Part shown: positions 1 through 64,000 of the stretch, one piece after another
How the letters are laid out: every line of letters begins with the position of its first letter
Numbering within the stretch: the first letter of the stretch is position 1
Source: Variovorax terrae
GTDB lineage: Bacteria > Pseudomonadota > Gammaproteobacteria > Burkholderiales > Burkholderiaceae_C
Direction of reading: 5' to 3'
DNA: 64,000 nucleotides
NCBI RefSeq assembly: GCF_022809125.1
Contig: NZ_JALGBI010000002.1
Coordinates: 505,685-569,684 of the forward strand
Made by a program: the position numbers and the translations under genes
The notes under the pieces: model-generated
Database searches by the model: none
Told to the model about the DNA's origin: nothing
The model's input: only the letters and a program-made list of their open reading frames with translations

Positions 1-869
1 GGCAGGGTGCCGATGCCGTAGGCGAACTTGCCGTTGCGCACCACGCTGCCATACAGCGCGGAAGAGCCCGTGGCCATGGCGCATTCGCCCGACACGAAGG
101 TCGCGTCGGCGGCATTGTTGCGGCCCTTGTAGACGAACAGGCCGCTCTTGGCCATGTTGGCCAGGTTCTCGATATGGCGCACGTGCAGCGGCGTGTTGAA
201 CGCCAGGCGCGTGTCCAGGCCGCCGAAGCCGTTGTTCTTGGTGGCGTACAGCACGTTGTGCCAGGCCGAGAAGCTCTCGAGCTGGGTCCAGCTGATCCAG
301 CTCGTGGTGAACGGGCACTTGTGGCCCGAAGCCTTGAGCTTGGCGGCGGCCAGGGCCACTTCGGGCCAGGTGGTCGGCGGCTTTTCCGGGTCCAGGCCGG
401 CGGCCTTGAACGCGTCCTTGTTGTAGTGGAACACCGGCGTGGAGCTGTTGAACGGGAAGCTCAGCATCTGGCCGTTGGGGGCGGTGTAGTAGCCGGCGAC
501 GGCGGGCACGTACACGCTGGGGTCGAACTTGTAGCCGGCGTCCTTCATGACTTCGGCCACCGGCTTGATGGCGCCCTTGGAGGCCATCATGGTGGCCGTG
601 CCCACTTCGAACACCTGCAGGATGTGCGGGGCGTTGCCGGCGCGGAAGGCGGCGATCGCGGCCGTCATCGATTCATCGTAGCTGCCCTTGAAGGTGGGCG
701 TGATCTTGTAGTCCTTTTGGCTGGCATTGAAATCCTTGGCCAGGTCGTTGACCCATTCGCCGAGGGCGCCGCCCATTGAATGCCACCATTGAACTTCGGT
801 CTGCGCATAGGCCGGGGCGCACAGGACGGTGCCGAGCGCGGCGGCCATGGCCAGGGTTTTGAACTTCAT
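1..869 (-). CDS. ugpB: sn-glycerol-3-phosphate ABC transporter substrate-binding protein (3' end outside window)
   Basis: Periplasmic receptor of the Ugp importer, which takes up glycerol-3-phosphate and glycerophosphodiesters. The minus frame opens at 869 with a typical signal peptide (hydrophobic run ending in AYA before residue 23). It then reads WWHSMGGALGEWV, a FKGSYDESMTAAIAAFRAGN segment and QVFEVGTATMMASKG, followed by PFNSSTPVFHYNKDAF. These closely follow E. coli UgpB as I recall it. About 289 residues are visible of roughly 435 expected, and the C-terminus lies left of base 1. It is divergent from serA. No permease or ATPase genes are visible; they may lie outside the window. Family assignment is firm. 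Confidence 0.93.
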   Translation of the reverse strand, partial: MKFKTLAMAAALGTVLCAPAYAQTEVQWWHSMGGALGEWVNDLAKDFNASQKDYKITPTFKGSYDESMTAAIAAFRAGNAPHILQVFEVGTATMMASKGAIKPVAEVMKDAGYKFDPSVYVPAVAGYYTAPNGQMLSFPFNSSTPVFHYNKDAFKAAGLDPEKPPTTWPEVALAAAKLKASGHKCPFTTSWISWTQLESFSAWHNVLYATKNNGFGGLDTRLAFNTPLHVRHIENLANMAKSGLFVYKGRNNAADATFVSGECAMATGSSALYGSVVRNGKFAYGIGTL

Positions 870-909
870 GAACACTCCTGATTGGAAAAGACGGGATGCT
901 AGTGCGTGT

Positions 910-939
910 TTGTGACACTGTCTTGTATTGTTGTCACAA
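910..939. promoter_or_regulatory. Dyad in the ugpB-serA divergent region
   Basis: TTGTGACA at 910-917 is mirrored exactly by TGTCACAA at 932-939, 41 bases or more upstream of the ugpB start. The arms are 8 bp with centres 22 bp apart, which suits a dimeric repressor or activator. No regulator gene is adjacent, so the protein that binds it is unknown. Confidence 0.4.
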
Positions 940-1066
940 GGGTGGCAGCGCTTCAACCGGGGGAAACCCGTTCACGGGCCAGGGCCGGTGCGCCCGCCGC
1001 GGCATGCTGCACTGCACCATGCTAGGATCGGCGTCCGATAGAGCAAGGGCTCGCGCCCGTCGTGAC

Positions 1067-2296
1067 ATGAGCAAGACCTCCCTGGACAAAAGCAAGATCA
1101 AGTTCCTCCTGCTGGAGGGCATCCATCCTTCCGCGTCCGAGGTGCTGCGGTCCGCGGGCTACACCCAGATCGAGACCAGCCCGAAGGCGCTGCCGCCCGA
1201 GGAGCTGAAGGCCAAGATCGCCGACGTGCATTTCCTCGGCATCCGCTCGGCCAGCCAATTGACGGCCGACGTGTTCGAGCAGGCCAGCCGGCTCGTGGCC
1301 GTGGGCTGCTTCTGCATCGGCACCAACCAGGTGGACTTGAACGCCGCGCGCGAAAAGGGCGTCGCGGTCTTCAACGCGCCTTACTCGAACACCCGCTCGG
1401 TGGCCGAGCTGGTGCTGGCCGAAGCCATCCTGCTGCTGCGCGGCGTGCCTGAAAAGAATGCGCTCGCGCACCGGGGCGGCTGGCTCAAGTCGGCCGCCGG
1501 CTCGTACGAGATCCGCGGCAAGACGCTGGGCATCGTGGGCTACGGCTCGATCGGCACGCAGCTGTCGGTGCTGGCCGAGGCGCTGGGCATGCAGGTGGCG
1601 TTCTTCGACGTGGTGACCAAGCTGCCGCTGGGCAATGCGCGCCAGGTGCACAGCCTGCACGAACTGCTGGCCCAGAGCGACATCGTGAGCCTGCACGTGC
1701 CCGAGACGGCGGCCACCCAGTGGATGATCGGCGCCGCCGAGGTCGCGGCGATGAAGCCCGGGGCGATCCTGATCAACGCCTCACGTGGCACGGTGGTCGA
1801 GATCGAACCGCTGGCCGAAGCCCTGAAGCAAAAGAAGCTGCTGGGCGCGGCCATCGACGTGTTCCCGGTGGAGCCGCGCAGCAACAAGGACGAGTTCCAG
1901 TCGCCGCTGCGCGGGCTGGACAACGTGATCCTGACGCCGCACATCGGCGGCTCGACCATGGAGGCGCAGGCCAACATCGGCCTCGAAGTGGCGGAAAAGC
2001 TGGTCAAGTACAGCGACAACGGCACCTCCACCTCGTCGGTGAACTTCCCCGAAGTGGCGCTGCCGGCGCATCCGGGCAAGCACCGGCTGCTGCACATCCA
2101 CCGCAACGTGCCCGGCGTGCTGTCCGCGATCAACCGGATCTTCTCGGACAACCACATCAACATCGCCTCGCAGTACCTGCAGACCAACGAGAAGATCGGC
2201 TACGTGGTGACCGACATCGACGCCGCCTCCTCCGACCTGGCGCTGGAGAAGCTCGCGCAGGTGGAAGGCACCCTCCGCAGCCGCGTGCTGTTCTAG
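1067..2296 (+). CDS. serA: D-3-phosphoglycerate dehydrogenase
   Basis: First committed step of serine synthesis: 3-phosphoglycerate to 3-phosphohydroxypyruvate with NAD. The 409 residues match the 410 of E. coli SerA, so the ATG at 1067 is preferred over longer in-frame starts near 896. A Rossmann fold shows GIVGYGSIGTQL near residue 153, with the dehydrogenase signature around INASRGTVVEIEPLA and the catalytic His in LTPHIGGSTMEAQ. A C-terminal ACT domain (RNVPGVLSAINRIF onward) is the usual serine feedback site. It stands alone on the plus strand, divergent from ugpB. The related dehydrogenase at 51689 lacks the ACT domain. Confidence 0.94.
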   Translation: MSKTSLDKSKIKFLLLEGIHPSASEVLRSAGYTQIETSPKALPPEELKAKIADVHFLGIRSASQLTADVFEQASRLVAVGCFCIGTNQVDLNAAREKGVAVFNAPYSNTRSVAELVLAEAILLLRGVPEKNALAHRGGWLKSAAGSYEIRGKTLGIVGYGSIGTQLSVLAEALGMQVAFFDVVTKLPLGNARQVHSLHELLAQSDIVSLHVPETAATQWMIGAAEVAAMKPGAILINASRGTVVEIEPLAEALKQKKLLGAAIDVFPVEPRSNKDEFQSPLRGLDNVILTPHIGGSTMEAQANIGLEVAEKLVKYSDNGTSTSSVNFPEVALPAHPGKHRLLHIHRNVPGVLSAINRIFSDNHINIASQYLQTNEKIGYVVTDIDAASSDLALEKLAQVEGTLRSRVLF

Positions 2297-2410
2297 GGGC
2301 CTTGCGGTCCCGGGCGTCCCGCGGCGGCGGGCGGCCTGCTGTCATAAAATTCCCTTCCCGGGGGCTCAGGGCGCGCGGCGCTCACCCCAGGTCTTCCAAG
2401 ACTATCCCCC

Positions 2411-5400
2411 ATGAATGCTCCGACTGCGTTGGCCACATTGGTTTCACAGGCCGCAGAGCCCGTCCGCCTGCGCGAAATCCCCTACAACTACACCTCGTTC
2501 TCCGACCGGGAGATCGTGATCCGCCTGCTGGGCTCCCGGGCCTGGGACCTGCTCAACCGCCTGCGCGAGGAGCGCCGCACCGGCCGCTCGGCCCGCATGC
2601 TCTACGAGGTGCTGGGCGACATCTGGGTGGTGCAGCGCAACCCCTACCTGCAGGACGACCTGCTGGACAACCCCAAGCGCCGCCGGCTGCTGGTGGATGC
2701 CCTGAACCACCGCCTGGGCGAGATCCAGAAGCGGCGCACGCCCGAGGCCGACCGCGAGCGCGACAGCCTGGTGGGCGAGCTGCATCAGGCGGCCGTGCAG
2801 GCGGTGCGGACGTTCGATGCCATGTTCGAGGAGGCCTCCGCGCTGCGCCGCCAGGTCCAGCGCAGCCTGCGCCGGCTCACGGCCAAGGACAACATCAAGT
2901 TCGACGGCCTGTCCCGCGTCTCGCACGTCACCGACGCCACCGACTGGCGCGTGGAGTATCCGTTCGTGGTGCTCACGCCCGACACCGAGGCCGAGATGGC
3001 CGGCCTGGTCAAGGGCTGCATCGAACTGGGCCTGACCATCATTCCGCGCGGCGGCGGCACCGGCTACACCGGCGGCGCGATCCCGCTGACCTGGAAGAGC
3101 GCGGTCATCAACACCGAGAAGCTCGAATCCATGACCGAGGTCGAGATGGTGTCGCTGCCGGGGCTGGACCAGCCCGTGCCCACCATCTGGTCCGAGGCCG
3201 GCGTGGTCACGCAGCGCGTGGCCGACGCGGCCGAGCGCGGCGGCTTCGTCTTTGCCGTCGACCCGACCTCGGCCGAGGCGTCCTGCGTGGGCGGCAACAT
3301 CGCCATGAACGCCGGCGGCAAGAAGGCCGTGCTCTGGGGCACGGCGCTGGACAACCTGGCCTCCTGGCGCATGGTCACGCCCGAGGCGCAGTGGCTGGAG
3401 GTCACGCGCCTGAACCACAACCTCGGCAAGATCCACGACGCCGAGGTGGCCAGCTTCGAGCTGCGCTACTTCGAGGCCGACGGCAAGACGCCGGTGCGCA
3501 CCGAGCGCCTGGACATCCCGGGCAAGACCTTCCGCAAGGAAGGCCTGGGCAAGGACGTGACCGACAAGTTCCTGAGCGGCCTGCCCGGCATCCAGAAGGA
3601 AGGCTGCGACGGCCTGATCACCAGCGGCCGCTGGGTGGTGCACCGCATGCCCTCGCACACGCGCACCGTGTGCCTGGAGTTCTTCGGCAACGCCAAGGAT
3701 GCCGTGCCCAGCATCGTGGAAATCAAGGACTTCATGTTCGCCGAGCAGAAGCGCAGCGGCACGCTGCTGGCCGGCCTGGAGCATCTGGACGACCGCTACC
3801 TGAAGGCCGTGGGCTACACCACCAAATCCAAGCGCGGCGGCCTGCCCAAGATGGTGCTGATCGGCGACATCGCGGGCGACGATGCCGACGCCGTGGCGCG
3901 CGCCACCTCGGAAGTGGTGCGCATGGCCAACTCGCGCAGCGGCGAGGGCTTCATCGCCATCAGCGCCGAGGCGCGCAAGAAATTCTGGCTCGACCGCAAG
4001 CGCACGGCCGCCATCAGCCGCCACACCAACGCCTTCAAGATCAACGAGGACGTGGTGATCCCGCTGCCGCGCATGGCCGAGTACACCGACGGCATCGAGC
4101 GCATCAACATCGAGCTGTCGCTGCGCAACAAGCTCCATCTCACCGATGAGCTCGAAGCCTTCTTCACGCGGGGCGAGCTGCCACTGGGCCGCGGCGACGA
4201 TGCCGGCGAGATTCCCTCGGCCGAACTGCTTGAAGACCGCGTGGCGCAGGCCGTGGCCGTGCTCCGCGAGGTGCGGGCGCTGTGGCAGGGCTGGCTGGGC
4301 GAGGCCGACGCGCTGTTCCCGCAACTGCAGGACCACAGCCTGCGCGCCAGCTGGAAGACGCAGATCCGCGCGCCGCTGCAGGCCATCTTCGGCGGCGCCG
4401 CCTTCAAGCCCATCCTGGAGGAATGCACGGCCATCCACCAGCGCGTGCTCAAGGGCCGGGTCTGGGTGGCGCTGCACATGCACGCGGGCGACGGCAACGT
4501 GCACACCAACATCCCGGTCAACAGCGACAACTACGAGATGCTGCAGACCGCGCATGAGGCGGTCAAACGCATCATGGCGCTGGCGCGCAGCCTGGACGGC
4601 GTGATCTCGGGCGAACACGGCATCGGCATCACCAAGCTCGAATTCCTGAGCGACGAGGAACTGCGCCCGTTCACCGAGTACAAGCAGAAGGTCGATCCCG
4701 AAGGCCGCTTCAACAAGGGCAAGCTGCTGCGCAGCACGGAAGCGGCACACGATGGATCGGCCCTGTACGCCGACCTGACCAACGCCTACACGCCGAGCTT
4801 CGGCCTCATGGGCCACGAGTCGCTGATCATGCAGCAGAGCGACATCGGCGCCATCGCCGGCAGCGTGAAGGACTGCCTGCGCTGCGGCAAGTGCAAGCCG
4901 GTCTGCGCCACGCACGTGCCGCGCGCCAACCTGCTGTACAGCCCGCGCAACAAGATCCTGGCGACCTCGCTCTTGGTCGAGGCCTTCCTGTACGAGGAGC
5001 AGACGCGCCGCGGCGTGTCGATCAAGCACTGGGAGGAGTTCGAGGACGTGGCCGACCACTGCACGGTCTGCCACAAGTGCCTGTCGCCATGCCCGGTGAA
5101 CATCGACTTCGGCGACGTGTCCATGAACATGCGCAACCTGCTGCGCAAGATGGGCCAGAAGAGCTTCCGCCCCGCGGGCGCGGCGGCGATGTTCATGCTC
5201 AACGCCACCCGCCCCGAGACCATCAAGCTCGCGCGTGCCGCCATGCTCAATGTCGGCGTCAAGGCCCAGCGCCTGGCCCATGACCTGCTGAAGCGCGCTG
5301 CGCGCAAGCAGACCGCCGCGCCGCCGGCCACGGTGGGCACCGCGCCGCTGAAGGAGCAGGTGATCCACTTCATCAACAAGAAGCTGCCCGGCGGCCTGCC

Positions 5401-6277
5401 CAAGAAGACGGCGCGCGCGCTGCTCGACATCGAGGACCGGGACTACGTGCCGATCATCCGCGACCCCCGGGGCACCTCGCCCGAGACGGAGGCGGTGTTC
5501 TACTTCCCCGGCTGCGGCTCCGAGCGCCTGTTCTCGCAGGTCGGGCTGGCGACCCAGGCCATGCTGTGGCACGCCGGCGTGCAGACCGTGCTGCCGCCGG
5601 GCTACCTGTGCTGCGGCTACCCGCAGCGCGGCGCGGGCCAGTTCGACAAGGCCGAGAAGATCATCACCGACAACCGCGTGCTGTTCCACCGCGTGGCCAA
5701 CACGCTGAACTACCTCGACATCAAGACCGTGGTGGTGAGCTGCGGCACCTGCTACGACCAGCTCCAGGGCTACGAGTTCGACAAGATCTTCCCGGGTTCG
5801 CGCATCATCGACATCCACGAGTACCTGCTCGAAAAGGGCATCCGGCTCGAATCCAAAGGCGCCTACCTGTACCACGATCCCTGCCACACGCCGATGAAGC
5901 TGCAGGAGCCGATGAAGACCGTGAAGGCACTGGTGGGCGAGGGCGTGCTCAAGTCCGAGCGCTGCTGCGGCGAGTCGGGCACCCTGGCGCTGAACCGCCC
6001 AGACATCTCGACCCAGGTGCGCTTTCGCAAGGAGGAGGAAATCCGCAAGGGCGAGGCGGCGCTGCGCGGGGCCGGCCACCAGGGCGACGTCAAGATCCTG
6101 ACCAGCTGCCCGAGCTGCCTGCAGGGCCTGTCGCGCTACGGTGGCGACCTCAACAACGGCCTGCTGGAGGCCGACTACATCGTGGTCGAGATGGCCAACC
6201 AGATCCTGGGCGCCAACTGGATGCCCGAGTACGTGGCCGCGGCCAACACCGGCGGCATCGAGCGCGTGCTGGTCTGA
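2411..6277 (+). CDS. FAD-linked oxidase / Fe-S / CCG-domain fusion oxidoreductase (D-lactate or glycolate dehydrogenase-like)
   Basis: A 1288-residue fusion. The N-terminus (about 1-150) resembles DUF3683. It is followed by a VAO-type FAD-binding domain with [11 protein letters not shown] near residue 212 and a FAD-oxidase C-terminal domain containing [14 protein letters not shown] near 690. Two 4Fe-4S motifs follow ([11 protein letters not shown] near 822 and [12 protein letters not shown] near 884). Two cysteine-rich CCG domains close the protein (CGSERLF with CCGYPQRG, then DPCHTP with CCGESGTL). The layout equals GlcD plus GlcF/GlpC in one chain and predicts a membrane-associated 2-hydroxyacid dehydrogenase feeding electrons to quinone. 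The substrate cannot be read from the sequence. The DUF971 gene follows after 20 bp. Confidence 0.88.
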
Positions 6278-6297
6278 CACTTCAAGGAGACACTTCC

Positions 6298-6711
6298 ATG
6301 GCAGGCCTGCAATCCGGCGCCCCGACGCCCACCGCGCTCACGGCGCACAACCAGTCCCGGGTGCTGGAGGTGTCGTTCTCCGACGGCGCGCAGTTCCGCA
6401 TCCCGTTCGAGCTGATGCGCATCTACTCGCCCTCGGCCGAGGTGCAGGGCCACGGCCCGGGCCAGGAGGTGCTGCAGACGGGCAAGCGCGAGGTCGGCCT
6501 GGTGGCGCTGGAGCCGGTGGGCAACTACGCCGTGAAGCCCACCTTCTCCGACGGCCACGACAGCGGCCTGTTCTCCTGGGACTACCTGTACTTCCTGGGC
6601 TCGCAGCAGGACAAGCTGTGGGCCGACTATGCGGCGCGCCTGCAGGCCGCGGGCGTGGAGCGCGATGCGCCCATGCCCGAGAAGGCCGGGCACGCCTGCG
6701 GCAGCCACTGA
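6298..6711 (+). CDS. DUF971 domain protein (gamma-butyrobetaine hydroxylase-like N-terminal domain)
   Basis: A 137-residue soluble protein of the DUF971 family. The motif LEVSFSDGAQFRIPFELMRI is followed by IYSPSAEVQGHGPG, a conserved GNYAVKPTFSDGHDSGLFSW block and YLYFLG. The family shares the small metal-binding N-terminal domain of gamma-butyrobetaine hydroxylase but lacks the oxygenase domain. A strong AAGGAG lies just upstream of the ATG, 20 bp after the oxidoreductase stop. In beta-proteobacteria this gene often sits just before ubiE, as here. The molecular role is not established; the C-terminal CGSH end could bind metal. Confidence 0.85.
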   Translation: MAGLQSGAPTPTALTAHNQSRVLEVSFSDGAQFRIPFELMRIYSPSAEVQGHGPGQEVLQTGKREVGLVALEPVGNYAVKPTFSDGHDSGLFSWDYLYFLGSQQDKLWADYAARLQAAGVERDAPMPEKAGHACGSH

Positions 6712-6732
6712 GTCCTGGCGCCGGCTGCTCTG

Positions 6733-6795
6733 TTTTTCATAGCATTCCGCATCCGCGGGACGCGGACCAGCGCCCGGTTTTCATCAAAATCACGA
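6733..6795. repeat. Dispersed GCTAT-type palindromic repeat, copy 1
   Basis: TTTTTCATAGCATTCC and then GGGACGCGGACC lie between the DUF971 gene and ubiE. They share the ATAGCA end and the GACGCGGAC core with copies at 17763, 20241 and 60604. This copy is degenerate. Confidence 0.5.
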
Positions 6796-6860
6796 CAAAT
6801 TCCCTGCATGGGTGCGGGGTTGTCGGGGGCCGCGCCGCCATTCGCCCCTAGCATTCGGGC

Positions 6861-7592
6861 ATGACAACGACGCATTTCGGCTTTCAATCGGTGGATGAGA
6901 CCGAGAAGGCGCGCCATGTGCGCAGCGTGTTCGACTCCGTTGCGCCCAAGTACGACCTGATGAACGACCTCATGTCGATGGGGCTGCACCGCGCCTGGAA
7001 GGCCTACACCGTGATGGTGGCCAACCTGCGCGAGGGCCAGCAGGTGCTCGACATCGCCGGCGGCACCGGCGACCTCGCGCTGGCCTTCGCGAAGAAGGTG
7101 GGCGCCACCGGGCGCGTGGTGCACACCGACATCAACGAGGCCATGCTGCGCACCGGCCGCGACCGCCTGCTCGACGCGGGCGTGGCGCTGCCCACCCTGG
7201 TCTGCGATGCCGAGAAGCTGCCGTTTCCCGACGGCCATTTCGATCTCGTGAGCGTGGCCTTCGGGCTGCGCAACATGACGCACAAGGACGCGGCGCTGGC
7301 CGAGATGAGCCGCGTGCTCAAGCCCGGCGGCAAGCTGCTGGTGCTGGAGTTCTCCAAGGTGGCCAAGCCGCTGGAGAAGGCCTACGACTGGTACTCATTC
7401 AACGTGCTGCCCCAGCTGGGCAAACTGGTGGCCGGTGACGATGCGAGCTATCGCTACCTGGCCGAATCGATCCGCATGCACCCGGGCCAGGAAGAACTCA
7501 AAGCCCTGATGAAGAAAAATGGCTTTGGTCATGTGGACTATCACAACCTCACGGGCGGGGTGGTGGCGTTGCATGTTGGAATCAGGTGTTGA
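6861..7592 (+). CDS. ubiE: Ubiquinone/menaquinone biosynthesis C-methyltransferase
   Basis: SAM-dependent C-methylation of the benzoquinol ring in ubiquinone synthesis. The 243 residues carry the UbiE signature [20 protein letters not shown] at about 27-46, the SAM motif [15 protein letters not shown] near 61 and the second signature [18 protein letters not shown] near 129. The C-terminus [16 protein letters not shown] is typical. It begins a co-directional run of tim44-like, ubiJ and ubiB genes, so three of the four genes belong to the ubiquinone pathway. Identification is secure. Confidence 0.96.
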
Positions 7593-7616
7593 TGGTTTTG
7601 AAATCTGGAGGGTGAC

Positions 7617-8633
7617 ATGAAATTCTGGTCCTTGTTTCTGGTGCTGGCCCTGGTGTTCGTGAGCGCGGATGCCGACGCGGCGCGGCGCCTCGGTGGCGGC
7701 AAATCGATGGGCAAGCAGTCGGGCAACGTGACGCAGCGCGAAGCCGCCCCGGCGGCCCCGGCCGCACCGGCAGGCGGGGCGGCGCAAAGCGCGGCCAAGC
7801 CGGCCCCGGCTCCTGGCGCGGCCCCGGCCGCCGCCGCGGCGCCGAAGAAGCCCTGGGGCGCCATGCTCGGCGGCCTGGCCGCCGGCCTCGGCCTGGCCTG
7901 GCTGGCGAATTCGCTGGGCCTGGGCGCTGCCTTCGGCCAGTTCATGCTGATCGCACTGCTGGTGCTGGTGGTCATGGTGGTGGTGGGCATGGTGATGCGC
8001 GCCCGCAAAGGCAATAGCGCTGCATCAAGCCGCAGCCCGTTCGCCTTCCAGGGCGCGGGCGCCACCGCCGAGGCGGCCACGCCGCCGCGCCAGTACAGCC
8101 CTGACAACGTGGGCAACGATGCCTCGGCCCGGCCCTGGGAGCGCAGCAGCATGGCGTTCGACAGCGGCCGCTTCCAGACGGACGCGGCAGGCGCTTCCGG
8201 TGGGCTGGTCATCGGCTCCGCGCTCGGCGGTTCGCAGTCCTGGGGCATTCCCGCGGGCTTCGACACCGAGGGCTTCCTGGGCGCCGCCAAGCGCAACTTC
8301 GTGACCCTGCAGGACGCCTGGGACCGCTCCGACATCGGCACCCTGCGCTCGATGATGACGGACGGCATGGTCGGCGAGATCAAGTCGCAGCTGGCCGAAC
8401 GCGAGAACCACCTGGGCGGCCAGCCCAATCGCACCGACGTGGTCATGCTCGACGCGCAGTTGCTGGGCATCGAGGACCTGGGGCAGGACTACATGGCCAG
8501 CGTCGAGTTCTCGGGCATGATCCGCGAGCAGCCGTCGGCCGGCCCGAGCCCGTTCCGCGAGGTCTGGAACATGACCAAGCCCAAGAGCGGCAGCAACGGC
8601 TGGCTGGTGGCCGGGGTGCAGGCCCTTCAATAG
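7617..8633 (+). CDS. Tim44-like domain membrane protein
   Basis: A 338-residue protein starting 24 bp after ubiE with a good GGAGG-type site. Residues 1-22 look like a signal peptide ending ADADA. Residues 40-75 are Ala/Pro-rich and two hydrophobic segments occupy about 80-125 (AGLGLAWLANSLGLG and LIALLVLVVMVVVGMV). The C-terminal 140 residues have the Tim44/TIM44-like fold (FLGAAKRNFVTLQDAWDRSD, then SQLAEREN). The bacterial family sits in the inner membrane or periplasm with no proven function. Its position inside the ubiquinone block is usual for Burkholderiales. Confidence 0.82.
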   Translation: MKFWSLFLVLALVFVSADADAARRLGGGKSMGKQSGNVTQREAAPAAPAAPAGGAAQSAAKPAPAPGAAPAAAAAPKKPWGAMLGGLAAGLGLAWLANSLGLGAAFGQFMLIALLVLVVMVVVGMVMRARKGNSAASSRSPFAFQGAGATAEAATPPRQYSPDNVGNDASARPWERSSMAFDSGRFQTDAAGASGGLVIGSALGGSQSWGIPAGFDTEGFLGAAKRNFVTLQDAWDRSDIGTLRSMMTDGMVGEIKSQLAERENHLGGQPNRTDVVMLDAQLLGIEDLGQDYMASVEFSGMIREQPSAGPSPFREVWNMTKPKSGSNGWLVAGVQALQ

Positions 8634-8637
8634 CGGC

Positions 8638-8657
8638 CGCGGCCCGGGTGGGCCGCG
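8638..8657 (+). terminator. GC-rich stem-loop after the tim44-like gene
   Basis: CGCGGCCC, a four-base loop, then GGGCCGCG: a perfect 8-bp stem starting 5 bp after the stop. No T-run follows, so it may attenuate transcription or stabilise the mRNA rather than terminate. Confidence 0.4.
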
Positions 8658-8682
8658 ACTTTCAGGGAATAATCGGGGGGCT

Positions 8683-9237
8683 ATGGCAACACAGTCCCCC
8701 TTTCCCTTTCTGGACAGCCTGTTCGACCGGTTCGGCGCCGGCTTGCAGCCACCTCCCTGGCTGGTCGATGAACTGCAGCACCGCGCGGTGCTGCTCCTCA
8801 ATCACGTGCTGATGCAGGAACCCGAGGCGCAAAGCCGGCTTTCAAGGCAAAAAGACCGTGTGGTCCAGGTGCAGTGGCGTTCGTTTGCTATTAAATTGGT
8901 AGCAACCCCGGCCGGCCTGCTGGACCGGGCGGCGCCTGCCGCCACGCCCGACCTGATGCTCACCGTGACCGAGGCCTCGCCGTTCGGCCTGGCCCAGGCC
9001 GCCGTGCGCGGCGACAAGCCGGCCGTGCGCATCGAGGGCGACGTGCAGCTGGCCGCCGAGGTCAACTGGCTGGTCGACCATGTGCGCTGGGATGTGGAGG
9101 AAGACCTGTCGCGCCTGATCGGCGATGCGCCGGCCCATGCCGTGGGCGACGTGGCGCGCCGCGCGGCGCAGGCCCTGCGCCAGTTCATCAGCGCCCGTCC
9201 CGGCGCTTCCACGGGCCCGGGCCCGGCTGCGCAATGA
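8683..9237 (+). CDS. ubiJ: Ubiquinone biosynthesis accessory protein UbiJ (SCP2 domain)
   Basis: A 184-residue lipid-binding accessory factor of the Ubi complex. The N-terminus [11 protein letters not shown] is followed by the SCP2-like domain ([17 protein letters not shown] near 87) and a helical tail [20 protein letters not shown], which is characteristic of UbiJ. Its stop overlaps the ubiB start by 4 bp (ATGA), so the two are translationally coupled. Codons for FAIKLVA at about residues 68-74 coincide with a repeat end (TTGCTA...TAGCAA, 8885-8905), which suggests that a repeat fragment was absorbed into the reading frame. Confidence 0.88.
8885..8905. repeat. Dispersed GCTAT-type repeat end, copy inside ubiJ
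   Basis: TTGCTA-N9-TAGCAA, matching the palindromic end of copies at 17763 and 49184. It is read in frame within ubiJ. Only the end is present; the GACGCGGAC core is not seen. Confidence 0.5.
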
Positions 9238-10799
9238 CGCGGTTCTCCCGGGGCGTCTTCATCGTCTGGGTGGTCCTGCGCTATGGGCTGGACGAGCTGG
9301 TGCTGACCAGCTTCCGCAAGCCCTGGCTCAAGGTGATCGCCCGCGTCGTCTCCATTGGCCGCAACCTCGACGCACCGCGCGGCCAGCGCCTGCGCGAGGC
9401 GCTGGAGCGGCTCGGGCCGATCTTCGTCAAGTTCGGCCAGGTGCTGTCGACGCGGCGCGACCTGATGCCGCCCGACATCGCCGACGAGCTCGCGCGGCTG
9501 CAGGACCGCGTGCCGCCGTTCGATTCCGCCGTGGCCGTGGCCACCATCGAGCGGGCCTTCCGCCGGCCGGTGGGCGAGATCTTTGCGAGCTTCGAGCGCG
9601 AGCCGGTGGCCAGCGCCTCGATCGCGCAGGTGCATTTCGCCACCCTCAAGGGCCGCGACGGCACGCTGCGCGAGGTGGCCGTGAAGGTGCTGCGCCCCGG
9701 CATGCTGCCGGCGATCGAGAAGGACCTGAGCCTGATGCGCATGATGGCCGGCTGGGTCGACTCGCTCAGCGCCGACGGCAAGCGCCTCAAGCCGCGCGAG
9801 GTGGTGGCCGAGTTCGACAAGTACCTGCACGACGAGCTCGACCTCGTGCGCGAGGCCTCCAATGCCGCCCAGCTGCGCCGCAACATGGCGGGCCTGGACC
9901 TGGTGCTGATCCCCGAGATGGTCTGGGACTACTGCCAGCCCGAGGTGATCGTGATGGAGCGCATGAACGGCGTGCCCATCAGCCAGCTCGACCGCCTGCG
10001 CGAGGCCGGCGTGGACATCCCGAAGCTGGCGCGTGACGGCGTCACCATCTTCTTCACCCAGGTGTTCCGCGACGGCTTCTTCCACGCCGACATGCATCCC
10101 GGCAACATCCAGGTCAGCCTGGAGCCCGCTACCTTCGGGCGCTACATCTCGCTCGATTTCGGCATCATCGGCACGCTCACCGAGTTCGACAAGGAATACC
10201 TGGCGCAGAACTTCACCGCCTTCTTCCGGCGCGACTACAAGCGCGTGGCCGAGCTGCACATCGAGAGCGGCTGGGTGCCGCCGGGCACCCGGGTGGACGA
10301 GCTGGAGGCCGCCATCCGCGCGGTCTGCGAACCCTACTTCGACCGCCCGCTCAAGGAAATCTCGCTCGGCATGGTGCTGATGCGGCTGTTCCAGACCTCG
10401 CGCCGCTTCCAGGTCGAGATCCAGCCGCAGCTCGTGCTGCTGCAGAAAACCCTGCTCAACATCGAGGGCCTGGGCCGCCAGCTCGACCCCGAGCTCGACC
10501 TCTGGAGCACGGCCAAGCCGTTCCTCGAGAAATGGATGCTCGAGCAGGTCGGCCCGCAGAAGCTGATCGACCAGCTCAAGGACGAGGCGCCGCGCTACGC
10601 CAAGCTGCTGCCCGAGCTGCCGCGCCTGCTGTACGACTACCTGCGCCAACGGCCCTCGGACCACCGCCGCGACCTGCAGGACCTGCTGGCCGAGCAGAAG
10701 CGCACCAACAAGCTGCTGCAAAGCCTGGTCTACGGCGGCATGGGCTTCGTGCTCGGGCTGATCGCGATGCAGCTGGTCATGCGCATCCGCATTTTCTGA
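9234..10799 (+). CDS. ubiB: Ubiquinone biosynthesis regulatory protein kinase-like UbiB
   Basis: Atypical ABC1/ADCK kinase-like ATPase needed for aerobic ubiquinone synthesis. The 521 residues contain the KxGQ motif in [16 protein letters not shown] near residue 65, the Ala-rich loop [13 protein letters not shown], an invariant Lys in [20 protein letters not shown] near 284 and DFGIIG near 304. Two hydrophobic helices close the protein ([19 protein letters not shown]), giving the usual C-terminal membrane anchor. It is coupled to ubiJ by an ATGA overlap and is the last gene of the block. A short T-run follows the stop. Confidence 0.95.
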
Positions 10800-10842
10800 A
10801 CCCTTTTTTTGCCGATAATCCGCCCACGTTGAGGAGTGCGCC

Positions 10843-12291
10843 GTGTTATTGACCCTGGTCATCGTCTATCTGCTGGTCACCATCGCCATCGGCCTGTATG
10901 CCGCGCGGCGGGTCAAGAACTCGGCCGACTACGCGATCGCCGGGCGCAACCTGCCGCTGGTGATGATCGTCACCACCACCTTCGCCACCTGGTTCGGCTC
11001 GGAGACGGTGCTCGGCATCCCGGCCAAGTTCGTCAACAGCGGCCTCAACGGCGTGGTGGAAGACCCGTTCGGCGCCGGCACCTGCCTGATCCTGGTCGGC
11101 CTGTTCTTCGCCAGCAAGCTGTACAAGATGAGCCTGCTGACCATCAGTGACTACTACCGGGAGCGCTACGGCCGCACGGTGGAGGTGGTGTGCTCGCTGA
11201 TCATCATGCTGAGCTACCTGGGCTGGGTCTCGGCCCAGGTCACGGCGCTGGGCCTGGTGTTCAACCTGCTGTCGGGCGGCGTGATCGCCATCCCCACCGG
11301 CATGGTGATCGGCGTGGTGTCGATCCTGGCCTACACGCTGTTCGGCGGCATGTGGTCGGTCGCCGTCACCGATTTCATCCAGATGATCATCCTGGTGAGC
11401 GGCCTGGCCATCCTGGCGGTGTTCGCCGGCAACCTGGCCGGCGGCGCCGACAAGGTGGTGGCGCTGGCCGTGAGCAAGGATCTGTTCCACTTCTGGCCCG
11501 AGCCGAGCTTCAAGGACATGGTCTTCTTTTTCGCCGCGGCCATCACCATGATGCTGGGCTCGATCCCGCAGCAGGACGTGTTCCAGCGCGTGATGTCGGC
11601 CAACAGCATCGGCGCCGCCACCAAGGGGCCGGTGATCGGCGGCGTGTGCTACATCCTGTTCGCCTTCGTGCCCATGTTCCTGGTGGCCAGCGCGCTGATC
11701 ATCATGCCCGAGCAGACCGCCGCCCTGCTCAAGGACGATCCGCAGAAGGTGCTGCCCACGCTGGTGCTGCAGAAGATGCCGTTCGTGATGCAGGTGCTGT
11801 TCTTCGGCGCGCTGCTGTCGGCCATCAAGTCCACCGCCTCGGCCACGCTGCTGGCGCCGAGCGTGACCTTCACCGAGAACATCTGGCGCCAGTTCCGCCC
11901 GCGCGTGAGCGACCGCAACGAGCTGCGCAACATGCGCATCACGGTGCTGGTGTTCAGCGCGCTGGTGCTGGCCTACGCCATCCGGATGCAGGGCACCTCG
12001 ATCTACGAGATGGTCTCGGGCGCCTACCAGGTGACCCTGGTCGGGGCCTTCATCCCGCTGGTGTTCGGCCTGTACTGGAAAAAGGCCACCACCCAGGGCG
12101 CGATCTTCTCCATCGTGCTGGGCATCCTGGCCTGGCTGCTGTTCCTGGCCACCCCGGCGGGCGAGCAGTTTCCGGCCCAGCTCGCGGGGGTGCTGGCGGC
12201 GCTGGTCGGCATGCTGGTCGGCTCGCTCGGGCCGCAGGCCATCCGCAACAGCCACGCCGGGCACCACAAGCTGGCCGGCGGCGCCGCCTGA
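10843..12291 (+). CDS. Sodium:solute symporter (SSS family)
   Basis: A 482-residue polytopic permease with about 13 hydrophobic segments. The start is GTG at 10843, placed 6 bases after GAGGAG. SSS-family hallmarks are DYAIAGRNLPLV near residue 26, TTFATWFGSETVLG near 44 and the FGGMWSVAVTDFIQM block near 167. A second conserved region is MMLGSIPQQDVFQRVMSAN near 230. Na+ probably drives uptake of an organic solute, which the sequence does not identify. It stands alone between ubiB and fmdB and has its own downstream stem-loop. Confidence 0.87.
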   Translation: MLLTLVIVYLLVTIAIGLYAARRVKNSADYAIAGRNLPLVMIVTTTFATWFGSETVLGIPAKFVNSGLNGVVEDPFGAGTCLILVGLFFASKLYKMSLLTISDYYRERYGRTVEVVCSLIIMLSYLGWVSAQVTALGLVFNLLSGGVIAIPTGMVIGVVSILAYTLFGGMWSVAVTDFIQMIILVSGLAILAVFAGNLAGGADKVVALAVSKDLFHFWPEPSFKDMVFFFAAAITMMLGSIPQQDVFQRVMSANSIGAATKGPVIGGVCYILFAFVPMFLVASALIIMPEQTAALLKDDPQKVLPTLVLQKMPFVMQVLFFGALLSAIKSTASATLLAPSVTFTENIWRQFRPRVSDRNELRNMRITVLVFSALVLAYAIRMQGTSIYEMVSGAYQVTLVGAFIPLVFGLYWKKATTQGAIFSIVLGILAWLLFLATPAGEQFPAQLAGVLAALVGMLVGSLGPQAIRNSHAGHHKLAGGAA

Positions 12292-12310
12292 GGGGCGGGT
12301 TCGCGCGCGG

Positions 12311-12332
12311 CGGGGCCGGCGGGCCGGCCCCG
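12311..12332 (+). terminator. Stem-loop after the symporter gene
   Basis: CGGGGCCGG at 12311-12319, loop CGGG, then CCGGCCCCG at 12324-12332. It is a perfect 9-bp GC stem 20 bp after the stop, with only a short GGTTT some 15 bp later. Likely a terminator, though without a proper T-run. Confidence 0.5.
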
Positions 12333-12366
12333 GGCGGCGCTGGGGGTTTAATTCCGGGTCAAAGCC

Positions 12367-12372
12367 TATAAT
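12367..12372 (+). promoter_or_regulatory. Consensus -10 box upstream of fmdB
   Basis: TATAAT, a perfect sigma-70 -10 hexamer, lies 51 bp before the fmdB-like start. The -35 region is poor (TTTAAT is 14 bp upstream). A promoter is expected here because the preceding gene ends in a stem-loop. Confidence 0.5.
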
Positions 12373-12423
12373 TGAGAGCTTTGCATCCTCAAAACCCCAT
12401 TTGGGCCTCCTCCTTCAGAAGCC

Positions 12424-12741
12424 ATGCCTATCTACGCCTACAAATGCGAGTCCTGCGGCCTCACCAAGGACGTTCTGCAAAAGATCTCGGATGCACCGCT
12501 GACCGATTGCCCGGCCTGCGGCCAGTCCAGCTTCCGCAAGCAGCTCACGGCGGCCGGTTTCCAGCTCAAGGGCTCGGGCTGGTACGCCACCGACTTCAAG
12601 GGCGGCAGCTCAAGCGCCGCCGTGCCGGCGGAGGCCAAGGCCGACAGCAAGCCGTCCGACACGGCGGCCAGCCCCGCCAAGAGTGACGCCGCCCCGGCCG
12701 CGGCGGCCGGCGGCTGCGGCGCGTCCTGCGCCTGCCACTGA
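12424..12741 (+). CDS. FmdB-type zinc ribbon protein
   Basis: A 105-residue protein with the FmdB/CxxC_CxxC_SSSS zinc ribbon at the N-terminus: MPIYAYKCESCG, then CPACGQSSFRKQLTAAGF. The next stretch (GSGWYATDFKGG) is typical of the family. The tail is Ala/Ser/Lys-rich and ends in a cysteine cluster (GGCGASCACH) that could bind another metal ion. It is co-directional with the DUF502 gene (8-bp gap) and aspS, a gene order common in Burkholderiales. Its function is unknown; a regulatory role is only presumed. Confidence 0.88.
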   Translation: MPIYAYKCESCGLTKDVLQKISDAPLTDCPACGQSSFRKQLTAAGFQLKGSGWYATDFKGGSSSAAVPAEAKADSKPSDTAASPAKSDAAPAAAAGGCGASCACH

Positions 12742-12749
12742 AGGACGCC

Positions 12750-13373
12750 ATGGCTGCCTTGCGCAAATGGCTGTTTGCCGGCCTCCTGGTCATCGTGCCG
12801 GTGGGTATCACCGTCTGGGTGCTCGAGTGGATCATCAGCACGCTCGACCAGACGCTGTACATCCTGCCCGGCGCCTGGCATCCCGACAAGCTGTTCGGCA
12901 TCCACATCCCCGGTTTCGGCGTGCTGCTGGCGCTGGCGATCCTGCTGGTGGTCGGCGCGGTGGCCAGCAACTTCTTCGGCAAGAAGCTGGTGCAGTGGGG
13001 CGACGCGCTGGTCAGCCGCATCCCGGTGGTGCGCTCGATCTACTCCAGCGTCAAGCAGGTGTCGGACACGCTGTTCTCCGAGAACGGCAACGCCTTTCGC
13101 ACCGCGGTGCTGGTGCAGTGGCCGCGCGAGGGGGTGTGGACCATCGCCTTCGTCACCGGTGCGCCCGGCGGCGACGTCGCCACCCACCTGCAGGGCGAGT
13201 ACCTGAGCGTCTATGTGCCGACCACGCCCAACCCGACCGGCGGCTATTTCGTGATGCTCAAGAAGAGCGACTGCATCGAGCTCAAGATCAGCGTGGACGA
13301 AGCGCTCAAATACATCGTCTCCATGGGCGTCGTGGTTCCCGGCGGCCCCGCCAATCCCCACCTTAGTAAGTAA
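12750..13373 (+). CDS. DUF502 family membrane protein
   Basis: A 207-residue protein with two N-terminal hydrophobic segments ([18 protein letters not shown] at about 9-26 and [20 protein letters not shown] at about 55-74). A soluble domain follows with the DUF502 motifs [14 protein letters not shown] and PRPTTPNP-like [12 protein letters not shown] near 160. The family is widespread, membrane-anchored and without known function. It lies between fmdB and aspS with short gaps, so the three probably share a transcript. Confidence 0.86.
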
Positions 13374-13401
13374 CGCGCCCCGTCGGCGCTGGAAATTCAG
13401 T

Positions 13402-15207
13402 ATGGCTATGCGTTCCCACTATTGCGGTCTCGTGACCGAAGCCCTGATGGGCCAAACCGTGACCCTGTGCGGCTGGGTCAACCGCCGGCGCGACCATGGC
13501 GGCGTGATCTTCGTCGACCTGCGCGACCGCGAAGGCTATGTGCAGGTGGTGTGCGACCCCGACCGGGCCGAGATGTTCAAGGTGGCCGAAGACCTGCGCA
13601 ACGAGTTCTGCGTGCAGATCAAGGGCCTGGTGCGCGCGCGCCCCGAGGGCACCGCCAACGAGCACCTCAAGAGTGGCAGGATCGAGGTGCTGTGCCATGA
13701 GCTGACGGTGCTCAACCCGTCGGTCACGCCGCCGTTCCAGCTCGACGACGACAACCTCAGCGAGACCACGCGCCTGACGCACCGCGTGCTCGACCTGCGC
13801 CGCCCCTACATGCAGAACAACCTGATGCTGCGCTACCGCGTGGCGATGGAGGTGCGCAAGTTCCTCGACGCCCACGGCTTCGTCGACATCGAGACACCGA
13901 TGCTCGGCAAGTCCACGCCCGAAGGCGCGCGCGACTACCTGGTGCCCAGCCGCGTGCACGACGGCATGTTCTTCGCGCTGCCGCAGTCGCCCCAGCTGTT
14001 CAAGCAGCTGCTGATGGTGGCCGGCTTCGACCGCTACTACCAGATCACCAAGTGCTTCCGAGACGAGGACCTGCGCGCCGACCGCCAGCCCGAGTTCACG
14101 CAGATCGACATCGAGACCTCGTTCCTCGGCGAGGAAGAGATCCGCGACATGTTCCAGGGCATGATCAAGACCGTGTTCAAGAACACACTGAGCGTTGATC
14201 TCGGCGAGTTCCCGGTCATGCCGTACTCGGAGGCGATGCACCGCTACGGCTCCGACAAGCCCGACCTGCGCGTCAAGCTCGAGTTCACCGAACTTACCGA
14301 TGCTATGGCCGACGTCGATTTCAAGGTATTCTCCACGCCCGCCACCATGAAAGGCGGCCGCGTGGTCGCGCTGCGCGTGCCGGGCGGGGCGAAGGAAGGC
14401 AGCGGCATGAGCCGCGGCGAGATCGACGGCTACACCGAGTTCGTGAAGATCTACGGCGCCAAGGGCCTGGCCTGGATCAAGGTCAACGAAATCGCCAAGG
14501 GCCGCGAGGGCCTGCAGTCGCCGATCGTGAAGAACCTGCACGACGCGGCCATCGCCGAGATCCTCAAACGCACCGGCGCGCAGGACGGCGACCTGCTGTT
14601 CTTCGGCGCCGACAAGGCCAAGATCGTCAACGACGCCATCGGCGCGCTGCGCCTCAAGGTCGGCCACAGCGAGTTCGGCAAGAAGAACGGCCTGTTCGAA
14701 AAAGCCTGGCGCCCGCTGTGGGTGGTGGATTTCCCGATGTTCGAGTTCGACGAGGAAGCCCAGCGCTGGAGCGCCGTGCACCACCCGTTCACGGCCCCCA
14801 AGGACGGCCACGAGGACCTGATGGACACCGCGCCCGAGGAATGCGTCGCCAAGGCCTACGACATGGTGCTCAACGGCTGGGAACTCGGCGGCGGCTCGGT
14901 GCGCATCCACCGCGCCGAGGTGCAGAGCAAGGTGTTCAGCGCGCTCAAGATCAGCCCCGAGGATGCGCAGCACAAGTTCGGCTTCCTGCTCGACGCGCTG
15001 CAGTACGGCGCGCCGCCGCACGGCGGCCTGGCCTTCGGCCTGGACCGCATCGTCACGCTGATGACCGGCGCCGAGTCGATCCGCGACGTGATCGCCTTCC
15101 CCAAGACCCAGCGCGCGCAGGACCTGCTCACGCAGGCGCCGGCGCCGGTGGACGAGAAGCAGCTGCGCGAGCTGCACATCAAGCTGCGCAACACCCAGGC
15201 CGCCTGA
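13402..15207 (+). CDS. aspS: Aspartyl-tRNA synthetase
   Basis: Class II synthetase that charges tRNA-Asp. The 601 residues have an OB-fold anticodon-binding domain ([20 protein letters not shown] near 18) and motif 1 around [20 protein letters not shown]. Motif 2 is [19 protein letters not shown] near 216, followed by the bacterial GAD insertion. Motif 3 is [15 protein letters not shown] near 540. A strong intrinsic terminator follows. Whether it is discriminating or also charges tRNA-Asn cannot be settled by eye. Confidence 0.97.
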
Positions 15208-15227
15208 AGCGGGCCTGAGGCAGAATG

Positions 15228-15255
15228 AAAGGGCGCCCCTGGAGCGCCCTTTTTT
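15228..15255 (+). terminator. Rho-independent terminator after aspS
   Basis: AAAGGGCGC, a 7-base loop, then GCGCCCTTT running into a six-T tract. It is a textbook terminator ending 2 bp before the nudB start, so nudB must be transcribed from a promoter that reads through it or lies within it. Confidence 0.88.
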
Positions 15256-15256
15256 C

Positions 15257-15721
15257 ATGACCCGACCGTTCAAGATCCCCGAGTCCGTGCTGGTGGTGAT
15301 CCACACCCCGGCACTGGAGGTGCTGCTGATCCAGCGTGCCGACGCCGCGGCCTTCTGGCAGTCGGTCACCGGCAGCAAGGACCGGGCCGGGGAAGCCTGG
15401 CGCGAGACGGCGGTGCGCGAGGTGGCCGAGGAGACCGGCATCGACTGCGCCGAGGGCTCGCGGCTGGCGGCCGGGCTGCGCGACTGGGGGCTGGAGAACG
15501 TCTATGACATCTACCCGCGCTGGCAGTCCCGCTATGCGCCCGGGGTCTCGCGCAACACCGAGCGCGTGTTCGGGCTGTGCGTGCCGGCCGGCACGCCGGT
15601 GGCGCTCAACCCGCGCGAGCACACGGCGCAGCGCTGGCTGCCCTGGCGCGAGGCGGCCGATGCCTGTTTTTCCCCCTCCAACGCCGAAGCCATCCTGATG
15701 CTGCCACAATTTACGGCATGA
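15257..15721 (+). CDS. nudB: Dihydroneopterin triphosphate diphosphatase (Nudix)
   Basis: Removes pyrophosphate from dihydroneopterin triphosphate, the step after FolE in folate synthesis. The 154 residues show the NudB-type lead FWQSVTGS near 33 and a Nudix box with RETAVREVAEETGI. The box has one extra residue between its first Gly and Glu. The tail WLPWREAADACF is usual. The stop overlaps the next ATG (ATGA at 15718-15721), so the EEP gene is translationally coupled. folE lies 2 kb downstream on the same strand. Confidence 0.85.
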   Translation: MTRPFKIPESVLVVIHTPALEVLLIQRADAAAFWQSVTGSKDRAGEAWRETAVREVAEETGIDCAEGSRLAAGLRDWGLENVYDIYPRWQSRYAPGVSRNTERVFGLCVPAGTPVALNPREHTAQRWLPWREAADACFSPSNAEAILMLPQFTA

Positions 15722-16461
15722 ACGTTCTTCGCGTCGCCACCTACAACATCCACAAGGGGGTGCAGGGCTTCGGGCCGAACCGGCGCTTGGAAATCCACAA
15801 CCTGGTGCACGCCGTGGAGCAGCTCGACGCCGACATCGTGTGCCTGCAGGAGGTGCGCAAGCAGCACCTGCGCGAGCAGAAGCATTTCGCGCGCTGGCCC
15901 GAGCTGCCGCAGGCGGAATTCCTGGCGCCCGAGGGCTACGAGTCGGTCTACCGCACCAACGCCGTCACGCGCCACGGCGAGCACGGCAATGCGCTGCTGT
16001 CGCGCTGGCCGGTGATGGCGCACCAGCACGAGAACATGTCGGACCACCGCTTCGAGCAGCGCGGCCTGCTGCACGTGAGCCTGCAGGTGCATGGCGTGGG
16101 CGTGCACGTGATCGTGGTGCACCTCGGCCTGGTGCCGGCCAGCCGCAAGCGGCAGATGGCGCAGATCGAGCGCTTCATCGAGCGCGAAATCCCGCACGAT
16201 GCGCCCATGGTGGTGGCCGGCGATTTCAACGACTGGGGCGAGAAGCTGCACCGGCCCATGCACGACATCGGCCTGCAGACCTTCGAGGGGCTGCGCCTGC
16301 CCACCTTTCCGTCGCGCGCGCCCGTGCTCTACATGGACCGCATCTACGTGCGCGGGCTGACCCCCATGACGGCCTACGTGCCGCGCGGGCGCATCTGGTG
16401 GCGCATGTCGGACCACCTGCCGGTGATCGCCGAGTTCGCCGTGGATGCCGCGGCGTCCTAG
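15718..16461 (+). CDS. Endonuclease/exonuclease/phosphatase (EEP) family protein
   Basis: A 247-residue metal-dependent phosphoesterase of the EEP fold. Catalytic elements are VATYNIHKGVQG at the N-terminus, the Glu in DIVCLQEVRKQ near 44, HLGLVPASRKRQ, the GDFNDWGE segment near 168 and the terminal SDHLPVIAEF. There is no signal peptide. It directly precedes the cardiolipin synthase gene, the same pairing as ybhP with clsB (ybhO) in E. coli, which suggests a phospholipid-related phosphodiesterase. The substrate is unproven. Confidence 0.86.
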   Translation: MNVLRVATYNIHKGVQGFGPNRRLEIHNLVHAVEQLDADIVCLQEVRKQHLREQKHFARWPELPQAEFLAPEGYESVYRTNAVTRHGEHGNALLSRWPVMAHQHENMSDHRFEQRGLLHVSLQVHGVGVHVIVVHLGLVPASRKRQMAQIERFIEREIPHDAPMVVAGDFNDWGEKLHRPMHDIGLQTFEGLRLPTFPSRAPVLYMDRIYVRGLTPMTAYVPRGRIWWRMSDHLPVIAEFAVDAAAS

Positions 16462-16555
16462 GGCCCGTTCCCACCCCGCCCCGGCATGAACCGCTCGCGC
16501 CGCCACCGCCCCCGCCGTCTTGCGGCACCTTCCGAGCGGCGGGGCGGGCACTGAC

Positions 16556-17770
16556 ATGCCCCTGCAGCTGCGCCCCGGCCACCACCTCGAGTTGCTGCAG
16601 GGCGCGCAGGCGTTCTTCGCGGCCCTGGTGGCCGACATGGACGAGGCGCGGTTCGAGGTGCGGCTGGAAACCTACATCTTCGACTTCCACGGCAGCGGCA
16701 GCCAGGTGGCCGAGGCGCTGATCCGGGCCGCGCGCCGCGGCGTGGTGACGCAGCTCACGGTCGACGGCGTCGGCACGGGCCGGCTGCCCGCCAGCTGGCG
16801 CAGCCGCTTCGAACAGGCCGGCGTGCGCTGGCGCGTGTTCTCGCGGCTCGGCCCGCTGGGGCTGCTCAACCCCACGCGCTGGCGCCGGCTGCACCGCAAG
16901 CTCGGCGTGATCGACGGCCGCGTGGCCTATTGCGGCGGCATCAACGTGCTGGACGACTACTACGACCCCAATTACGGCACGCTGGCGGCGCCGCGCTTCG
17001 ACTTCTGCGTGCGCGTCACCGGCCCGCTGGTGGCCGACGTGCACGCGGTCACCGGCCAGCTCTGGTGGCGCATGCAGGCGCTGCGCGAGGCGCGCCTGCG
17101 CGACTTCGGCGGCGCCTGGCAGGCCATGCGCGCCAGCAGCGCGCTGGCGGCCGAAGCGCGCCACGGGGCCGGCCCCGCGCGCGGCCCGGCGGCCGCGGAG
17201 AAGGCGGGGCTGCTGCTGCGCGACAACTTCCGCCACCGCGTGCGCATCGAGCGGGCCTACCGCCGGGCCATCGGCGCGGCGCGGCACGAGGTCATCATCG
17301 CCAATGCCTATTTCCTGCCGGGCGGCAAGGTGCGCCGCGCGCTCATCATGGCGGCGCGCCGCGGCGTCAAGGTGCAGCTGCTGCTGCAGGGCCGCTACGA
17401 GTACTTCATGCAGTACCACGCCGCGCGCCCGGTCTACGGGGCGCTGCTGGGCGCGGGCGTGGAGATCTACGAGTACGAGCCCAGCTTCCTGCATGCCAAG
17501 GTGGCGGTGATCGACGGGCACTGGGCCACGGTCGGCTCGTCCAACCTCGACCCGCTGAGCCTGCTGCTGGCGCGCGAGGCCAACGTGGTGGTGGAGGGCC
17601 CGGCCTTCGCCCAGCCGCTGCGCGAGCGGCTGGTGCGCGCCATGGCCGAGGAGGGCCGGCGCATCGACCCGGCCGACTACGCCCACCGCCCGTTGCTGCA
17701 GCGCGCGCTCGACCGCGTGGCCTTCGGCCTGATGCGGCTGGCGCTGTTCGCGATCGGGATGCGCTATTGA
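16556..17770 (+). CDS. clsB: Cardiolipin synthase B-type phospholipase D family protein
   Basis: Synthesises cardiolipin from phosphatidylglycerol and a second lipid or glycerol donor. From the ATG at 16556 it has 404 residues (a TTG at 16520 would add 12 but has no better support). It carries two HKD motifs: HRKLGVIDGRVAYCGGIN near 106 and HAKVAVIDGHWATVGSSN near 313. There is no N-terminal transmembrane pair, which separates ClsB from ClsA. It lies downstream of the EEP gene. Its stop codon falls inside a dispersed repeat (17763-17812). Confidence 0.88.
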   Translation: MPLQLRPGHHLELLQGAQAFFAALVADMDEARFEVRLETYIFDFHGSGSQVAEALIRAARRGVVTQLTVDGVGTGRLPASWRSRFEQAGVRWRVFSRLGPLGLLNPTRWRRLHRKLGVIDGRVAYCGGINVLDDYYDPNYGTLAAPRFDFCVRVTGPLVADVHAVTGQLWWRMQALREARLRDFGGAWQAMRASSALAAEARHGAGPARGPAAAEKAGLLLRDNFRHRVRIERAYRRAIGAARHEVIIANAYFLPGGKVRRALIMAARRGVKVQLLLQGRYEYFMQYHAARPVYGALLGAGVEIYEYEPSFLHAKVAVIDGHWATVGSSNLDPLSLLLAREANVVVEGPAFAQPLRERLVRAMAEEGRRIDPADYAHRPLLQRALDRVAFGLMRLALFAIGMRY

Positions 17771-17812
17771 ATTGATAGCAAAAAAAGACCATCCGACGCG
17801 GACATCCGCAGA
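17763..17812. repeat. Dispersed GCTAT-type palindromic repeat, copy 2
   Basis: GCTAT-N7-ATAGC followed by an A-run, GACCATCCGACGCGGACATC and CGC. This is the cleanest copy in the window. It contains the clsB stop codon (17768-17770) and ends 38 bp before folE. Confidence 0.7.
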
Positions 17813-17849
17813 AAAAACCTTAGAATCCGATCGCTGATACCATGTCTGG

Positions 17850-18587
17850 ATGCTTATGAAGATACCCCCTGGCATGAGCCCTGTCCCTGCTGGCCAGCAG
17901 GGCGACGAGGGCACGCCCGTCTCCGTGAAGATCCGCGAACGCCTGGCCGCCGCGCGCAAGCGCTTCCACTCCAACGACAACATCGCCGCCTTCATCGAGC
18001 CCGGCGAGCTGGAGAAGCTGCTCGACGAGGTGACCGACAAGATGAAGGGCGTGCTCGACAGCCTGGTGATCGACACCGACAGCGACCACAACACGCACAG
18101 CACCGCGCGCCGCGTGGCCAAGATGTACGTCAACGAGGTGTTCAAGGGCCGCTACGTCGAGGCCCCCGCCATCACCGAGTTTCCCAACGCCGAGCACCTG
18201 AACGAGCTGATGATCGTCGGCCCGATCACCGTGCGCAGCGCCTGCAGCCACCATTTCTGCCCGGTCATCGGCAAGATCTGGATCGGCGTGATGCCCAACG
18301 AGCACACCAACGTGATCGGCCTGTCCAAGTACGCGCGCCTGGCCGAGTGGGTGATGGGGCGCCCGCAGATCCAGGAAGAGGCCGTGGTGCAACTGGCCGA
18401 CCTGATCCAGGAAAAAACCCAGCCCGACGGCCTGGCCATCGTGATGCAGGCCAGCCACTACTGCATGGCTTGGCGCGGCGTGAAGGAGATGGACAGCAAG
18501 ATGATCAACTCCGTCATGCGCGGCGTGTTCCTCAAGGACCCGGCGCTGCGCCGCGAATTCCTCTCGCTGATTCCCGGAAAGGACTAG
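17850..18587 (+). CDS. folE: GTP cyclohydrolase I
   Basis: Converts GTP to 7,8-dihydroneopterin triphosphate, the first step of folate synthesis. The 245 residues include the family signatures RRVAKMYVNEVFKG near 90, the zinc site in SACSHHFCPVIGKIWIG near 131 and HYCMAWRGVKEM near 206. Active-site residues in NVIGLSKYARL are intact. It is longer than E. coli FolE (222) because of an N-terminal extension, and internal starts are possible. The BLUF photoreceptor gene follows after 83 bp of repeat-like sequence. Confidence 0.95.
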   Translation: MLMKIPPGMSPVPAGQQGDEGTPVSVKIRERLAAARKRFHSNDNIAAFIEPGELEKLLDEVTDKMKGVLDSLVIDTDSDHNTHSTARRVAKMYVNEVFKGRYVEAPAITEFPNAEHLNELMIVGPITVRSACSHHFCPVIGKIWIGVMPNEHTNVIGLSKYARLAEWVMGRPQIQEEAVVQLADLIQEKTQPDGLAIVMQASHYCMAWRGVKEMDSKMINSVMRGVFLKDPALRREFLSLIPGKD

Positions 18588-18598
18588 CATGAACTGCC

Positions 18599-18666
18599 CC
18601 CACGCTCGCTTCGCTCCCTGCCCCCCGAGGGGGCGCTCCGTGCCCTTCGGGCGGCCGGGCGGGCAC
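18599..18666. repeat. GC-rich mosaic intergenic repeat, copy A
   Basis: Clusters of C and G (CCCCCCGAGGGGGCGC) flanked by CGCTTCGCTCC and CGGGCGGGCACTGAC, filling the folE-BLUF gap. The tail GGCGGGCACTGACATG also occurs just before clsB (16543-16558). It is related to the blocks at 19101, 50396, 54657 and 58499. Confidence 0.55.
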
Positions 18667-18670
18667 TGAC

Positions 18671-19093
18671 ATGCTGGTACGCCTGCTCTACGCCAGCCGC
18701 GCGGTGGACAACAGCCCCGCGGCGATCGAGGCCATCCTCACGCAGTCGCGCCTGCACAACCCCTCGTGCGGCATCACCGGCATCCTGTGCTACGGCGGCG
18801 GCATCTTCCTGCAGGCCATCGAGGGCGGCCGCATGGCGGTGAGCGACCTGTTCGGCCACATCCAGAAGGACGTGCGCCACAAGGACGTGGCCCTGCTGCA
18901 CTACGAAGAGATTTCCGAGCGCCGCTTCGGCGGCTGGACCATGGGGCAGGTCAATTTGTCCAAGCTCAACCACTCCATCCTGCTCAAGTACTCCGAGAAG
19001 CCCGAGCTCGATCCCTATGCCGTCTCGGGCAAGGTGTCGCTGGCCCTGCTGGAAGAGCTGATGGCCACCGCGTCCATCATCGGCCGGGCGTGA
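18671..19093 (+). CDS. BLUF-domain blue-light sensor, single domain
   Basis: A 140-residue flavin-binding photoreceptor with no fused output domain, like PixD or BlrB. The flavin-contacting residues expected of a working BLUF photocycle are present: Tyr7 in LLYAS, Asn30 just before GITGIL, Gln48 in GIFLQAIEG, and Trp89/Met91 in GGWTMGQV. The final 40 residues form the helical cap. It follows folE on the same strand and may be co-transcribed. The output partner cannot be inferred. Confidence 0.92.
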   Translation: MLVRLLYASRAVDNSPAAIEAILTQSRLHNPSCGITGILCYGGGIFLQAIEGGRMAVSDLFGHIQKDVRHKDVALLHYEEISERRFGGWTMGQVNLSKLNHSILLKYSEKPELDPYAVSGKVSLALLEELMATASIIGRA

Positions 19094-19100
19094 CAGGCTC

Positions 19101-19214
19101 ACCCCCAGGCTGCGCTTCGCTACGCCTCCCCCCTGCGAGGGGGCAACACCGGCGGCCCGGCCAAGCCGGTTCCGCGGTGTTTTCCGGGTGGGCCGCGCTG
19201 CGCGGGCCAGGGGC
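19101..19214. repeat. GC-rich mosaic intergenic repeat, copy B
   Basis: CCCCCAGGCTGCGC, CTACGCCTCCCCCC, GAGGGGGC and GGCCAAGCCGGTTCCGCGG occur in this order, downstream of the BLUF gene. The first half matches copy D (54657) and the second half copy E (58499). CCTCCCCCC/GAGGGGG could act as a weak terminator stem. Confidence 0.6.
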
Positions 19215-19279
19215 AGGCCGGTCAGCCTGACGCCTCCGTTCCTGTTGCGGCCGCCGCTCCCGTTGCATTCTCCTGCGCC

Positions 19280-20161
19280 ATGCCATTACAAGCCCTCGTC
19301 CTCGTCATCCTCGCCGGACTGATCCACGCCAGCTGGAACATCGCGGCCAAGAAGGCCGGCGGCGACGCGCGCTTCGCCGCCTTCACCGGCCTGGTGATGA
19401 TGGTGTTCTGGGCGCCGCTGGGCCTGTGGCTCGGCGTGCAGGAACTGCCGCGCTGGGGCCGCCTCGAGTGGCTGCTGCTGGTGGCCAGCGCCGCGCTGCA
19501 CACCATCTACTACATCACCCTGCTGCGCGGCTACCGCAAGGCCGATCTCACGGTGGTCTACCCGCTGGCGCGCGGCTCGGGGCCGCTGCTGTCCTCGCTG
19601 GTGGCCATCGTGCTGCTGGGCGAGCAGATCTCGGCGCTGGGCGTGCTCGGCATCGCGGGCGTGGTGGTGGGCGTGTTCCTGATCGCGGGCGGGCCCGGCC
19701 TGTGGAAGGCCACGCACGACCCGGCCCGCGCGCGGCGCGTGCGCAAGGGCATGGTCTACGGCCTGCTCACGGGCGCCTTCATCGCGAGCTACACCGTGGT
19801 GGACGGCTACGCGGTCAAGTTCGTGCTGATGTCGCCGATCCTGCTCGACTACATCGGCAACCTGGTGCGCCTGGTGTTCCTGGTGCCCACCGTGCTGCGC
19901 GACCGCCCGGCCGCCGCCGCGCTGTGGCGCCAGCAATGGAAGTACGCGGTGCTGGTGGGCATCATCAGCCCGGTGTCCTATGTGCTGGTGCTGTACGCGG
20001 TGCAGGTGGCGCCGCTGTCGCACGTGGCGCCGGCGCGCGAGGTGTCGATGCTGTTCGCGGCGCTGATCGGCGGCCACCTGCTGGGCGAGGGCGACCGCGC
20101 GCTGCGCCTGGTGGGCGCCGCCTGCATCGCCGTGGGCGTGATGGCCCTGGCCCTGGGCTGA
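19280..20161 (+). CDS. DMT-superfamily (EamA) transporter
   Basis: A 293-residue inner-membrane protein with about ten hydrophobic helices in two EamA halves. The first half begins LVLVILAGLIHASWNIAAKK and contains YRKADLTVVYPLARGSGPLL; the second runs through GLLTGAFIASYTVVDGYAVK. It ends in LGAACIAVGVMALALG-like sequence. Members export or exchange small metabolites. No substrate is indicated and the neighbours do not suggest one. Confidence 0.88.
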   Translation: MPLQALVLVILAGLIHASWNIAAKKAGGDARFAAFTGLVMMVFWAPLGLWLGVQELPRWGRLEWLLLVASAALHTIYYITLLRGYRKADLTVVYPLARGSGPLLSSLVAIVLLGEQISALGVLGIAGVVVGVFLIAGGPGLWKATHDPARARRVRKGMVYGLLTGAFIASYTVVDGYAVKFVLMSPILLDYIGNLVRLVFLVPTVLRDRPAAAALWRQQWKYAVLVGIISPVSYVLVLYAVQVAPLSHVAPAREVSMLFAALIGGHLLGEGDRALRLVGAACIAVGVMALALG

Positions 20162-20174
20162 GAGCGCATTGCCC

Positions 20175-21014
20175 ATGGCCTCGCCCGTGCCCGCCGCGCC
20201 GCTGCTCGTGGGCTGCGACTTCTCAAGCCGCCCCATGGCCCGGAAAACCATTGTTTTAGCCCAGGGGTCCGCGTCGGGTGGACGTATCGTGCTATCAAAA
20301 ATGGAGCGTTTCGCATCGCTCGACGACTGGGCGCAGTGGCTCGGCCAGCCGGGGCCGTGGATCGGCGCGTTCGATTTCCCGTTCGGCCTGCCGCGCGAGC
20401 TGGTCGAGCAGCTCGGCTGGCCGCGCACCTGGGAAGCCTGCATGCGCCACTACGCGGCGCTCAGCCGCGAGCAGATCCGCGCCACCTTCGCCGCGTTCTG
20501 CGATGCGCGGCCGGTGGGGAAGAAGTTCGCGCACCGCGCCTGCGACGTTCCCGCGGGCGCCAGCCCCTCGATGAAATGGGTCAACCCGCCGGTGGCCTAC
20601 ATGCTGCATGCGGGCGTGCCGCGGCTGCTGGCCGCCGGCGTGCACCTGCCGGGCCTGCACGCGGGCGACCGCGCGCGGGTGGCGCTCGAAGGCTACCCCG
20701 GCCTGCTGGCGCGCGAGGTGCTGGGCCGGCGCAGCTACAAGAGCGACGACCGGGCCCAGCAGACACCCGAGCGCCTGATCGCGCGCAAGGACCTGATCAC
20801 CGCGCTGGAGCATGGCCAGACCCGGCTGGGGTTGCGCCTCAAGCTCAGCCACGCGCAGCGCGACGCGCTGGCGGCCGATGCCAGCGGCGACAGCCTGGAC
20901 GCCGCGCTGTGCCTGCTGCAGGCGGCCTGGGCCCAGCAGCAGGGCGCGCCGCGCTACGGCCTGCCCGAGGGGCTCGACCCGCTCGAAGGATGGATCGTCA
21001 CGGCCGGCGCCTAG
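20175..21014 (+). CDS. DUF429 family protein
   Basis: A 279-residue protein (ATG at 20175; a TTG 6 bases upstream is also open) with the DUF429 layout: LLVGCDFSS at the start, GAFDFPFGLPRELVEQLGW near 60 and EGYPGLLAREVLG near 170. The tail has DSLDAALCLLQAAWAQQQ. The family has an RNase H-like fold but no known role. Residues about 23-43 (KTIVLAQGSASGGRIVLSKM) are encoded by a dispersed repeat. The stop codon TAG uses the TA that borders the MITE-like element. Confidence 0.78.
   Translation: MASPVPAAPLLVGCDFSSRPMARKTIVLAQGSASGGRIVLSKMERFASLDDWAQWLGQPGPWIGAFDFPFGLPRELVEQLGWPRTWEACMRHYAALSREQIRATFAAFCDARPVGKKFAHRACDVPAGASPSMKWVNPPVAYMLHAGVPRLLAAGVHLPGLHAGDRARVALEGYPGLLAREVLGRRSYKSDDRAQQTPERLIARKDLITALEHGQTRLGLRLKLSHAQRDALAADASGDSLDAALCLLQAAWAQQQGAPRYGLPEGLDPLEGWIVTAGA
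20241..20303. repeat. Dispersed GCTAT-type repeat, copy inside the DUF429 gene
   Basis: On the plus strand GTCCGCGTCGG is followed 14 bases later by GCTATCAAAAATGG, the reverse orientation of copy 2. The 11-base core is identical to copy 2. It is translated in frame without a stop. Confidence 0.6.
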
Positions 21015-21279
21015 GGCCTGTTCACCCTATTTTTACCAGTGCGAACGAGGTGAAAACAGCGCCAATCAAGGCGCCTGACGACGCCCAGCCTGGACGGCTG
21101 GGCTAGGAGGGCAACGCCGAGTGGCGCTGTTTTCACCCCGTTCCCTGCGGGTTGCGGCCAAAAAGGCCATGCGCCGCGTTGCGAAGCCTTGCCGGGGGCC
21201 AACCCCGGCTGCGTTTCGCGCCTTGCGCATGACCTTTTTGCTCCGCAACGCATCTGGCAAAAATAGGGTGAACAGGCCC
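21014..21279. mobile_element. MITE-like element with 26-bp terminal inverted repeats and TA flanks
   Basis: The ends 21014-21039 (GGGCCTGTTCACCCTA...) and 21254-21279 (...TAGGGTGAACAGGCCC) are inverted copies with one mismatch in 26. A TA dinucleotide flanks each side (21012-21013 and 21280-21281), as expected for insertion by an IS630/Tc1-mariner-type transposase. Nested inside are a perfect 16-bp inverted repeat (21049-21064 with 21122-21137) and a hairpin GCCCAGCC-TGGAC-GGCTGGGC (21083-21103). No coding capacity is apparent. Including flanks it fills most of the 310-bp gap between the DUF429 and TRIC genes; the remaining 45 bp show nothing clear. Confidence 0.7.
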
Positions 21280-21324
21280 TAATGCGCTACAAAGCCGGTT
21301 GGTGCATTTTCCGCGAGGCTTCGC

Positions 21325-21957
21325 ATGCATGGTGTCTCCCATCCCCTGGGGCGCAAGGTTTTCTACTGGCTCGACCTGCTCGGCGTGGCGGTGTTCGCCG
21401 TCAGCGGCACGCTGGCCGCGGGCTACGCGGGGCTGGACCTGCTGGGCGTGGTGGTGATCGCGGCCCTCACCGCCATCGGCGGCGGCACGCTGCGCGACCT
21501 GCTGATGGGCCGCCATCCGGTCTTCTGGATGCGCGACCCGAACCCGCTCTACGTGATCCTGCTCACGGCGCTGCTGACCATGCTCTACGTGCGTGTCTAT
21601 CCGCCGCCGATGGGCACGCTGCTGTGGGCCGATGCGCTGGGCTTGGCGCTGTTCGCGCTGTCGGGGGCGCAGATCGCCGAGGCCGCGCGGCTGCCGGCGC
21701 TCGTCGTGGTGCTGATGGGCACGATGTCCGGGGCCGCCGGCGGCGTGCTGCGCGACGTGCTCACGGCCAAGGTGCCGCTGCTGCTGCGCGGCGACATCTA
21801 TGCCACCGCGGCGATCGCCGGCATCGCGCTGTACCTGCTGCTGCAGGCCGTCGGCGTGCGGCGCCCCTGGGCCTTCGGTTTCGGCCTGGCCACGGTGGCT
21901 GCGATGCGCGGCTGCGCCATCGTCTGGCCGCTGCACCTGCCGGTGTTCCGGCTCTGA
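21325..21957 (+). CDS. Trimeric intracellular cation (TRIC) channel family protein
   Basis: A 210-residue integral membrane protein with about seven helices in a tandem repeat of the UPF0126/TRIC fold. The two signature turns are present: AIGGGTLRDLLMGRHP near residue 52 and GAAGGVLRDVLTAKVP near 136. Bacterial TRIC proteins (YicG/YadS type) form trimeric potassium-permeable channels. The gene stands alone, framed by the MITE-like element upstream and a dispersed repeat downstream. Confidence 0.88.
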   Translation: MHGVSHPLGRKVFYWLDLLGVAVFAVSGTLAAGYAGLDLLGVVVIAALTAIGGGTLRDLLMGRHPVFWMRDPNPLYVILLTALLTMLYVRVYPPPMGTLLWADALGLALFALSGAQIAEAARLPALVVVLMGTMSGAAGGVLRDVLTAKVPLLLRGDIYATAAIAGIALYLLLQAVGVRRPWAFGFGLATVAAMRGCAIVWPLHLPVFRL

Positions 21958-21972
21958 GCGCAGGGTGCTCCT

Positions 21973-22032
21973 CTATTGATAGCAAAAAATGACCAGAGGA
22001 CAAGGACATCCGGCCGATTTGATTCAAAAATC
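21973..22032. repeat. Dispersed GCTAT-type palindromic repeat, copy 3
   Basis: CTATTGATAGCAAAAAATGA, then GGACATCCGGCCGATT and a small hairpin GATTTGATTCAAAAATC. It shares GGACATCCGGCCGATT with copy 60604 in reverse orientation. Confidence 0.65.
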
Positions 22033-22136
22033 GCCGGCATCGCGGGCGCTGGCGGCTTTCGGGGAGAATCGCGGCATGCGCCGCCGGGCCGTTCTCCGGG
22101 GGCGCCTGCCGCAGCGCGCTGCGCGGAGCTGACCGA

Positions 22137-22612
22137 ATGAGCACAGCCTACAACCTCCCCCTGCTGCTGGCCGCCGGCCTGAGCGCCGCCGCGGCGCTGC
22201 TGCACCTGGCCATCATCGCGGGCGGTCCGGCCTGGTACCGCTTCTTCGGCGCGGGCGAGCGCATGGCCTCGGCCGCCGCAGCCGGCCGCGGCTACCCGGC
22301 CGCGGTCACGCTGGCGATCGCCGCCGTGCTGTTCGTGTGGGCCGCCTATGCGCTGTCGGCCGCGGGCGCCCTGGCGCCGCTGCCGGGCCGGCGCGCCGCG
22401 CTCGGCCTGATCACCGCCATCTACCTGCTGCGCGGCCTGCTGTTCGTGCCCGCGCTGGCAGCCGCCGGCCGGCGCATCACCCCCTTCGCGCTCTGGAGTT
22501 CGGCGATCTGCCTGCTGTATGGCGCGGTCCACCTGCTGGGCCTGCGCCAGGCCTGGGCCTCGCTGTGGGGCGAGGCGCTGCCATTCCCCCCATCCCCAAG
22601 GAGTTTGCATGA
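22137..22612 (+). CDS. Small four-helix membrane protein, probable C-terminal frameshift
   Basis: The frame opening at 22137 encodes about 150 residues with four hydrophobic helices: LPLLLAAGLSAAAALLHLAI, AAVTLAIAAVLFVWAAYAL, GLITAIYLLRGLLFVP and FALWSSAICLLYGAVHLLGL. The family is unassigned. As sequenced the frame has no stop until 23009 and would run through all of ridA with a Pro/Arg-rich nonsense tail. One extra C in the C-run at 22585-22590 would end it at TGA 22610-22612, overlapping the ridA ATG. The end given here is that inferred stop; the literal open frame ends at 23009. Confidence 0.6.
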
Positions 22613-22998
22613 CCCGCCGCCTCATCAGTTCCGGTTCCACCTTCGAGCAGGAGATCGGCTATTCGCGCGCCGTGGTCGACGGCGACTGGGTGTTCGTCTC
22701 GGGCACCACGGGCTTCGACTACGCCAGCATGACCATCGCCGAAGGCCTGCCCGAGCAGACCGAGCAGTGCCTGAAGAACATCGAGGCTGCGCTGCAGCAG
22801 GCCGGCGCCAGCCTGCGCGACGTGGTGCGCGTGACCTACGTGCTGCCCCATGGCCCCGACTTTCCCCAGTGCTGGCCGGTGCTGCGCAAGTACTTCGGCG
22901 AGGTGCGGCCGGCCGCGATGATGATCTCGGCCCAGTTGCTCGATCCGCGCATGCGCATCGAGATCGAGGTCACGGCGCGCAAGGGCGCCGGCGCCTGA
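22609..22998 (+). CDS. RidA family protein (reactive intermediate deaminase-like)
   Basis: A 129-residue member of the YjgF/YER057c/UK114 family. The start is set by AAGGAG six bases before the ATG at 22609. Family features are YSRAVVDGDWVFVSGTTGFD near 16, EQTEQCLKNIEAALQQAGAS near 50 and RPAAMMISAQLLDPRMRIEI near 101. The Arg that anchors substrate carboxylates in RidA is matched by RMRIEIEV. Likely an imine/enamine deaminase or a relative; the exact substrate is open. Confidence 0.88.
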   Translation: MTRRLISSGSTFEQEIGYSRAVVDGDWVFVSGTTGFDYASMTIAEGLPEQTEQCLKNIEAALQQAGASLRDVVRVTYVLPHGPDFPQCWPVLRKYFGEVRPAAMMISAQLLDPRMRIEIEVTARKGAGA

Positions 22999-23005
22999 GC
23001 CCGCC

Positions 23006-23590
23006 ATGACCCGCTGCGACGCCCTGCTGGCCGAGGTGCGCGCCTGCACGCTGTGCGCGCCGCAGCTGCCGCTGGGGCCGCGGCCGGTGCTGCAGCTGCA
23101 CCCGCGGGCGCGGCTGCTGATTGCGGGGCAGGCGCCGGGGCGCAAGGTGCATGCCTCGGGCATCCCGTTCGACGACGCCAGCGGCGAGCGCCTGCGCGAC
23201 TGGCTGGGCCTTGGCCGCGAGGTGTTCTACGACCCGCGCCAGGTGGCCATCCTGCCCATGGGCTTCTGCTACCCCGGCACTGGCCGCTCGGGCGACCTGC
23301 CGCCGCGCCCCGAATGCGCGCCGGCCTGGCGCGCGCCGCTGCTGGCGCAGCTGCGCCACCTGCAGCTCACGCTGCTGGTGGGCCAGTATGCGCAGGCCTG
23401 GCATCTGGGCGGGCCGAAGCGGCCGCTGACCGAGACGGTGCGCGACTGGCGCCGCGGCTGGGACGCGGGCCTGCTGCCGCTGCCGCATCCCAGCCCGCGC
23501 AACAACCTCTGGCTGCGGCGCAACCCCTGGTTCGAGGCGGAGCTGCTGCCGGCGCTGCGCGAGCGCGTCCGGGCTGCTTTGGCGGATTAG
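23006..23590 (+). CDS. Uracil-DNA glycosylase superfamily protein
   Basis: A 194-residue UDG-fold protein. Motif 1 reads LLIAGQAPGRKVHASGIPF near 35 and motif 2 reads LPHPSPRNNLWLRRNPWF near 157. It begins CDALLAEVRACTLCAPQLP, with a CxxC pair, but the four-cysteine Fe-S set of family 4 enzymes is not complete. The GQAPG motif and HPSPRN are typical of the uncharacterised branch often annotated simply as uracil-DNA glycosylase family. Activity on uracil is not assured. It lies 7 bp after ridA. Confidence 0.82.
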   Translation: MTRCDALLAEVRACTLCAPQLPLGPRPVLQLHPRARLLIAGQAPGRKVHASGIPFDDASGERLRDWLGLGREVFYDPRQVAILPMGFCYPGTGRSGDLPPRPECAPAWRAPLLAQLRHLQLTLLVGQYAQAWHLGGPKRPLTETVRDWRRGWDAGLLPLPHPSPRNNLWLRRNPWFEAELLPALRERVRAALAD

Positions 23591-23625
23591 GGCCCGACAG
23601 CAAGCCAGGCCGCGCCGCAAGCCGC

Positions 23626-24177
23626 TTACCTCGGGCCAGCCAGCACGCTCAGCGAGGTCTTGTCGAGGGTGTTCTGCCAGAGAAGGAAGCCCACGAGCGC
23701 GGGCGTCGCCGCCTTGTCGACAGGCAACTTGTCCACCTTCAAGGCGTGCACGGTGTACACGTAGGTATGTTGGCGGCCGACAGGCGGGCAGGGACCGAGA
23801 TAGCCCGGTTTGCCGAGGTCTGTGTGGCCTTCCACGGCGCCGCTGGGCAGCGGGCCGCCATTGACGCCGCCGGCCAGGGCGCGGGTATCCGCCGGAATGT
23901 CGTAGACGACCCAGTGCCAGAAGCCGCTGCCGGTGGGCGCGTCCTTGTCGTAGAAGGTCACTGCAAAGCTCCTGGTGTCGGCCGGCGCGCCCTGCCAGGC
24001 CAGGTCGGGCATGACGTTGCCGCCGCTGCAGCCGAAGTTGTTCCAGTAGTGCGCGGCGCCGATCGCGCCGCCTTGCTGGATGGCCCGGCTGCCCAGCTCG
24101 AAGTCGGCGGCGTGGGCGGTGCGGGAAGCCATCGCGAACGCGAGGGAGGCGAGGGCCAGGGCGGTGATTGTCTTCAT
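23626..24177 (-). CDS. YbhB/YbcL (Raf kinase inhibitor-like) periplasmic protein
   Basis: A 183-residue PEBP-family protein with a signal peptide (MKTITALALASLAF...TAHA). The start at 24177 is chosen because it opens the signal peptide; the frame extends 36 codons further upstream. PEBP features include GGNVMPDLAWQGAPADTRSF, FYDKDAPTGSGFWHWVVYDI and GYLGPCPPVGRQHTYVYTVH. It lies 49 bp after the quinone oxidoreductase gene on the same strand and may belong to that LysR-controlled transcript. The ligand is unknown. Confidence 0.88.
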   Translation of the reverse strand: MKTITALALASLAFAMASRTAHAADFELGSRAIQQGGAIGAAHYWNNFGCSGGNVMPDLAWQGAPADTRSFAVTFYDKDAPTGSGFWHWVVYDIPADTRALAGGVNGGPLPSGAVEGHTDLGKPGYLGPCPPVGRQHTYVYTVHALKVDKLPVDKAATPALVGFLLWQNTLDKTSLSVLAGPR

Positions 24178-24226
24178 GGTGATTTCCGTCGTGCGTGGTG
24201 TGCCGTGGTGTGAGGCTGCCCGCGTT

Positions 24227-25240
24227 TCACACGAAGCCGGCCAGCACGCACTTGCCGCGCGCCTGGCCCGATTCGATCCAGGCATGCGCCTGCCTGAGGT
24301 TCTTGGCGTTGATGCTGCCGAAGGATTGGCCGGCCGTGGTGCGCAGTTCGCCGCGGTCCACCAGCTGCGCCACCTCGTCCAGCAGGCGGCCCTGCTCCGC
24401 CAGGTCGGGCGTGCCGAACAGCGTGCGGGTGAACATCAGCTCCCAGTGCAGCGAGATGGACTTGCGCTTGAGCAGCGTGGCATCAAGCGACTGCGGGTCG
24501 TCGATCAGCGCGATCTGCCCCTGCGGCGCGGTGATGTCCACCAGGGCCGCGAAATGCCGGTCGGTTTCCGTCAGGCTGGCCACCTTGTCCACATAGGCCA
24601 GGCCCAGCTCCTCGATCTGGCGGCGCAGCGGCCGCGAATGGTCGATCACGTCGTGCGCGCCCATCTCCAGGCACCATTGCCGCGTCTCTTCGCGCGACGC
24701 CGTCGCGATCACGCGCAGCGAAGTGAGGCGCCGGGCGAGCTGGACCAGGATGGAGCCGACACCGCCGGCGCCGCCCAGCACCAGCAGCGTCTGGCCCTGC
24801 CCGCCGCCGCGGCCGACGCGCAGCCGGTCGAACAGCAGTTCCCATGCGGTAATGGCGGTGAGCGGAAGGGCGGCGGCCTCCGCGTCATCCAGCGTCGCGG
24901 GCGCGCGGCCGGCGATGCGTTCATCCACCGCATGCAGCTCGGCATTCGTGCCCGGCCGGTCGATGGCGCCGGCATAGAAGACGCGGTCGCCCGGCTTGAA
25001 GCGGGTGACGTGCGGCCCCACGGCCTCGACCAGACCGGCGGCGTCGAAACCCAGGATGCGCGGTTCACCGGCCGCGGGCTTGGCGCCACGCCGCAGCTTG
25101 GTGTCCACCGGGTTCACCGACACAGCTTGCACGCGCACCAGCAGGTCGAAGGGCCGCAGTGGCGGAATGGGAAGCTCGATGTCAACCAGCGAAGCTTCCT
25201 GGTCGATGGGGAGCGGTTCAAAGTAGCCAACAGCTTTCAT
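24227..25240 (-). CDS. Zinc-type alcohol dehydrogenase / quinone oxidoreductase family protein
   Basis: A 337-residue NADPH-dependent MDR-superfamily enzyme. It begins MKAVGYFEPLP and has the GroES-like domain (DLLVRVQAVSVNPVDTKLRRG near 33), the GFDAAGLVEAVGPHV region and the nucleotide motif LLVLGGAGGVGSILVQLARR near 147. The structural zinc lobe cysteines are missing, so it is of the zinc-free quinone-oxidoreductase type. A LysR-type operator lies 80 bp upstream of the start (25320-25340). It probably reduces quinones or enones. Confidence 0.87.
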   Translation of the reverse strand: MKAVGYFEPLPIDQEASLVDIELPIPPLRPFDLLVRVQAVSVNPVDTKLRRGAKPAAGEPRILGFDAAGLVEAVGPHVTRFKPGDRVFYAGAIDRPGTNAELHAVDERIAGRAPATLDDAEAAALPLTAITAWELLFDRLRVGRGGGQGQTLLVLGGAGGVGSILVQLARRLTSLRVIATASREETRQWCLEMGAHDVIDHSRPLRRQIEELGLAYVDKVASLTETDRHFAALVDITAPQGQIALIDDPQSLDATLLKRKSISLHWELMFTRTLFGTPDLAEQGRLLDEVAQLVDRGELRTTAGQSFGSINAKNLRQAHAWIESGQARGKCVLAGFV

Positions 25241-25311
25241 GACAGTGCGAGGAAATGGAGAGAACTGCACTGTCGGCTATCTGGGCCGGTTTGATAAGCC
25301 AGGTGGTTGCG

Positions 25312-25340
25312 CTAACAAATTCAATCGCCCATTGAAAATC
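25312..25340 (-). promoter_or_regulatory. Predicted LysR-type operator, site 1
   Basis: On the minus strand GATTTTCAA-N7-TTGAA is followed by two bases and TGTTAGC. TTCAA and TTGAA are inverted at 25320-25324 and 25332-25336. It lies 80 bp upstream of the quinone oxidoreductase start. The nine-base GATTTTCAA block is identical in sites 2 and 3. Confidence 0.75.
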
Positions 25341-25504
25341 CCCCAGAGCGGCCAACGGCTCAGGCACGCCGGGGGATCATGTTCGGTTCCACGAACGCCG
25401 ACGCCTGGTGGGCATCGCGCTCATGGCGCCGGGAGGGCCCAGGTGGGGCCGCGCCGCCCGCGTGAGCCAGGTGCGGCGTATGCGGCACAGGCGGCCCATG
25501 GATT

Positions 25505-26584
25505 TCACGGCCGCAGGGCGGCCGCGAGGTAGTCGTCCTGCGTGTTCTCGGCGACTCGGAACCACATCGAGCTTTCGTGGCGGAACTTGTCCCAGGAGGC
25601 GTGCAGGCCCTTGAATTCGGCGTTCCTGGCGGAGATCTCCGCGTTGATCGACTGCGCGGCCTTGAAGGCTTCGTCGAGCACGGCGCGCGGATAGGCGCGC
25701 AGCAGCGTGCCCCGGCCCACCAGGCGCTTGAGCGCCTCGGGGTTCTGGGTGTCGTACCTGGCCTGCAGCCACACGTGCGCCTCCATCGACGCGGCCTCGA
25801 TGGCGTGGCGGTGGCCGGCGGGCAGTGCGTCCAGCGCCTTCTGGTTCACGTAGAACGACAGCTGCGGGCTGCCGTCGAACCAGCCGGGGTAGTAGTAGTA
25901 CTTGGCCACCCGGAACAGACCGAGCTTCTCGTCGTCGTACGGCCCCACGAATTCGGCCGCGTCGATCGTGCCTTTCTCGATGGCGCCATAGGTCTCGCCG
26001 GCGGGGATGATCTGGGGAATGCCGCCCATCGCGGCCCAGACCTGCCCACCCAGGCCGCCGATGCGCATCTTGTTGCCCTTGATGTCGGCGGGCGTCTTGA
26101 TTTCCTTGCGGAACCAGCCGCCCATCTGCGCGCCGGTGTTGCCGCCCATGTAGTTGACGATGCCGTAGCCGGCGTAGAGCTTGCGCAGCAGCTCCATGCC
26201 TCCGCCGTGCATCAGCCAGGCGGTCTGGGCCCGCGAGTTCAGGCCGAAGGGCAGCGCGAAGTCGAAGGCGAGCGCGTCGTTCTTGCCGGTGTAGTAGTAG
26301 GAGGCGGTGTGGCCCATCTCCAGTGTGGCGTTGCTTACCGCGTCCATCACCTGCAGGCCGGGCACCAGTTCGCCCGCCGCATGGACGCTGATCTCGAAGG
26401 CGCCGCCCGTGAGTTCCTTGACGCGCCGGCCGAACAGCTCGGCCGCGCCGTAGATGGTGTCCAGCGACTTGGGAAAGCTGGAGGCCAGGCGCCAGCGCAC
26501 CCGGGCCTGGGCGTGGATGGCGGGTGCGGCAAGCACCGCAGGCGCCGCGAGCGCGGCGGCCTGCAGCAGTTTTCTTCTTTCCAT
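25505..26584 (-). CDS. TRAP transporter substrate-binding protein (DctP family)
   Basis: A 359-residue periplasmic receptor. The N-terminus MERRKLLQAAALAAPAV resembles a Tat signal (twin Arg) and ends AIHAQ. The mature protein has RWRLASSFPKSLDTIYGAAE, then MRIGGLGGQVWAAMGGIPQI and IEKGTIDAAEFVGPYDDEKL. The family binds carboxylate substrates such as 2-oxo or amino acids. It is the last gene of the operon starting at 28336. No DctQ or DctM membrane subunit is nearby, so it must borrow a permease or act otherwise. Confidence 0.9.
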   Translation of the reverse strand: MERRKLLQAAALAAPAVLAAPAIHAQARVRWRLASSFPKSLDTIYGAAELFGRRVKELTGGAFEISVHAAGELVPGLQVMDAVSNATLEMGHTASYYYTGKNDALAFDFALPFGLNSRAQTAWLMHGGGMELLRKLYAGYGIVNYMGGNTGAQMGGWFRKEIKTPADIKGNKMRIGGLGGQVWAAMGGIPQIIPAGETYGAIEKGTIDAAEFVGPYDDEKLGLFRVAKYYYYPGWFDGSPQLSFYVNQKALDALPAGHRHAIEAASMEAHVWLQARYDTQNPEALKRLVGRGTLLRAYPRAVLDEAFKAAQSINAEISARNAEFKGLHASWDKFRHESSMWFRVAENTQDDYLAAALRP

Positions 26585-26606
26585 GGGGTCTCCTCTTCGT
26601 TGTGGT

Positions 26607-27080
26607 TCATTCCAGGATCTCGGCCCAGAAGCCGAGCATCACGGGCACGTTCAGCGGCATCACCAGGTGCCCGAGGGCCGTACGCGCGTGCCGGCCACGC
26701 TCCGCGAACACCTCGTTGATCAGTTCGGAGCCGCCGTTGAGCACTTGCGGGATCTGCGAGAAACCCTCCACGCAGCCCACGTGGCCCTCGATGCGCAGCA
26801 CCCGCACGCGGCCCAGGTCGCCGTCCGCCGCGGCCTTGAGCTGCGCGATGCCGTTCAGCGCGCAGATGCGCGCGGCCCGGTAGCCCTGCTCCGTGTCCAG
26901 TGCCTCACCCAGCCGGCCCACATGGGCGAGGCTGCCGTTGACCCAGGGCAGCTGGAACGAGGTGGTGACGAGAGAGCCCACGCGCTGCCAGGGCTCGTAG
27001 GCGGCCACGGCGCCGGGGGCGGCGGGCACGGCCAGGCCGAGTGCGGCCAGGCGGGTTTCAGGCAAGTGGGTCCGGTTCAT
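26607..27080 (-). CDS. RidA family protein (second)
   Basis: A 157-residue YjgF/RidA-like protein, longer than the 129-residue RidA at 22609 and of a different subgroup. It has PAAPGAVAAYEPWQRVGSLV near 19, ARICALNGIAQLKAAADGDL near 70 and QVLNGGSELINEVFAERGRH near 111. The tail ALGHLVMPLNVPVMLGFWAE lacks the RidA-type Arg at the usual place (PLNVPV), so classical imine deaminase activity is doubtful. It sits between the OpuAC-like and TRAP receptor genes. Confidence 0.82.
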   Translation of the reverse strand: MNRTHLPETRLAALGLAVPAAPGAVAAYEPWQRVGSLVTTSFQLPWVNGSLAHVGRLGEALDTEQGYRAARICALNGIAQLKAAADGDLGRVRVLRIEGHVGCVEGFSQIPQVLNGGSELINEVFAERGRHARTALGHLVMPLNVPVMLGFWAEILE

Positions 27081-27092
27081 TTCAATACCTCT

Positions 27093-27884
27093 TCAATACG
27101 TTGCAAGACCTTGTGTTGTGCGCGCCAGCCAATGGGCCGCGGCTTCCTGCGGGCTGTGGCCCGCCACGCTGATCTGATGGTCCAGCGCGGCCACCGCGGC
27201 ATTGCCCAGGTGCAGGTGGCGCAACTGCTGCAACGTGGCCTCGGGGATCAGATGGGCCGCATCCCGCCGCATCACCAGGGTCGCCGCATCGCGGCCACGC
27301 AGCAGCCCGAGGGGCTCCGCGAGTTCCCGGATGGCATAGCGGTGATGCAGGTACTGCGGATGCCACAGCGGCACCACCGCCCAGCGCCCGTCCTGCCAGG
27401 CGCGCTCGAACGCACCGGTGCAGTCGGCCAGCGTGCCGTTGTGGAACTGGTAGCCCAGCTCGCTCAGGCTGTAGCGCTCCATGATTTCGCGCGAGAAGCG
27501 GCTGATGCCCGCGCCTGGCCCGATGCCCTGGATGCGCTTGTCCATGCGCGCGGCCACTTCCGGCTTCGCGAGATCGGCCACCTGGGCCACCAGTTCGCGC
27601 GGCACATAGCCGGGCACGCCCCAAATGGCGTAGGGCTCATACAGCACGCCGAGTTTCAGCAATTCAGGTTCGAGGGGGTCCACATAGACGCCGTGGCTGC
27701 CCGGCAGCCAGGCGGACACCACCATGTCCACCTCGCCGCGCGCCAGCATGGCGTACATGGCTTCGTGCGGCGCTTCACGCGTGAAGGTCTTGACGCCCGA
27801 GCGTTCGACGATGGCGCGCACGACGGCCGCGCTCGCGACGTGGAAAGACAGCGCGATCTGTCCAATGACCAGCTCCCGGGTCAT
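27093..27884 (-). CDS. OpuAC-like (glycine betaine-binding) domain protein without signal peptide
   Basis: A 263-residue protein with the OpuAC/ProX type-II binding fold: ELVIGQIALSFHVASAAVVR from residue 4, VDMVVSAWLPGSHGVYVDPL near 53 and a second lobe with GPGAGISRFSREIMERYSL. Trp residues suited to a betaine cage are present (SAWLPG, PLWHPQYLHH). Unusually it begins directly at the first beta strand and has no signal peptide or lipobox. Its ATG overlaps the VOC stop (ATGA), so the two are coupled. It could be a cytoplasmic ligand sensor or a quaternary-amine binding partner; no ABC permease is nearby. Confidence 0.78.
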   Translation of the reverse strand: MTRELVIGQIALSFHVASAAVVRAIVERSGVKTFTREAPHEAMYAMLARGEVDMVVSAWLPGSHGVYVDPLEPELLKLGVLYEPYAIWGVPGYVPRELVAQVADLAKPEVAARMDKRIQGIGPGAGISRFSREIMERYSLSELGYQFHNGTLADCTGAFERAWQDGRWAVVPLWHPQYLHHRYAIRELAEPLGLLRGRDAATLVMRRDAAHLIPEATLQQLRHLHLGNAAVAALDHQISVAGHSPQEAAAHWLARTTQGLATY

Positions 27885-28336
27885 TGCGCGTCCACGGCGA
27901 TGCCGGCCTCGTCCGAGTGCCAGCTGGAAGTTTCCGTGGCGTCGAAGATGAACTCGATGGTGAGCCGGCCCGGTGCGATCACGAAAACCTGATGCTCTTC
28001 GAGGGCGGGAACGGTTCGGGCGCGGTAGGCGCGTCCCTGTGTCTTTAGACGCTCCTCGAACGCCGGCAGGTCGGTGCAGCGCATCGCAATGTGGTCCACC
28101 ACCCCGGTGTCATCGCCCACTTGGCGATCACCGAGATACGCGGCCAGGCGCTCATCCGAGGGGTCGTGCGGCGCCAGGTGCACCACGGCTGTGCCACCCG
28201 AATACAACCAGTATCCGGGGAACTGGAACGGCGGCCGGGGCCCAACGGCAAAGCCGGCGACTTGCTCGAAGAATCGACGCGTCTCCTCCATCAGCGACGT
28301 GCGCAGGGTGAAGTGGTCGAGGCGCGTAACTCCCAT
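27881..28336 (-). CDS. VOC (glyoxalase/bleomycin resistance) family protein
   Basis: A 151-residue vicinal-oxygen-chelate protein and first gene of the operon ending at 25505. The two beta-alpha-beta-beta-beta modules start at RLDHFTLRTSLMEETRRFFE and VVDHIAMRCTDLPAFEERL. Candidate metal ligands are His8, His (VVHLAPHD) and the Glu in LTIEFIFD. It overlaps the next gene by 4 bp. The reaction cannot be assigned by eye: lyase, dioxygenase, epimerase and isomerase members all share this fold. A LysR-type operator lies 84 bp upstream. Confidence 0.84.
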   Translation of the reverse strand: MGVTRLDHFTLRTSLMEETRRFFEQVAGFAVGPRPPFQFPGYWLYSGGTAVVHLAPHDPSDERLAAYLGDRQVGDDTGVVDHIAMRCTDLPAFEERLKTQGRAYRARTVPALEEHQVFVIAPGRLTIEFIFDATETSSWHSDEAGIAVDAQ

Positions 28337-28411
28337 GGTGCTGCCTCAGTTCAAGATGTGACACGCTGCAGTCTAGGAGGCGCGATCCAGGCTAGTAAGG
28401 GGCCGGCGGAA

Positions 28412-28440
28412 CTAACACCTTCAAGCGGGAATTGAAAATC
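28412..28440 (-). promoter_or_regulatory. Predicted LysR-type operator, site 2 (divergent promoter)
   Basis: GATTTTCAA-N7-TTGAA with TGTTAGT on the minus strand; arms at 28420-28424 and 28432-28436. It lies 84 bp upstream of the VOC gene and about 41 bp upstream of the LysR start, so one site could serve operon control and autoregulation. Confidence 0.78.
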
Positions 28441-28480
28441 CAGGCTTGATATGCCGGCCCGGATCGCGCAGGATTCTCAA

Positions 28481-29392
28481 ATGAAGATTGAAAATGTCGC
28501 GGACCTGAGGGTCCTGGTGGAAACGGCGCGCAGAGGTTCGTTGACAGCGGCATCGCGCGAACTGGGGGTGACGCCGGCCGCTGCCAGCGCGATGCTGAAA
28601 CGGCTGGAAGCACTCCTGGGCGCGCGGCTCTTCGAGCGGTCAACGCGCGCGATGCGGCTCACCGTGGAAGGCCAGACCCTGCTGGACTACGCGAACCGCG
28701 CGCTGGAGCTGCTCGAGGAAGGAGAGGCACAGCTGCTGGATACCGGCGCTCGCCTGATCGGCACACTCCGCATCTCGGTGCCCTCGGATCTGGCCCGCAG
28801 TGTGCTGCTGCCCTGGTTCGACGAATTCCTTGCACTGAATCCCGGCGTGCAGATCAGCTTGTCGGTCAGCGACCGGCTGGCCGACGTGATGCGCGATTCC
28901 ATGGATCTGGCGCTGCGCTATGGCGACTTGGTGGATTCGCGGCTGGTGGCCCGGCCGCTCGCGTCTACGCGCAGGGTGCTGTGTGCTTCGCCGGCCTACC
29001 TTGCGCGCCGCGGGGCGCCGCAAGCGCCGGAGGACCTCGTCAAGCACAACTGCCTGACGTTCCACCTGAACGGACGCCGCTACGTCTCCTGGCGGTTCGA
29101 GCGTGGCGGGGAATGGACCGAGGTGCGCATCAGCGGGGACCGGGGCGCCGACGACGCGGCGCTCGCGCACCAATGGGCGCTTGCCGGCGTGGGCCTTACC
29201 TACAAGTCAGAGCTGGATCTGGTTCATGACCTGGCGAGCGGAGCGCTGGTGCGCTTGCTGCCGGAGTGGGACGGCGAGCACTATCCGCTGAACGCCATTC
29301 TTCCCAGCAACCGTTTTTTGCCCGCGCGCGTGCGCGCCATGGTGGACTTCCTGGCCGCCAAGTTCGAGGAACTGGCGGCCCGCAGGGCTTAG
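28481..29392 (+). CDS. LysR-family transcriptional regulator (predicted regulator of the 23.6-30.6 kb block)
   Basis: A 303-residue LTTR. The winged HTH starts at once from the ATG at 28481 (ADLRVLVETARRGSLTAASR, SAMLKRLEALLGARLFERST), so this start is preferred to the ATG 30 bases upstream. The effector domain has TLRISVPSDLARSVLLPWFD and MDLALRYGDLVDSRLVARPL, typical of the subfamily controlling oxidoreductase and stress genes. It is divergent from the VOC operon. Its stop overlaps the stop of the convergent royal-jelly-like gene (TTAG at 29389-29392). Confidence 0.93.
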   Translation: MKIENVADLRVLVETARRGSLTAASRELGVTPAAASAMLKRLEALLGARLFERSTRAMRLTVEGQTLLDYANRALELLEEGEAQLLDTGARLIGTLRISVPSDLARSVLLPWFDEFLALNPGVQISLSVSDRLADVMRDSMDLALRYGDLVDSRLVARPLASTRRVLCASPAYLARRGAPQAPEDLVKHNCLTFHLNGRRYVSWRFERGGEWTEVRISGDRGADDAALAHQWALAGVGLTYKSELDLVHDLASGALVRLLPEWDGEHYPLNAILPSNRFLPARVRAMVDFLAAKFEELAARRA

Positions 29393-30561
29393 AAGCCAGG
29401 CATCCCGGGCGCGAGCGGCTTGAAGCGGTAGACCAGGTAGGGTGCCTTGTTCCTGGCGACTCCATCGGCTTGCAGGACGTTGGTCAGCGGCAACTGCGCG
29501 GCGCCGGTGTACATGTAGCCGTCCTTGTTGAAGGTCACGCCGTCAGGCCACACCATGCCGGGATCGGTGACGAGGCGGCGGTATGTGCGCGTGCCGGGCG
29601 GGATCACCCCCACGGCGCGCTCGCCAACCTCCGTCAGGTACAGGTTGCCCGCGGAGTCGATGGACAGGCCGCCGTTGAACGGCTTGTCGGCATAGGTTTC
29701 GACACGCGACGCCAACTGCGCCTGGGTGAGTCCGCGGTTGAGCAGGTCTGCCATGCGCATCCGGTACATCTTGTAGCCTGAGAGCGGGGCGAAATACAGC
29801 CACTCGCTCTGGTGGTCCAAGGCGATGCCATCGACGCCGATGCTCAGCTTGAAAGAACCAGCCGTGGGCGTGCCGACGTCCCAGCGGATGGGGTCGGCCA
29901 CGGGTTTCATGCTCTCGTGGCCTTGCAGCAGCCGCCGGCTGCTGCCGTCCTTCAGGCTCACCAAAACCAGCGCCGCCTTGTCGCCCACGCCATTGGAGTT
30001 CTCGCCGATCGCCTCGTCGGCAATGACGATGACCTGGTTCTTGAGATCGACCACGAAGTCGTTGTGCTGCGACTCGGTGATGGTGGCCGCCGGGTCCAGC
30101 TTGATGATGCGTTCGAGCTTGTTGGTCTTCGTGTTCCAGCCCACCAGCTTGGGCACCAGGCCGGCGGGCCGGCCGGCCGCCTTGTCGGTGGTTTTTGCCG
30201 AGTCCAGCAGCCACAGGATGCCGTTGGCGTCCGTGTGCAGGCCCAGTACCCAGTCGAGGCAGTGGTCCAGGTCCGCTTTCCACTGGCCGTCGGCGGTCTT
30301 GCAGCTTTGCCATTCCAGGTTCGGGTAGGGCGTGGTCGAGCGGCGGTCGGCGTTCAACAGAGCCACCTGCACCTTGGGTGAGTAGAAGGGGTGGTAGCCG
30401 ATCACGACGCGGCCATCGGGCATCTGCGTGATGCCTCCGACGCCGCCTTCCTGGAGCTGGGCATAGACCTCCGGCGAGGCCTTTTCCGCCTGGGCCGAGG
30501 CGCTGCCGGCGAATGCGGTTGCAAGTGCGAGTGCTGCGAGCACGGAAATGGTGGGTTGCAT
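29389..30561 (-). CDS. SMP-30 / major royal jelly protein-like periplasmic beta-propeller
   Basis: A 390-residue secreted protein with a signal peptide (MQPTISVLAALALATAFAGS...SAQA). Major royal jelly/gluconolactonase-type propeller blades are visible: GGITQMPDGRVVIGYHPF, ILWLLDSAKTTDKAAGRP, HNDFVVDLKNQVIVIADEAI, GVDGIALDHQSEWLYFAPLS and PDGVTFNKDGYMYTGAAQLP. Family members include lactonases, but many are uncharacterised. A LysR-type operator lies 79 bp upstream. It converges on the LysR gene with stop codons overlapping by two bases. Confidence 0.85.
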   Translation of the reverse strand: MQPTISVLAALALATAFAGSASAQAEKASPEVYAQLQEGGVGGITQMPDGRVVIGYHPFYSPKVQVALLNADRRSTTPYPNLEWQSCKTADGQWKADLDHCLDWVLGLHTDANGILWLLDSAKTTDKAAGRPAGLVPKLVGWNTKTNKLERIIKLDPAATITESQHNDFVVDLKNQVIVIADEAIGENSNGVGDKAALVLVSLKDGSSRRLLQGHESMKPVADPIRWDVGTPTAGSFKLSIGVDGIALDHQSEWLYFAPLSGYKMYRMRMADLLNRGLTQAQLASRVETYADKPFNGGLSIDSAGNLYLTEVGERAVGVIPPGTRTYRRLVTDPGMVWPDGVTFNKDGYMYTGAAQLPLTNVLQADGVARNKAPYLVYRFKPLAPGMPGF

Positions 30562-30631
30562 GGATGTCTCCTCGTTTGAGAGGCCCCCATGCTATGAAAC
30601 GCGAAGTCCCAGGACTACCCAGACCCATTGG

Positions 30632-30660
30632 CTATCAGTTTCAATTTGCCGTTGAAAATC
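30632..30660 (-). promoter_or_regulatory. Predicted LysR-type operator, site 3
   Basis: GATTTTCAA-N7-TTGAA with TGATAGC on the minus strand; arms at 30640-30644 and 30652-30656. It lies 79 bp upstream of the royal-jelly-like gene. Confidence 0.75.
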
Positions 30661-30736
30661 AATCCCGGATCAGTTCGCATGGCATGTGTCTGCAGCGCGC
30701 CGGGGGCAGAAGCCATTCAAGACGCACGGTTGCATG

Positions 30737-32398
30737 CTAGGTCTCGGCGGTCTGCTGCAGCGCGGCCATGGTCTCGGCATCGGTGCGGTACAGGCGCAGC
30801 AGCGGTCCTTCGGACAGCTCTCCGGCGCGCCGCAGCACCGTCTCCACCGGCAGCTTGATGCCGCTGATGTGCAGCGTGATGCCGCGCGCGGCCAGCACCT
30901 GGCGGATCTGGCCGAAGATCTCCACCCCGGTGGCGTCGATGCGGTTGATCGGCTGCGCGAACAGGCAGACATGGCGCACCGCGGGCTGCGCCGCGACCTG
31001 GTCGCTGATGGCGCGCTCCAGGCTGGTGGCCGAGGCGAAGTCCAGCTCCGCGTCCATGCGCAGGGCATAGAGGCCGGGCGCCAGCGGCGGCAGGTGCCAC
31101 AGGTGGCGGTCGCGCAGGCTGCCGTCGGGATGCAGGCCCACTTCGATGATGCGCGGGTGCAGGCGCTGGTACAGGAAGTGCAGCAGGCCCATCATCAGTC
31201 CCGTGATCACGCCCCAGTACAGGCGCGGCGCGCTCAGCACCGTGACGGCGAAGGTCACGCTGCCGGTGGCCGCCTCCACGCGCGAGACGCGCCACAGCCG
31301 CGCGAAGGCCGCGGGCTTGAGCGTGCCGTAGATCGCGGCCACCACCACGGCCGCCAGCACCGACTGCGGCACGTAGTGCAGCACCGGGGTGAGCAGCAGC
31401 AGCGCCAGCAGCACCACGACCACCGAGACGAGGGTGGCCCAGCCGGTCTGCGCGCCTGCGAACAGGTTGAGCGCCGAGCGCGAGAACGAGGAGCTGGTGG
31501 GAAACGCGCCGCTGAAGGCCGAGGTGATCTTGGCCAGGCCCTGGCCGATCAGGTCCTGGTCCTGATCCCAGCGGTGGCCGCCGCGCTGGCTGTCCACCTT
31601 GGCGCTGGAGGCCGTTTCGAGGAAGCTCACCAGCGTGATCACCAGCGCCGGCACCATCAGTTCGCCCAGGGCCTGCCACGGCAGCAGCGAGGGAACGTAG
31701 AACGAAGGCAGGCCCGCCGCCAGCGCGCCCACGACCTTGCCACCCGAGGCCTCGAAGCCCAGGCCGGCGCTCAGGCCCGCGCTCAGCCCCACCACCAGCA
31801 CCACGGCCGGAAAGCGCGGCGACCAGCGCCGCGCCAGCACCAGCGCCGCCAGGCTGCCGAGCCCGAAGGCCGCCGCGGCCAGATTCACTTCAGGCTGCGC
31901 GAGCATGCCGGCCCAGTCATGCCGGAAACCCAGCAGCGCGGGTAGCTGCGAGGCCAGGATCAGCACTGCCGCCGCTTGCGTGAAGCCGGTGAGCACGGGC
32001 GAGCTCACCACGTTGAGCAGCCAGCCGAAACGCATGAAGCCCAGCCCCACCTGCAGCAGGCCCGACAGCAGCGCGAGCCAGACGGCCAGGTTGATCCACT
32101 GCGGGCTGCCGGGCTCGGCCAGGCCCGTGAGCGAGGACGCCACCAGCAGGCAGGTGAGCGCCGTCGGCCCGACCGACAGCCGCGTGGACGAACTCCACAG
32201 CACCGCAACCAGCGCGGGCAGCATCGAGGCGTAGATGCCCGTCACCAGCGGCATGCCGGCCAGCGCCGCATAGGCCACGCCCTGCGGGATCACCATCAGG
32301 CCGACAGTGAGGCCGGCCCACAGCTCGCCGTGCAGCAGGTGGCGGGTGGGGCGGGGCCAGGCGAGGAAGGGGAACCAGCGATGCAGAGAGGAGGGCAT
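30737..32398 (-). CDS. SulP family anion (sulfate-type) permease with STAS domain
   Basis: A 553-residue inner-membrane transporter; the ATG at 32398 gives the usual SulP N-terminus (a longer frame to 32464 adds 22 residues). SulP signatures are [20 protein letters not shown] near 33, [20 protein letters not shown] and [17 protein letters not shown] near 270, preceding [22 protein letters not shown]-terminal STAS domain runs from about 440. The substrate may be sulfate, bicarbonate or a dicarboxylate. It stands alone, upstream of and divergent from the catabolic island. Confidence 0.92.
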
Positions 32399-32563
32399 GC
32401 GCTCGATGTTAAGGCACCGCCTGCCCGGCGGGCCTCCCCGCGGCTGCAAACGAGGCAGATGCACGCCAGTCCTCTCTCACAGAAGCTCTGCGCCGCGACA
32501 TGTCCTTGGGGCGGATGGCCCCTGGCGAGGGGTCGCACAACGGTCAGGGTAATTCCCTGTGCG

Positions 32564-32580
32564 AATTGTTTTCAACAATT
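32564..32580. promoter_or_regulatory. Palindromic operator candidate upstream of the aldehyde dehydrogenase gene
   Basis: AATTGTT-TTC-AACAATT, a perfect 7-bp inverted repeat in an AT-rich patch 116 bp before the aldehyde dehydrogenase start. Its size suits a MarR dimer, and it resembles the operator at 42509-42527 (ATTGATT-N5-AATCAAT). The rest of the 297-bp SulP-to-aldehyde-dehydrogenase gap shows nothing else clear. Confidence 0.55.
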
Positions 32581-32695
32581 AGCCGCCGGGTTACGAAGAT
32601 GGCGCCCATCACACCTCACCCCCGTGTCGACGGGTCGTTTCGAAAGAAGCGGCCGGCTTGTTGGCTGGGGCCTTGGACAGGAATGGACGCAACGC

Positions 32696-34132
32696 ATGAT
32701 CTACCCCGATACCCAGCTACTCATCGACGGCGAATGGTGTGATGCCGCCGACGGCCGCACCCTGCCTGTGCTCGATCCTGCGACGGGTGGGACCATCGGC
32801 TGCGTGGCGCACGCTGCCATCGCTGATCTGGATCGCGCGTTGGAGGCCGCGGCTCGCGGCTTTCTGGCTTGGCGCGATGTGCCCGCCATCGAACGTGGCC
32901 AGGCGCTGCGGCGGGCTGCTCAACTGATGCGTGAGCGTGCCGACGCCATCGCCTATGTGCTGACTCGGGAGCAAGGAAAACCGCTGGCCGAGGCTCTCGC
33001 CGAGACACACATGGCGGCAGAGGTGATCGAGTGGTTCGCCGAGGAAGCGCGCCGCCTCTATGGTCGCGTGGTGCCCCCGCGCCAACTATCGGTGCAGCAA
33101 CTGGTCCTACGCGATCCGGTGGGGCCTGTGGCGGCATTCACTCCCTGGAATTTCCCCATCAACCAGGCCGTACGCAAGGTGGCGGCAGCCTTGGCGGCCG
33201 GCTGTTCCATCCTCGTCAAAGCGCCGGAAGAAACACCGGCCGCGCCCGCCGCTCTGGTGCGCGCCTTCGTCGATGCAGGTATACCGGCAGGCACCGTCGG
33301 TCTGGTGTTCGGGGATCCGGCCCAGATATCGGCCCATCTGATTGCCCACCCCGTCATACGCAAGGTCACTTTCACGGGCTCGACGCCCGTGGGCAAGCAG
33401 TTGGCGGCGCTGGCTGGTGCGCACATGAAGCGGGTGACGATGGAACTGGGAGGGCATGCGCCCGTCATCGTGGCGGAGGATGCCGATGTCGCAGGGGTCG
33501 CCCGTGCCAGTGCGGCCGCCAAATTCCGCAATGCCGGCCAGATCTGTGTTGCGCCGACGCGTTTTCTGGTGCACGAGTCCATTCACGACGAATTCGTGCG
33601 TGAGTTGGTGCTCAATGCGCGGTCGCTGACGCTGGGTCACGGTCTTGAAGCGCGCACCACGCTCGGTCCGCTGGCCAACGCCCGCCGCCTGGCGGCGATG
33701 GAGCAACTCACCCGCGATGCCGTGCAGCGTGGCGCGCAACTGGCTACCGGCGGAGCGCGGGTTGGCGAGCAAGGAAATTTCTTTTCTCCCACGGTGTTGA
33801 CCGGCGTGCCAACGGACGCCCGCGCCTTCAACGACGAGCCTTTCGGCCCGATAGCGGCCGTGCAACGCTTCCGGTTTCTCGACGAGGCCATCGCCGAGGC
33901 CAACCGATTGCCCTACGGACTCGCGGGCTATGCCTTTACCCAGTCGCTGAAGACGGCTCATCTGCTGAGTCAGCGGCTGGAGTTGGGTTTGCTCTGGATC
34001 AATCAGCCTGCGCCGGCCTGGCCCGAGTTGCCGTTCGGTGGCGTCAAGGATTCCGGCTTCGGTTCCGAGGGTGGGCCGGAGGCGCTGGAGGCCTACACCA
34101 GCACCAAAACGGTGTCGGTGCTATGCCTCTGA
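32696..34132 (+). CDS. NAD(P)-dependent aldehyde dehydrogenase (succinate-semialdehyde dehydrogenase-like)
   Basis: A 478-residue ALDH-superfamily enzyme, first gene of the low-GC island. The ATG at 32696 fits the family N-terminus ([20 protein letters not shown]). Key elements are [20 protein letters not shown] near 143, the Rossmann motif [11 protein letters not shown], general-base Glu in [18 protein letters not shown] near 250 and catalytic Cys in [14 protein letters not shown] near 284. The tail [16 protein letters not shown] is typical of the GabD class. It probably oxidises an aldehyde produced by the monooxygenase/dehydrogenase enzymes downstream. Confidence 0.9.
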
Positions 34133-34208
34133 GTATTTCGCTTGCCCGCTGCCAGCGGGCTCGGCTGGCCGACCGGAGTTCTCGGCTGATGACAAACGAT
34201 GAGGAGAC

Positions 34209-35339
34209 ATGATGAGACGAAAGATGAAAGCCTGCGGTGCTGCACTCGGGCTACTGTGCGGCCATGCTGGCGCGCAGCCGACGGCCATGGTTTTCGGCGT
34301 GGTGGATGTGGGTGTGCAGCGCACCATCGGAGGGGGAAACGGTTCGGTTACCGGAGTGTCCTCATCGGGACTGGGGGCTAGCCAGATCGGGATGCGCGGT
34401 ACCGAGGAGCTTGGGGGCGGGCTGCGGGCCGGATTTTGGCTCGAGAGTGGCCTTAACCCCGATACAGGCCATGGGCAACTCACCAATATCAACAATCAGT
34501 CCAGTGGCTTCGTCGGCGATGGCAGCCTGACTTTCAATCGCCGCTCCTACGTCAGCCTGTCCGGATCGTTCGGCGAACTGCGTTTGGGTCGTGATTTCGT
34601 CCCTACGCACTACAACATCTTCGAGTTTGACCCGTTCAATGCCAACGGTGTGGCGCGTGCCGCGAACTTCACCTTTTCTACCGTGGGCACTGGTAACCTG
34701 CCCACGACGGTCGTGGCCAGCAATTCGATCAGCTATTGGTTGCCACCTGATCTCGGCGGGTTCTACGGTCTCGCGATGGTGGCGCGTGGCGAGAATGCAT
34801 CCAACACCAGCAACGCCAAGGACGGCAACATGACCAGCGTCCGGCTGGGCTGGCGCTCCGGCGCGTTCGACATGGCCGCGGCCTTGGGCCGAACGCAATA
34901 TGCCAAGACAGCGACGCTCGGTGACTACACACACGGCAATCTAGGGGTTTCATGGAACGCGGGCTTCGCCAAGCTGTTCGCGCTCTACAACCTGAGCAAG
35001 GTAGCGGTTGCCGGTGGCGATGTGCGCAAGTACACCTGGGAGGTCGGCGCGCACGTTCCGGTCGGTCAGGTAGGGCGGCTACGCCTGAGCCATGCGCGGC
35101 TGGATGATCGCAGTGCCGCCACGCTGGCCAATGCGGACGGATCACTGCGCCGTACCAATCAGGCGCGTTTGTATGGGGTGGGCTATGTCCACGACCTGTC
35201 CAGGCGGACCGCACTCTATGCCACCTATGCCCGGATCACGAATCAGGGCCAGGCGGCCTATGTCGTGAGCGGTGGTGTAGCACCGCGCCCAGGGAGTCCA
35301 TCCTCGGGGTTTGAAATGGGCATCCGCCACGCCTTCTGA
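34209..35339 (+). CDS. Gram-negative porin (beta-proteobacterial Porin_4 type)
   Basis: A 376-residue outer-membrane beta-barrel protein with a signal peptide ending AGAQ. Amphipathic strands with the usual motifs occur: TAMVFGVVDVGVQRTIGGGN, SQIGMRGTEELGGGLRAGFW and RRSYVSLSGSFGELRLGRDF. It ends in GIRHAF, with the C-terminal Phe needed for barrel assembly. It is flanked by aldehyde dehydrogenase and Bug receptor genes, suggesting a dedicated entry route for the island's substrate. Local GC is lower than in surrounding core genes. Confidence 0.92.
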   Translation: MMRRKMKACGAALGLLCGHAGAQPTAMVFGVVDVGVQRTIGGGNGSVTGVSSSGLGASQIGMRGTEELGGGLRAGFWLESGLNPDTGHGQLTNINNQSSGFVGDGSLTFNRRSYVSLSGSFGELRLGRDFVPTHYNIFEFDPFNANGVARAANFTFSTVGTGNLPTTVVASNSISYWLPPDLGGFYGLAMVARGENASNTSNAKDGNMTSVRLGWRSGAFDMAAALGRTQYAKTATLGDYTHGNLGVSWNAGFAKLFALYNLSKVAVAGGDVRKYTWEVGAHVPVGQVGRLRLSHARLDDRSAATLANADGSLRRTNQARLYGVGYVHDLSRRTALYATYARITNQGQAAYVVSGGVAPRPGSPSSGFEMGIRHAF

Positions 35340-35368
35340 ATTGAACGCTAACTTTGAGGAGACATGTC

Positions 35369-36331
35369 ATGGCATTCTGGAAACAACTGTTGCTGGCCTG
35401 CGGAATCGGCCTAGGCCTGCTGCCGGCATTCGCCCAGGAGGCGTCGCCGCTCAGAATACTGGTGGGTTTTCCCGCCGGTGACGTGGGTGATGTCCTTGCC
35501 CGGTTGACTGCGGAAAAGATGCGCCCGCTGCTGCATCGCAGCGTCATTGTTGAGAACCGGCCTGGCGCCGGCGGCATGCTTGCCGCCGAGGCGGTGAAGC
35601 TTGCGCCGCCCGACGGCAACCTCATCATGCAGGCCCCGCTGGCGACGATGGTGACTTTCCCCTACACCTTCGACAATTTGCGCTACGACCCGATCAAGGA
35701 CTACGAGCCCGTCGCACTGCTGGCAACCTTTGATCTGGCGATTGTGGTGAATGCCGTGAGCGGCCCCAAGTCCATCGCCGAACTCGCGCAAGCCGCCCGA
35801 ACCCATCCGCAGATGGCAAATTTTGCCTCACCCGCGGCCGGTAGTCTGCCGCATTTCTTCGGGTTGATGTTCGGCCGGTCGGTCGGGGCTCCGATGGTTC
35901 ACGTGGCCTACCGTGGTGATGCTCCGGCCAAGCAGGCGCTGCTGGCGGGCGAGGTTGGCATGCTGGTAGCGCCGGTGTCCGCGGTGCTGGAACTGGAGAA
36001 GTCGGGCCGGGTGCGGATTCTGGCCACGTCGGGGGGGAAGCGCAGCGTGTTGTTGCCCAAGGTCCTCACGCTGAAGGAGGCCGGTGTCGAGGTGGAAGGC
36101 TCAGCCTGGCTGGCGCTGTTTGCTCCGGCCAAAACCCCAAAGCCCATTGTCGAGGCGTTGTCCCGCGCGGCTTTGGCGGTTGTTAACGAACCCGCGATGA
36201 AGCAGCGTCTTGCCGACTATGGGCTGGATGTGGCGAACATCGGTCCGCAGGGCCTGGCGGAGGTGATGGCGCGTGACCACAAGCGCTGGTCCGAGGTCAT
36301 CAAGGAATCCGGGTTCAAAGCCAATCCGTGA
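35369..36331 (+). CDS. Bug/TctC-family periplasmic solute receptor (1 of 5)
   Basis: A 320-residue tripartite tricarboxylate transporter receptor. GAGGAG precedes the ATG at 35369. A signal peptide ends PAFAQ. Hallmarks are RILVGFPAGDVGDVLARLTA, VENRPGAGGMLAAEAVKLAP, YDPIKDYEPVALLATF and HVAYRGDAPAKQALLAGEVG. Note GDVGD where most members have GGxxD, a change in the ligand-carboxylate loop. It sits between porin and SDR genes in a co-directional run. No TctA or TctB is nearby. Confidence 0.92.
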   Translation: MAFWKQLLLACGIGLGLLPAFAQEASPLRILVGFPAGDVGDVLARLTAEKMRPLLHRSVIVENRPGAGGMLAAEAVKLAPPDGNLIMQAPLATMVTFPYTFDNLRYDPIKDYEPVALLATFDLAIVVNAVSGPKSIAELAQAARTHPQMANFASPAAGSLPHFFGLMFGRSVGAPMVHVAYRGDAPAKQALLAGEVGMLVAPVSAVLELEKSGRVRILATSGGKRSVLLPKVLTLKEAGVEVEGSAWLALFAPAKTPKPIVEALSRAALAVVNEPAMKQRLADYGLDVANIGPQGLAEVMARDHKRWSEVIKESGFKANP

Positions 36332-36359
36332 ACATGCATTACCCCTGAAGAGGATCACC

Positions 36360-37109
36360 ATGAGATTGAAAGACAAGGTCGCCATCATCACCGGTGCGGC
36401 CGGCAACATCGGCCTGGCAACGGCCAGGCTTTTTGCACGCGAAGGTGCGCGGCTGGTGCTCATCGATGCCCAGCGCGCGGCTTTGGATGCAGCCTGCAAG
36501 GAGTTCGACTCCGTCACCATGCTGCCGATCACCGCGGATGTCACTTCTGCAGAGGACACGATTCGCGTTGCGGACGCAACCATCGCTCGCTTCGGCGGCA
36601 TCGACATCCTGTTCGCCAATGCGGGCATTGAAGGACTGGTTCAACCTACGGGCGACTATCCCGAGGAAGTCTATGACAAGGTCATGGACGTCAACGTCAA
36701 GGGCGTGTTTCTCGGTGTCAAGCACATTGCCCCGCGCATGCGCGAAGGCGGCAGTCTCGTCATGACCTCATCAATCATGGGTCTCATGGGTGCGCCGCGC
36801 AATATCGCCTACACCGCCAGCAAGCATGCCGTCGTGGGTCTCATGCGATCGGCCGCGGCCGATCTGGCAGCCCGGCGCATCCGCGTCAATACGGTGCACC
36901 CCGGCATGGTCGAAAGCGACATGCTGCGCCGCTTGATCGAGCGCCATCCCGATCCAAAGCAACGCCATGCCGATCTGATCGCGCGCATCAAGCTCGGCCG
37001 CTTCGTGGCGCCGGAAGAGATCGCGCATACCGTGCTGTTCTTGTCTTCCGACGAGAGTTGCATGACGACAGGACAGACATTTCTCGTTGACGGCGGCTAC
37101 CTGGAATGA
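36360..37109 (+). CDS. Short-chain dehydrogenase/reductase
   Basis: A 249-residue classical SDR. The cofactor motif is VAIITGAAGNIGLATARLFA near 7 (TGxxxxIG), with Asp in LVLIDAQR suggesting NAD preference. NAG reads LFANAGIEGL near 86. The catalytic set is Ser in VMTSSIMGLMG with Tyr-Lys in YTASKHAVVG near 152. The C-terminus TTGQTFLVDGGYLE is standard. The stop overlaps the monooxygenase start by 4 bp (ATGA), so the two are coupled. It probably oxidises an alcohol to the ketone used by the next enzyme. Confidence 0.92.
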   Translation: MRLKDKVAIITGAAGNIGLATARLFAREGARLVLIDAQRAALDAACKEFDSVTMLPITADVTSAEDTIRVADATIARFGGIDILFANAGIEGLVQPTGDYPEEVYDKVMDVNVKGVFLGVKHIAPRMREGGSLVMTSSIMGLMGAPRNIAYTASKHAVVGLMRSAAADLAARRIRVNTVHPGMVESDMLRRLIERHPDPKQRHADLIARIKLGRFVAPEEIAHTVLFLSSDESCMTTGQTFLVDGGYLE

Positions 37110-38548
37110 ATACTTCGTCCAACTCTCTTCCCGCGGATGGTGCTCATCGCGTTGTCATCGTGGGAGCAGGCTTCGCTGGCATCGGTCTGGGTGTGCTGCT
37201 CAAGCAGGCCGGCGTGAACGACTTCGTCATTCTGGAACGTGCCGACGACATCGGCGGTGTCTGGCGCGACAACCACTACCCAGGTTCCGCCTGCGACATT
37301 CCAGCCGTGCTCTATTCATACTCCTTCGAGGTCGAATACCCATGGTCCTCCGGTTATCCGAAACAGCGGGAACTGCTGGACTACATACGCCACGTGGTTG
37401 CGAAATACGGCATCGGCCCGCATCTACGCTTTGGCCAGCAGGTGACTGAGGCCGTCTTCGACGACAACAGGCAACGCTGGGTCGTGTCCAGCCAGCAGGG
37501 CCAAGCCTGGGAGGGCGAATGCTTCGTGCCCGCCGTGGGTATCTTCAATGACCCGGTGATTCCGCGTCTGGCCGGTCAGGCCGATTTCCGCGGTGAAGCC
37601 TTTCACTCTGCTCAATGGCGCGACGGCACGGACGCCACGGGCATGCGCGTGGCCGTCATTGGCACCGGGGCGAGTGCCGTGCAAATCGTTCCCGAGATGG
37701 CTCGGATCGCCGCTCAAGTCTCGCTCTACCAGCGCACGCCGCCTTTCGTCGTACCCAAGTCCGTGATCGCCCCCGGCCAGCCGCTATCTGAGCGGGAGCG
37801 CATCTTTTCCGAGTTCGAGGCGGTGGCGGGGCGGCGTAAGGATTTCGCGGCCACGCAAGCGGCACAGGATGCGTTCATGCAATACCTGGCGCAGCAGGTA
37901 CCCGATCCAGCACTGCGCGCCAAGCTCACGCCCGGTTTCACCCTGGGTTGCAAGCGTTCGTTGTTCTCCAATGAGTGGTACCGCGTGCTGCAGCAGCCGA
38001 ATGTGGAAGTCATCACCGAGGAGATTGAGACGTTGACCAAGACCGGAATATGCACCCGGAATGGCCGGGTCACGGAGGTTGATCTCGTCGTTTACGCGAC
38101 GGGGTTTAACCCGTCCAACTACCTGCCCGGGATCACCGTGCGTGGGCGTGCGGGAGCACTCCTGGCCGAGGCCTGGCGGGATGGGCCTGAGGCCTACCTG
38201 GGTATCACCGTCCATGGATTCCCGAACATGTTCATCCTATTTGGCCCCAATACCAACGTACCCGGCAGCGTGCTTTTCATGCTGGAGTGCCAGGCCCAGT
38301 ATGTGATGGATGCGCTACGCAGGTTGGTATCCAGCGGAGCTCGCACGATGGAGGTACGTTACGACACGATGCGCCGCTTCTGCGACGGGTTGCAGCAAGA
38401 CCTGAGAGCGACCACGCAGTCGGCCACGCATTGCACCAGCTACTACATGAATGCTGCAGGCAAGGTGGTCACGAATTTTCCCGGAACACAGACGCAGTAT
38501 CGGCAAATGACCCGGGCAGTCGCGCCTGATGACTATCTCCTGCGCTGA
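37106..38548 (+). CDS. FAD-dependent Baeyer-Villiger-type monooxygenase
   Basis: A 480-residue class B flavoprotein monooxygenase. It has the FAD Rossmann motif VVIVGAGFAGIGLGVLLKQA near 16, DDIGGVWRDNHYPGSACDIP near 47 and the NADPH motif VAVIGTGASAVQIVPEMARI near 178. The type I BVMO fingerprint FxGxxxHxxxW is met by FRGEAFHSAQW at about 157, ending in Arg where Pro or Asp is usual. The C-terminal ATGF motif is VVYATGFNPSNY. It likely converts a ketone to an ester or lactone with NADPH and O2. No esterase or lactonase gene accompanies it. Confidence 0.88.
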   Translation: MNTSSNSLPADGAHRVVIVGAGFAGIGLGVLLKQAGVNDFVILERADDIGGVWRDNHYPGSACDIPAVLYSYSFEVEYPWSSGYPKQRELLDYIRHVVAKYGIGPHLRFGQQVTEAVFDDNRQRWVVSSQQGQAWEGECFVPAVGIFNDPVIPRLAGQADFRGEAFHSAQWRDGTDATGMRVAVIGTGASAVQIVPEMARIAAQVSLYQRTPPFVVPKSVIAPGQPLSERERIFSEFEAVAGRRKDFAATQAAQDAFMQYLAQQVPDPALRAKLTPGFTLGCKRSLFSNEWYRVLQQPNVEVITEEIETLTKTGICTRNGRVTEVDLVVYATGFNPSNYLPGITVRGRAGALLAEAWRDGPEAYLGITVHGFPNMFILFGPNTNVPGSVLFMLECQAQYVMDALRRLVSSGARTMEVRYDTMRRFCDGLQQDLRATTQSATHCTSYYMNAAGKVVTNFPGTQTQYRQMTRAVAPDDYLLR

Positions 38549-38576
38549 TGTTGGCGGATCGGCAGTGCCGCGTTCA

Positions 38577-39092
38577 CTACCCGGTGCTGCGCCCCACCCA
38601 GCGGCGCCGGCTCCCGCCGCGATGCCGGTCGGCTTGGACCTCCGACGCATTTTCCCGGTTGATCTCGACCGCCTGCCGCGTCAGCGCTTCCAACGATGCA
38701 AACAGGGCCTCGCGTGCTTCCGGCGAAATTGCGGACAGGACACGCTCGTTGATCTCATCAATCTGCGGGAACAGTTCGTTGGCCAGATTGATGCCCTTCG
38801 GTGTGAGCGTCAAGACCGCGCGACACCGATCGTCGCGTACGGCCGTGCGTTGCATCAAAGACTTCTCGATCAAGCTGGCAATGGCCTTGGATACACGTGC
38901 CCGGTCGAGGGAGGCGCGCAGCGCTATCTCCGAGGGCGACAACGGTCCGTCACGGGCCAGCATGGCGAGCAGATGCCATTCGCGACGCGTGATACCGTAG
39001 CGACCTTCGCACAGTCGCGTGACGGGGGCGCCCGCCAAGGAAACAAGTCTCCAGAGCCGGAAATTGAGCAGATTTTCAGGATCAATCTTCAT
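38577..39092 (-). CDS. MarR-family regulator (island)
   Basis: A 171-residue winged-HTH protein with the MarR layout: RLWRLVSLAGAPVTRLCEGR, GITRREWHLLAMLARDGPLS, LDRARVSKAIASLIEKSLMQ and a wing in RDDRCRAVLTLTPKG. It converges on the monooxygenase gene (28-bp gap). It is a clear paralogue of the MarR protein at 42532, sharing RLCEGRxGITRREW. It probably represses the island and answers to its substrate, perhaps through the palindrome at 32564. Confidence 0.9.
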   Translation of the reverse strand: MKIDPENLLNFRLWRLVSLAGAPVTRLCEGRYGITRREWHLLAMLARDGPLSPSEIALRASLDRARVSKAIASLIEKSLMQRTAVRDDRCRAVLTLTPKGINLANELFPQIDEINERVLSAISPEAREALFASLEALTRQAVEINRENASEVQADRHRGGSRRRWVGRSTG

Positions 39093-39131
39093 TGCTCAGG
39101 TTTTCCGGTCTTCGCCATGAGGCCGATCGGC

Positions 39132-40454
39132 CTAACGTTGCGGCATGTCCTTGGCGGAGTAGCCCAGGCTCACGGTGGCGTCTTCCGGGATCGGCGGCAT
39201 GGTGGCGTCCCAGTCCTGCCAGGCGGCGCGCAGGCGGGCCAGGCGCTCGGGCTCGCGCGCCGCCAGGTTGGCGCGCTCGCGCTCGTCGGCGGGCAGGTTG
39301 AAAAGGTACTCGTGGCCGTCGACCTGCAGGTACTTCCAGTCGCCGTCGCGCAAGGCGCGCTGGCCGCGGTGGTTCATGCGCCAGTGCAGCGGCCGGCGGA
39401 ACTGGTGCCCGGCGTCGCGCAGCACGGGCATCAGCGACAGGCCGTCCAGCGGATAGGCCGGATCGGCGGCCACGCCCGCGGCATCGAGCATCGTGGCCGA
39501 CCAGTCCATGGTCATGCAGTGCTGGGCGCTCACGCCGCCCGGGGCGATGGCGGCCGGCCAGTGCGCGATCCAGGGCACGCGGATGCCGCCTTCGGTCAGG
39601 TCCATCTTGCCGCCCACCAGTGGCCAGTTGTCGGAGAAGCGCTCGCCGCCGTTGTCGCTGGTGAACACCACCAGGGTGTTGTCGGCCAGGCCGTGCTTCT
39701 TCAGCGCCTCCATCACCCAGCCGATGCCCTCGTCCATGTGGTGGATCATGCGGCGGTAGGTGTGGATGTTGCCGCCGTGCAGGTGGAACAGGTTGCTCTT
39801 CACTTCCTGTGCCAGCGCCTCGTCGTCGCGGGTTTCCCAGGGCCAGTGCGGCGCGGTGTAGTGCAGGCTCAGGAAGAACGGGGCGTCCTGCTGCGCCATG
39901 CGCTCCACGTAGTCGACGGCGCGGTGCGAGAGCAGGTCGGTCAGGTAGCCGTCCTCCTGGCGTTCCTCCTCGCCGAACCACAGGTCGTGGTGGCCTGCGG
40001 AGCTGCAATGGGTGAAGTAGTCCACGCCGCCCGACATCGGGCCGAAGAATTCCTCGTAGCCCGAGCGCAGCGGTCCGAAGCTCGGCGGGTAGCCCAGGTG
40101 CCACTTGCCGATCAGCGCGGTGCGGTAGCCGCTGTCCTTGAGCAGCGAGGGCAGCGTCGGGTGCTCGGGCGGCAGGCCCAGGGTGGTGCTGCCGCGGCTC
40201 TTGCTGTTGATCGGCTCCTCGGCCGCGCCGCGCAGGCGGTACTGGTAGCGCGCCGTCATCAGCGCGAAGCGCGTGGGCGAGCACACCGGCGAGTTGGCGT
40301 AGCCCTGCGTCAGGCGCAGGCCGTTGGCGGCCAGGCCGTCGAGCACGGGCGACACGGGCTCGCGGCCGCCGTAGCAGCCGAGGTCGGCGAAGCCCAGGTC
40401 GTCGGCGACGATGAAGATGATGTTGGGGCGCTGCTGGGGGTTCTGGGTGGCCAT
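39132..40454 (-). CDS. Type I sulfatase (formylglycine-dependent), cytoplasmic-looking
   Basis: A 440-residue arylsulfatase-family enzyme. The metal-binding start is RPNIIFIVADDLGFADLGCY and the modification motif is CSPTR (C-x-P-x-R) in NSPVCSPTRFALMTARY near 63, where Cys becomes formylglycine. Further features are TALIGKWHLGYPP and VVFTSDNGGERFSDNWPLVG. No signal peptide is present from the ATG at 40454 (a TTG at 40475 adds 7 residues and no signal). An imported organosulfate would be the substrate. It follows two Bug receptor genes on the same strand, with a 17-bp gap. No FGE maturation gene is in view. Confidence 0.9.
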   Translation of the reverse strand: MATQNPQQRPNIIFIVADDLGFADLGCYGGREPVSPVLDGLAANGLRLTQGYANSPVCSPTRFALMTARYQYRLRGAAEEPINSKSRGSTTLGLPPEHPTLPSLLKDSGYRTALIGKWHLGYPPSFGPLRSGYEEFFGPMSGGVDYFTHCSSAGHHDLWFGEEERQEDGYLTDLLSHRAVDYVERMAQQDAPFFLSLHYTAPHWPWETRDDEALAQEVKSNLFHLHGGNIHTYRRMIHHMDEGIGWVMEALKKHGLADNTLVVFTSDNGGERFSDNWPLVGGKMDLTEGGIRVPWIAHWPAAIAPGGVSAQHCMTMDWSATMLDAAGVAADPAYPLDGLSLMPVLRDAGHQFRRPLHWRMNHRGQRALRDGDWKYLQVDGHEYLFNLPADERERANLAAREPERLARLRAAWQDWDATMPPIPEDATVSLGYSAKDMPQR

Positions 40455-40471
40455 GATGTCGGGCGGCTGTT

Positions 40472-41482
40472 TCAATCGGATGCGACGAAGTTGGTGGCTT
40501 TCATGATGCGGGCCCAGCGCTCGATGTCCTCGCGCATGGTCTTCACCAGGGCGTCGGGCCCGTCGCCGACCGGGTACATGCCGTTGAGCAGCAGTTGCTG
40601 GCGCACCTCGCGCGTGTTGACGGCCCGGGTGAGCTCGGCGCGCAGCAGGTCCAGCACCGGCCTGGGCGTCTTCGCCGGGGCATAGTAGGCGAACCAGGCC
40701 GCGGCGATCACGTCCTTGTAGCCGAGCTCGACGAAGGTCGGGATGGCCGGCATCGGCGGCGAGCGCCTGGCGCCGCTGGTGGCGAGCACCTTCACGCGGC
40801 CGGTGGGCTGCATGGTGATGGCGCCGCCCACGGTGTCGAAGTACACCGGCACGGTGCCGCCCATCAGGTCCTGGCGCGCCGGCGTGGAGCCGCGGTAGGG
40901 CACGTGCACCATCTGCAGGCCGGCGGCGCGGTTGAGCATTTCGCCGAGGAAGTGCGAGGGCGTGCCCGCGCCATAGGAGGCGAAGCTGACCTTGTTGCCG
41001 TTGGGGCCCTGGGTCTTGGCCCAGGCGATGAACTCGGGCACGGTGCTGGCCGGCACGTCCTTGTGCACCACCATGGCGAGCTCGAAGCTGGCCGCGTTGA
41101 TGAGGGGCGAGAAGTCCTTGATCGGGTCGTAGCTCAGGTTCTTGTAGGCGCTGGGGAACATGGTCATCATGCTGGCCGTGCCCAGCAGCAGGGTGTGGCC
41201 GTCGGGCTCGGCGGTCTTCACCGTGTCCACCGCAATGCGGCCGGACGCGCCCGACTTGTTGTCGATGATGAGCGGGCCCAGCGAACTGCGCACCGCATCG
41301 GCGACGGCGCGCGTCAGCACGTCCTGCGTGCCGCCGGCGGGAACGCCGATCAGCACCCGGGTGGGCTTGGACGCAAAGCCCTGCGTCTGCGCTTGCGCCT
41401 GCGACGCGAGCGGCGCCAGCGCGAGGCCGCCGAGGGCGGCCAGGGCCTGGCGGCGGCCGGGCTGGAAGTTCGGGAAAGTCAT
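40472..41482 (-). CDS. Bug/TctC-family periplasmic solute receptor (2 of 5)
   Basis: A 336-residue receptor with a twin-Arg-like leader (PGRRQALAALGGLALAPLAS) ending QAQAQ. Core motifs are RVLIGVPAGGTQDVLTRAVA, IIDNKSGASGRIAVDTVKTA, YDPIKDFSPLINAASF and HVPYRGSTPARQDLMGGTVP. It lies 16 bp downstream of receptor 3 and just upstream of the sulfatase, so the three form one operon. The pairing suggests capture of a sulfated organic acid, which is inference. No membrane subunits are nearby. Confidence 0.92.
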   Translation of the reverse strand: MTFPNFQPGRRQALAALGGLALAPLASQAQAQTQGFASKPTRVLIGVPAGGTQDVLTRAVADAVRSSLGPLIIDNKSGASGRIAVDTVKTAEPDGHTLLLGTASMMTMFPSAYKNLSYDPIKDFSPLINAASFELAMVVHKDVPASTVPEFIAWAKTQGPNGNKVSFASYGAGTPSHFLGEMLNRAAGLQMVHVPYRGSTPARQDLMGGTVPVYFDTVGGAITMQPTGRVKVLATSGARRSPPMPAIPTFVELGYKDVIAAAWFAYYAPAKTPRPVLDLLRAELTRAVNTREVRQQLLLNGMYPVGDGPDALVKTMREDIERWARIMKATNFVASD

Positions 41483-41498
41483 GAAATCTCCTGGGAAT

Positions 41499-42458
41499 TC
41501 AGGGCTGGTAGCCCGATTTCTGCACCACCGGCGTCCACTGCGCGCGGAATGCCTTGAGCATGGCGTCGGTCTGCGCCCGGGTGCTGGCCACCGGGGTCAT
41601 CTTGGCATCGACGAATTTGCGGACGGTGTCCGGGTCCTGCATCACCTCGTGCACGGCCGCAGCAAGGCGCTCGACCTTGGCGCGCGGCATGCTGGCCGGC
41701 GCGTAGAGCGTGTTCCAGCCGGTGGCCACGAGGTCGAGCCCGGCTTCCTTGAACGTGGGGATGTCCGGGGCATAGGGCGAGCGCCTGTCGCTCGAAATGG
41801 CGAGGATGCGGACCCGGCCGGCCTCATGCTGCGGCAGCGCGGTGTCGAAGGTGTCGAACGCGACGGCCACCTGGCCGCCCATGAGGTCGGTCAGCAGCGG
41901 CGCCGAGCCGCGGTAGCCGACCACCTGCGCCTGGACCCGGGCCTTCTCGCCCATCATGAGGCTGAAGAAATGCGGCAGGCTGCCGGTGGCCGGTACGCCG
42001 AAATTGGCTTTCTCGGGATTGGCGCGCAGCCAGGCCAGCAGGTGCGACAGCTCGCGCACCGGCACGGCGGAGGCCACCGCGAGCGCGAATTCGTAGTTGT
42101 TGACGTGCGAGACCGGCACGAAATCGCGCTCGGGGTCGTAGCCGTTGTCCTTGAACACCAGCGGCGCCACCACCATCACCGCCGGGTTGGCGAGCATCAG
42201 CACGTTCTGACCGGCCGGGGTGGCCTTGACCTGTTGGGCCGCCAGGCGTCCGCCGGCGCCGGTCCGGTTCTCCACCACCACGGGCACGCCGAGGCGGGCC
42301 TGCAGCTTCTCGCCCACGATGCGCGCCACCCGGTCGTTCGAGCCGCCCGGTGCGTAGCCCACCACGATGCGCAGCGGGCCGTCCAGCGGCTGCGCCTGCG
42401 CACACAGGGCAGCGGCAGCGCAGGTGAGCGCGAGCCACGCGCGAAAGCGGTTGAACAT
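41499..42458 (-). CDS. Bug/TctC-family periplasmic solute receptor (3 of 5)
   Basis: A 319-residue receptor and first gene of the operon running to the sulfatase. The signal peptide ends CAQAQ. Motifs are RIVVGYAPGGSNDRVARIVG, VENRTGAGGRLAAQQVKATP, YDPERDFVPVSHVNNYEF and YRGSAPLLTDLMGGQVAVAF. It is divergent from the MarR-type regulator at 42532, with a palindromic operator 51-69 bp upstream of its start. Its sequence differs clearly from receptor 2, so the two may bind different ligands. Confidence 0.92.
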   Translation of the reverse strand: MFNRFRAWLALTCAAAALCAQAQPLDGPLRIVVGYAPGGSNDRVARIVGEKLQARLGVPVVVENRTGAGGRLAAQQVKATPAGQNVLMLANPAVMVVAPLVFKDNGYDPERDFVPVSHVNNYEFALAVASAVPVRELSHLLAWLRANPEKANFGVPATGSLPHFFSLMMGEKARVQAQVVGYRGSAPLLTDLMGGQVAVAFDTFDTALPQHEAGRVRILAISSDRRSPYAPDIPTFKEAGLDLVATGWNTLYAPASMPRAKVERLAAAVHEVMQDPDTVRKFVDAKMTPVASTRAQTDAMLKAFRAQWTPVVQKSGYQP

Positions 42459-42508
42459 GGGGGAGTCTCCTGGTGCAGGTTTGTCAGGGCACTGTAATGG
42501 CCGGACAA

Positions 42509-42527
42509 TTGATTGTTCTAATCAATC
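42509..42527. promoter_or_regulatory. MarR-type palindromic operator
   Basis: ATTGATT-GTTCT-AATCAAT, perfect 7-bp arms, in the 73-bp space between the divergent Bug receptor 3 and MarR genes. Position and symmetry make it the best candidate for autoregulatory MarR binding. Confidence 0.7.
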
Positions 42528-42531
42528 ATTC

Positions 42532-43080
42532 ATGGGGCTTACCCTGATGACCTACCTGCCTGATGCGCCCCGCCTGGGCCATCCCAAGTCGATGGACGAC
42601 CTGCTGCTGTACCGCCTGAGCCGGCTGCTCGGCGTGGCCGGCAGCATGGTGATCCGGCTGTGCGAAGGGCGTTTCGGCATCACGCGGCGCGAGTGGCGCG
42701 TGCTGGCGCTGCTGGCTCAGGACGAGGGGCTGCTGTCGTCGCAGCTGGCCGAGCGCGCGCAGCTCGACCGGGCGCGCACCTCCCGGGCCATCACCTCGCT
42801 GGTGGCCAAGCGGCTGCTGGTGCGCCAGCCGCGGCCGGGCGACCGGCGCCAGGCCGCGCTGGCGCTGACCGATGGTGGCCGGGCCCTGTATGCGGAACTG
42901 TTCCCGCTGGTGGTGCAGCTCAATGCCAGCCTGCTGTCGGTGCTGGAGGGCAGCGACGTGCACCGGCTGGATGCCGCGCTCGACGAACTGCAGCAGCGCG
43001 CCGATGCGATGGTGGCGCAGGCCGAGCTGCCCAAGGCCGACCGGCGGCGCGGCGGGCGGACGCATCGGGGCATGGATTGA
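42532..43080 (+). CDS. MarR-family regulator (sulfatase/Bug operon)
   Basis: A 182-residue winged-HTH protein (177 if the ATG at 42547 is used). The domain runs through SRLLGVAGSMVIRLCEGRFG, ITRREWRVLALLAQDEGLLS, LDRARTSRAITSLVAKRLLV and the wing RPGDRRQAALALTDGG. It is divergent from the Bug-Bug-sulfatase operon, which it probably represses through the palindrome just upstream. It is closely related to the island regulator at 38577, so the pair arose by duplication or parallel acquisition. Confidence 0.9.
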   Translation: MGLTLMTYLPDAPRLGHPKSMDDLLLYRLSRLLGVAGSMVIRLCEGRFGITRREWRVLALLAQDEGLLSSQLAERAQLDRARTSRAITSLVAKRLLVRQPRPGDRRQAALALTDGGRALYAELFPLVVQLNASLLSVLEGSDVHRLDAALDELQQRADAMVAQAELPKADRRRGGRTHRGMD

Positions 43081-43204
43081 GCAGTCATCCGCTTGTCCTA
43101 CACGAACATCGGCCTTGTCCGACGCGCCCCGGCTGGCAGGCTGCCTAAAGTGAATGTGTCCTGGAGGCGTGCCTCCGGACCCACCCATTGCCAAGGAGCC
43201 TTTC

Positions 43205-43705
43205 ATGAATTCAAGTCATTTCCGCGCTGCCGGCCGCCGCTTCGGCGGGGCCGCCGCCGCGGTCTCGGCCGCCGCGCTGCTGCTGGCGCTCGGCGCCTGC
43301 AGCAAGCAGCAGGACAACGCCACCGTGGGCCAGCAGATCGATTCCGCCGTCGCCAAAACCGAGCAGGCGGCCGAGAAAGCCAAGGACGAAGCCCAGTCCT
43401 CGATGGCCGCGGCCGGATCCGCCGTGAAAGACGCGGCGCAGGACGCCAAGGCCACGACCCAGGAGACGGTCGACAAGATGTCCGCCACGATCGACGATGC
43501 CACGATCACGGCGGCCGTCACCGCCGGCCTGGCCAAGGACCCGGACCTGAGCGCGATCAAGATCAACGTGGACACCCAGGGCGGCCGCGTGAGCCTGACC
43601 GGCCCGGCGCCCTCCGCCGAGGCGCGCGAGCGTGCTTCAGTCATCGCGAAGAGCATCAAGGGCGTGCAGGCCGTCGACAACCAGCTCACCATCAAGGCGG
43701 GTTGA
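43205..43705 (+). CDS. BON-domain lipoprotein
   Basis: A 166-residue predicted lipoprotein; AAGGAG precedes the ATG at 43205. The signal runs to a lipobox LALGAC near residue 33. A long Ala/Lys/Asp-rich helix (about 45-95, AEKAKDEAQSSMAAAGSAVK) resembles LEA-type or YtxH-like segments. A single BON domain follows (TAAVTAGLAKDPDLSAIKIN, GGRVSLTGPAPSAEARERAS). BON domains bind phospholipid; such proteins support envelope integrity under stress. It is convergent with the metallopeptidase gene. Confidence 0.86.
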   Translation: MNSSHFRAAGRRFGGAAAAVSAAALLLALGACSKQQDNATVGQQIDSAVAKTEQAAEKAKDEAQSSMAAAGSAVKDAAQDAKATTQETVDKMSATIDDATITAAVTAGLAKDPDLSAIKINVDTQGGRVSLTGPAPSAEARERASVIAKSIKGVQAVDNQLTIKAG

Positions 43706-43750
43706 TCCGCGCCCGGGCGCGCGGCCCCGCATGAGCGGCCTGCGCCGGGC

Positions 43751-44920
43751 TCAGGCCGCAGCCGGAGGGCTTGTCTTTTGCGCGGCCTGCGGAGCGGCAA
43801 CGGGCGTTGCCGCTGCCGCCGCGGGACCTGTCGAGGCCTGGATGACGTCGTGCACGTAGCGCAGCTTGCGCAGGGCGCCTTCCCTCAGCGCGAAGGGGTA
43901 GGCGTCGTTCTGGCCCAGGCTGCGGTTGAGGCTGTTGAGCAGCAGCGTCACCGGCACCCACTGGCGCACCATCTCGTCGAAATCGCTGTCGCCGGCCGCG
44001 AACGGATTGGCGACGGGGCCGGAGGCGCCGGCAGCCTGGCCCGGTCCGGCGCCCGGCACCACCACCGTGGTCTGGTAGGTGGAGGCGGTTTCGAGCAGGT
44101 CCACCATGTGCAGATAGTGCGCCCAGGTTTCGGCCCAGTCCTCCCACGGGTGGGCCGTGGCGTAGGCGCTCACATGCGCTTCCTGCCACGCGTCGCCGGC
44201 GCTGGCACCGGCGGCGTAGTGCGCCTCCAGGGCCTTCAGGTAGTCGGCGGATTCGTCGCCGAACACCTCGCGGAACGACGCCAGCCGTTTCGGCGCCAGG
44301 ATCAGCCGGTCCCAGTAGTAGTGCCCTGATTCATGGCGCAGATGGCCCAGCAGGGTGCGGTAGGGCTCATGCAGGGCGAGGCGCCGGCGCGCCCGCTCGT
44401 CGTCGTCCGCTTCGGCGACATTGAGCGTGATGACGCCCTGGCGGTGGCCCGTCAGCACCGGGGGCTCGCCCGGCAGGTCGGCCAGGAACTCGAAGACCGG
44501 GGCCTCGACCGGGGCCGTGCCGGACACGGTCGGCATCAGCCCGAGCCGGGCCAGCGTGTAGTACAGGCGCCGCTTGGCGGCCTCGATGCGGTACCAGCGC
44601 TCCAGGTTCGAGGGCGCCGACAGGTCGGGCAGGAGCCGCGTTTGCCGGCAGGAGAGGCACAGCGGGTTGGCGTCGTCCGCCGGCACGGCGAAATTGCAGG
44701 CCTGGTACAGGTCGTGGTTGCGGCACATCCGGTAGCGCGTGCCGTCGGCCTCGCCGTCCCTGCGCTGCCACAGCGCCGGGGCCGCCGCGCCGGGCACCGG
44801 CTCCAGCGCGGCCAGCGTGAGCGGCCCGGGTAGGAAGGCCAGCGTGCTGTCGCAGTTCAGGCACGTCACGTTCTCGAAGAAAACCGGGTGGCCGCAATGG
44901 TCGCAATTGAAGATCTTCAT
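43751..44920 (-). CDS. Putative zinc-binding metallopeptidase with N-terminal zinc ribbon
   Basis: A 389-residue protein. It begins with a ribbon (FNCDHCGHPVFFENVTCLNC) and has a second Cys set near 80-95 (NPLCLSCRQTRLL). The catalytic motif is HLRHESGHYYWDRL (HExxH type) near residue 200, with a downstream Glu-rich HPWEDWAETWAHYLHM that can provide the third ligand. It ends in an Ala/Pro-rich tail of about 25 residues. It is cytoplasmic, with no signal. The family is usually annotated as putative zinc-binding peptidase of unknown substrate. Confidence 0.82.
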   Translation of the reverse strand: MKIFNCDHCGHPVFFENVTCLNCDSTLAFLPGPLTLAALEPVPGAAAPALWQRRDGEADGTRYRMCRNHDLYQACNFAVPADDANPLCLSCRQTRLLPDLSAPSNLERWYRIEAAKRRLYYTLARLGLMPTVSGTAPVEAPVFEFLADLPGEPPVLTGHRQGVITLNVAEADDDERARRRLALHEPYRTLLGHLRHESGHYYWDRLILAPKRLASFREVFGDESADYLKALEAHYAAGASAGDAWQEAHVSAYATAHPWEDWAETWAHYLHMVDLLETASTYQTTVVVPGAGPGQAAGASGPVANPFAAGDSDFDEMVRQWVPVTLLLNSLNRSLGQNDAYPFALREGALRKLRYVHDVIQASTGPAAAAATPVAAPQAAQKTSPPAAA

Positions 44921-44944
44921 GGGCGTTCAGGGCGTGCATGCAAC

Positions 44945-44981
44945 AAGGCAGGCGCCGGAATATGCTTCCGGCGCCTGCCTT
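44945..44981. terminator. Long perfect stem-loop between BON and metallopeptidase genes
   Basis: AAGGCAGGCGCCGGAA (44945-44960), loop TATGC, then its exact reverse complement (44966-44981): 16 perfect pairs. No T-run follows, but the position after the BON gene (minus strand) suggests termination or mRNA end protection. Confidence 0.55.
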
Positions 44982-45010
44982 GCATTGTGGACCGGCCCGC
45001 AGGCCGAGGC

Positions 45011-45325
45011 TCAGGGACGGACCACGATGTTGTTGCGTACCTCGCGCACGCCCTTGGCGTCGCGCGCCAGCCTTTCGGCCTGGGCCTTTTCGGTGGCAGA
45101 TTTTGCGAAGCCCGACAGCTGCACCGTGCCATTGAGCGTTTCCACGCTGATGGCCGAGGCCGAGACGGTGGTGTCGTCCACGAACTTGGCCTTCACGGCC
45201 GTGGTGATGGCAGTGTCGTCGACATACGCTCCCACGGTCTCCTGGTTGCGTGTCACGGCGCAACCGGTGGTCAGCACCGTGAGGCCTGCCAGGGCGGCGA
45301 AAGCGAGGGCACGAGCGTGTTTCAT
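45011..45325 (-). CDS. Small BON-domain lipoprotein
   Basis: A 104-residue lipoprotein with a lipobox LTTGC near residue 22 and one BON domain (ITTAVKAKFVDDTTVSASAI, NGTVQLSGFAKSATEKAQAE, VREVRNNIVVRP). It resembles a half-size OsmY. Together with the DUF1328 gene 94 bp upstream it looks like an osmotic or envelope-stress pair. The gene is separated from the metallopeptidase by a 16-bp perfect stem-loop. Confidence 0.88.
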   Translation of the reverse strand: MKHARALAFAALAGLTVLTTGCAVTRNQETVGAYVDDTAITTAVKAKFVDDTTVSASAISVETLNGTVQLSGFAKSATEKAQAERLARDAKGVREVRNNIVVRP

Positions 45326-45419
45326 GGTAGTTCCTTTTCTCGGGTTGATGGAGCGGTGGTGCCACGGCAGGGAGCCTGGCCGGTGGACGGCACCCCATCC
45401 ACCGGCCTCGGGAGAGGCG

Positions 45420-45584
45420 CTAGCTTTTCTTCACCAGGCTGATGATGAAGCTGACGATGGCCATGATCGCGAAGATGAAGAAGAGGATCTTCGCGATCTC
45501 CACCGCGCCGGCAGCAATGCCGCCGAAGCCGAAGACGGCCGCGATCAATGCGATGACCAGAAACACAACGGCGTAGTGCAGCAT
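45420..45584 (-). CDS. DUF1328 (YtjA-type) small membrane protein
   Basis: A 54-residue protein. The start at 45584 follows AAGGAG by six bases. It consists almost wholly of two hydrophobic helices: [20 protein letters not shown] and [20 protein letters not shown], split by [10 protein letters not shown], and ends in LVKKS. These match the DUF1328/YtjA family, which is common near osmotic-stress genes and without known function. It is co-directional with the small BON lipoprotein. Confidence 0.9.
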
Positions 45585-45740
45585 GTCGATCTCCTTGCGG
45601 GAGGCTCCCGTGGGCGGTGTTCCTCCGGTGAAGCACCTGGCATCAGGTTAAGCCCCAGGCCCGCCGGGCCGCATCAGCGGCCGCCGTGCGCGCGTGTCGG
45701 TGACTGCGAGAGGCCGCTGTAGGACGGCACCCACAGGGCT

Positions 45741-47081
45741 CTACGGGCTCTTGGGCAGCGTCGCCGACACATGCGTGCCCCGGCCTTCGCTGGACGCCAC
45801 GCTGAGCCGCCCGCCGCTGGCCTCGACGCGGTGCCGCATGCCCGCCAGGCCGTGGCTGGCCGGGCGGATGCGCGTGGTGTCGAAGCCCTGGCCGTCGTCC
45901 CGCACCGACACCGTGACGTAGGTGCCGTAATTCAGCAGGGTGATCTCCACCTGCCGCGCCTGGGCGTATTTGGCGATGTTGGTCAGCGATTCCTGCACCA
46001 GCCGGTAGATGGTGAGCTGGGTCGCCTCGTCCACGTCGGCGGCCTCGAAGCTGGTGGTGATGTCCAGGCCCGAGCGTTCGCCGAACTCGCGCGCCAGGAT
46101 CTCCAGCGAGGCCACCAGCCCGAGGTTGGCCAGCGACGAAGGCCGCAGGTCCTCGATGATGCGGCGCTTCAGCGCGATGCCGCTGTTGAGCGTGTCGTTG
46201 AGGTGCATCAGGCGCTGGGTGACGTCGACCGACTCACCGCCGACCCGGGACTTCAGGCGGGCCACATCGAGCTTGGCGGCGGTGAGCAGCGCGCCCAGCT
46301 CGTCATGCAGCTCGCGCGCCAGATGGCCGCGCTCCTGCTCGCGCACCTGCTGCAGGTGCGTGGCCAGCTCGGCCAGGCTGGCGGTGCGCTCCCTGACGAG
46401 CTTGCCGAGCAGATCCCGCTCCTGCTGCAGGGCCTGCTGCTGCTGCTGCGCCGCGAGCCTGAGCGCATTGCTCTGGCGCAGGTAGAGATAGAACGCCAGC
46501 AGGCCCGCCATGGCCACCATGGCGATGCCGATGCGCGAGAGCTGCAGCGATTTCGCGATCTGCTCCTGGCTCAGCTCCATCTTCTGCGAGCTGATGGCGA
46601 TCAGTTTCGTGGACTGCTCGCGGATCAGGTCCATCTGCTCCTTGCCGACGTCCGTGGTCAGCACGAACTTCCAGGCATCCTCGTTGCCCTTCTTGCGCAG
46701 CCGCACCGACACGTCCATTTCCGACAGCTTGCGCGACACGCTCTGGGCCAGCGTGCTGAACACCGCGTTTTCCTGCGGGTACGCCGCATAGAACTGGCGC
46801 AGGGCGTCCAGGTTCTTCGAGATGTCGTTCATCGCGAGGTCGTAGGGCTCCAGGTACCTCGGGTCGCCGGTGAGCAGGTAGCCGCGCTGGCCGGTCTCGG
46901 CGTCCAGCATGTACTGCAGCAGCTTGTTGACGTTGGCCCGGATCTGCTGGGCCTCCGAGATGCTCTGCACCGCGTGCATGGACTGGTTGTACCCGGTCTC
47001 GTTGATGCCGACCAGCGCGCAGGCGGCCAGCACGGCGAGCGGCAGGCTGATCGCCATTTTCGGAATTGAAGGCCAGCGCAT
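45741..47081 (-). CDS. CHASE3-domain sensor histidine kinase (HisKA_3/NarX type)
   Basis: A 446-residue membrane kinase. One N-terminal helix (ISLPLAVLAACALVGI) leads to a CHASE3 sensor region (LLQYMLDAETGQRGYLLTGD near 55), a second helix (GIAMVAMAGLLAFYLYL near 186) and a coiled coil (AAQQQQQALQQERDLLG). The kinase core has the HisKA_3 His in HLARELHDELGALLTAAKLD near 254, an N box QLTIYRLVQESLTNIAKYAQ and a G box VRDDGQGFD. It is divergent from the NarL-type regulator gene at 47178, its likely partner. The signal is unknown. Confidence 0.93.
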   Translation of the reverse strand: MRWPSIPKMAISLPLAVLAACALVGINETGYNQSMHAVQSISEAQQIRANVNKLLQYMLDAETGQRGYLLTGDPRYLEPYDLAMNDISKNLDALRQFYAAYPQENAVFSTLAQSVSRKLSEMDVSVRLRKKGNEDAWKFVLTTDVGKEQMDLIREQSTKLIAISSQKMELSQEQIAKSLQLSRIGIAMVAMAGLLAFYLYLRQSNALRLAAQQQQQALQQERDLLGKLVRERTASLAELATHLQQVREQERGHLARELHDELGALLTAAKLDVARLKSRVGGESVDVTQRLMHLNDTLNSGIALKRRIIEDLRPSSLANLGLVASLEILAREFGERSGLDITTSFEAADVDEATQLTIYRLVQESLTNIAKYAQARQVEITLLNYGTYVTVSVRDDGQGFDTTRIRPASHGLAGMRHRVEASGGRLSVASSEGRGTHVSATLPKSP

Positions 47082-47177
47082 GATGTTCTTCTCCGATCAG
47101 CGGAATGAGTAATTCGTGAATAATCGTACTTGGCACCGCGCACCCCGCACGGACAGAGTACAGAGAAAGACACTGAC

Positions 47178-47816
47178 ATGATTGAAATCGGGATTGTGGA
47201 CGACCATGCCATCGTGCGCACGGGTCTGCGCCAGTTCTTCTCCGAGCAGGTGGACTTGCGCGTGGTGGGCGAGGCCGCGAGCGGGCGCGAGGCGATCGAC
47301 CTGGTGCGCAACGTCCCCCTGGACGTGCTGGTGATGGACCTGTCCATGCCCGGGCAGAGCGGCATCGAGGCGCTGGCCATGATCCGCGCCAAGGCGCCCG
47401 ACGTGGGCATCCTGATCCTGAGCGGCTACCCCGAGGAGCACTACGCCGTCAACCTGATCCGCCAGGGCGCGAGCGGCTACCTCAACAAGGAATGCGATCC
47501 GATGGAGATCGTCAACGCGATCCGCACCATCGCGCTGGGGCGGCGCCACATCACGCCGGCCGTGGCGGAGCTGCTGGCGCAGCAGCTCGACCGCAAGGAC
47601 GGCGGCGAGGCCGCGCCCCACGAGCAGTTGTCCGAGCGTGAGTTCCAAGTGTTCCTCCGGCTGGCCAAGGGCGAGACCGCGGGCGACATCGCCAAGGCGC
47701 TGTCGCTCAGCGTCAAGACGGTCAGCACCTACCGCACGCGGCTGATGGAAAAAATGGGCCTGGCCTCCAACAGCGACCTGACCTACTACGCGCTGAAAAA
47801 CGGCCTCATTGACTGA
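47178..47816 (+). CDS. NarL/FixJ-family response regulator
   Basis: A 212-residue regulator. The receiver has the acidic pair in GIVDDHAIVRTGLRQFF, phospho-acceptor Asp in VLVMDLSMPGQSGIEALAMI near 55 and Lys in GYLNKECDP near 105. A LuxR-type HTH follows (LSEREFQVFLRLAKGETAGD, SLSVKTVSTYRTRLMEKMGL). It is the natural partner of the divergent CHASE3 kinase. It ends 11 bp inside the end of the convergent stand-alone receiver gene. Confidence 0.94.
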   Translation: MIEIGIVDDHAIVRTGLRQFFSEQVDLRVVGEAASGREAIDLVRNVPLDVLVMDLSMPGQSGIEALAMIRAKAPDVGILILSGYPEEHYAVNLIRQGASGYLNKECDPMEIVNAIRTIALGRRHITPAVAELLAQQLDRKDGGEAAPHEQLSEREFQVFLRLAKGETAGDIAKALSLSVKTVSTYRTRLMEKMGLASNSDLTYYALKNGLID

Positions 47817-48204
47817 AGCTGCCGCTGTGGGGGGCGCTGCATTGGGCGATGCAGTAGTCCACCAGGGCGTCGATCTCATTGGATTTGTCGAATACCGCGT
47901 CGACCCCCATCTGCGCGCAGCGCTTGCGCATGTCGGTCGTGGCGTAGTTGCTGAGCACCACCACCCGCTGGCCGGGGCGGCGGTCGCGGCAGGCCTCGAG
48001 CACGCCCAGCCCGCTGCCCTGCTTGAGAAACAGGTCCACGATGGCAAGGTCCCACTGCTCGCTGTTCTGGGCGAGCCAGGCGCGGCTCTCGTTCTCCGTC
48101 TCGGCGGTGCCCACGGCGGTGATGCAGGTGAGCTCTTCCAGCGTCCCGATCAGGTTCTCGCGGATGGTGGCGTTGTCTTCAACGATGTATGTTCTCAGTC
48201 CCAC
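47806..48204 (-). CDS. Stand-alone receiver-domain response regulator
   Basis: A 132-residue CheY-like protein with no output domain. The only good start is GTG at 48204 (VGLRTYIVEDNATIREN), so the gene is easily missed or over-extended. Phosphorylation residues are present: Glu-Asp in YIVEDN, Asp in WDLAIVDLFLKQGSGLGVLE near 54, Ser in VVVLSNYATTD and Lys in AVFDKSNEIDALVDY near 105. Its end overlaps the NarL-type gene by 11 bp on the opposite strand. It may compete for or relay phosphate from the nearby kinase. Confidence 0.87.
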   Translation of the reverse strand: MGLRTYIVEDNATIRENLIGTLEELTCITAVGTAETENESRAWLAQNSEQWDLAIVDLFLKQGSGLGVLEACRDRRPGQRVVVLSNYATTDMRKRCAQMGVDAVFDKSNEIDALVDYCIAQCSAPHSGSFSQ

Positions 48205-48416
48205 GGTGATTCCAGATGTCAGGGCCTCGGCCCGGCTGCCTTCCACGCTGTGGCCGGCAGCCCCACGAGCCATCGAACAGCCTGCGTCCCACAATGTAGT
48301 CCCGCCCGGAAAATAATTGTGCCAGCCACTGTGTCGGTTACACGTAGGACGGAGCCTACAGCCGCCCCGACTGTCGGTTGCGGACGACAGCGAACGGGCG
48401 CGCAGGGGAAGAAGCT

Positions 48417-49199
48417 TCAGCGCCCGGGCTGCAGGCAGTGCTGCCACGCGGCCTCGATGGCCGGCGTGGCGGCGCACAGGAACTGGCTGTCCAGCAGGGG
48501 CCGGCCGTCCCGGGCCGCGATGCGCGCGCCGCTTTCCTGCAGCAGCACGATGCCGGCCGCCGCGTCCCAGGCGCCCATGCCGCGTTCCCAGAAGGCGTCG
48601 ATCCGGCCGGCAGCCAGATAGGCCAGCTCCAGCGCCATCGAGCCGCTGCGCCGCACCTGGCCGAAGCAGCGGATCACGCGGCCGAACTCGTCGAGGTAGC
48701 CGTCCATGAACGGCGCGCGGGGCTTGGGGAACACGGTGGCGGCGATGCATTGCAGCGGGTCGCCGCGGCTCGCGCAGCGCAGCGGCTGGCCGTTGAGCAT
48801 GGCCCCGGCGCCGCGCGCGGCGGCGAACACCTCGCCCCGGCACGGATCGGCGATCACGCCGAGCACCGGTTCGCGGTCGATGGCGAGGGCGACCGACACC
48901 GCGTACTGCGGATAGCCGCGCACGTAGTTCGCGGTGCCGTCGATCGGATCAACGATCCAGGTTGGCGCCTCGGTGAGTGCGCCGCCGCTTTCCTCGCCCA
49001 GGAACGCGCTGCCGGGCAGGACCTGCAGCAGCCGGCCGCGCAGCCACTGCTCGGCTTCCAGGTCGATGTCGGTGGCCACGTCGCCCGGCGCCTTGTGCCG
49101 CACCCCGGCCGGATCCAGGCGCTCGCGCTGTTGCCGGATTTGAGTGGCAATCTCGGCAGAGGTCCGCACCACGCGGTCAAGTGTTGCTACCAAATCCAT
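48417..49199 (-). CDS. Inositol monophosphatase family protein
   Basis: A 260-residue Mg-dependent phosphatase of the IMPase/SuhB/CysQ family. Metal-site motifs are KAPGDVATDIDLEAEQWL near 36, FLGEESGG near 66, WIVDPIDGTANYVRGYPQYA near 81 and WERGMGAWDAAAGIVLLQES near 204. It lies 4 bp downstream of the GntR regulator and so shares its transcript. The start codon and first five codons coincide with a dispersed repeat end (49184-49202). Because of the operon it may dephosphorylate an intermediate of the adjacent pathway, but general SuhB-like function is possible. Confidence 0.88.
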   Translation of the reverse strand: MDLVATLDRVVRTSAEIATQIRQQRERLDPAGVRHKAPGDVATDIDLEAEQWLRGRLLQVLPGSAFLGEESGGALTEAPTWIVDPIDGTANYVRGYPQYAVSVALAIDREPVLGVIADPCRGEVFAAARGAGAMLNGQPLRCASRGDPLQCIAATVFPKPRAPFMDGYLDEFGRVIRCFGQVRRSGSMALELAYLAAGRIDAFWERGMGAWDAAAGIVLLQESGARIAARDGRPLLDSQFLCAATPAIEAAWQHCLQPGR

Positions 49200-49202
49200 A
49201 GC
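49184..49202. repeat. Dispersed GCTAT-type repeat end at an IMPase start
   Basis: TTGCTA-CCAAATCCA-TAGC on the plus strand; on the minus strand it reads GCTATGGATTTGGTAGCAA and supplies the IMPase ATG. Only the palindromic end is present. Confidence 0.4.
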
Positions 49203-49203
49203 G

Positions 49204-50022
49204 TCACATGCGCTTGGACAGCACGCTCACGTAGTCGTGCGACTGGGTGTTGATGGTCGAGATGCGGAACTCCACGGGCTTCTCGCCGAACGTGAGCGCG
49301 ATGCGGTGCACTTCGAGCACGGGCTGGCCGGCGGGAATGCCGAGGATGCGCGCGACCTGGCGGCTGGCCGCCGTCGCGCGCGCGCGTTCCTGGGCCCGCA
49401 GCACGGTGATGCCGTGGTTGGTCTGGTACAGGTTGTAGATCGTGCTGGGGCGCTCCCTGAAGCACTTCTCGGTCAGGCCCTTGAACAGCAGGGCCGAGAT
49501 GACGAGGTGGTCGTGCACCACGGCGCGGCCGTCGAGCGACAGCCGGTTGTCGATGCGGAACACCGGATCGCCCGGCTTGATCCGCAGGGCGGCGGCCTCC
49601 ATCTCGTCGGCGCGGGCCTTCTCGAACTCGACGCACTCCACCAGCGGGTATTCGCGCTCCGGCCCGGCCTCGCCGTAGCGCAGGTCCTGGCGCGGCTCCA
49701 CATGGAAGAAGTGGAACAGGAAGCGGTCGTCGTTGTGCAGGGCAACGTAGGTGCCCTTGCCCTGGCGCCGCACCAGCACGTGTTCATGCACCAGCTCGTC
49801 GACGGCCTTGCGCAGCGTGCCGATGCTGACCTGCAGCGCGCGCGAGATCTCGGTTTCGCTGGGCAGCGTCTCGCCCGGTCCGCAGCGTCCGGATTCGATC
49901 AGGCGCAACAGTTCGCGCTTGACCTGCCGGTACAGGGGGACCGAGCCGGTGTCGGTCAGCGGCAGCAGGCCATGGGGGGTGGAGCGAAGGTTCACGGCCC
50001 GAGTGTAGCGGCACCTCTCCAT
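49204..50022 (-). CDS. GntR-family (HutC/UTRA) transcriptional regulator, SuyR-like
   Basis: A 272-residue repressor. The winged HTH covers VPLYRQVKRELLRLIESGRC, LPSETEISRALQVSIGTLRK and VDELVHEHVLVRRQGKGTYV. The UTRA effector domain runs from about 100 (FFHVEPRQDLRYGEAGPE) to the end. An internal GTG at 49995 is an alternative start; neither has a clear ribosome site. It is divergent from suyA, with a GTCAT/ATGAC palindrome between them. The effector is predicted to be sulfolactate or a related acid. Confidence 0.9.
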   Translation of the reverse strand: MERCRYTRAVNLRSTPHGLLPLTDTGSVPLYRQVKRELLRLIESGRCGPGETLPSETEISRALQVSIGTLRKAVDELVHEHVLVRRQGKGTYVALHNDDRFLFHFFHVEPRQDLRYGEAGPEREYPLVECVEFEKARADEMEAAALRIKPGDPVFRIDNRLSLDGRAVVHDHLVISALLFKGLTEKCFRERPSTIYNLYQTNHGITVLRAQERARATAASRQVARILGIPAGQPVLEVHRIALTFGEKPVEFRISTINTQSHDYVSVLSKRM

Positions 50023-50030
50023 ACATCCAG

Positions 50031-50044
50031 GTCATTCAGATGAC
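50031..50044. promoter_or_regulatory. Candidate GntR operator in the gntR-suyA divergent region
   Basis: GTCAT-TCAG-ATGAC, a 14-bp inverted repeat beginning 9 bp from the GntR start and ending 5 bp before the suyA -35 box, well placed for repression of both directions. Confidence 0.55.
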
Positions 50045-50048
50045 TTGA

Positions 50049-50076
50049 TTGACACCGGAAAAGCGCTCACTAGACT
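50049..50076 (+). promoter_or_regulatory. Predicted sigma-70 promoter of suyA
   Basis: TTGACA (50049-50054, consensus -35), 16-bp spacer, TAGACT (50071-50076). It is 36 bp upstream of the suyA ATG and abuts the GntR palindrome. Confidence 0.6.
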
Positions 50077-50111
50077 GCGGCATTTCCGTGACCCCGCAAT
50101 CTGGAGACTCA

Positions 50112-50393
50112 ATGATTCATTTCGTGTTGCATGACGCCAAGGACACCGTGGCCGTCGTGGTGGTGGAAGGTGTGAAGGCCGGCACGGCCATGACCGGCTG
50201 GATCATGGACGAGGACCGCATGATCGACGTCAAGGCCCAGCAGGACATCCCGATCGGCCACAAGGTCGCGCTCAAGGACATGGCCGTGGGCGACACCGTG
50301 TGGAAGTACGGCATCGACATGGGCAAGGTGGTGGCGCCGATCCAGGCCGGCCAGCACGCCCACGTGCACAACATCAAGACCAAGAGGTGGTAA
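50112..50393 (+). CDS. suyA: (2R)-sulfolactate sulfo-lyase small subunit (SAF/UxaA N-terminal type)
   Basis: A 93-residue SAF-domain protein: MIHFVLHDAKDTVAVVVVEG, then IPIGHKVALKDMAVGDTVWK and AGQHAHVHNIKTKRW. The VHN-K end is typical of the altronate-dehydratase small domain. As a separate gene paired with a 391-residue large subunit it matches SuyA of sulfo-lyase, which splits sulfolactate into pyruvate and sulfite. Altronate or galactarate dehydratase small subunits look alike, so the call relies on the neighbours: GntR, SlcC-like and ComC-like genes. Confidence 0.78.
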   Translation: MIHFVLHDAKDTVAVVVVEGVKAGTAMTGWIMDEDRMIDVKAQQDIPIGHKVALKDMAVGDTVWKYGIDMGKVVAPIQAGQHAHVHNIKTKRW

Positions 50394-50395
50394 GT

Positions 50396-50475
50396 CCCCG
50401 AAGCGGCCTGCGGCCGCCTCCCCCCAAGGGGAGCGACGCCCGTGGCCTGGTGAAGCCAGTGCCACGGCGTCTGTT
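50396..50475. repeat. GC-rich mosaic intergenic repeat, copy C
   Basis: CCCGAAGCGGCCTGCGGCCG, CCTCCCCCCAAGGGGAGCG and GGCCTGGTGAAGCCAGTGCC in order, wedged between suyA and suyB. It separates two subunit genes that would otherwise be close. Confidence 0.6.
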
Positions 50476-50513
50476 GGAAAAGACACGGGCATCAAACATA
50501 TTCGGAGCATTTC

Positions 50514-51689
50514 ATGAGCGTCATTGACAAGAACACAACTTTCCTCGGGTACCGCCGCGAGAACGGCCGCGTGGGCGTGCGCAACCACGTCATCATCCTG
50601 CCGCTGGACGACCTGTCCAACGCCGCGGCCGAGGCCGTGGCCCACAACATCAAGGGCGCGATGGCGATCCCGCACCCCTATGGCCGCCTGCAGTTCGGCG
50701 CCGACCTGGAGCTGCATTTCCGCACGCTGATCGGCGCGGGCTGCAACCCCAACGTGGCGGCGGTCGTCGTCATCGGCATCGAGGACGGCTGGACCAAGAA
50801 GGTGGTGGACGGCATCGCCACCACCGGCAAGCCGGTGACGGGCTTCGGCATCGAAGGCCATGGCGACCACGACACCATCATGCGCGCCAGCCAGGCCGCG
50901 CGCGAGTATGTGCAGTGGGCCAGCGAGAAGCAGCGCGAGGTCTGCGCCATCTCCGAGCTCTGGGTGTCCACCAAGTGCGGCGAATCCGACACCACCTCGG
51001 GCTGCGGCGCCAACCCCACCGTGGGCAATGCCTTCGACAAGCTGCACCCGCTGGGCAACTACCTGTGCTTCGGCGAGACCAGCGAGATCACCGGTGGCGA
51101 GAACATCGTGGCCGAGCGCTGCGCCAGCGACGCCGTGCGCGAGCAGTTCATGTTCATGTTCAACCGCTACCAGGACATGATCAACCGCCACAAGACCAGC
51201 GACCTGTCCGACAGCCAGCCGACCAAGGGCAACATCGCCGGCGGCCTCACCACCATCGAGGAGAAGGCGCTGGGCAACATCCAGAAGATCGGCAAGAAGT
51301 GCACGGTCGACGGCGTGATCGACAAGGCCGAGATGCCCACGCACCCGGGCCTGTGGTTCATGGACTCGTCCTCGGCCGCCGCCGAGATGGTGACGCTGTG
51401 CGCGGCCTCGGGCTACGCGGTGCATTTCTTCCCCACGGGCCAGGGCAACGTGATCGGCAACCCGATCGTGCCGGTCATCAAGATCTGCGCGAATCCGCGC
51501 ACCGTGCGCCTGATGAGCGAGCACATCGACGTCGACACCTCGGGCCTGCTGCAGCGCGAGATCACGCTCGACCAAGCTGGCGACAAGCTGCTCGAATGCA
51601 TGCTGCGCACCGCCAACGGCCGCCTGACCGCGGCCGAGGCGCTGGGCCACCGCGAGTTCGTGCTGACGCGCCTGTTCGAGTCGGCCTGA
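50514..51689 (+). CDS. suyB: (2R)-sulfolactate sulfo-lyase large subunit (UxaA family)
   Basis: A 391-residue UxaA-family lyase: [20 protein letters not shown] at the start, [20 protein letters not shown] near 155, [20 protein letters not shown] and [20 protein letters not shown] near 305. Cysteines in these motifs are expected to hold the iron centre. Length and the separate small subunit fit SuyB rather than the roughly 495-residue fused UxaA. Its TGA overlaps the next ATG by one base (TGATG). The products would be pyruvate and sulfite. Confidence 0.8.
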
Positions 51690-52627
51690 TGGCGCGCATC
51701 GTCATCAGCGAGTTCATGGACGAGCGCGCCGTGGCGCTGCTGCGGCCGCGCCATGAGGTGCTGTACGACCCAGGCCTCGTGGATGACGCGCTGCGCCTGC
51801 AGGCCGAGGCCGCCGCCTGCGACGCCCTGGTCGTGCGCAACCGCACCCAGGTGCGCGGCGATCTGGTGCGCGCCCTGGCGCGCTGCCGGGTCGTGGGCCG
51901 CCTGGGCGTCGGGCTCGACAACATCGACGTGGCGGCCTGCGAGGCGCAGGGGATGCAGGTGATCCCGGCCACCGGCGCCAATGCCCTGAGCGTGGCCGAG
52001 TACGTGGTGGCCTCGGCCATGCTGCTGCTGCGCGGCGCCTTCGCTTCGAGCTCCGACGTGGCGCAGGGCCGCTGGCCGCGCAACGCCCTGAGCCAGGGCC
52101 GCGAAACGGCGGGCAAGACGCTGGGCATCATCGGCTTCGGCTCGATCGGCCAGACCACGGCGCGGCTGGCGCGCGGGCTCGGCATGGACGTGATCGCCTA
52201 CGATGCGCTGCTGGGCGCGGGCGATGCCGTCTTCGGGCAGGCCGGCGTGCGCTGCGCCACGCTGGATGAAGTGATCGGCCAGTCGGATGTGGTGACCCTG
52301 CATGTGCCGCTGGTCGAGGCCACGCGCGGGCTGTTCGGCGCGGCGCGCATCGCTTCCATGAAGCGCGGCGCGGTGCTGATCAACACCTCGCGCGGCCACA
52401 TCGTGGACCTGGCCGCCCTGGCGGCGGCGCTGCGCTCGGGCCAGCTCGGCGGCGGCGCCATCGACGTGTTCGATGCCGAGCCCCTGCCGCCCAGTCCTGG
52501 GCTGGAGGATTGTCCGAACCTGGTGCTCACGCCGCATATCTCCGGGGTGAGCGCCGAGTCCAACGAACGCGTGTCGTTCATGATCGCGGAACGGGTGCTG
52601 CAAGCCCTGGCCGCCGAGGTGAGCTGA
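51689..52627 (+). CDS. slcC: 2-hydroxyacid dehydrogenase, (S)-sulfolactate dehydrogenase (SlcC)-like
   Basis: A 312-residue NAD-dependent D-isomer-specific 2-hydroxyacid dehydrogenase. It has VGRLGVGLDNIDVAACEAQG near 70, the Rossmann motif LGIIGFGSIGQTTARLARG near 142, INTSRGHIVDLAALAAALRS and catalytic His in LVLTPHISGVSAESNERV. It lacks the ACT domain of SerA at 1067. In known sulfolactate degraders SlcC oxidises (S)-sulfolactate to sulfopyruvate, and ComC reduces that to the (R)-isomer used by SuyAB. The assignment rests on gene context; overlap with suyB supports co-expression. Confidence 0.74.
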   Translation: MARIVISEFMDERAVALLRPRHEVLYDPGLVDDALRLQAEAAACDALVVRNRTQVRGDLVRALARCRVVGRLGVGLDNIDVAACEAQGMQVIPATGANALSVAEYVVASAMLLLRGAFASSSDVAQGRWPRNALSQGRETAGKTLGIIGFGSIGQTTARLARGLGMDVIAYDALLGAGDAVFGQAGVRCATLDEVIGQSDVVTLHVPLVEATRGLFGAARIASMKRGAVLINTSRGHIVDLAALAAALRSGQLGGGAIDVFDAEPLPPSPGLEDCPNLVLTPHISGVSAESNERVSFMIAERVLQALAAEVS

Positions 52628-52628
52628 A

Positions 52629-53642
52629 GTGGTGCAACTGCTGTCCTGGGATCAAGCGACGGAACTGGCCGCGCGCGCGCTGCGCCGGGCCGGCGCCCAC
52701 GAGGCCATGGCCGCCAGCACGGCGCGCGCGCTGGTGCTGGCCGAGGCCCAGGGCCTGGCCTCGCACGGCCTGAGCCGCGTGGCGCAGTACGCCACGCACC
52801 TGCGCAACGGGCGCGCCGATGGCGCGGCGGTGGCAGAGGTGGCGCGGCGCAAGGGCGCGGCCGTGCTGGTCGATGCCTGCCAGGGCCTGGCCTTTCCGGC
52901 CTGCGACCTGGCCGTGCGCGAGGCCGTGGCCACGGCGCAGGAACTGGGCGTTTGTTTCGCGGGCGTGACCCACAGCCACCATTGCGGCGTGGTCGTGGAC
53001 CACCTGCGCGCGGCCGCGGCCGCCGGCCTGGTGGGACTCGGTTTTGCCAATTCGCCGGCCGCCATGCCCGCGGCAGGCGGGCGCCATCCGGTGTTCGGCA
53101 CCAACCCGGTGGCCGCGGTGTTCCCGCGCCGCGCCGCCGATCCGCTGCTGATCGACCTGTCGCTCAGCGAGGTGGCGCGCGGCAAGCTCATGGTGGCGGC
53201 CAAGGAGGGCCGGCCGATTCCCCTGGGCTGGGCGCTGGACAAGGACGGCCAGCCCACGACCGACCCCCGTGCCGGCCTGGAAGGCTCGATGCTGCCGATC
53301 GGGGCCGTCAGCAGCCCCAAGGGCTCGATGCTGGCGCTGATCGTCGAGCTGCTGGTGACGGCGGTGATCGGCGCGCAGTTCGGCTTCGAGGCCTCGTCGT
53401 TCTTCGTGGACGAAGGCAACGCGCCGCGCATCGGCCAGGCCTTCATCGTGATTGACCCGGGCGCGCTGGCTGGCGCGCAGGTGTACTACGAGCGCATGGA
53501 AACGCTGATGGCGGAGATACTCAAGGATGATGGCGTCCGGCTGGCGGGCGCACGGCGCCTGCAGCTCGAAGCCAAGGCGCGGGTGCAGGGCCTGACGATT
53601 CCGCAGGCCCTGTACCAGTCGCTCGACCAGCTTGCCAGTTGA
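52629..53642 (+). CDS. comC: Ldh2-family dehydrogenase, (R)-sulfolactate dehydrogenase (ComC)-like
   Basis: A 337-residue malate/L-lactate dehydrogenase (Ldh2/YbiC/YlbC) family enzyme that uses an NAD fold unlike the Rossmann LDHs. The start is GTG, one base after the slcC stop. Motifs are LASHGLSRVAQYATHLRNGR near 46, the catalytic His in THSHHCGVVVDHLRAAAAAG near 116, NPVAAVFPRRAADPLLIDLS and KEGRPIPLGWALDKDGQPTT. In this setting it should interconvert sulfopyruvate and (R)-sulfolactate, forming a two-enzyme racemase with SlcC. Malate or ureidoglycolate relatives cannot be ruled out. Confidence 0.76.
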   Translation: MVQLLSWDQATELAARALRRAGAHEAMAASTARALVLAEAQGLASHGLSRVAQYATHLRNGRADGAAVAEVARRKGAAVLVDACQGLAFPACDLAVREAVATAQELGVCFAGVTHSHHCGVVVDHLRAAAAAGLVGLGFANSPAAMPAAGGRHPVFGTNPVAAVFPRRAADPLLIDLSLSEVARGKLMVAAKEGRPIPLGWALDKDGQPTTDPRAGLEGSMLPIGAVSSPKGSMLALIVELLVTAVIGAQFGFEASSFFVDEGNAPRIGQAFIVIDPGALAGAQVYYERMETLMAEILKDDGVRLAGARRLQLEAKARVQGLTIPQALYQSLDQLAS

Positions 53643-53672
53643 CTTTTTTTCACCAGAGGAAGGAGATGAGAC

Positions 53673-54647
53673 ATGAAGCGTCGTGACATCGTGATGGGGG
53701 CCGCAGGTGCCTCGCTGGCCGGATGGTCCGGCCTGAGCGCCGCACAGGCCGATTTCCCCAAGTCGGGAACCAACATCAAGTACGTGGTGCCGTTCGCGCC
53801 GGGCGGGCTGACCGACGTGATGGCCCGCATCGTCGGGCAGAAGCTCAATGAAGCCTGGAAGGTGCCTGTGCTGATCGAGAACAAGGCCGGCGGCAACGCG
53901 CAGATCGGCGCCGAGCAGGTGGCCAAGTCGGCGCCAGACGGCTCCAGCCTGCTGGCCATCACGCTCACGCACGCGGCCAACGTGGCGCTGTTTCCCAATG
54001 CGCCCTACAGCTTCATGCGCGATCTGCGCCCGGTGGCCCTGCTGGCGGGCTCGCCGATGCTGATCGTGGTGCCGGCCAACAGCCCGATCAAGGACTTGCA
54101 GGATCTGATCGCGGTGTCCAAGACCCGGCAGCTCAACGCCGGCTCCAGCGGCAACGGCACGCCGCCGCACCTCACCATGGCGCTGTTCAACGACCTGAAC
54201 AAGACCAAGATGACGCACGTACCCTACCGCGGCGGCGCACCCTCCATGACCGACCTGATCGGCGGCCAGCTCGACGTGATCTTCTCCAACTTCCCCGAGT
54301 CGGTGGCCCATGTGAAGGGCGGCAAGCTGCGCGCGCTGGCCATCTGCAGCCTGGGCCGCCATCCGCAGGTGCCCGACGTGCCCACCACGCTGGAAGCCGG
54401 CATGCCGGGGCTGTTCGTGGAGAACTGGACCGCCGCGATGATCCAGTCGAAGACGCCCGACGCCATCGTCGACAAATACTCGCGCGAGATGATCAAGATC
54501 ATGTTCAGCCGCGAAGTCGAGGAGCGCGCCCGGCAGCAGGGTTTCCGGGTCAGCCCCAAGGGCGCGGACGAGTTCGCGGTGTTCCTCAAGGGTGAGGTGG
54601 AACGCTGGAGCCGCATCATCAAGACGGCCAAGATCACGGCAACTTGA
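53673..54647 (+). CDS. Bug/TctC-family periplasmic solute receptor (4 of 5), sulfolactate cluster
   Basis: A 324-residue receptor, last gene of the suy run, with GGAAGGAG before its ATG. A twin-Arg-free leader (RDIVMGAAGASLAGWSGLSA) ends AQA. Motifs are KYVVPFAPGGLTDVMARIVG, IENKAGGNAQIGAEQVAKSA, MTHVPYRGGAPSMTDLIGGQ and a terminal WSRIIKTAKITAT. Known sulfolactate clusters use a tripartite tricarboxylate transporter (SlcHFG), so this is the SlcH-like receptor. The SlcF/G membrane partners are absent here. Confidence 0.9.
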   Translation: MKRRDIVMGAAGASLAGWSGLSAAQADFPKSGTNIKYVVPFAPGGLTDVMARIVGQKLNEAWKVPVLIENKAGGNAQIGAEQVAKSAPDGSSLLAITLTHAANVALFPNAPYSFMRDLRPVALLAGSPMLIVVPANSPIKDLQDLIAVSKTRQLNAGSSGNGTPPHLTMALFNDLNKTKMTHVPYRGGAPSMTDLIGGQLDVIFSNFPESVAHVKGGKLRALAICSLGRHPQVPDVPTTLEAGMPGLFVENWTAAMIQSKTPDAIVDKYSREMIKIMFSREVEERARQQGFRVSPKGADEFAVFLKGEVERWSRIIKTAKITAT

Positions 54648-54656
54648 AGTAAAGCA

Positions 54657-54833
54657 ACCCCCAGGCTTCGCGCTTTGCGCTACGCCTCCCCCCTTCCGCT
54701 ACGCGAAGGGGGCTGAGCCCTTACACAAAAGGTCCAGTGGACCTTTTGTGACTGGCGAAGAGCCGGGGCACTGGCCCGGCGCGGCCTGCAAGGCCACCCG
54801 GTGGCCCGGCCAAGCCGGTTCCACGGGTGCACT
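54657..54833. repeat. GC-rich mosaic intergenic repeat, copy D (with internal palindrome)
   Basis: CCCCCAGGCTTCGCGC, CTACGCCTCCCCCC and CGAAGGGGGC, then the 27-bp palindrome (54724-54750), then GGCCCGGCCAAGCCGGTTCC. It matches copy B at both ends, so the middle looks like an insertion. It fills most of the 242-bp gap before moeB. Confidence 0.6.
54724..54750. repeat. 27-bp perfect palindrome
   Basis: CACAAAAGGTCCA, central G, TGGACCTTTTGTG: 13 perfect pairs. It lies inside mosaic repeat copy D. Confidence 0.85.
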
Positions 54834-54889
54834 GGCATGGCGATGCTTGGGCGCATGTTTCGTAGAAGCTGCTTCCGACGCTGGCAGCA

Positions 54890-55648
54890 TCAGCCGCCGT
54901 GCCGGTCGCCGCAGATGGGGCATGACGGGTTGCGCGGCAGGCGCAGCTCGCTCCATTCCATGCTGCGGCCGTCGAGCATCAGCAGCCGGCCGGCCAGCGA
55001 GGTGCCGGCGCCGCTGAGCAGCTTGAGCGCCTCGGCGGCCTGCACGGCGCCGATGATGCCCACCAGCGGCGCGAACACGCCGAGCGTGGCGCACAGGGTT
55101 TCCTCCACCTCTGCATCAGGCGGGAACACGCAGGCGTAGCAGGGCGAGTGGCTGCTGCGCGGGTCGTACACGCTGACCTGGCCGTCGAAGCGGATGGCCG
55201 CGCCCGACACCAGCGGCCGGCGGTGCTTCACGCAGGCGGCGTTGACGGCTTGGCGCGTGGCGAAGTTGTCGCAGCAGTCGAGCACCACGTCGGCCTGGCT
55301 CACCAGCTCGTCGAGCAGCGCGGCATCGGCGCGCGCCACGACCGGCGTGACCCGCACATCCGGATTGAGGGCCGCGACGGATTGCTGCGCGGAGATGGCC
55401 TTGGGCTGGCCCATGCGCGCCAGGGTGTGGGCGATCTGGCGCTGCAGGTTGGTCAGGTCCACCGTGTCGTGGTCCACCAGGGTCAGTTGCCCGACGCCCG
55501 CTGCGCCCAGGTAGAGGGCCACGGGCGAGCCCAGGCCACCGGCGCCGATGACGAGGGCCCGCGCCGCGAGCAGGCGCTGCTGCCCCTCGACGCCGATCTC
55601 GTCGAGCAGGATGTGGCGCGAGTAGCGCAGGAGCTGGTCGTCGGTCAT
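54890..55648 (-). CDS. moeB: MoeB/ThiF-family sulfur-carrier adenylyltransferase
   Basis: A 252-residue E1-like enzyme that adenylates the C-terminus of MoaD (molybdopterin synthase) and/or ThiS. It begins LRYSRHILLDEIGVEGQQRL and has the ATP motif ALVIGAGGLGSPVALYLG near 31, LVDHDTVDLTNLQRQI near 57 with the adenylation Arg, and QADVVLDCCDNFATRQAVN. Zinc cysteines are the pair in CYACVFP and the pair in CPICG near the end. It follows ctpA on the same strand across an intrinsic terminator. Confidence 0.9.
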   Translation of the reverse strand: MTDDQLLRYSRHILLDEIGVEGQQRLLAARALVIGAGGLGSPVALYLGAAGVGQLTLVDHDTVDLTNLQRQIAHTLARMGQPKAISAQQSVAALNPDVRVTPVVARADAALLDELVSQADVVLDCCDNFATRQAVNAACVKHRRPLVSGAAIRFDGQVSVYDPRSSHSPCYACVFPPDAEVEETLCATLGVFAPLVGIIGAVQAAEALKLLSGAGTSLAGRLLMLDGRSMEWSELRLPRNPSCPICGDRHGG

Positions 55649-55667
55649 GGGGCCATTGTCGCGGCAG

Positions 55668-55691
55668 AAAAAAAGCCCCGCAACGCGGGGC
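55668..55691 (-). terminator. Rho-independent terminator after ctpA
   Basis: On the minus strand GCCCCGC-GTT-GCGGGGC is followed by seven T. It lies 35 bp past the ctpA stop and 20 bp before the moeB start. Confidence 0.87.
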
Positions 55692-55725
55692 CTTGATCCG
55701 GGAGGCGCCGTGCCGGGCGCGGAGC

Positions 55726-57162
55726 CTAGTTTTCTTTCTTCTCTTCAGGGCGCTCGGTCTGGGTCTTGCTGACCAGCACCGGCTGCCCCTTGAGCTGGTT
55801 GATGGCCTGGGCCAGCTGGAAGTCCTTGTCGCTGCCGAACTCGGGCAGCTTGCGGTCCGCCACGGGCTTCTTGGCTTCCTCTTCGAGCTTCTTGCGGGCT
55901 TCCTCGCGGGCCTTTTCGCGGGCTTCGTCCTTCTTCTCTTCGCCCTGGCCGCTGTTGAGGTGCTTCTCGAGATCGGCTTCGCGCATGCGCAGGGCGGCGA
56001 ACGGGCTGCCCTCCACGCTTTCGTCCACCATGACGTCGGGCACGATGCCCTTGGCCTGGATCGACTTGCCGCTGGGCGTGTAGTAGCGCGCGGTGGTGAG
56101 CTTCAGGCCGGTGTCGGGACCGAGCGGGCGCACCGTCTGCACCGAGCCCTTGCCGAAGGTCTGGCTGCCCATCAGCGTGGCGCGCTTGTGGTCCTGCAGC
56201 GCGCCGGCCACGATCTCGCTGGCCGAGGCCGAGCCTTCGTTGACCAGCACCACCAGCGGCACGGTCTTGAGGGCCACCGGCAGGCGCTTGAGCGGGTCGG
56301 CGCCGCTGCGACGCTGGTAGAACTCGGGCGCGGCCTTGTAGGTGAACTTGCTCTCGGCCAGCTGGCCGTTGGTGGAGACCACGGTCACGTTCTCGGGCAG
56401 GAACACCGCCGATATGGCCACGGCCGCGTCGAGCAGGCCGCCCGGGTCGTTGCGCAGGTCGAGCACCAGGCCCTTGAGGTGGGGCTCCTGGCGGTAGATC
56501 TCCTCGACCTTCTTGACGAAGTCGTCGACCGTGCGTTCCTGGAACTGGCTCAGGCGGATCCAGGCGTAGCCCGGCTCGACCACCTTGCCGCGCACCGACT
56601 GGGTGCGGATTTCCTCGCGCGTGATGGTCACCGGGAACGAGCGGTTCTCGTCCTTGCGGTAGATCGTGAGCGAGACCTTGGTGTTGGGCTCGCCGCGCAT
56701 CTTCTTGACGGCGTCGTTGAGCGACAGGCCCTTGACGGCGGTGTCGTCGATTTTGGTGATCAGGTCATTGGTTTTGAGCCCGGCGCGAAAGGCCGGCGAG
56801 CCCTCGATCGGCGACACCACCTTGACCAGCCCGTCTTCCTGCGTGATCTCGATGCCCACGCCGACGAAGCGGCCCGAGGTGCCCTCGCGGAATTCCTTGA
56901 ACGACTTCTTGTCGAAGTACTGCGAATGCGGGTCCAGGCTCGACACCATGCCCGAGATCGCGTCGGTGATGAGCTTCTTCTCGTCCACCGGCTCCACGTA
57001 ATCGGTCTTGACCATGCCGAACACGGCGGCGAGCTGCTGCAGTTCTTCCAGCGGCAGCGGCGCCAGCGTCCCACGGGCCACGGTCTGCAACGAAACCGTG
57101 GTCAGCACGCCGGCAATGGCACCGATCGAAATCCAGCCTGCTATTTTGAGTTTCTGGCTCAT
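55726..57162 (-). CDS. ctpA: Carboxy-terminal processing peptidase (S41 family)
   Basis: A 478-residue periplasmic serine protease. An N-terminal anchor (IAGWISIGAIAGVLTTVSL) is followed by a PDZ domain (VKVVSPIEGSPAFRAGLKTN near 115) and the S41 core. Catalytic Ser is in NEGSASASEIVAGALQDHKR near 320 and Lys in GSQTFGKGSVQTVRPLG, giving the Ser-Lys dyad. A Lys/Glu-rich charged segment (QGEEKKDEAREKAREEARKK) near 415 is a likely coiled coil. It processes envelope proteins and lipoproteins. It lies 97 bp downstream of gpmA. Confidence 0.93.
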   Translation of the reverse strand: MSQKLKIAGWISIGAIAGVLTTVSLQTVARGTLAPLPLEELQQLAAVFGMVKTDYVEPVDEKKLITDAISGMVSSLDPHSQYFDKKSFKEFREGTSGRFVGVGIEITQEDGLVKVVSPIEGSPAFRAGLKTNDLITKIDDTAVKGLSLNDAVKKMRGEPNTKVSLTIYRKDENRSFPVTITREEIRTQSVRGKVVEPGYAWIRLSQFQERTVDDFVKKVEEIYRQEPHLKGLVLDLRNDPGGLLDAAVAISAVFLPENVTVVSTNGQLAESKFTYKAAPEFYQRRSGADPLKRLPVALKTVPLVVLVNEGSASASEIVAGALQDHKRATLMGSQTFGKGSVQTVRPLGPDTGLKLTTARYYTPSGKSIQAKGIVPDVMVDESVEGSPFAALRMREADLEKHLNSGQGEEKKDEAREKAREEARKKLEEEAKKPVADRKLPEFGSDKDFQLAQAINQLKGQPVLVSKTQTERPEEKKEN

Positions 57163-57259
57163 AAAAATCCTCTACCGGTTCAATATACACCTTGGAACGG
57201 TGCTCGGCGTAACGGTTCCGCAGGCCGTGGGGGTATGCGCCGCCGGGCGCGGCGTTTAC

Positions 57260-58003
57260 TCAGGCTTTACCTTGGGAGGCCACGGCGGCCGCGGCCCGGG
57301 CGGCGGCCTCGGCATCGCCCAGGTAGTCGTGGCGCAGCGGCTTGAGCGACGCGTCCAGCTCGTACACCAGCGGGATGCCGTTGGGGATGTTCAGCCCCAC
57401 GATGTCGGTGTCGGAGACGCCGTCCAGGTACTTCACCAGGGCCCGGATCGAGTTGCCGTGGGCCGCCACCACGATGCGCTTGCCGGCCCGGATGGCCGGC
57501 GCCATGGCCTCGTTCCAGAACGGCAGCACGCGCGCCACCGTGTCCTTCAGGCACTCGGTGAGGGGGATCTGCTCGGGGCTGAGGCGGGCGTAGCGGATGT
57601 CGCCGCGCTCGCTGCGCGGATCGGTCGGCTCCAGCGCCGGCGGCGGCGTGTCATAGCTGCGCCGCCACACCAGCACCTGGGCGTCGCCGTACTGCTTGGC
57701 CATGTCGGCTTTGTTCAGGCCCTGCAGCGCGCCGTAGTGGCGCTCGTTGAGGCGCCAGGAGTGCATCACGGGCAGCCAGGTGCGGTCCATCTCGTCCAGC
57801 GTGTGCCACAGGGTGCGGGTGGCGCGCTTGAGCACGCTGGTGTAGGCCAGGTCGAATTCGTAACCCTCGGCCTTCAGCAGGCGGCCGGCGTTCTTGGCCT
57901 GCTCCACGCCGGTGGCGGTCAGGTCCACGTCAGTCCATCCGGTGAAGCGATTCTCGAGGTTCCAGGTCGATTCGCCGTGGCGGATCAGCACGAGTTTGTA
58001 CAT
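57260..58003 (-). CDS. gpmA: 2,3-bisphosphoglycerate-dependent phosphoglycerate mutase
   Basis: Interconverts 3- and 2-phosphoglycerate in glycolysis. The 247 residues include the phospho-His motif [20 protein letters not shown] near 5, [38 protein letters not shown] near 88 and the second His in [20 protein letters not shown] near 183. Length matches E. coli GpmA (250). It is divergent from the rhodanese gene and upstream of ctpA. Confidence 0.96.
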
Positions 58004-58083
58004 GGCAGCCCTATAAATTCACATGCAGAACCCGACATTCTAAAATTGCGGGTTACCCATCCCTCGAACGTCTAAGGAAAACC

Positions 58084-58491
58084 GTGAAATTCATCATCGA
58101 CAACTGGATGCTGCTGTCCGTCGCGCTGGCTTCGGGCGGCATGCTGCTGTGGCCCGTGCTCAAGGGCGCCACCGGCGGCGCGCTGACCACCGCCGCGGCC
58201 GTGCAGCTGATCAATCGCGAGAAGGCGGTGGTGATCGACGTGAGCGAGGCCGATGAGTACGCCCGGGCCCACGTGGGCGGTGCCCGCAACGTGCCGTTCG
58301 GCCAGCTCGAGGACAAGCTCGCGGCCACGGTGAAGAACAAGGCGCTGCCGGTGATCCTGGTCTGCGCCACGGGCGCCCGCGCCAACCGCGCCGTGGCCGT
58401 GGCGAAGAAACTCGGTTACGAGCAGGCCCAAGCGCTGGGCGGCGGGCTCAAGGCGTGGAAAGACGCTAACCTCCCGATAGAAAGCGCGTGA
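58084..58491 (+). CDS. Membrane-anchored rhodanese-like protein
   Basis: A 135-residue protein with one N-terminal transmembrane helix (WMLLSVALASGGMLLWPVL) and a rhodanese domain with AVVIDVSEADEYARAHVGGA near 50. The active-site loop is VCATGARANRAVAVAKKLGY near 99, with the sulfur-carrying Cys in CATGAR. The family transfers sulfane sulfur; its acceptor is unknown. In Burkholderiales it regularly precedes the glutaredoxin-secB-gpsA genes, as here. Confidence 0.9.
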   Translation: MKFIIDNWMLLSVALASGGMLLWPVLKGATGGALTTAAAVQLINREKAVVIDVSEADEYARAHVGGARNVPFGQLEDKLAATVKNKALPVILVCATGARANRAVAVAKKLGYEQAQALGGGLKAWKDANLPIESA

Positions 58492-58498
58492 ATTGACC

Positions 58499-58590
58499 TC
58501 CCCCCGAAGCGCCTGCGGCGCCTCCCCCAAGGGGGCGCACCCAGCGGCCTGGCGGAGCCGGTTCCGCGGTGGCCCTGGTATGGCCTGCTT
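58499..58590. repeat. GC-rich mosaic intergenic repeat, copy E
   Basis: CCCCCGAAGCGCCTGCGGCG, CCTCCCCCAAGGGGGCGC, GCGGCCTGGCGGAGCCGG and TTCCGCGGTGGCCC, between the rhodanese and glutaredoxin genes. This is the most regular copy and the best seed for a consensus. Confidence 0.65.
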
Positions 58591-58650
58591 CGCGGCTGTT
58601 TTTGCCGGCTGACTGATCGGTTCCTTCTTCAGAAAAAAGTGCCCCTTCCC

Positions 58651-58911
58651 ATGCAATCCGTCACCATGTACACCACGGCCGTCTGCCCCTACTGCATCCG
58701 CGCCAAGCAGATCCTCAAAGCCAAGGGCGTGGAGCAGATCGACGAGATCCGCGTCGATGCCAGCCCCGACGAGCGGCTGAAGATGATGGAGCGCACGGGC
58801 CGGCGCACCGTGCCGCAGATCTTCATCGGCGGCACCCATGTGGGCGGCTGCGACGACCTGATGGCGCTGGACGGGCAGGGCGGCCTGCTGCCGCTGCTGA
58901 ACGCCGCCTGA
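58651..58911 (+). CDS. grxC: Glutaredoxin 3
   Basis: An 86-residue thiol oxidoreductase with the CPYC active site in VTMYTTAVCPYCIRAKQIL. The glutathione-binding TVP is in GRRTVPQIFIGGTHVGGCDD near 52. The ATG at 58651 is preferred over a GTG 12 bases upstream because it gives the standard glutaredoxin N-terminus. It is followed by secB and gpsA on the same strand, the usual order. Confidence 0.94.
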   Translation: MQSVTMYTTAVCPYCIRAKQILKAKGVEQIDEIRVDASPDERLKMMERTGRRTVPQIFIGGTHVGGCDDLMALDGQGGLLPLLNAA

Positions 58912-59041
58912 ACGCCGCCTGGGCGCCATGCGGGGCCGCCGGGCGGCCCCGCGCACCTGAGATAATGTTGCCAGTGCCCGCTGCGGGAACGCATCCCCGG
59001 CGGGCTTTGTTTTGACCTCATCACCCGAACTGCGAACTCTC

Positions 59042-59500
59042 ATGGCCGACCAACAAGACCCCGTATTCCAGATCCAGCGCGTCTACCTCAAGGACCTGTC
59101 GCTGGAGCAGCCCAACTCGCCGGGCATCCTGCTCGAGCAGGAGCAGCCCGCCGTGGACATCCAGCTCGGCGTGGACGCCACCCCGGTGGCCGACGGCATC
59201 TTCGAGGTGACGGTGACGGCCACCGTGCAGACCAAGATCAAGGACAAGACCGTGTTCCTGGTCGAGGCCAAGCAGGCCGGCATCTTCGAGGCGCGCAACC
59301 TGCCCGACGAGCAGATGGGCCCGATCCTGGGCATCGCCTGCCCGCAGATCGTCTACCCCTACCTGCGCGGCAACGTGGCCGACATCATCCAGCGCGCCGG
59401 CTTCCCGCCCGTGCACCTGGCCGAAATCAACTTCCAGGCCATGTACGAGCAGCAGCAGGCGGCCGCCGCCGGCGCCGCGCCGTCGATCATCACCCAGTAA
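59042..59500 (+). CDS. secB: Protein-export chaperone SecB
   Basis: A 152-residue homotetrameric chaperone that keeps preproteins unfolded and hands them to SecA. Typical features are [20 protein letters not shown] near 7, [15 protein letters not shown] and the SecA-contact acidic region. Near 105 it has [20 protein letters not shown] and then [15 protein letters not shown]. The short frame upstream (from 59012) adds 10 unlikely residues, so the ATG at 59042 was chosen. Confidence 0.96.
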
Positions 59501-59512
59501 GGCTTTTCAGGG

Positions 59513-59572
59513 CCTTTTGAGCGGAATGTCCAGGCACAGCGGGCATCGGATGCTATGAAAATCATAGTTCTT
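59513..59572. repeat. Dispersed GCTAT-type repeat at the gpsA start
   Basis: In reverse orientation: CTATGATTTTCATAGCATCC then GGACATTCCGC. The hairpin CTATGA-TTT-TCATAG covers the gpsA ATG (59555-59557) and may influence its translation. Confidence 0.55.
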
Positions 59573-60580
59573 GGCGCCGGTGCCTGGGGCACGGCCATGG
59601 CCATCAGCGCCAGCGGCCAGCCCGCCGCGCGGCACCAGGTCACGCTGTGGGCGCGCAGCGCGCCACAGGCCGAGGCGCTGCAGGCCGCGCGCGAGAACGC
59701 GCGCTACCTGCCCGGCATTGCGCTGCCGGTCGCGCTGGCCGTGCAGTCCGGGCCGCCCGAGGCCCTGCCGGCGCTCACCGCCGGCGCCGACCTGCTGATC
59801 ATCGCCAGCCCCATGGCCGGCCTGCGCGGCCTGCTCGCGCAGCTGCGCGACAGCGCCGTGCCGGTGGCCTGGCTGTGCAAGGGCTTCGAGGCGCCGCAGG
59901 CCGGCGCCGCGGCCGCCTTCGGCCTGATGGCGCACGAGGTGCGGGCGCAGGTGGCGCCCGCGCTGCGCAGCGGCGTGCTCAGCGGCCCGAGCTTCGCGCA
60001 GGAGGTGGCGCGCGGCCAGCCCAGCGCGCTGGTGGCCGCCAGCGAACATGCTGCCGTGCGCGACGCGCTGGTCGACGCCTTCCACGGCCCGACGCTGCGG
60101 GTCTATGCCAACGACGACATCGTGGGCGTGGAGGTGGGGGGCGCGGTGAAGAACGTGCTGTCCATCGCCACCGGGCTGTGCGACGGCCTGAACCTCGGCC
60201 TGAACGCGCGAGCCGCCCTGATCACCCGCGGCCTGGCCGAGATGACGCGGCTGGGCGTGGCGCTGGGCGCCCGGGCCGACACCTTCATGGGCCTGTCCGG
60301 CCTGGGCGACCTGGTGCTCACCGCCACCGGCGACCTGTCGCGCAATCGCCAGGTCGGGCTGCTGCTGGCGCAGGGCCGCACGCTGCAGCAAGCGGTCGAT
60401 TCGCTGGGCCATGTGGCCGAGGGCGTCTACTGCGCCCGCACCGTGGTGCAGCGCGCGCAAAGCCTGGGGCTGGAGATGCCGATCTCGCAGAGCGTGGTGG
60501 CCCTGCTCGACGGCCGACTGAAGCCGGCCGATGCCGTGGCCGCGCTGATGGGGCGCGGCCCGGTGGCGGAACCGGGCTGA
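59555..60580 (+). CDS. gpsA: Glycerol-3-phosphate dehydrogenase [NAD(P)+]
   Basis: Makes sn-glycerol-3-phosphate from dihydroxyacetone phosphate for phospholipid synthesis. The 341 residues begin [20 protein letters not shown] (nucleotide-binding loop). They contain [35 protein letters not shown] near 145, the catalytic Lys in [20 protein letters not shown] near 196 and [20 protein letters not shown] near 247. The start codon lies within a dispersed palindromic repeat. It ends the grxC-secB-gpsA run. Confidence 0.95.
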
Positions 60581-60602
60581 GCGCCCGGCGCGGCCGTTTT
60601 TC
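60572..60602 (+). terminator. Possible terminator at the gpsA end
   Basis: CCGGGC-TGAGC-GCCCGG overlaps the gpsA stop, with a five-T run 8 bases later. The spacing is longer than usual for an intrinsic terminator. Confidence 0.35.
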
Positions 60603-60603
60603 T

Positions 60604-60670
60604 GGAAAATCAGCGTCGAATCGGCCGGATGTCCGCGTGCAGCGGTCATCTGATGCTATTGAAAGCATAG
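60604..60670. repeat. Dispersed GCTAT-type palindromic repeat, copy downstream of gpsA
   Basis: In reverse orientation: GCTATGCTTTCAATAGC, GATGACC, CGCGGACATCCGGCCGATT and GATTTTCC. It is nearly full-length and shares its core with copies 2 and 3. Confidence 0.65.
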
Positions 60671-60738
<68 letters not shown>

Positions 60739-60745
60739 GCCAGCC

Positions 60746-61732
60746 TCACTCGGGCTTGATCTTCTGTTCCCTGATGATGCGGCCCCAGCGCGCCGACTCC
60801 TTGCCGATGTCGCTGGCCAGCGCAGCCGAGCCCATGTAGGCCGGCACCGCGCCCTGCTGGGCGGCGGCCACGGCCAGGTCGGGCGCCGACATCACCGTGC
60901 GGATCGCCTCGTTGAGGCGCTCCACGATCGGCTGCGGCGTGCCCGCGGGCGACAGGATGAACAGGCGCGGCGCGGCGTCGAAGCCCGGCAGCGCCTCCGA
61001 CAGCAGGGGCACCTCGTCGGCGCCCGGCAGCTTGGTGCCGCTCATCAGCGCCATCGCATGCAGCTTGCCGGCCTTGGCCTGCGCCATCCCGGCGGTGGCG
61101 CTGACCACGCCGATCGGCACCTGGCCGCTGATCACGTCGGGCACGATCTGGGCCGCGCCGCGGTAGGGGATGTGCACCACGAAGCTGCCGGTCCAGGCCT
61201 TGACCATCTCGAAGCCCAGGTGCTGCACCGTGCCCACGCCCGAGGTGGCGAACGAGTAGGCGCCGGGGCTCGATTTGAGCTTGGCCAGGAACTCCTTGGG
61301 GCCGCGCGCCGGGAAGTTGTTGCCGGTCACGATCATCAGCGGCAGCGTGAACACGGCCGACACCGGCGTGAAGCTCTTGACCGGGTCGAACGTCATGTGG
61401 GGCTGCATGTACTGCGCGATCAGCATCGCGCTCTCGGCCAGGATCAGCGTGTAGCCGTCGGGCGCGGACTTGGCGGCCAGGTCGCCGGCGATCAGGCCGG
61501 CCGCGCCGGCGCGGTTCTCCACCACCACCTGCTGGCCCAGCACGGTGGACAGGCGCGGCGCCAGCAGGCGCGCCATGGCGTCCACGCCGCCGCCGGCCGA
61601 GTAGCCCACCAGCAGGCGGATCGGCCGGCTGGGGTAGGCGGCTGGCTGCGCCAGGGCGCTGGTGCCGGCCAGCGCGGCCAGGCCGGCCAGCATCGCGCTG
61701 CGGCGGGAAAAGGCGTTGTTGAAAGTCGTCAT
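60746..61732 (-). CDS. Bug/TctC-family periplasmic solute receptor (5 of 5)
   Basis: A 328-residue receptor. The leader (NAFSRRSAMLAGLAALAGTS) carries SRRSAML, a Tat-like twin Arg, and ends ALAQ. Motifs are RLLVGYSAGGGVDAMARLLA, VENRAGAAGLIAGDLAAKSA, FDPVKSFTPVSAVFTLPL and HIPYRGAAQIVPDVISGQVP. It lies 40 bp downstream of the enolase-superfamily gene, so it probably delivers the acid sugar or other acid used by that enzyme. No TctA/B is nearby. Confidence 0.92.
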   Translation of the reverse strand: MTTFNNAFSRRSAMLAGLAALAGTSALAQPAAYPSRPIRLLVGYSAGGGVDAMARLLAPRLSTVLGQQVVVENRAGAAGLIAGDLAAKSAPDGYTLILAESAMLIAQYMQPHMTFDPVKSFTPVSAVFTLPLMIVTGNNFPARGPKEFLAKLKSSPGAYSFATSGVGTVQHLGFEMVKAWTGSFVVHIPYRGAAQIVPDVISGQVPIGVVSATAGMAQAKAGKLHAMALMSGTKLPGADEVPLLSEALPGFDAAPRLFILSPAGTPQPIVERLNEAIRTVMSAPDLAVAAAQQGAVPAYMGSAALASDIGKESARWGRIIREQKIKPE

Positions 61733-61772
61733 GCGGTGTCTCCAATGATTGAATGAGGGGGCGCTCGGCCGT

Positions 61773-62927
61773 TCAGGCCTTGCCGACGCCGCGCGAGCCG
61801 GGGCGCTTGGCCAGTTCGGCGATGCGTTCGCGGTTGGGCCGGAAGCCCAGGCCCGGGGTCTCGGGCAGGGTCAGCACGCCGTTCACCGGCTCGGGCAGGC
61901 CGTCGAACACCTGCTTGCAGCATTCCACCGCCACCGAGTGGTATTCCACCAGCGAGCCATTGGCCAGGCCCGCGTGCAGGTGCATGTTGTGGTGCGGCCA
62001 GGCGCCGCCGTTGGCAAAGCGCGTGTTGAAGGCGGCCGCCATGCCGGCGATGCGCGTGCACTGGGTGAAGCCGCCCGAGATGCAGGCGTTGGGCTGCACC
62101 ACGTCCACCGCCTGCGCCACCAGCAGGTCGCGAAAGCGCGAGGCCAGGCCTTCGTTCTGGCCCGCGGCCAGCGGGATCGAGGTCTTGGCGCGCAGCTTGG
62201 CCAGGTTGGGCACGTCGTTCTGCGTCACCGGCTCCTCGAAGAAGCTGATGCCGTAGTCCTCGATGCGCTGCGCCAGCGACAGCGCGTGGAAGTAGTCGAG
62301 GCTGCAGTTGGCGTCGATGTAGAGCTGCACGTCGGGGCCCACGGCCTCGCGCACGGCGCGGATGCGCTGCACGTCCTCGGCGATCACGTCGGCCAGCTCG
62401 CGCGGCTCGTCGCGCCGCTGCAGCGCGTGGTGGCCCACCGTCATCTTCAGGCGCTTGAAGCCGCGCTCGACCCAGCCTTTGGCCGCAGCGGCCAGCTCGT
62501 CGCGCTCGAAGAAGGCGAAGCCGAAGGTGGCGTACACCGGCACCTGCGGCCGCGCGCCGCCCAGCAGCCGCCAGCAGGGCTGGCCCAGGGCCTGGCCCTT
62601 GAGGTCCCACAGCGCGAGGTCGAGCGCCGCGATGGCGTGGCTCGCGTAGCCCGACTGGCCGCGCGGCGTGAGCAGCCAGTACAGCTTGTCCCAGAGCTGC
62701 TCGTGGCGCAGCGGGTCGGCGCCGATCAGCGCGTGCGCGGCGATGTCGTTGACGATGGAGCCGATCACCTCTTCCTCGGTGATGGCGGTCATGCCGGTGC
62801 CGATAAGGCCGGTGTCGGTTTCGATGTCCACCAGGCACAGCGAGAGCGAGGTGGTCTTGGTGCGGCCCGAGATGCTGACCGAGACAGGCAGGTGCAGCGG
62901 CGTAGCGCTGACGCGGGTGATGTTCAT
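61773..62927 (-). CDS. Enolase-superfamily (mandelate racemase/muconate lactonizing-like) enzyme
   Basis: A 384-residue acid-sugar dehydratase or racemase candidate. The ATG at 62927 gives the usual capping domain (ITRVSATPLHLPVSVSISGR). The barrel has ALWDLKGQALGQPCWRLLGG, a first catalytic Lys region reading FKRLKMTVG, metal ligands in LYIDANCSLD and SFFEEPVTQND, then IPLAAGQNEG and a His-rich PHHNMHLHAG. The usual KxK motif has Thr in the second Lys place. It is upstream of Bug receptor 5 and downstream of a LysR gene on the same strand. The substrate is unknown. Confidence 0.86.
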   Translation of the reverse strand: MNITRVSATPLHLPVSVSISGRTKTTSLSLCLVDIETDTGLIGTGMTAITEEEVIGSIVNDIAAHALIGADPLRHEQLWDKLYWLLTPRGQSGYASHAIAALDLALWDLKGQALGQPCWRLLGGARPQVPVYATFGFAFFERDELAAAAKGWVERGFKRLKMTVGHHALQRRDEPRELADVIAEDVQRIRAVREAVGPDVQLYIDANCSLDYFHALSLAQRIEDYGISFFEEPVTQNDVPNLAKLRAKTSIPLAAGQNEGLASRFRDLLVAQAVDVVQPNACISGGFTQCTRIAGMAAAFNTRFANGGAWPHHNMHLHAGLANGSLVEYHSVAVECCKQVFDGLPEPVNGVLTLPETPGLGFRPNRERIAELAKRPGSRGVGKA

Positions 62928-63057
62928 GGCGTGAAGGCAGGGCCCGCGGGCGGGCCGGTGGTCGGAAAGCTGGCAGTCTAGGAAACGGGGTGGCGGCCCG
63001 CAAGCATGCGGGCCGAAGGCGGCTTTCGCCAATCGCGAAAGCCCGCCGCGGCCGGCT

Positions 63058-63948
63058 TCAGGCGGTGAGCGCCTGCACCAGCGTGTGCGCGGCGGGCGAC
63101 AGCGCCACGCCGCTGCGGGTGGCTAGGCGGTGCGTGCGCACGGCCCAGCCATCGCTGAGCGCGATGGCCTTGAGCGGCAGCATCGCGAGCTGCGGCGCCA
63201 CCGCCTGCAGCGGCAGCACGCCCACGCCCAGGCCGCCGGCCACCATGCGGCAGACTGCGTCGAAGCTGCGCATCTGCATGCGGATCTTGACGGGCCGCCC
63301 GAGCGCGGCGGCCTCCGAGATCAACCGGTTCGACAGCGCCGTGCCGTCCATCAGGCCGATGAAGTCCTCCTCCAGCGCATCGGCCAGCGCTAGCCGGCGC
63401 CGGCCGGCCAGGCGGTGCGCCGGCGGCACCACCAGCACCAGCGTGTCGCTGAAGAAGTCGCGCAGCTCCAGGCCCTGCGGCGGGCTGGCGGTGTCCACGA
63501 TGCCCAGGTCGGCCCGGCCTTCGAGCAGCGCCATGCAGATCTCGGGGCTGCTGTGCTCCTCCAGGTCGATGCGGATCAGCGGATGCCGGCGCATGAAGCG
63601 CTCCAGCCGCTGCGGCATCGCCTCCAGCACCGAGGAGCCGTTGGCCAGCACCCGCACATGGCCTTTGAGGCCCAGGCTGTAGTCGCGCAGGTCCAGCGTC
63701 AGCCGGTCGGCGTCGGCCAGCAGCTCGCGCCCGCGCTGCACCAGCATGTGGCCGGTGGGCGTGACGCGCGCGCCGCGCGAGGAGCGCTCGAAGATGCGGA
63801 TGCCGAGAGAGGCCTCCAGCGCCGAGATGCGCGCGCTGGCGGCGGCCACCGCGAGCTCGAGCTGGTTGCTGCCGGCGCTGATGGAGCCGGCATCGGCCAC
63901 CGCCACGATCACGCGCAGGGTGACGAGGTCGATCGCGTCGGCGGTCAT
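63058..63948 (-). CDS. LysR-family transcriptional regulator
   Basis: A 296-residue LTTR with HTH in DLVTLRVIVAVADAGSISAG, AAASARISALEASLGIRIFE and RGARVTPTGHMLVQRGRELL. The effector-binding domain runs from about 95 (HVRVLANGSSVLEAMPQRLE) through ADLGIVDTASPPQGLELRDF to GGLGVGVLPLQAVAPQL. It lies 130 bp upstream of the enolase-superfamily gene in the same direction and probably controls the enzyme-receptor pair. Fifty bases upstream of it remain in the window, too few to define another gene. Confidence 0.92.
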   Translation of the reverse strand: MTADAIDLVTLRVIVAVADAGSISAGSNQLELAVAAASARISALEASLGIRIFERSSRGARVTPTGHMLVQRGRELLADADRLTLDLRDYSLGLKGHVRVLANGSSVLEAMPQRLERFMRRHPLIRIDLEEHSSPEICMALLEGRADLGIVDTASPPQGLELRDFFSDTLVLVVPPAHRLAGRRRLALADALEEDFIGLMDGTALSNRLISEAAALGRPVKIRMQMRSFDAVCRMVAGGLGVGVLPLQAVAPQLAMLPLKAIALSDGWAVRTHRLATRSGVALSPAAHTLVQALTA

Positions 63949-64000
63949 GCGCTCACGGCGGGCAAGGCGGCGAAGGGGGCGGGCAGGGTCATGCGGTGTC

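Follow-up and report, generated by a model that had tools for sequence, protein, structure and literature searches.

A putative LysR operator that appears to double as the coding start of its regulator gene, and its copies in a probable local regulon of Variovorax terrae

In LysR-type systems with a divergent target, a recognition site lies at about −65 and a second site near −35, and a T-N11-A box is usual in the sites of these regulators (LTTRs). The reductase gene beside acuR belongs to the MDR superfamily. Related arrangements are on record. The AphB site is TGCAA-N7-TTGCA (PMC8911003). In the AcuR/acuI operon of Rhodobacter the transcript of the regulator is leaderless, with no Shine-Dalgarno sequence, and the operator overlaps the promoter (PMC3017554). 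C.Kpn2I is an autoregulator whose site within its own coding region blocks transcription, the divergent promoters overlapping, and its authors describe this position as unprecedented among C-proteins (PMC6237814). Within the literature reached, subscription journals being largely outside the search, no recognisable report was found of the regulator studied here or of any LysR gene whose start codon lies within the operator. The locus described below appears to combine a regulator of known kind with a lineage-specific local regulon and a putative operator that doubles as coding sequence.

The window, that is, the whole stretch of 64,000 nucleotides that was analysed, contains the motif GATTTTCAA-N7-TTGAA-N2-TGWTAG exactly at three places, all on the minus strand (operators 1 to 3, Table 1). 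Spacers and flanks are not identical among the copies, while the distance from the dyad to the gene ATG is 87-92 bp. No motif match with up to three mismatches was found in 100 dinucleotide shuffles of the window. Across the whole genome the 27-base pattern was exact only at the three window sites, one further site (C1:3160756) having three mismatches, and the reversed pattern, used as control, gave 0 matches. The sequence-only reading had proposed that three near-identical minus-strand sites with an N7 spacer serve one local regulator, to be checked by a genome-wide scan and by conservation of the motif where the LysR gene is conserved. On both counts the proposal fares well: no equally good site exists elsewhere in the genome, the motif is maintained in related loci, and the comparison lends good support to a single local regulator. 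Its distances of 79, 84 and 80 bp are right when taken from the gene ATG to the near core edge (25320-25240, 28420-28336 and 30640-30561 for the last, middle and first values, respectively), and that of about 41 bp between the middle site and the divergent lysR holds with 28481 as first base of the gene. A fourth, decayed operator with one core mismatch, absent from that reading, was also found in the genome scan (G000:C2:534158-534178).

Table 1. Genes, putative operators and predicted promoter elements of the window
Feature	Positions	Strand	Remarks
YbhB-like protein	23626..24177	-	PF01161; 50 bp downstream of adh
adh, zinc-binding alcohol dehydrogenase family / quinone-oxidoreductase-like	24227..25240	-	TIGR02817; PDB 4dvj E 1e-127
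Predicted adh -10 GACAGT	25269..25274	-	17-bp spacer; weak consensus in relatives TACAGT
Predicted adh -35 TTATCA	25292..25297	-	Part of conserved CTTATCAA; 31 bp from dyad
Operator 1, adh promoter	25312..25340, core 25320-25336	-	Exact motif; dyad 88 bp from adh ATG
TRAP solute-binding protein (DctP)	25505..26584	-	PF03480 187 bits; PDB 7ug8 ketoacid-binding protein E 2e-99
RidA/YjgF-like protein	26607..27080	-	PF14588 99 bits
OpuAC-like solute-binding domain protein	27093..27884	-	PF04069 151.5 bits
VOC/glyoxalase-like protein	27881..28336	-	PF13468 E 1e-4, 22.8 bits, below curated cutoff 25.1
Predicted VOC -10 TAGACT	28370..28375	-	Promoter prediction
Predicted VOC -35 TTACTA	28393..28398	-	30 bp from dyad, 17-bp spacer; score tied with two other hexamer pairs
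Operator 2, between VOC operon and lysR	28412..28440, core 28420-28436	-	Exact motif
Candidate lysR -35 TTGATA	28446..28451	+	35 bp before ATG
Operator 4, decayed, CTCAA-ATGAAGA-TTGAA	28476..28492	+	Covers lysR start codon and codons 2-4
lysR, presumed regulator	28481..29392	+	HTH_1 and LysR_substrate domains; start MKIEN, not 28451
MRJP, major-royal-jelly-protein-like protein	29389..30561	-	PF03022 53.6 bits; PDB 2qe8 E 1e-63
Predicted MRJP -10 TAGCAT	30589..30594	-	Promoter prediction
Predicted MRJP -35 TAGTCC, poor match	30612..30617	-	31 bp from dyad, 17-bp spacer
Operator 3, MRJP promoter	30632..30660, core 30640-30656	-	Exact motif

The presumed regulator carries the domains of a LysR-type protein, an N-terminal HTH_1 (PF00126, 67 bits) and a C-terminal substrate domain (PF03466, 141 bits); it stays under the cutoffs of the NCBIfam equivalogs YafC, TtdR and AaeR, YafC being the best (180 bits against 470). 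The start at MKIEN was adopted because it is conserved in relatives. In the tree the window lysR grouped with Sorangium (99/75), the one grouping that is used, and with caution: 19 forks are open and the paralogues sit on long branches; locus L112, with coverage below the filter, stands outside the tree, and its start was reset in the scripts, the tblastn match beginning at residue 28.

An adh-like gene is divergent from lysR in 72 of 80 related LysR loci. The core TTCAA-N7-TTGAA is exact at the lysR start in 66 of the 80, and in 61 the ATG is inside the site. Where adh is adjacent, the core is exact in 63 loci, with one mismatch in 8 and two in 1, and the dyad lies 85-168 bp from the adh ATG (median 91; 54/72 within 80-100). 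Two further relatives (L098 and L106), with no adjacent adh, keep the exact operator beside an HbpS-like gene, so adh is not the sole partner. Two Sorangium loci have no adh in 17 kb, their codons 3-5 read ATC GAG AAC or ATC GAG AGC, and they no longer have the site. In a clade of six loci (L094, L103, L107, L108, L110 and L111) the site is without ATG, an in-frame ATG is found 15 bp upstream, and the core is exact in five.

Codon usage at the lysR start was analysed in 56 representatives, chosen from 108 lysR genes so that nucleotide identity within the first 240 bases stays below 88%; as these are kin of one another, binomial values on the codon counts are not probabilities. The codons for Ile-Glu-Asn are ATT in 44/45, GAA in 52/54 and AAT in 53/56, against expected shares of 0.127, 0.344 and 0.224, and the remainder of the lysR genes favours GC-ending codons. 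Codons 3-5 end in A or T in 37/37, 35/37 and 35/37 of the lysR genes versus 5/36, 13/36 and 14/36 of the adh genes from the same loci. In most relatives examined, one stretch of DNA at the lysR start thus seems to be both presumed control site and protein code.

The lysR strand was evaluated in 36 of the 56 representatives, those that begin with ATG and have no more than one mismatch in the core. All 36 offer at most 3 nt of Shine-Dalgarno complement, whereas adh has at least 4 nt in 34/37, and TTGATAA stands 33-34 bp before the lysR ATG in 30/36; lysR may be leaderless in these relatives. In front of lysR in the window itself, an AGGA stands at the spacing of a Shine-Dalgarno sequence. On the opposite strand, the divergent regions of 38 of the 56 representatives, of which 35 or more belong to adh, were aligned and show CTTATCAA conserved and TACAGT more weakly so. 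The dyad is 65-66 bp from the predicted start at all three window promoters. The −35 and −10 elements of the window resemble the consensus weakly, and a strict scan for sigma-70 promoters in the region found none; they are therefore given as predictions only. A T-N11-A box was rejected as defining feature: in its place the core has T-N13-A and C-N11-G, and the box was not used as criterion because the published AphB site deviates likewise.

The regulon drawn up in the sequence-only reading holds in part. Its conserved core among relatives is lysR with adh, which scores 513 bits on NCBIfam TIGR02817 (cutoff 284) and in the window is apart from lysR with its operator retained. The YbhB-like gene is possibly co-transcribed with adh; its product had no match above 80 bits among the matches listed for loci L035 to L114. 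The VOC-OpuAC-RidA-TRAP operon does not belong to the core and looks lineage-specific, its putative regulation by LysR being based on the window's genome: an OpuAC homologue (E<=1e-60) occurs in 2/200 family genomes including the window's own, and the other one adjoins a different regulator. For MRJP, degraded site counterparts occur in three relatives (L035, L036 and L037, with 1, 2 and 4 core mismatches), and the distance from dyad to ATG is 86-87 bp in the four genomes. Homologues of MRJP are found in 3/200 family genomes, the window's own included; upstream of those in G122 and G213 the best matches have 3 and 5 core mismatches and were counted as no site. As OpuAC and MRJP homologues are this rare, and the other genomes that have one show no exact core nearby, no defined catabolic pathway can be assigned. 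A genome-wide regulon was likewise set aside. Beyond the window sites, the short pattern with at most one mismatch gave six extra places (seven rows) versus two rows in the reversed control; no further targets are claimed.

Scanning 399 genomes of the family gave 34 pattern sites in 31 genomes, with one in the reversed control. The contexts of 33 of the 34 were looked at (G324 was left out): 23 sites coincide with the start of a lysR adjacent to adh and three are the window's own. The order-wide scan gave 14 sites in 12/399 genomes and none in the reversed control. Four had turned up before, three in the window and one in G020; one of the ten others lies beside a LysR of 51% identity and nine are without any query gene in 3 kb, so that outside the family the motif is no marker of this LysR.

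On the comparative evidence of site positions, conservation, codon constraint and the missing Shine-Dalgarno sequences of the relatives, we judge it probable that the LysR of 28481-29392 acts through TTCAA-N7-TTGAA, with the double use of the lysR start and the copied window operators taken as a whole. The protein would bind this palindrome, extended as GATTTTCAA-N7-TTGAA-NN-TGWTAG, the centre of the recognition site being some 65 bp upstream of the target's transcription start, as in classical LysR systems, and the adjoining −35 region as probable second contact; once ligand-bound it would switch the target on. In most relatives a single site would serve two genes: it falls exactly on the beginning of lysR, a gene that is probably leaderless, and some 65 bp upstream of the adh start, and LysR occupying it would prevent expression of its own gene. 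As for the order of events, we infer that in this genome adh moved apart from lysR with an operator, that extra copies came to control the VOC-OpuAC-RidA-TRAP operon and MRJP, and that the copy at the lysR start decayed, the copy at 28412-28440 being just upstream of lysR. A wider proposition has, in our estimate, a somewhat better than even chance: the operator would be the lysR start codon and first codons, held by DNA-level selection across Burkholderiales and in a few other lineages. The operator would stay fixed while the start codon could shift to a place upstream of, within or downstream of it, and lineages like that of the window would have escaped by copying the operator to new promoters while the coding copy decays.

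The run ATT GAA AAT could instead be a matter of translation, with no operator involved: a gene translated weakly or from a leaderless transcript may be selected for a start region that is rich in A/T and free of structure. The relatives' lysR genes without Shine-Dalgarno sequence would suit this, little structure being possibly needed at leaderless starts, and codon 2 of adh ends in A or T in 36/36, which indicates some operator-independent A/T preference at start regions. Such selection is nevertheless a very unlikely explanation, as the same sequence is present at three window promoters away from any start codon, the left half of the operator is outside the lysR gene, and the site is still there in the clade where the ATG is gone from it. 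Moreover, lysR codons 2 (38/56) and 6-8 (12/53, 16/56 and 12/56) are without constraint like that on codons 3-5, and in a Comamonas locus, where the LysR beside adh is 45% identical, the exact core is 86 bp from adh and at least 87 bp before the annotated LysR start.

A further alternative, in which rearrangements spread a single DNA segment to the three window sites and it has no function at VOC or MRJP, would agree with the lineage-specific look of the VOC operon and with the CTAWCA that the window sites share, whose counterpart in relatives is just 5' of the lysR ATG. We regard it as quite unlikely, because the copies differ in spacers and flanks yet keep a nearly equal distance to the ATG, and because the MRJP site has its degraded counterparts in three other genomes. 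Also unlikely is a different LysR as the binding protein, for instance the 50%-identical paralogue of the same genome at C1:1803552, or binding by several paralogues of shared specificity. This paralogue has a start sequence related to the operator, differently spaced, and six of the 34 family sites are just upstream of LysR genes of merely 33-35% identity, from which specificity seems shared; however, the genome's three exact sites all flank or neighbour the lysR of the window, and the family sites mostly track this LysR with adh.

Action of this LysR through the palindrome would provide a clear natural case of a transcription-factor site that is apparently one sequence with the beginning of the reading frame for that factor. 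It suggests that a one-target LysR switch may become a local regulon by operator copying with the promoter geometry preserved, and it predicts the binding motif and the regulon of a LysR group that is widespread in Variovorax and its relatives.

Among the described proteins, CrgA of Neisseria (PDB 3hhg) is a relative of this LysR by comparison of protein sequence (E 2.5e-36). AphB (PDB 3szp and 3t1b) is a further sequence relative (E about 1e-28) and shares an inverted repeat of 5 with an N7 spacer; its half-site is TGCAA where here it is TTCAA, and its targets are other. With AcuR/acuI, the likeness is a regulator without Shine-Dalgarno sequence beside a reductase gene, leaderless there and presumed so here, together with the overlap of operator and promoter, but AcuR is a TetR-family repressor in a same-strand operon with its operator upstream of the ATG. 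C.Kpn2I offers a regulator site inside the regulator's own coding region, as is proposed here for lysR, and divergent promoters that overlap, although C.Kpn2I is the C-protein of a restriction system and not a LysR. LysR-type regulators with a divergent target agree in domains, in the divergent gene and in the predicted geometry of the site; the present system differs from them in that the putative operator covers the beginning of the regulator gene, start codon and first codons included, and in that the window has three promoters and a relic in one locus.

The sequence-only reading had placed three near-identical operators of a single LysR regulator upstream of adh, the VOC operon and the MRJP-like gene, and all three were recovered as exact motif matches at its positions and on the minus strand. 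The distances it gave to the genes (80, 84 and 79 bp, respectively) are correct when each is counted from the gene's ATG up to the nearer end of the palindromic core, TTCAA-N7-TTGAA. Shuffling the window produced zero matches at up to three mismatches to the site motif, and scanning the organism's own genome (4,934,485 bases) returned the three window sites and one extra with three mismatches, the reversed control giving 0. The site set is real and conserved, and is of more interest than three sites by themselves.

Features of the window discussed in the text
Feature	Position	Strand
adh (quinone-oxidoreductase-like gene)	24227-25240	-
Operator of adh	25312-25340	-
TRAP receptor gene	25505-26584	
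OpuAC-like gene	27093-27884	
Operator of the VOC operon	28412-28440	-
TTGATA retained at the lysR start	28446-28451	
lysR (presumed regulator gene)	28481-29392	+
Operator of the MRJP-like gene	30632-30660	-

In four orthologous LysR loci of family genomes (L006-L009) the identical palindrome lies directly over the lysR start, TTCAA being followed by the ATG plus four bases and then by TTGAA, so that it codes Met-(Lys/Gln)-(Ile/Phe)-Glu-Asn. Among the best 80 of 110 confirmed relatives from the genome scan, a few of which fall outside Burkholderiales, an adh-like gene (tblastn match, inferred start within 300 bp) diverges from lysR in 72, and the start core is exact in 66: 63 adjacent to adh, 2 without adh and 1 at a contig end. 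Imperfect cores carry one mismatch (eight loci) or two (one locus) beside adh, and 1, 2, 3, 4 and 4 mismatches in five further loci without it. The ATG is inside the site in 61 of the 66 exact cores; in L094, L103, L107, L108 and L111, with exact sites, and in L110, with one mismatch, it is missing from the usual place and the printed sequence has an in-frame ATG 15 bp upstream, so the site would fall entirely within the gene.

Codon choice at the overlap points to selection on the DNA. In 56 representative lysR genes, whose kinship means that binomial values for the bias are not probabilities, codons 3-5 are ATT for 44 of 45 Ile, GAA for 52 of 54 Glu and AAT for 53 of 56 Asn; elsewhere in the same genes the corresponding shares are 0.127, 0.344 and 0.224. 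A/T-ending codons drop to 12/53, 16/56 and 12/56 at positions 6-8, and codon 2, within the spacer, is mixed (38/56). As a control, adh in these loci has A/T-ending codons 3-5 in 5/36, 13/36 and 14/36 cases, compared with 37/37, 35/37 and 35/37 for lysR; adh codon 2 is A/T-ending in 36/36, so a separate start effect does exist there. Two Sorangium loci, which have lysR and MRJP and no adh match within 17 kb, have lost the start site; their residues are I-E-N or I-E-S, written ATC GAG AAC or ATC GAG AGC.

The 399 family genomes scanned contain 34 sites, spread over 31 of them, against 1 for the reversed control. In a context tally covering 33 of the 34, three are those of the window, 23 are at lysR starts beside adh, six are directly upstream of LysR genes 33-35% identical and one has no query gene nearby. 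Scanning 399 order-wide genomes gave 14 sites in 12 genomes, four of them already counted; one of the ten new sites is beside a 51% LysR and nine are beside no query gene. Within the genomes of these two scans, the site-LysR association thus belongs to this family-level group. A Comamonas plasmid has a 45% LysR next to a 63% adh; the exact core there is 87-103 bp upstream of where lysR is annotated to begin and 86 bp away from adh, the placement that anchoring to the adh promoter would predict. Five loci (L091, L098, L100, L105, L106) have no adjacent adh and another gene divergent from lysR; of these genes, the three tested, in L091, L098 and L106, are HbpS-like. L098 and L106 keep an exact start site, which is decayed in the other three loci.

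Similar sequences were observed elsewhere. The distant 33-35% LysR group (L130, L131, L132, L142, L143, L168) has a like operator just upstream of the start, in most cases with a more symmetric spacer, CCANNGG or similar; in the four members shown it is in frame with the coding sequence. A 50% paralogue in the own genome (L163 5062) begins CTTCA-ATGGAATTTGACAAT (MEFDN), which is similar to the start operator except for a spacer one base shorter. In another family, three genomes belonging to a single genus (L174, L175, L176) share ATTTTCAAC-N6-TTGAATCTGTT, and their 3-kb loci contain no LysR of this group.

An alignment of 38 regions on the divergent side of lysR, of which at least 35 belong to adh, shows the site followed by a conserved CTTATCAA and a weaker TACAGT. 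In the 72 adh-adjacent loci the dyad and the inferred ATG of adh are 85-168 bp apart (median 91; 54 within 80-100); in the window the distance from dyad to ATG is 88 bp for adh, 92 bp for VOC and 87 bp for MRJP. A strict promoter scan of the region found no promoter; predicted hexamer pairs, with 17-bp spacers, lie 30-31 bp from the dyad and predicted transcription starts 65-66 bp from it at all three window promoters, although two other pairs tie in score at VOC and the -35 of MRJP fits poorly. Along the strand of lysR, TTGATAA occurs 33-34 bp 5' of the ATG in 30/36, and Shine-Dalgarno complementarity is at most 3 nt in 36/36, whereas for adh it is at least 4 nt in 34/37. These two features make it probable that lysR is leaderless in the relatives, where the opposite strand of the adh -35 would then serve as the lysR -35. 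The window lysR has AGGA at Shine-Dalgarno distance, so it may or may not be leaderless itself.

In the window, adh is 3.2 kb away from lysR and keeps its operator and CTTATCAA, the lysR start retains a site with one core mismatch, and the VOC operon and MRJP are preceded by operator copies of their own. MRJP promoters of L035, L036 and L037 have degraded counterparts (4, 1 and 2 core mismatches, just one half being intact in L035) whose dyads are 86, 87 and 86 bp from the ATG (window, 87 bp). Taken whole, these promoters can be aligned in part, so the site is conserved and not an independent gain. The window LysR clusters with Sorangium in the tree (99/75). Polaromonas JS666 plasmid 1 (L183 6005-7832) carries a 73% LysR whose start site has one mismatch; no match to adh occurs within 13 kb, and MRJP is reduced to its C-terminal end, adjoining an IS5-family transposase gene.

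The lysR product carries both LTTR domains and falls below the cutoff of every NCBIfam equivalog among the 25 families listed; adh matches TIGR02817, and the other putative target products are OpuAC-like, RidA-like, TRAP-receptor and MRJP-like. Solved-structure relatives were sought for LysR, adh, MRJP, TRAP, OpuAC and VOC; the VOC protein, whose family match is weak, had none at E 0.01. The TRAP receptor, near a solved ketoacid-binding protein, has no TRAP permease genes in its operon. Inspected by eye, the OpuAC-like protein lacks an obvious signal peptide, and its operon is without an ABC permease or ATPase gene; in one genome (G022; L164 5380-8264) a 61% relative is grouped with cupin-like and RidA-like genes adjoining an IclR-like regulator (cupin and IclR by eye).

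The sites, their conservation, the codon constraint and the absence of a Shine-Dalgarno sequence in relatives are properties of the sequences themselves. Reading from them binding, the direction of control, a leaderless transcript, a ligand and the order of evolutionary events, we consider it most likely that LysR would sit on a recognition site and a -35 proximal site, activate its target when ligand is present, and block its own start. Judging from how adh, VOC and RidA are annotated, we would guess at a reactive carbonyl or quinone as ligand. The presumed targets may serve detoxification or catabolism, as the sequence-only reading suggested. Confidence in the overall account is fairly high, lowered by a shade because codon 2 of adh is biased as well and the VOC promoter prediction is tied. 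Regulator genes without a leader are known, acuR starting precisely at its AUG (PMC3017554), and C.Kpn2I, which binds within its own gene and acts as an elongation roadblock (PMC6237814), is a precedent for an autoregulator bound inside the gene that encodes it.
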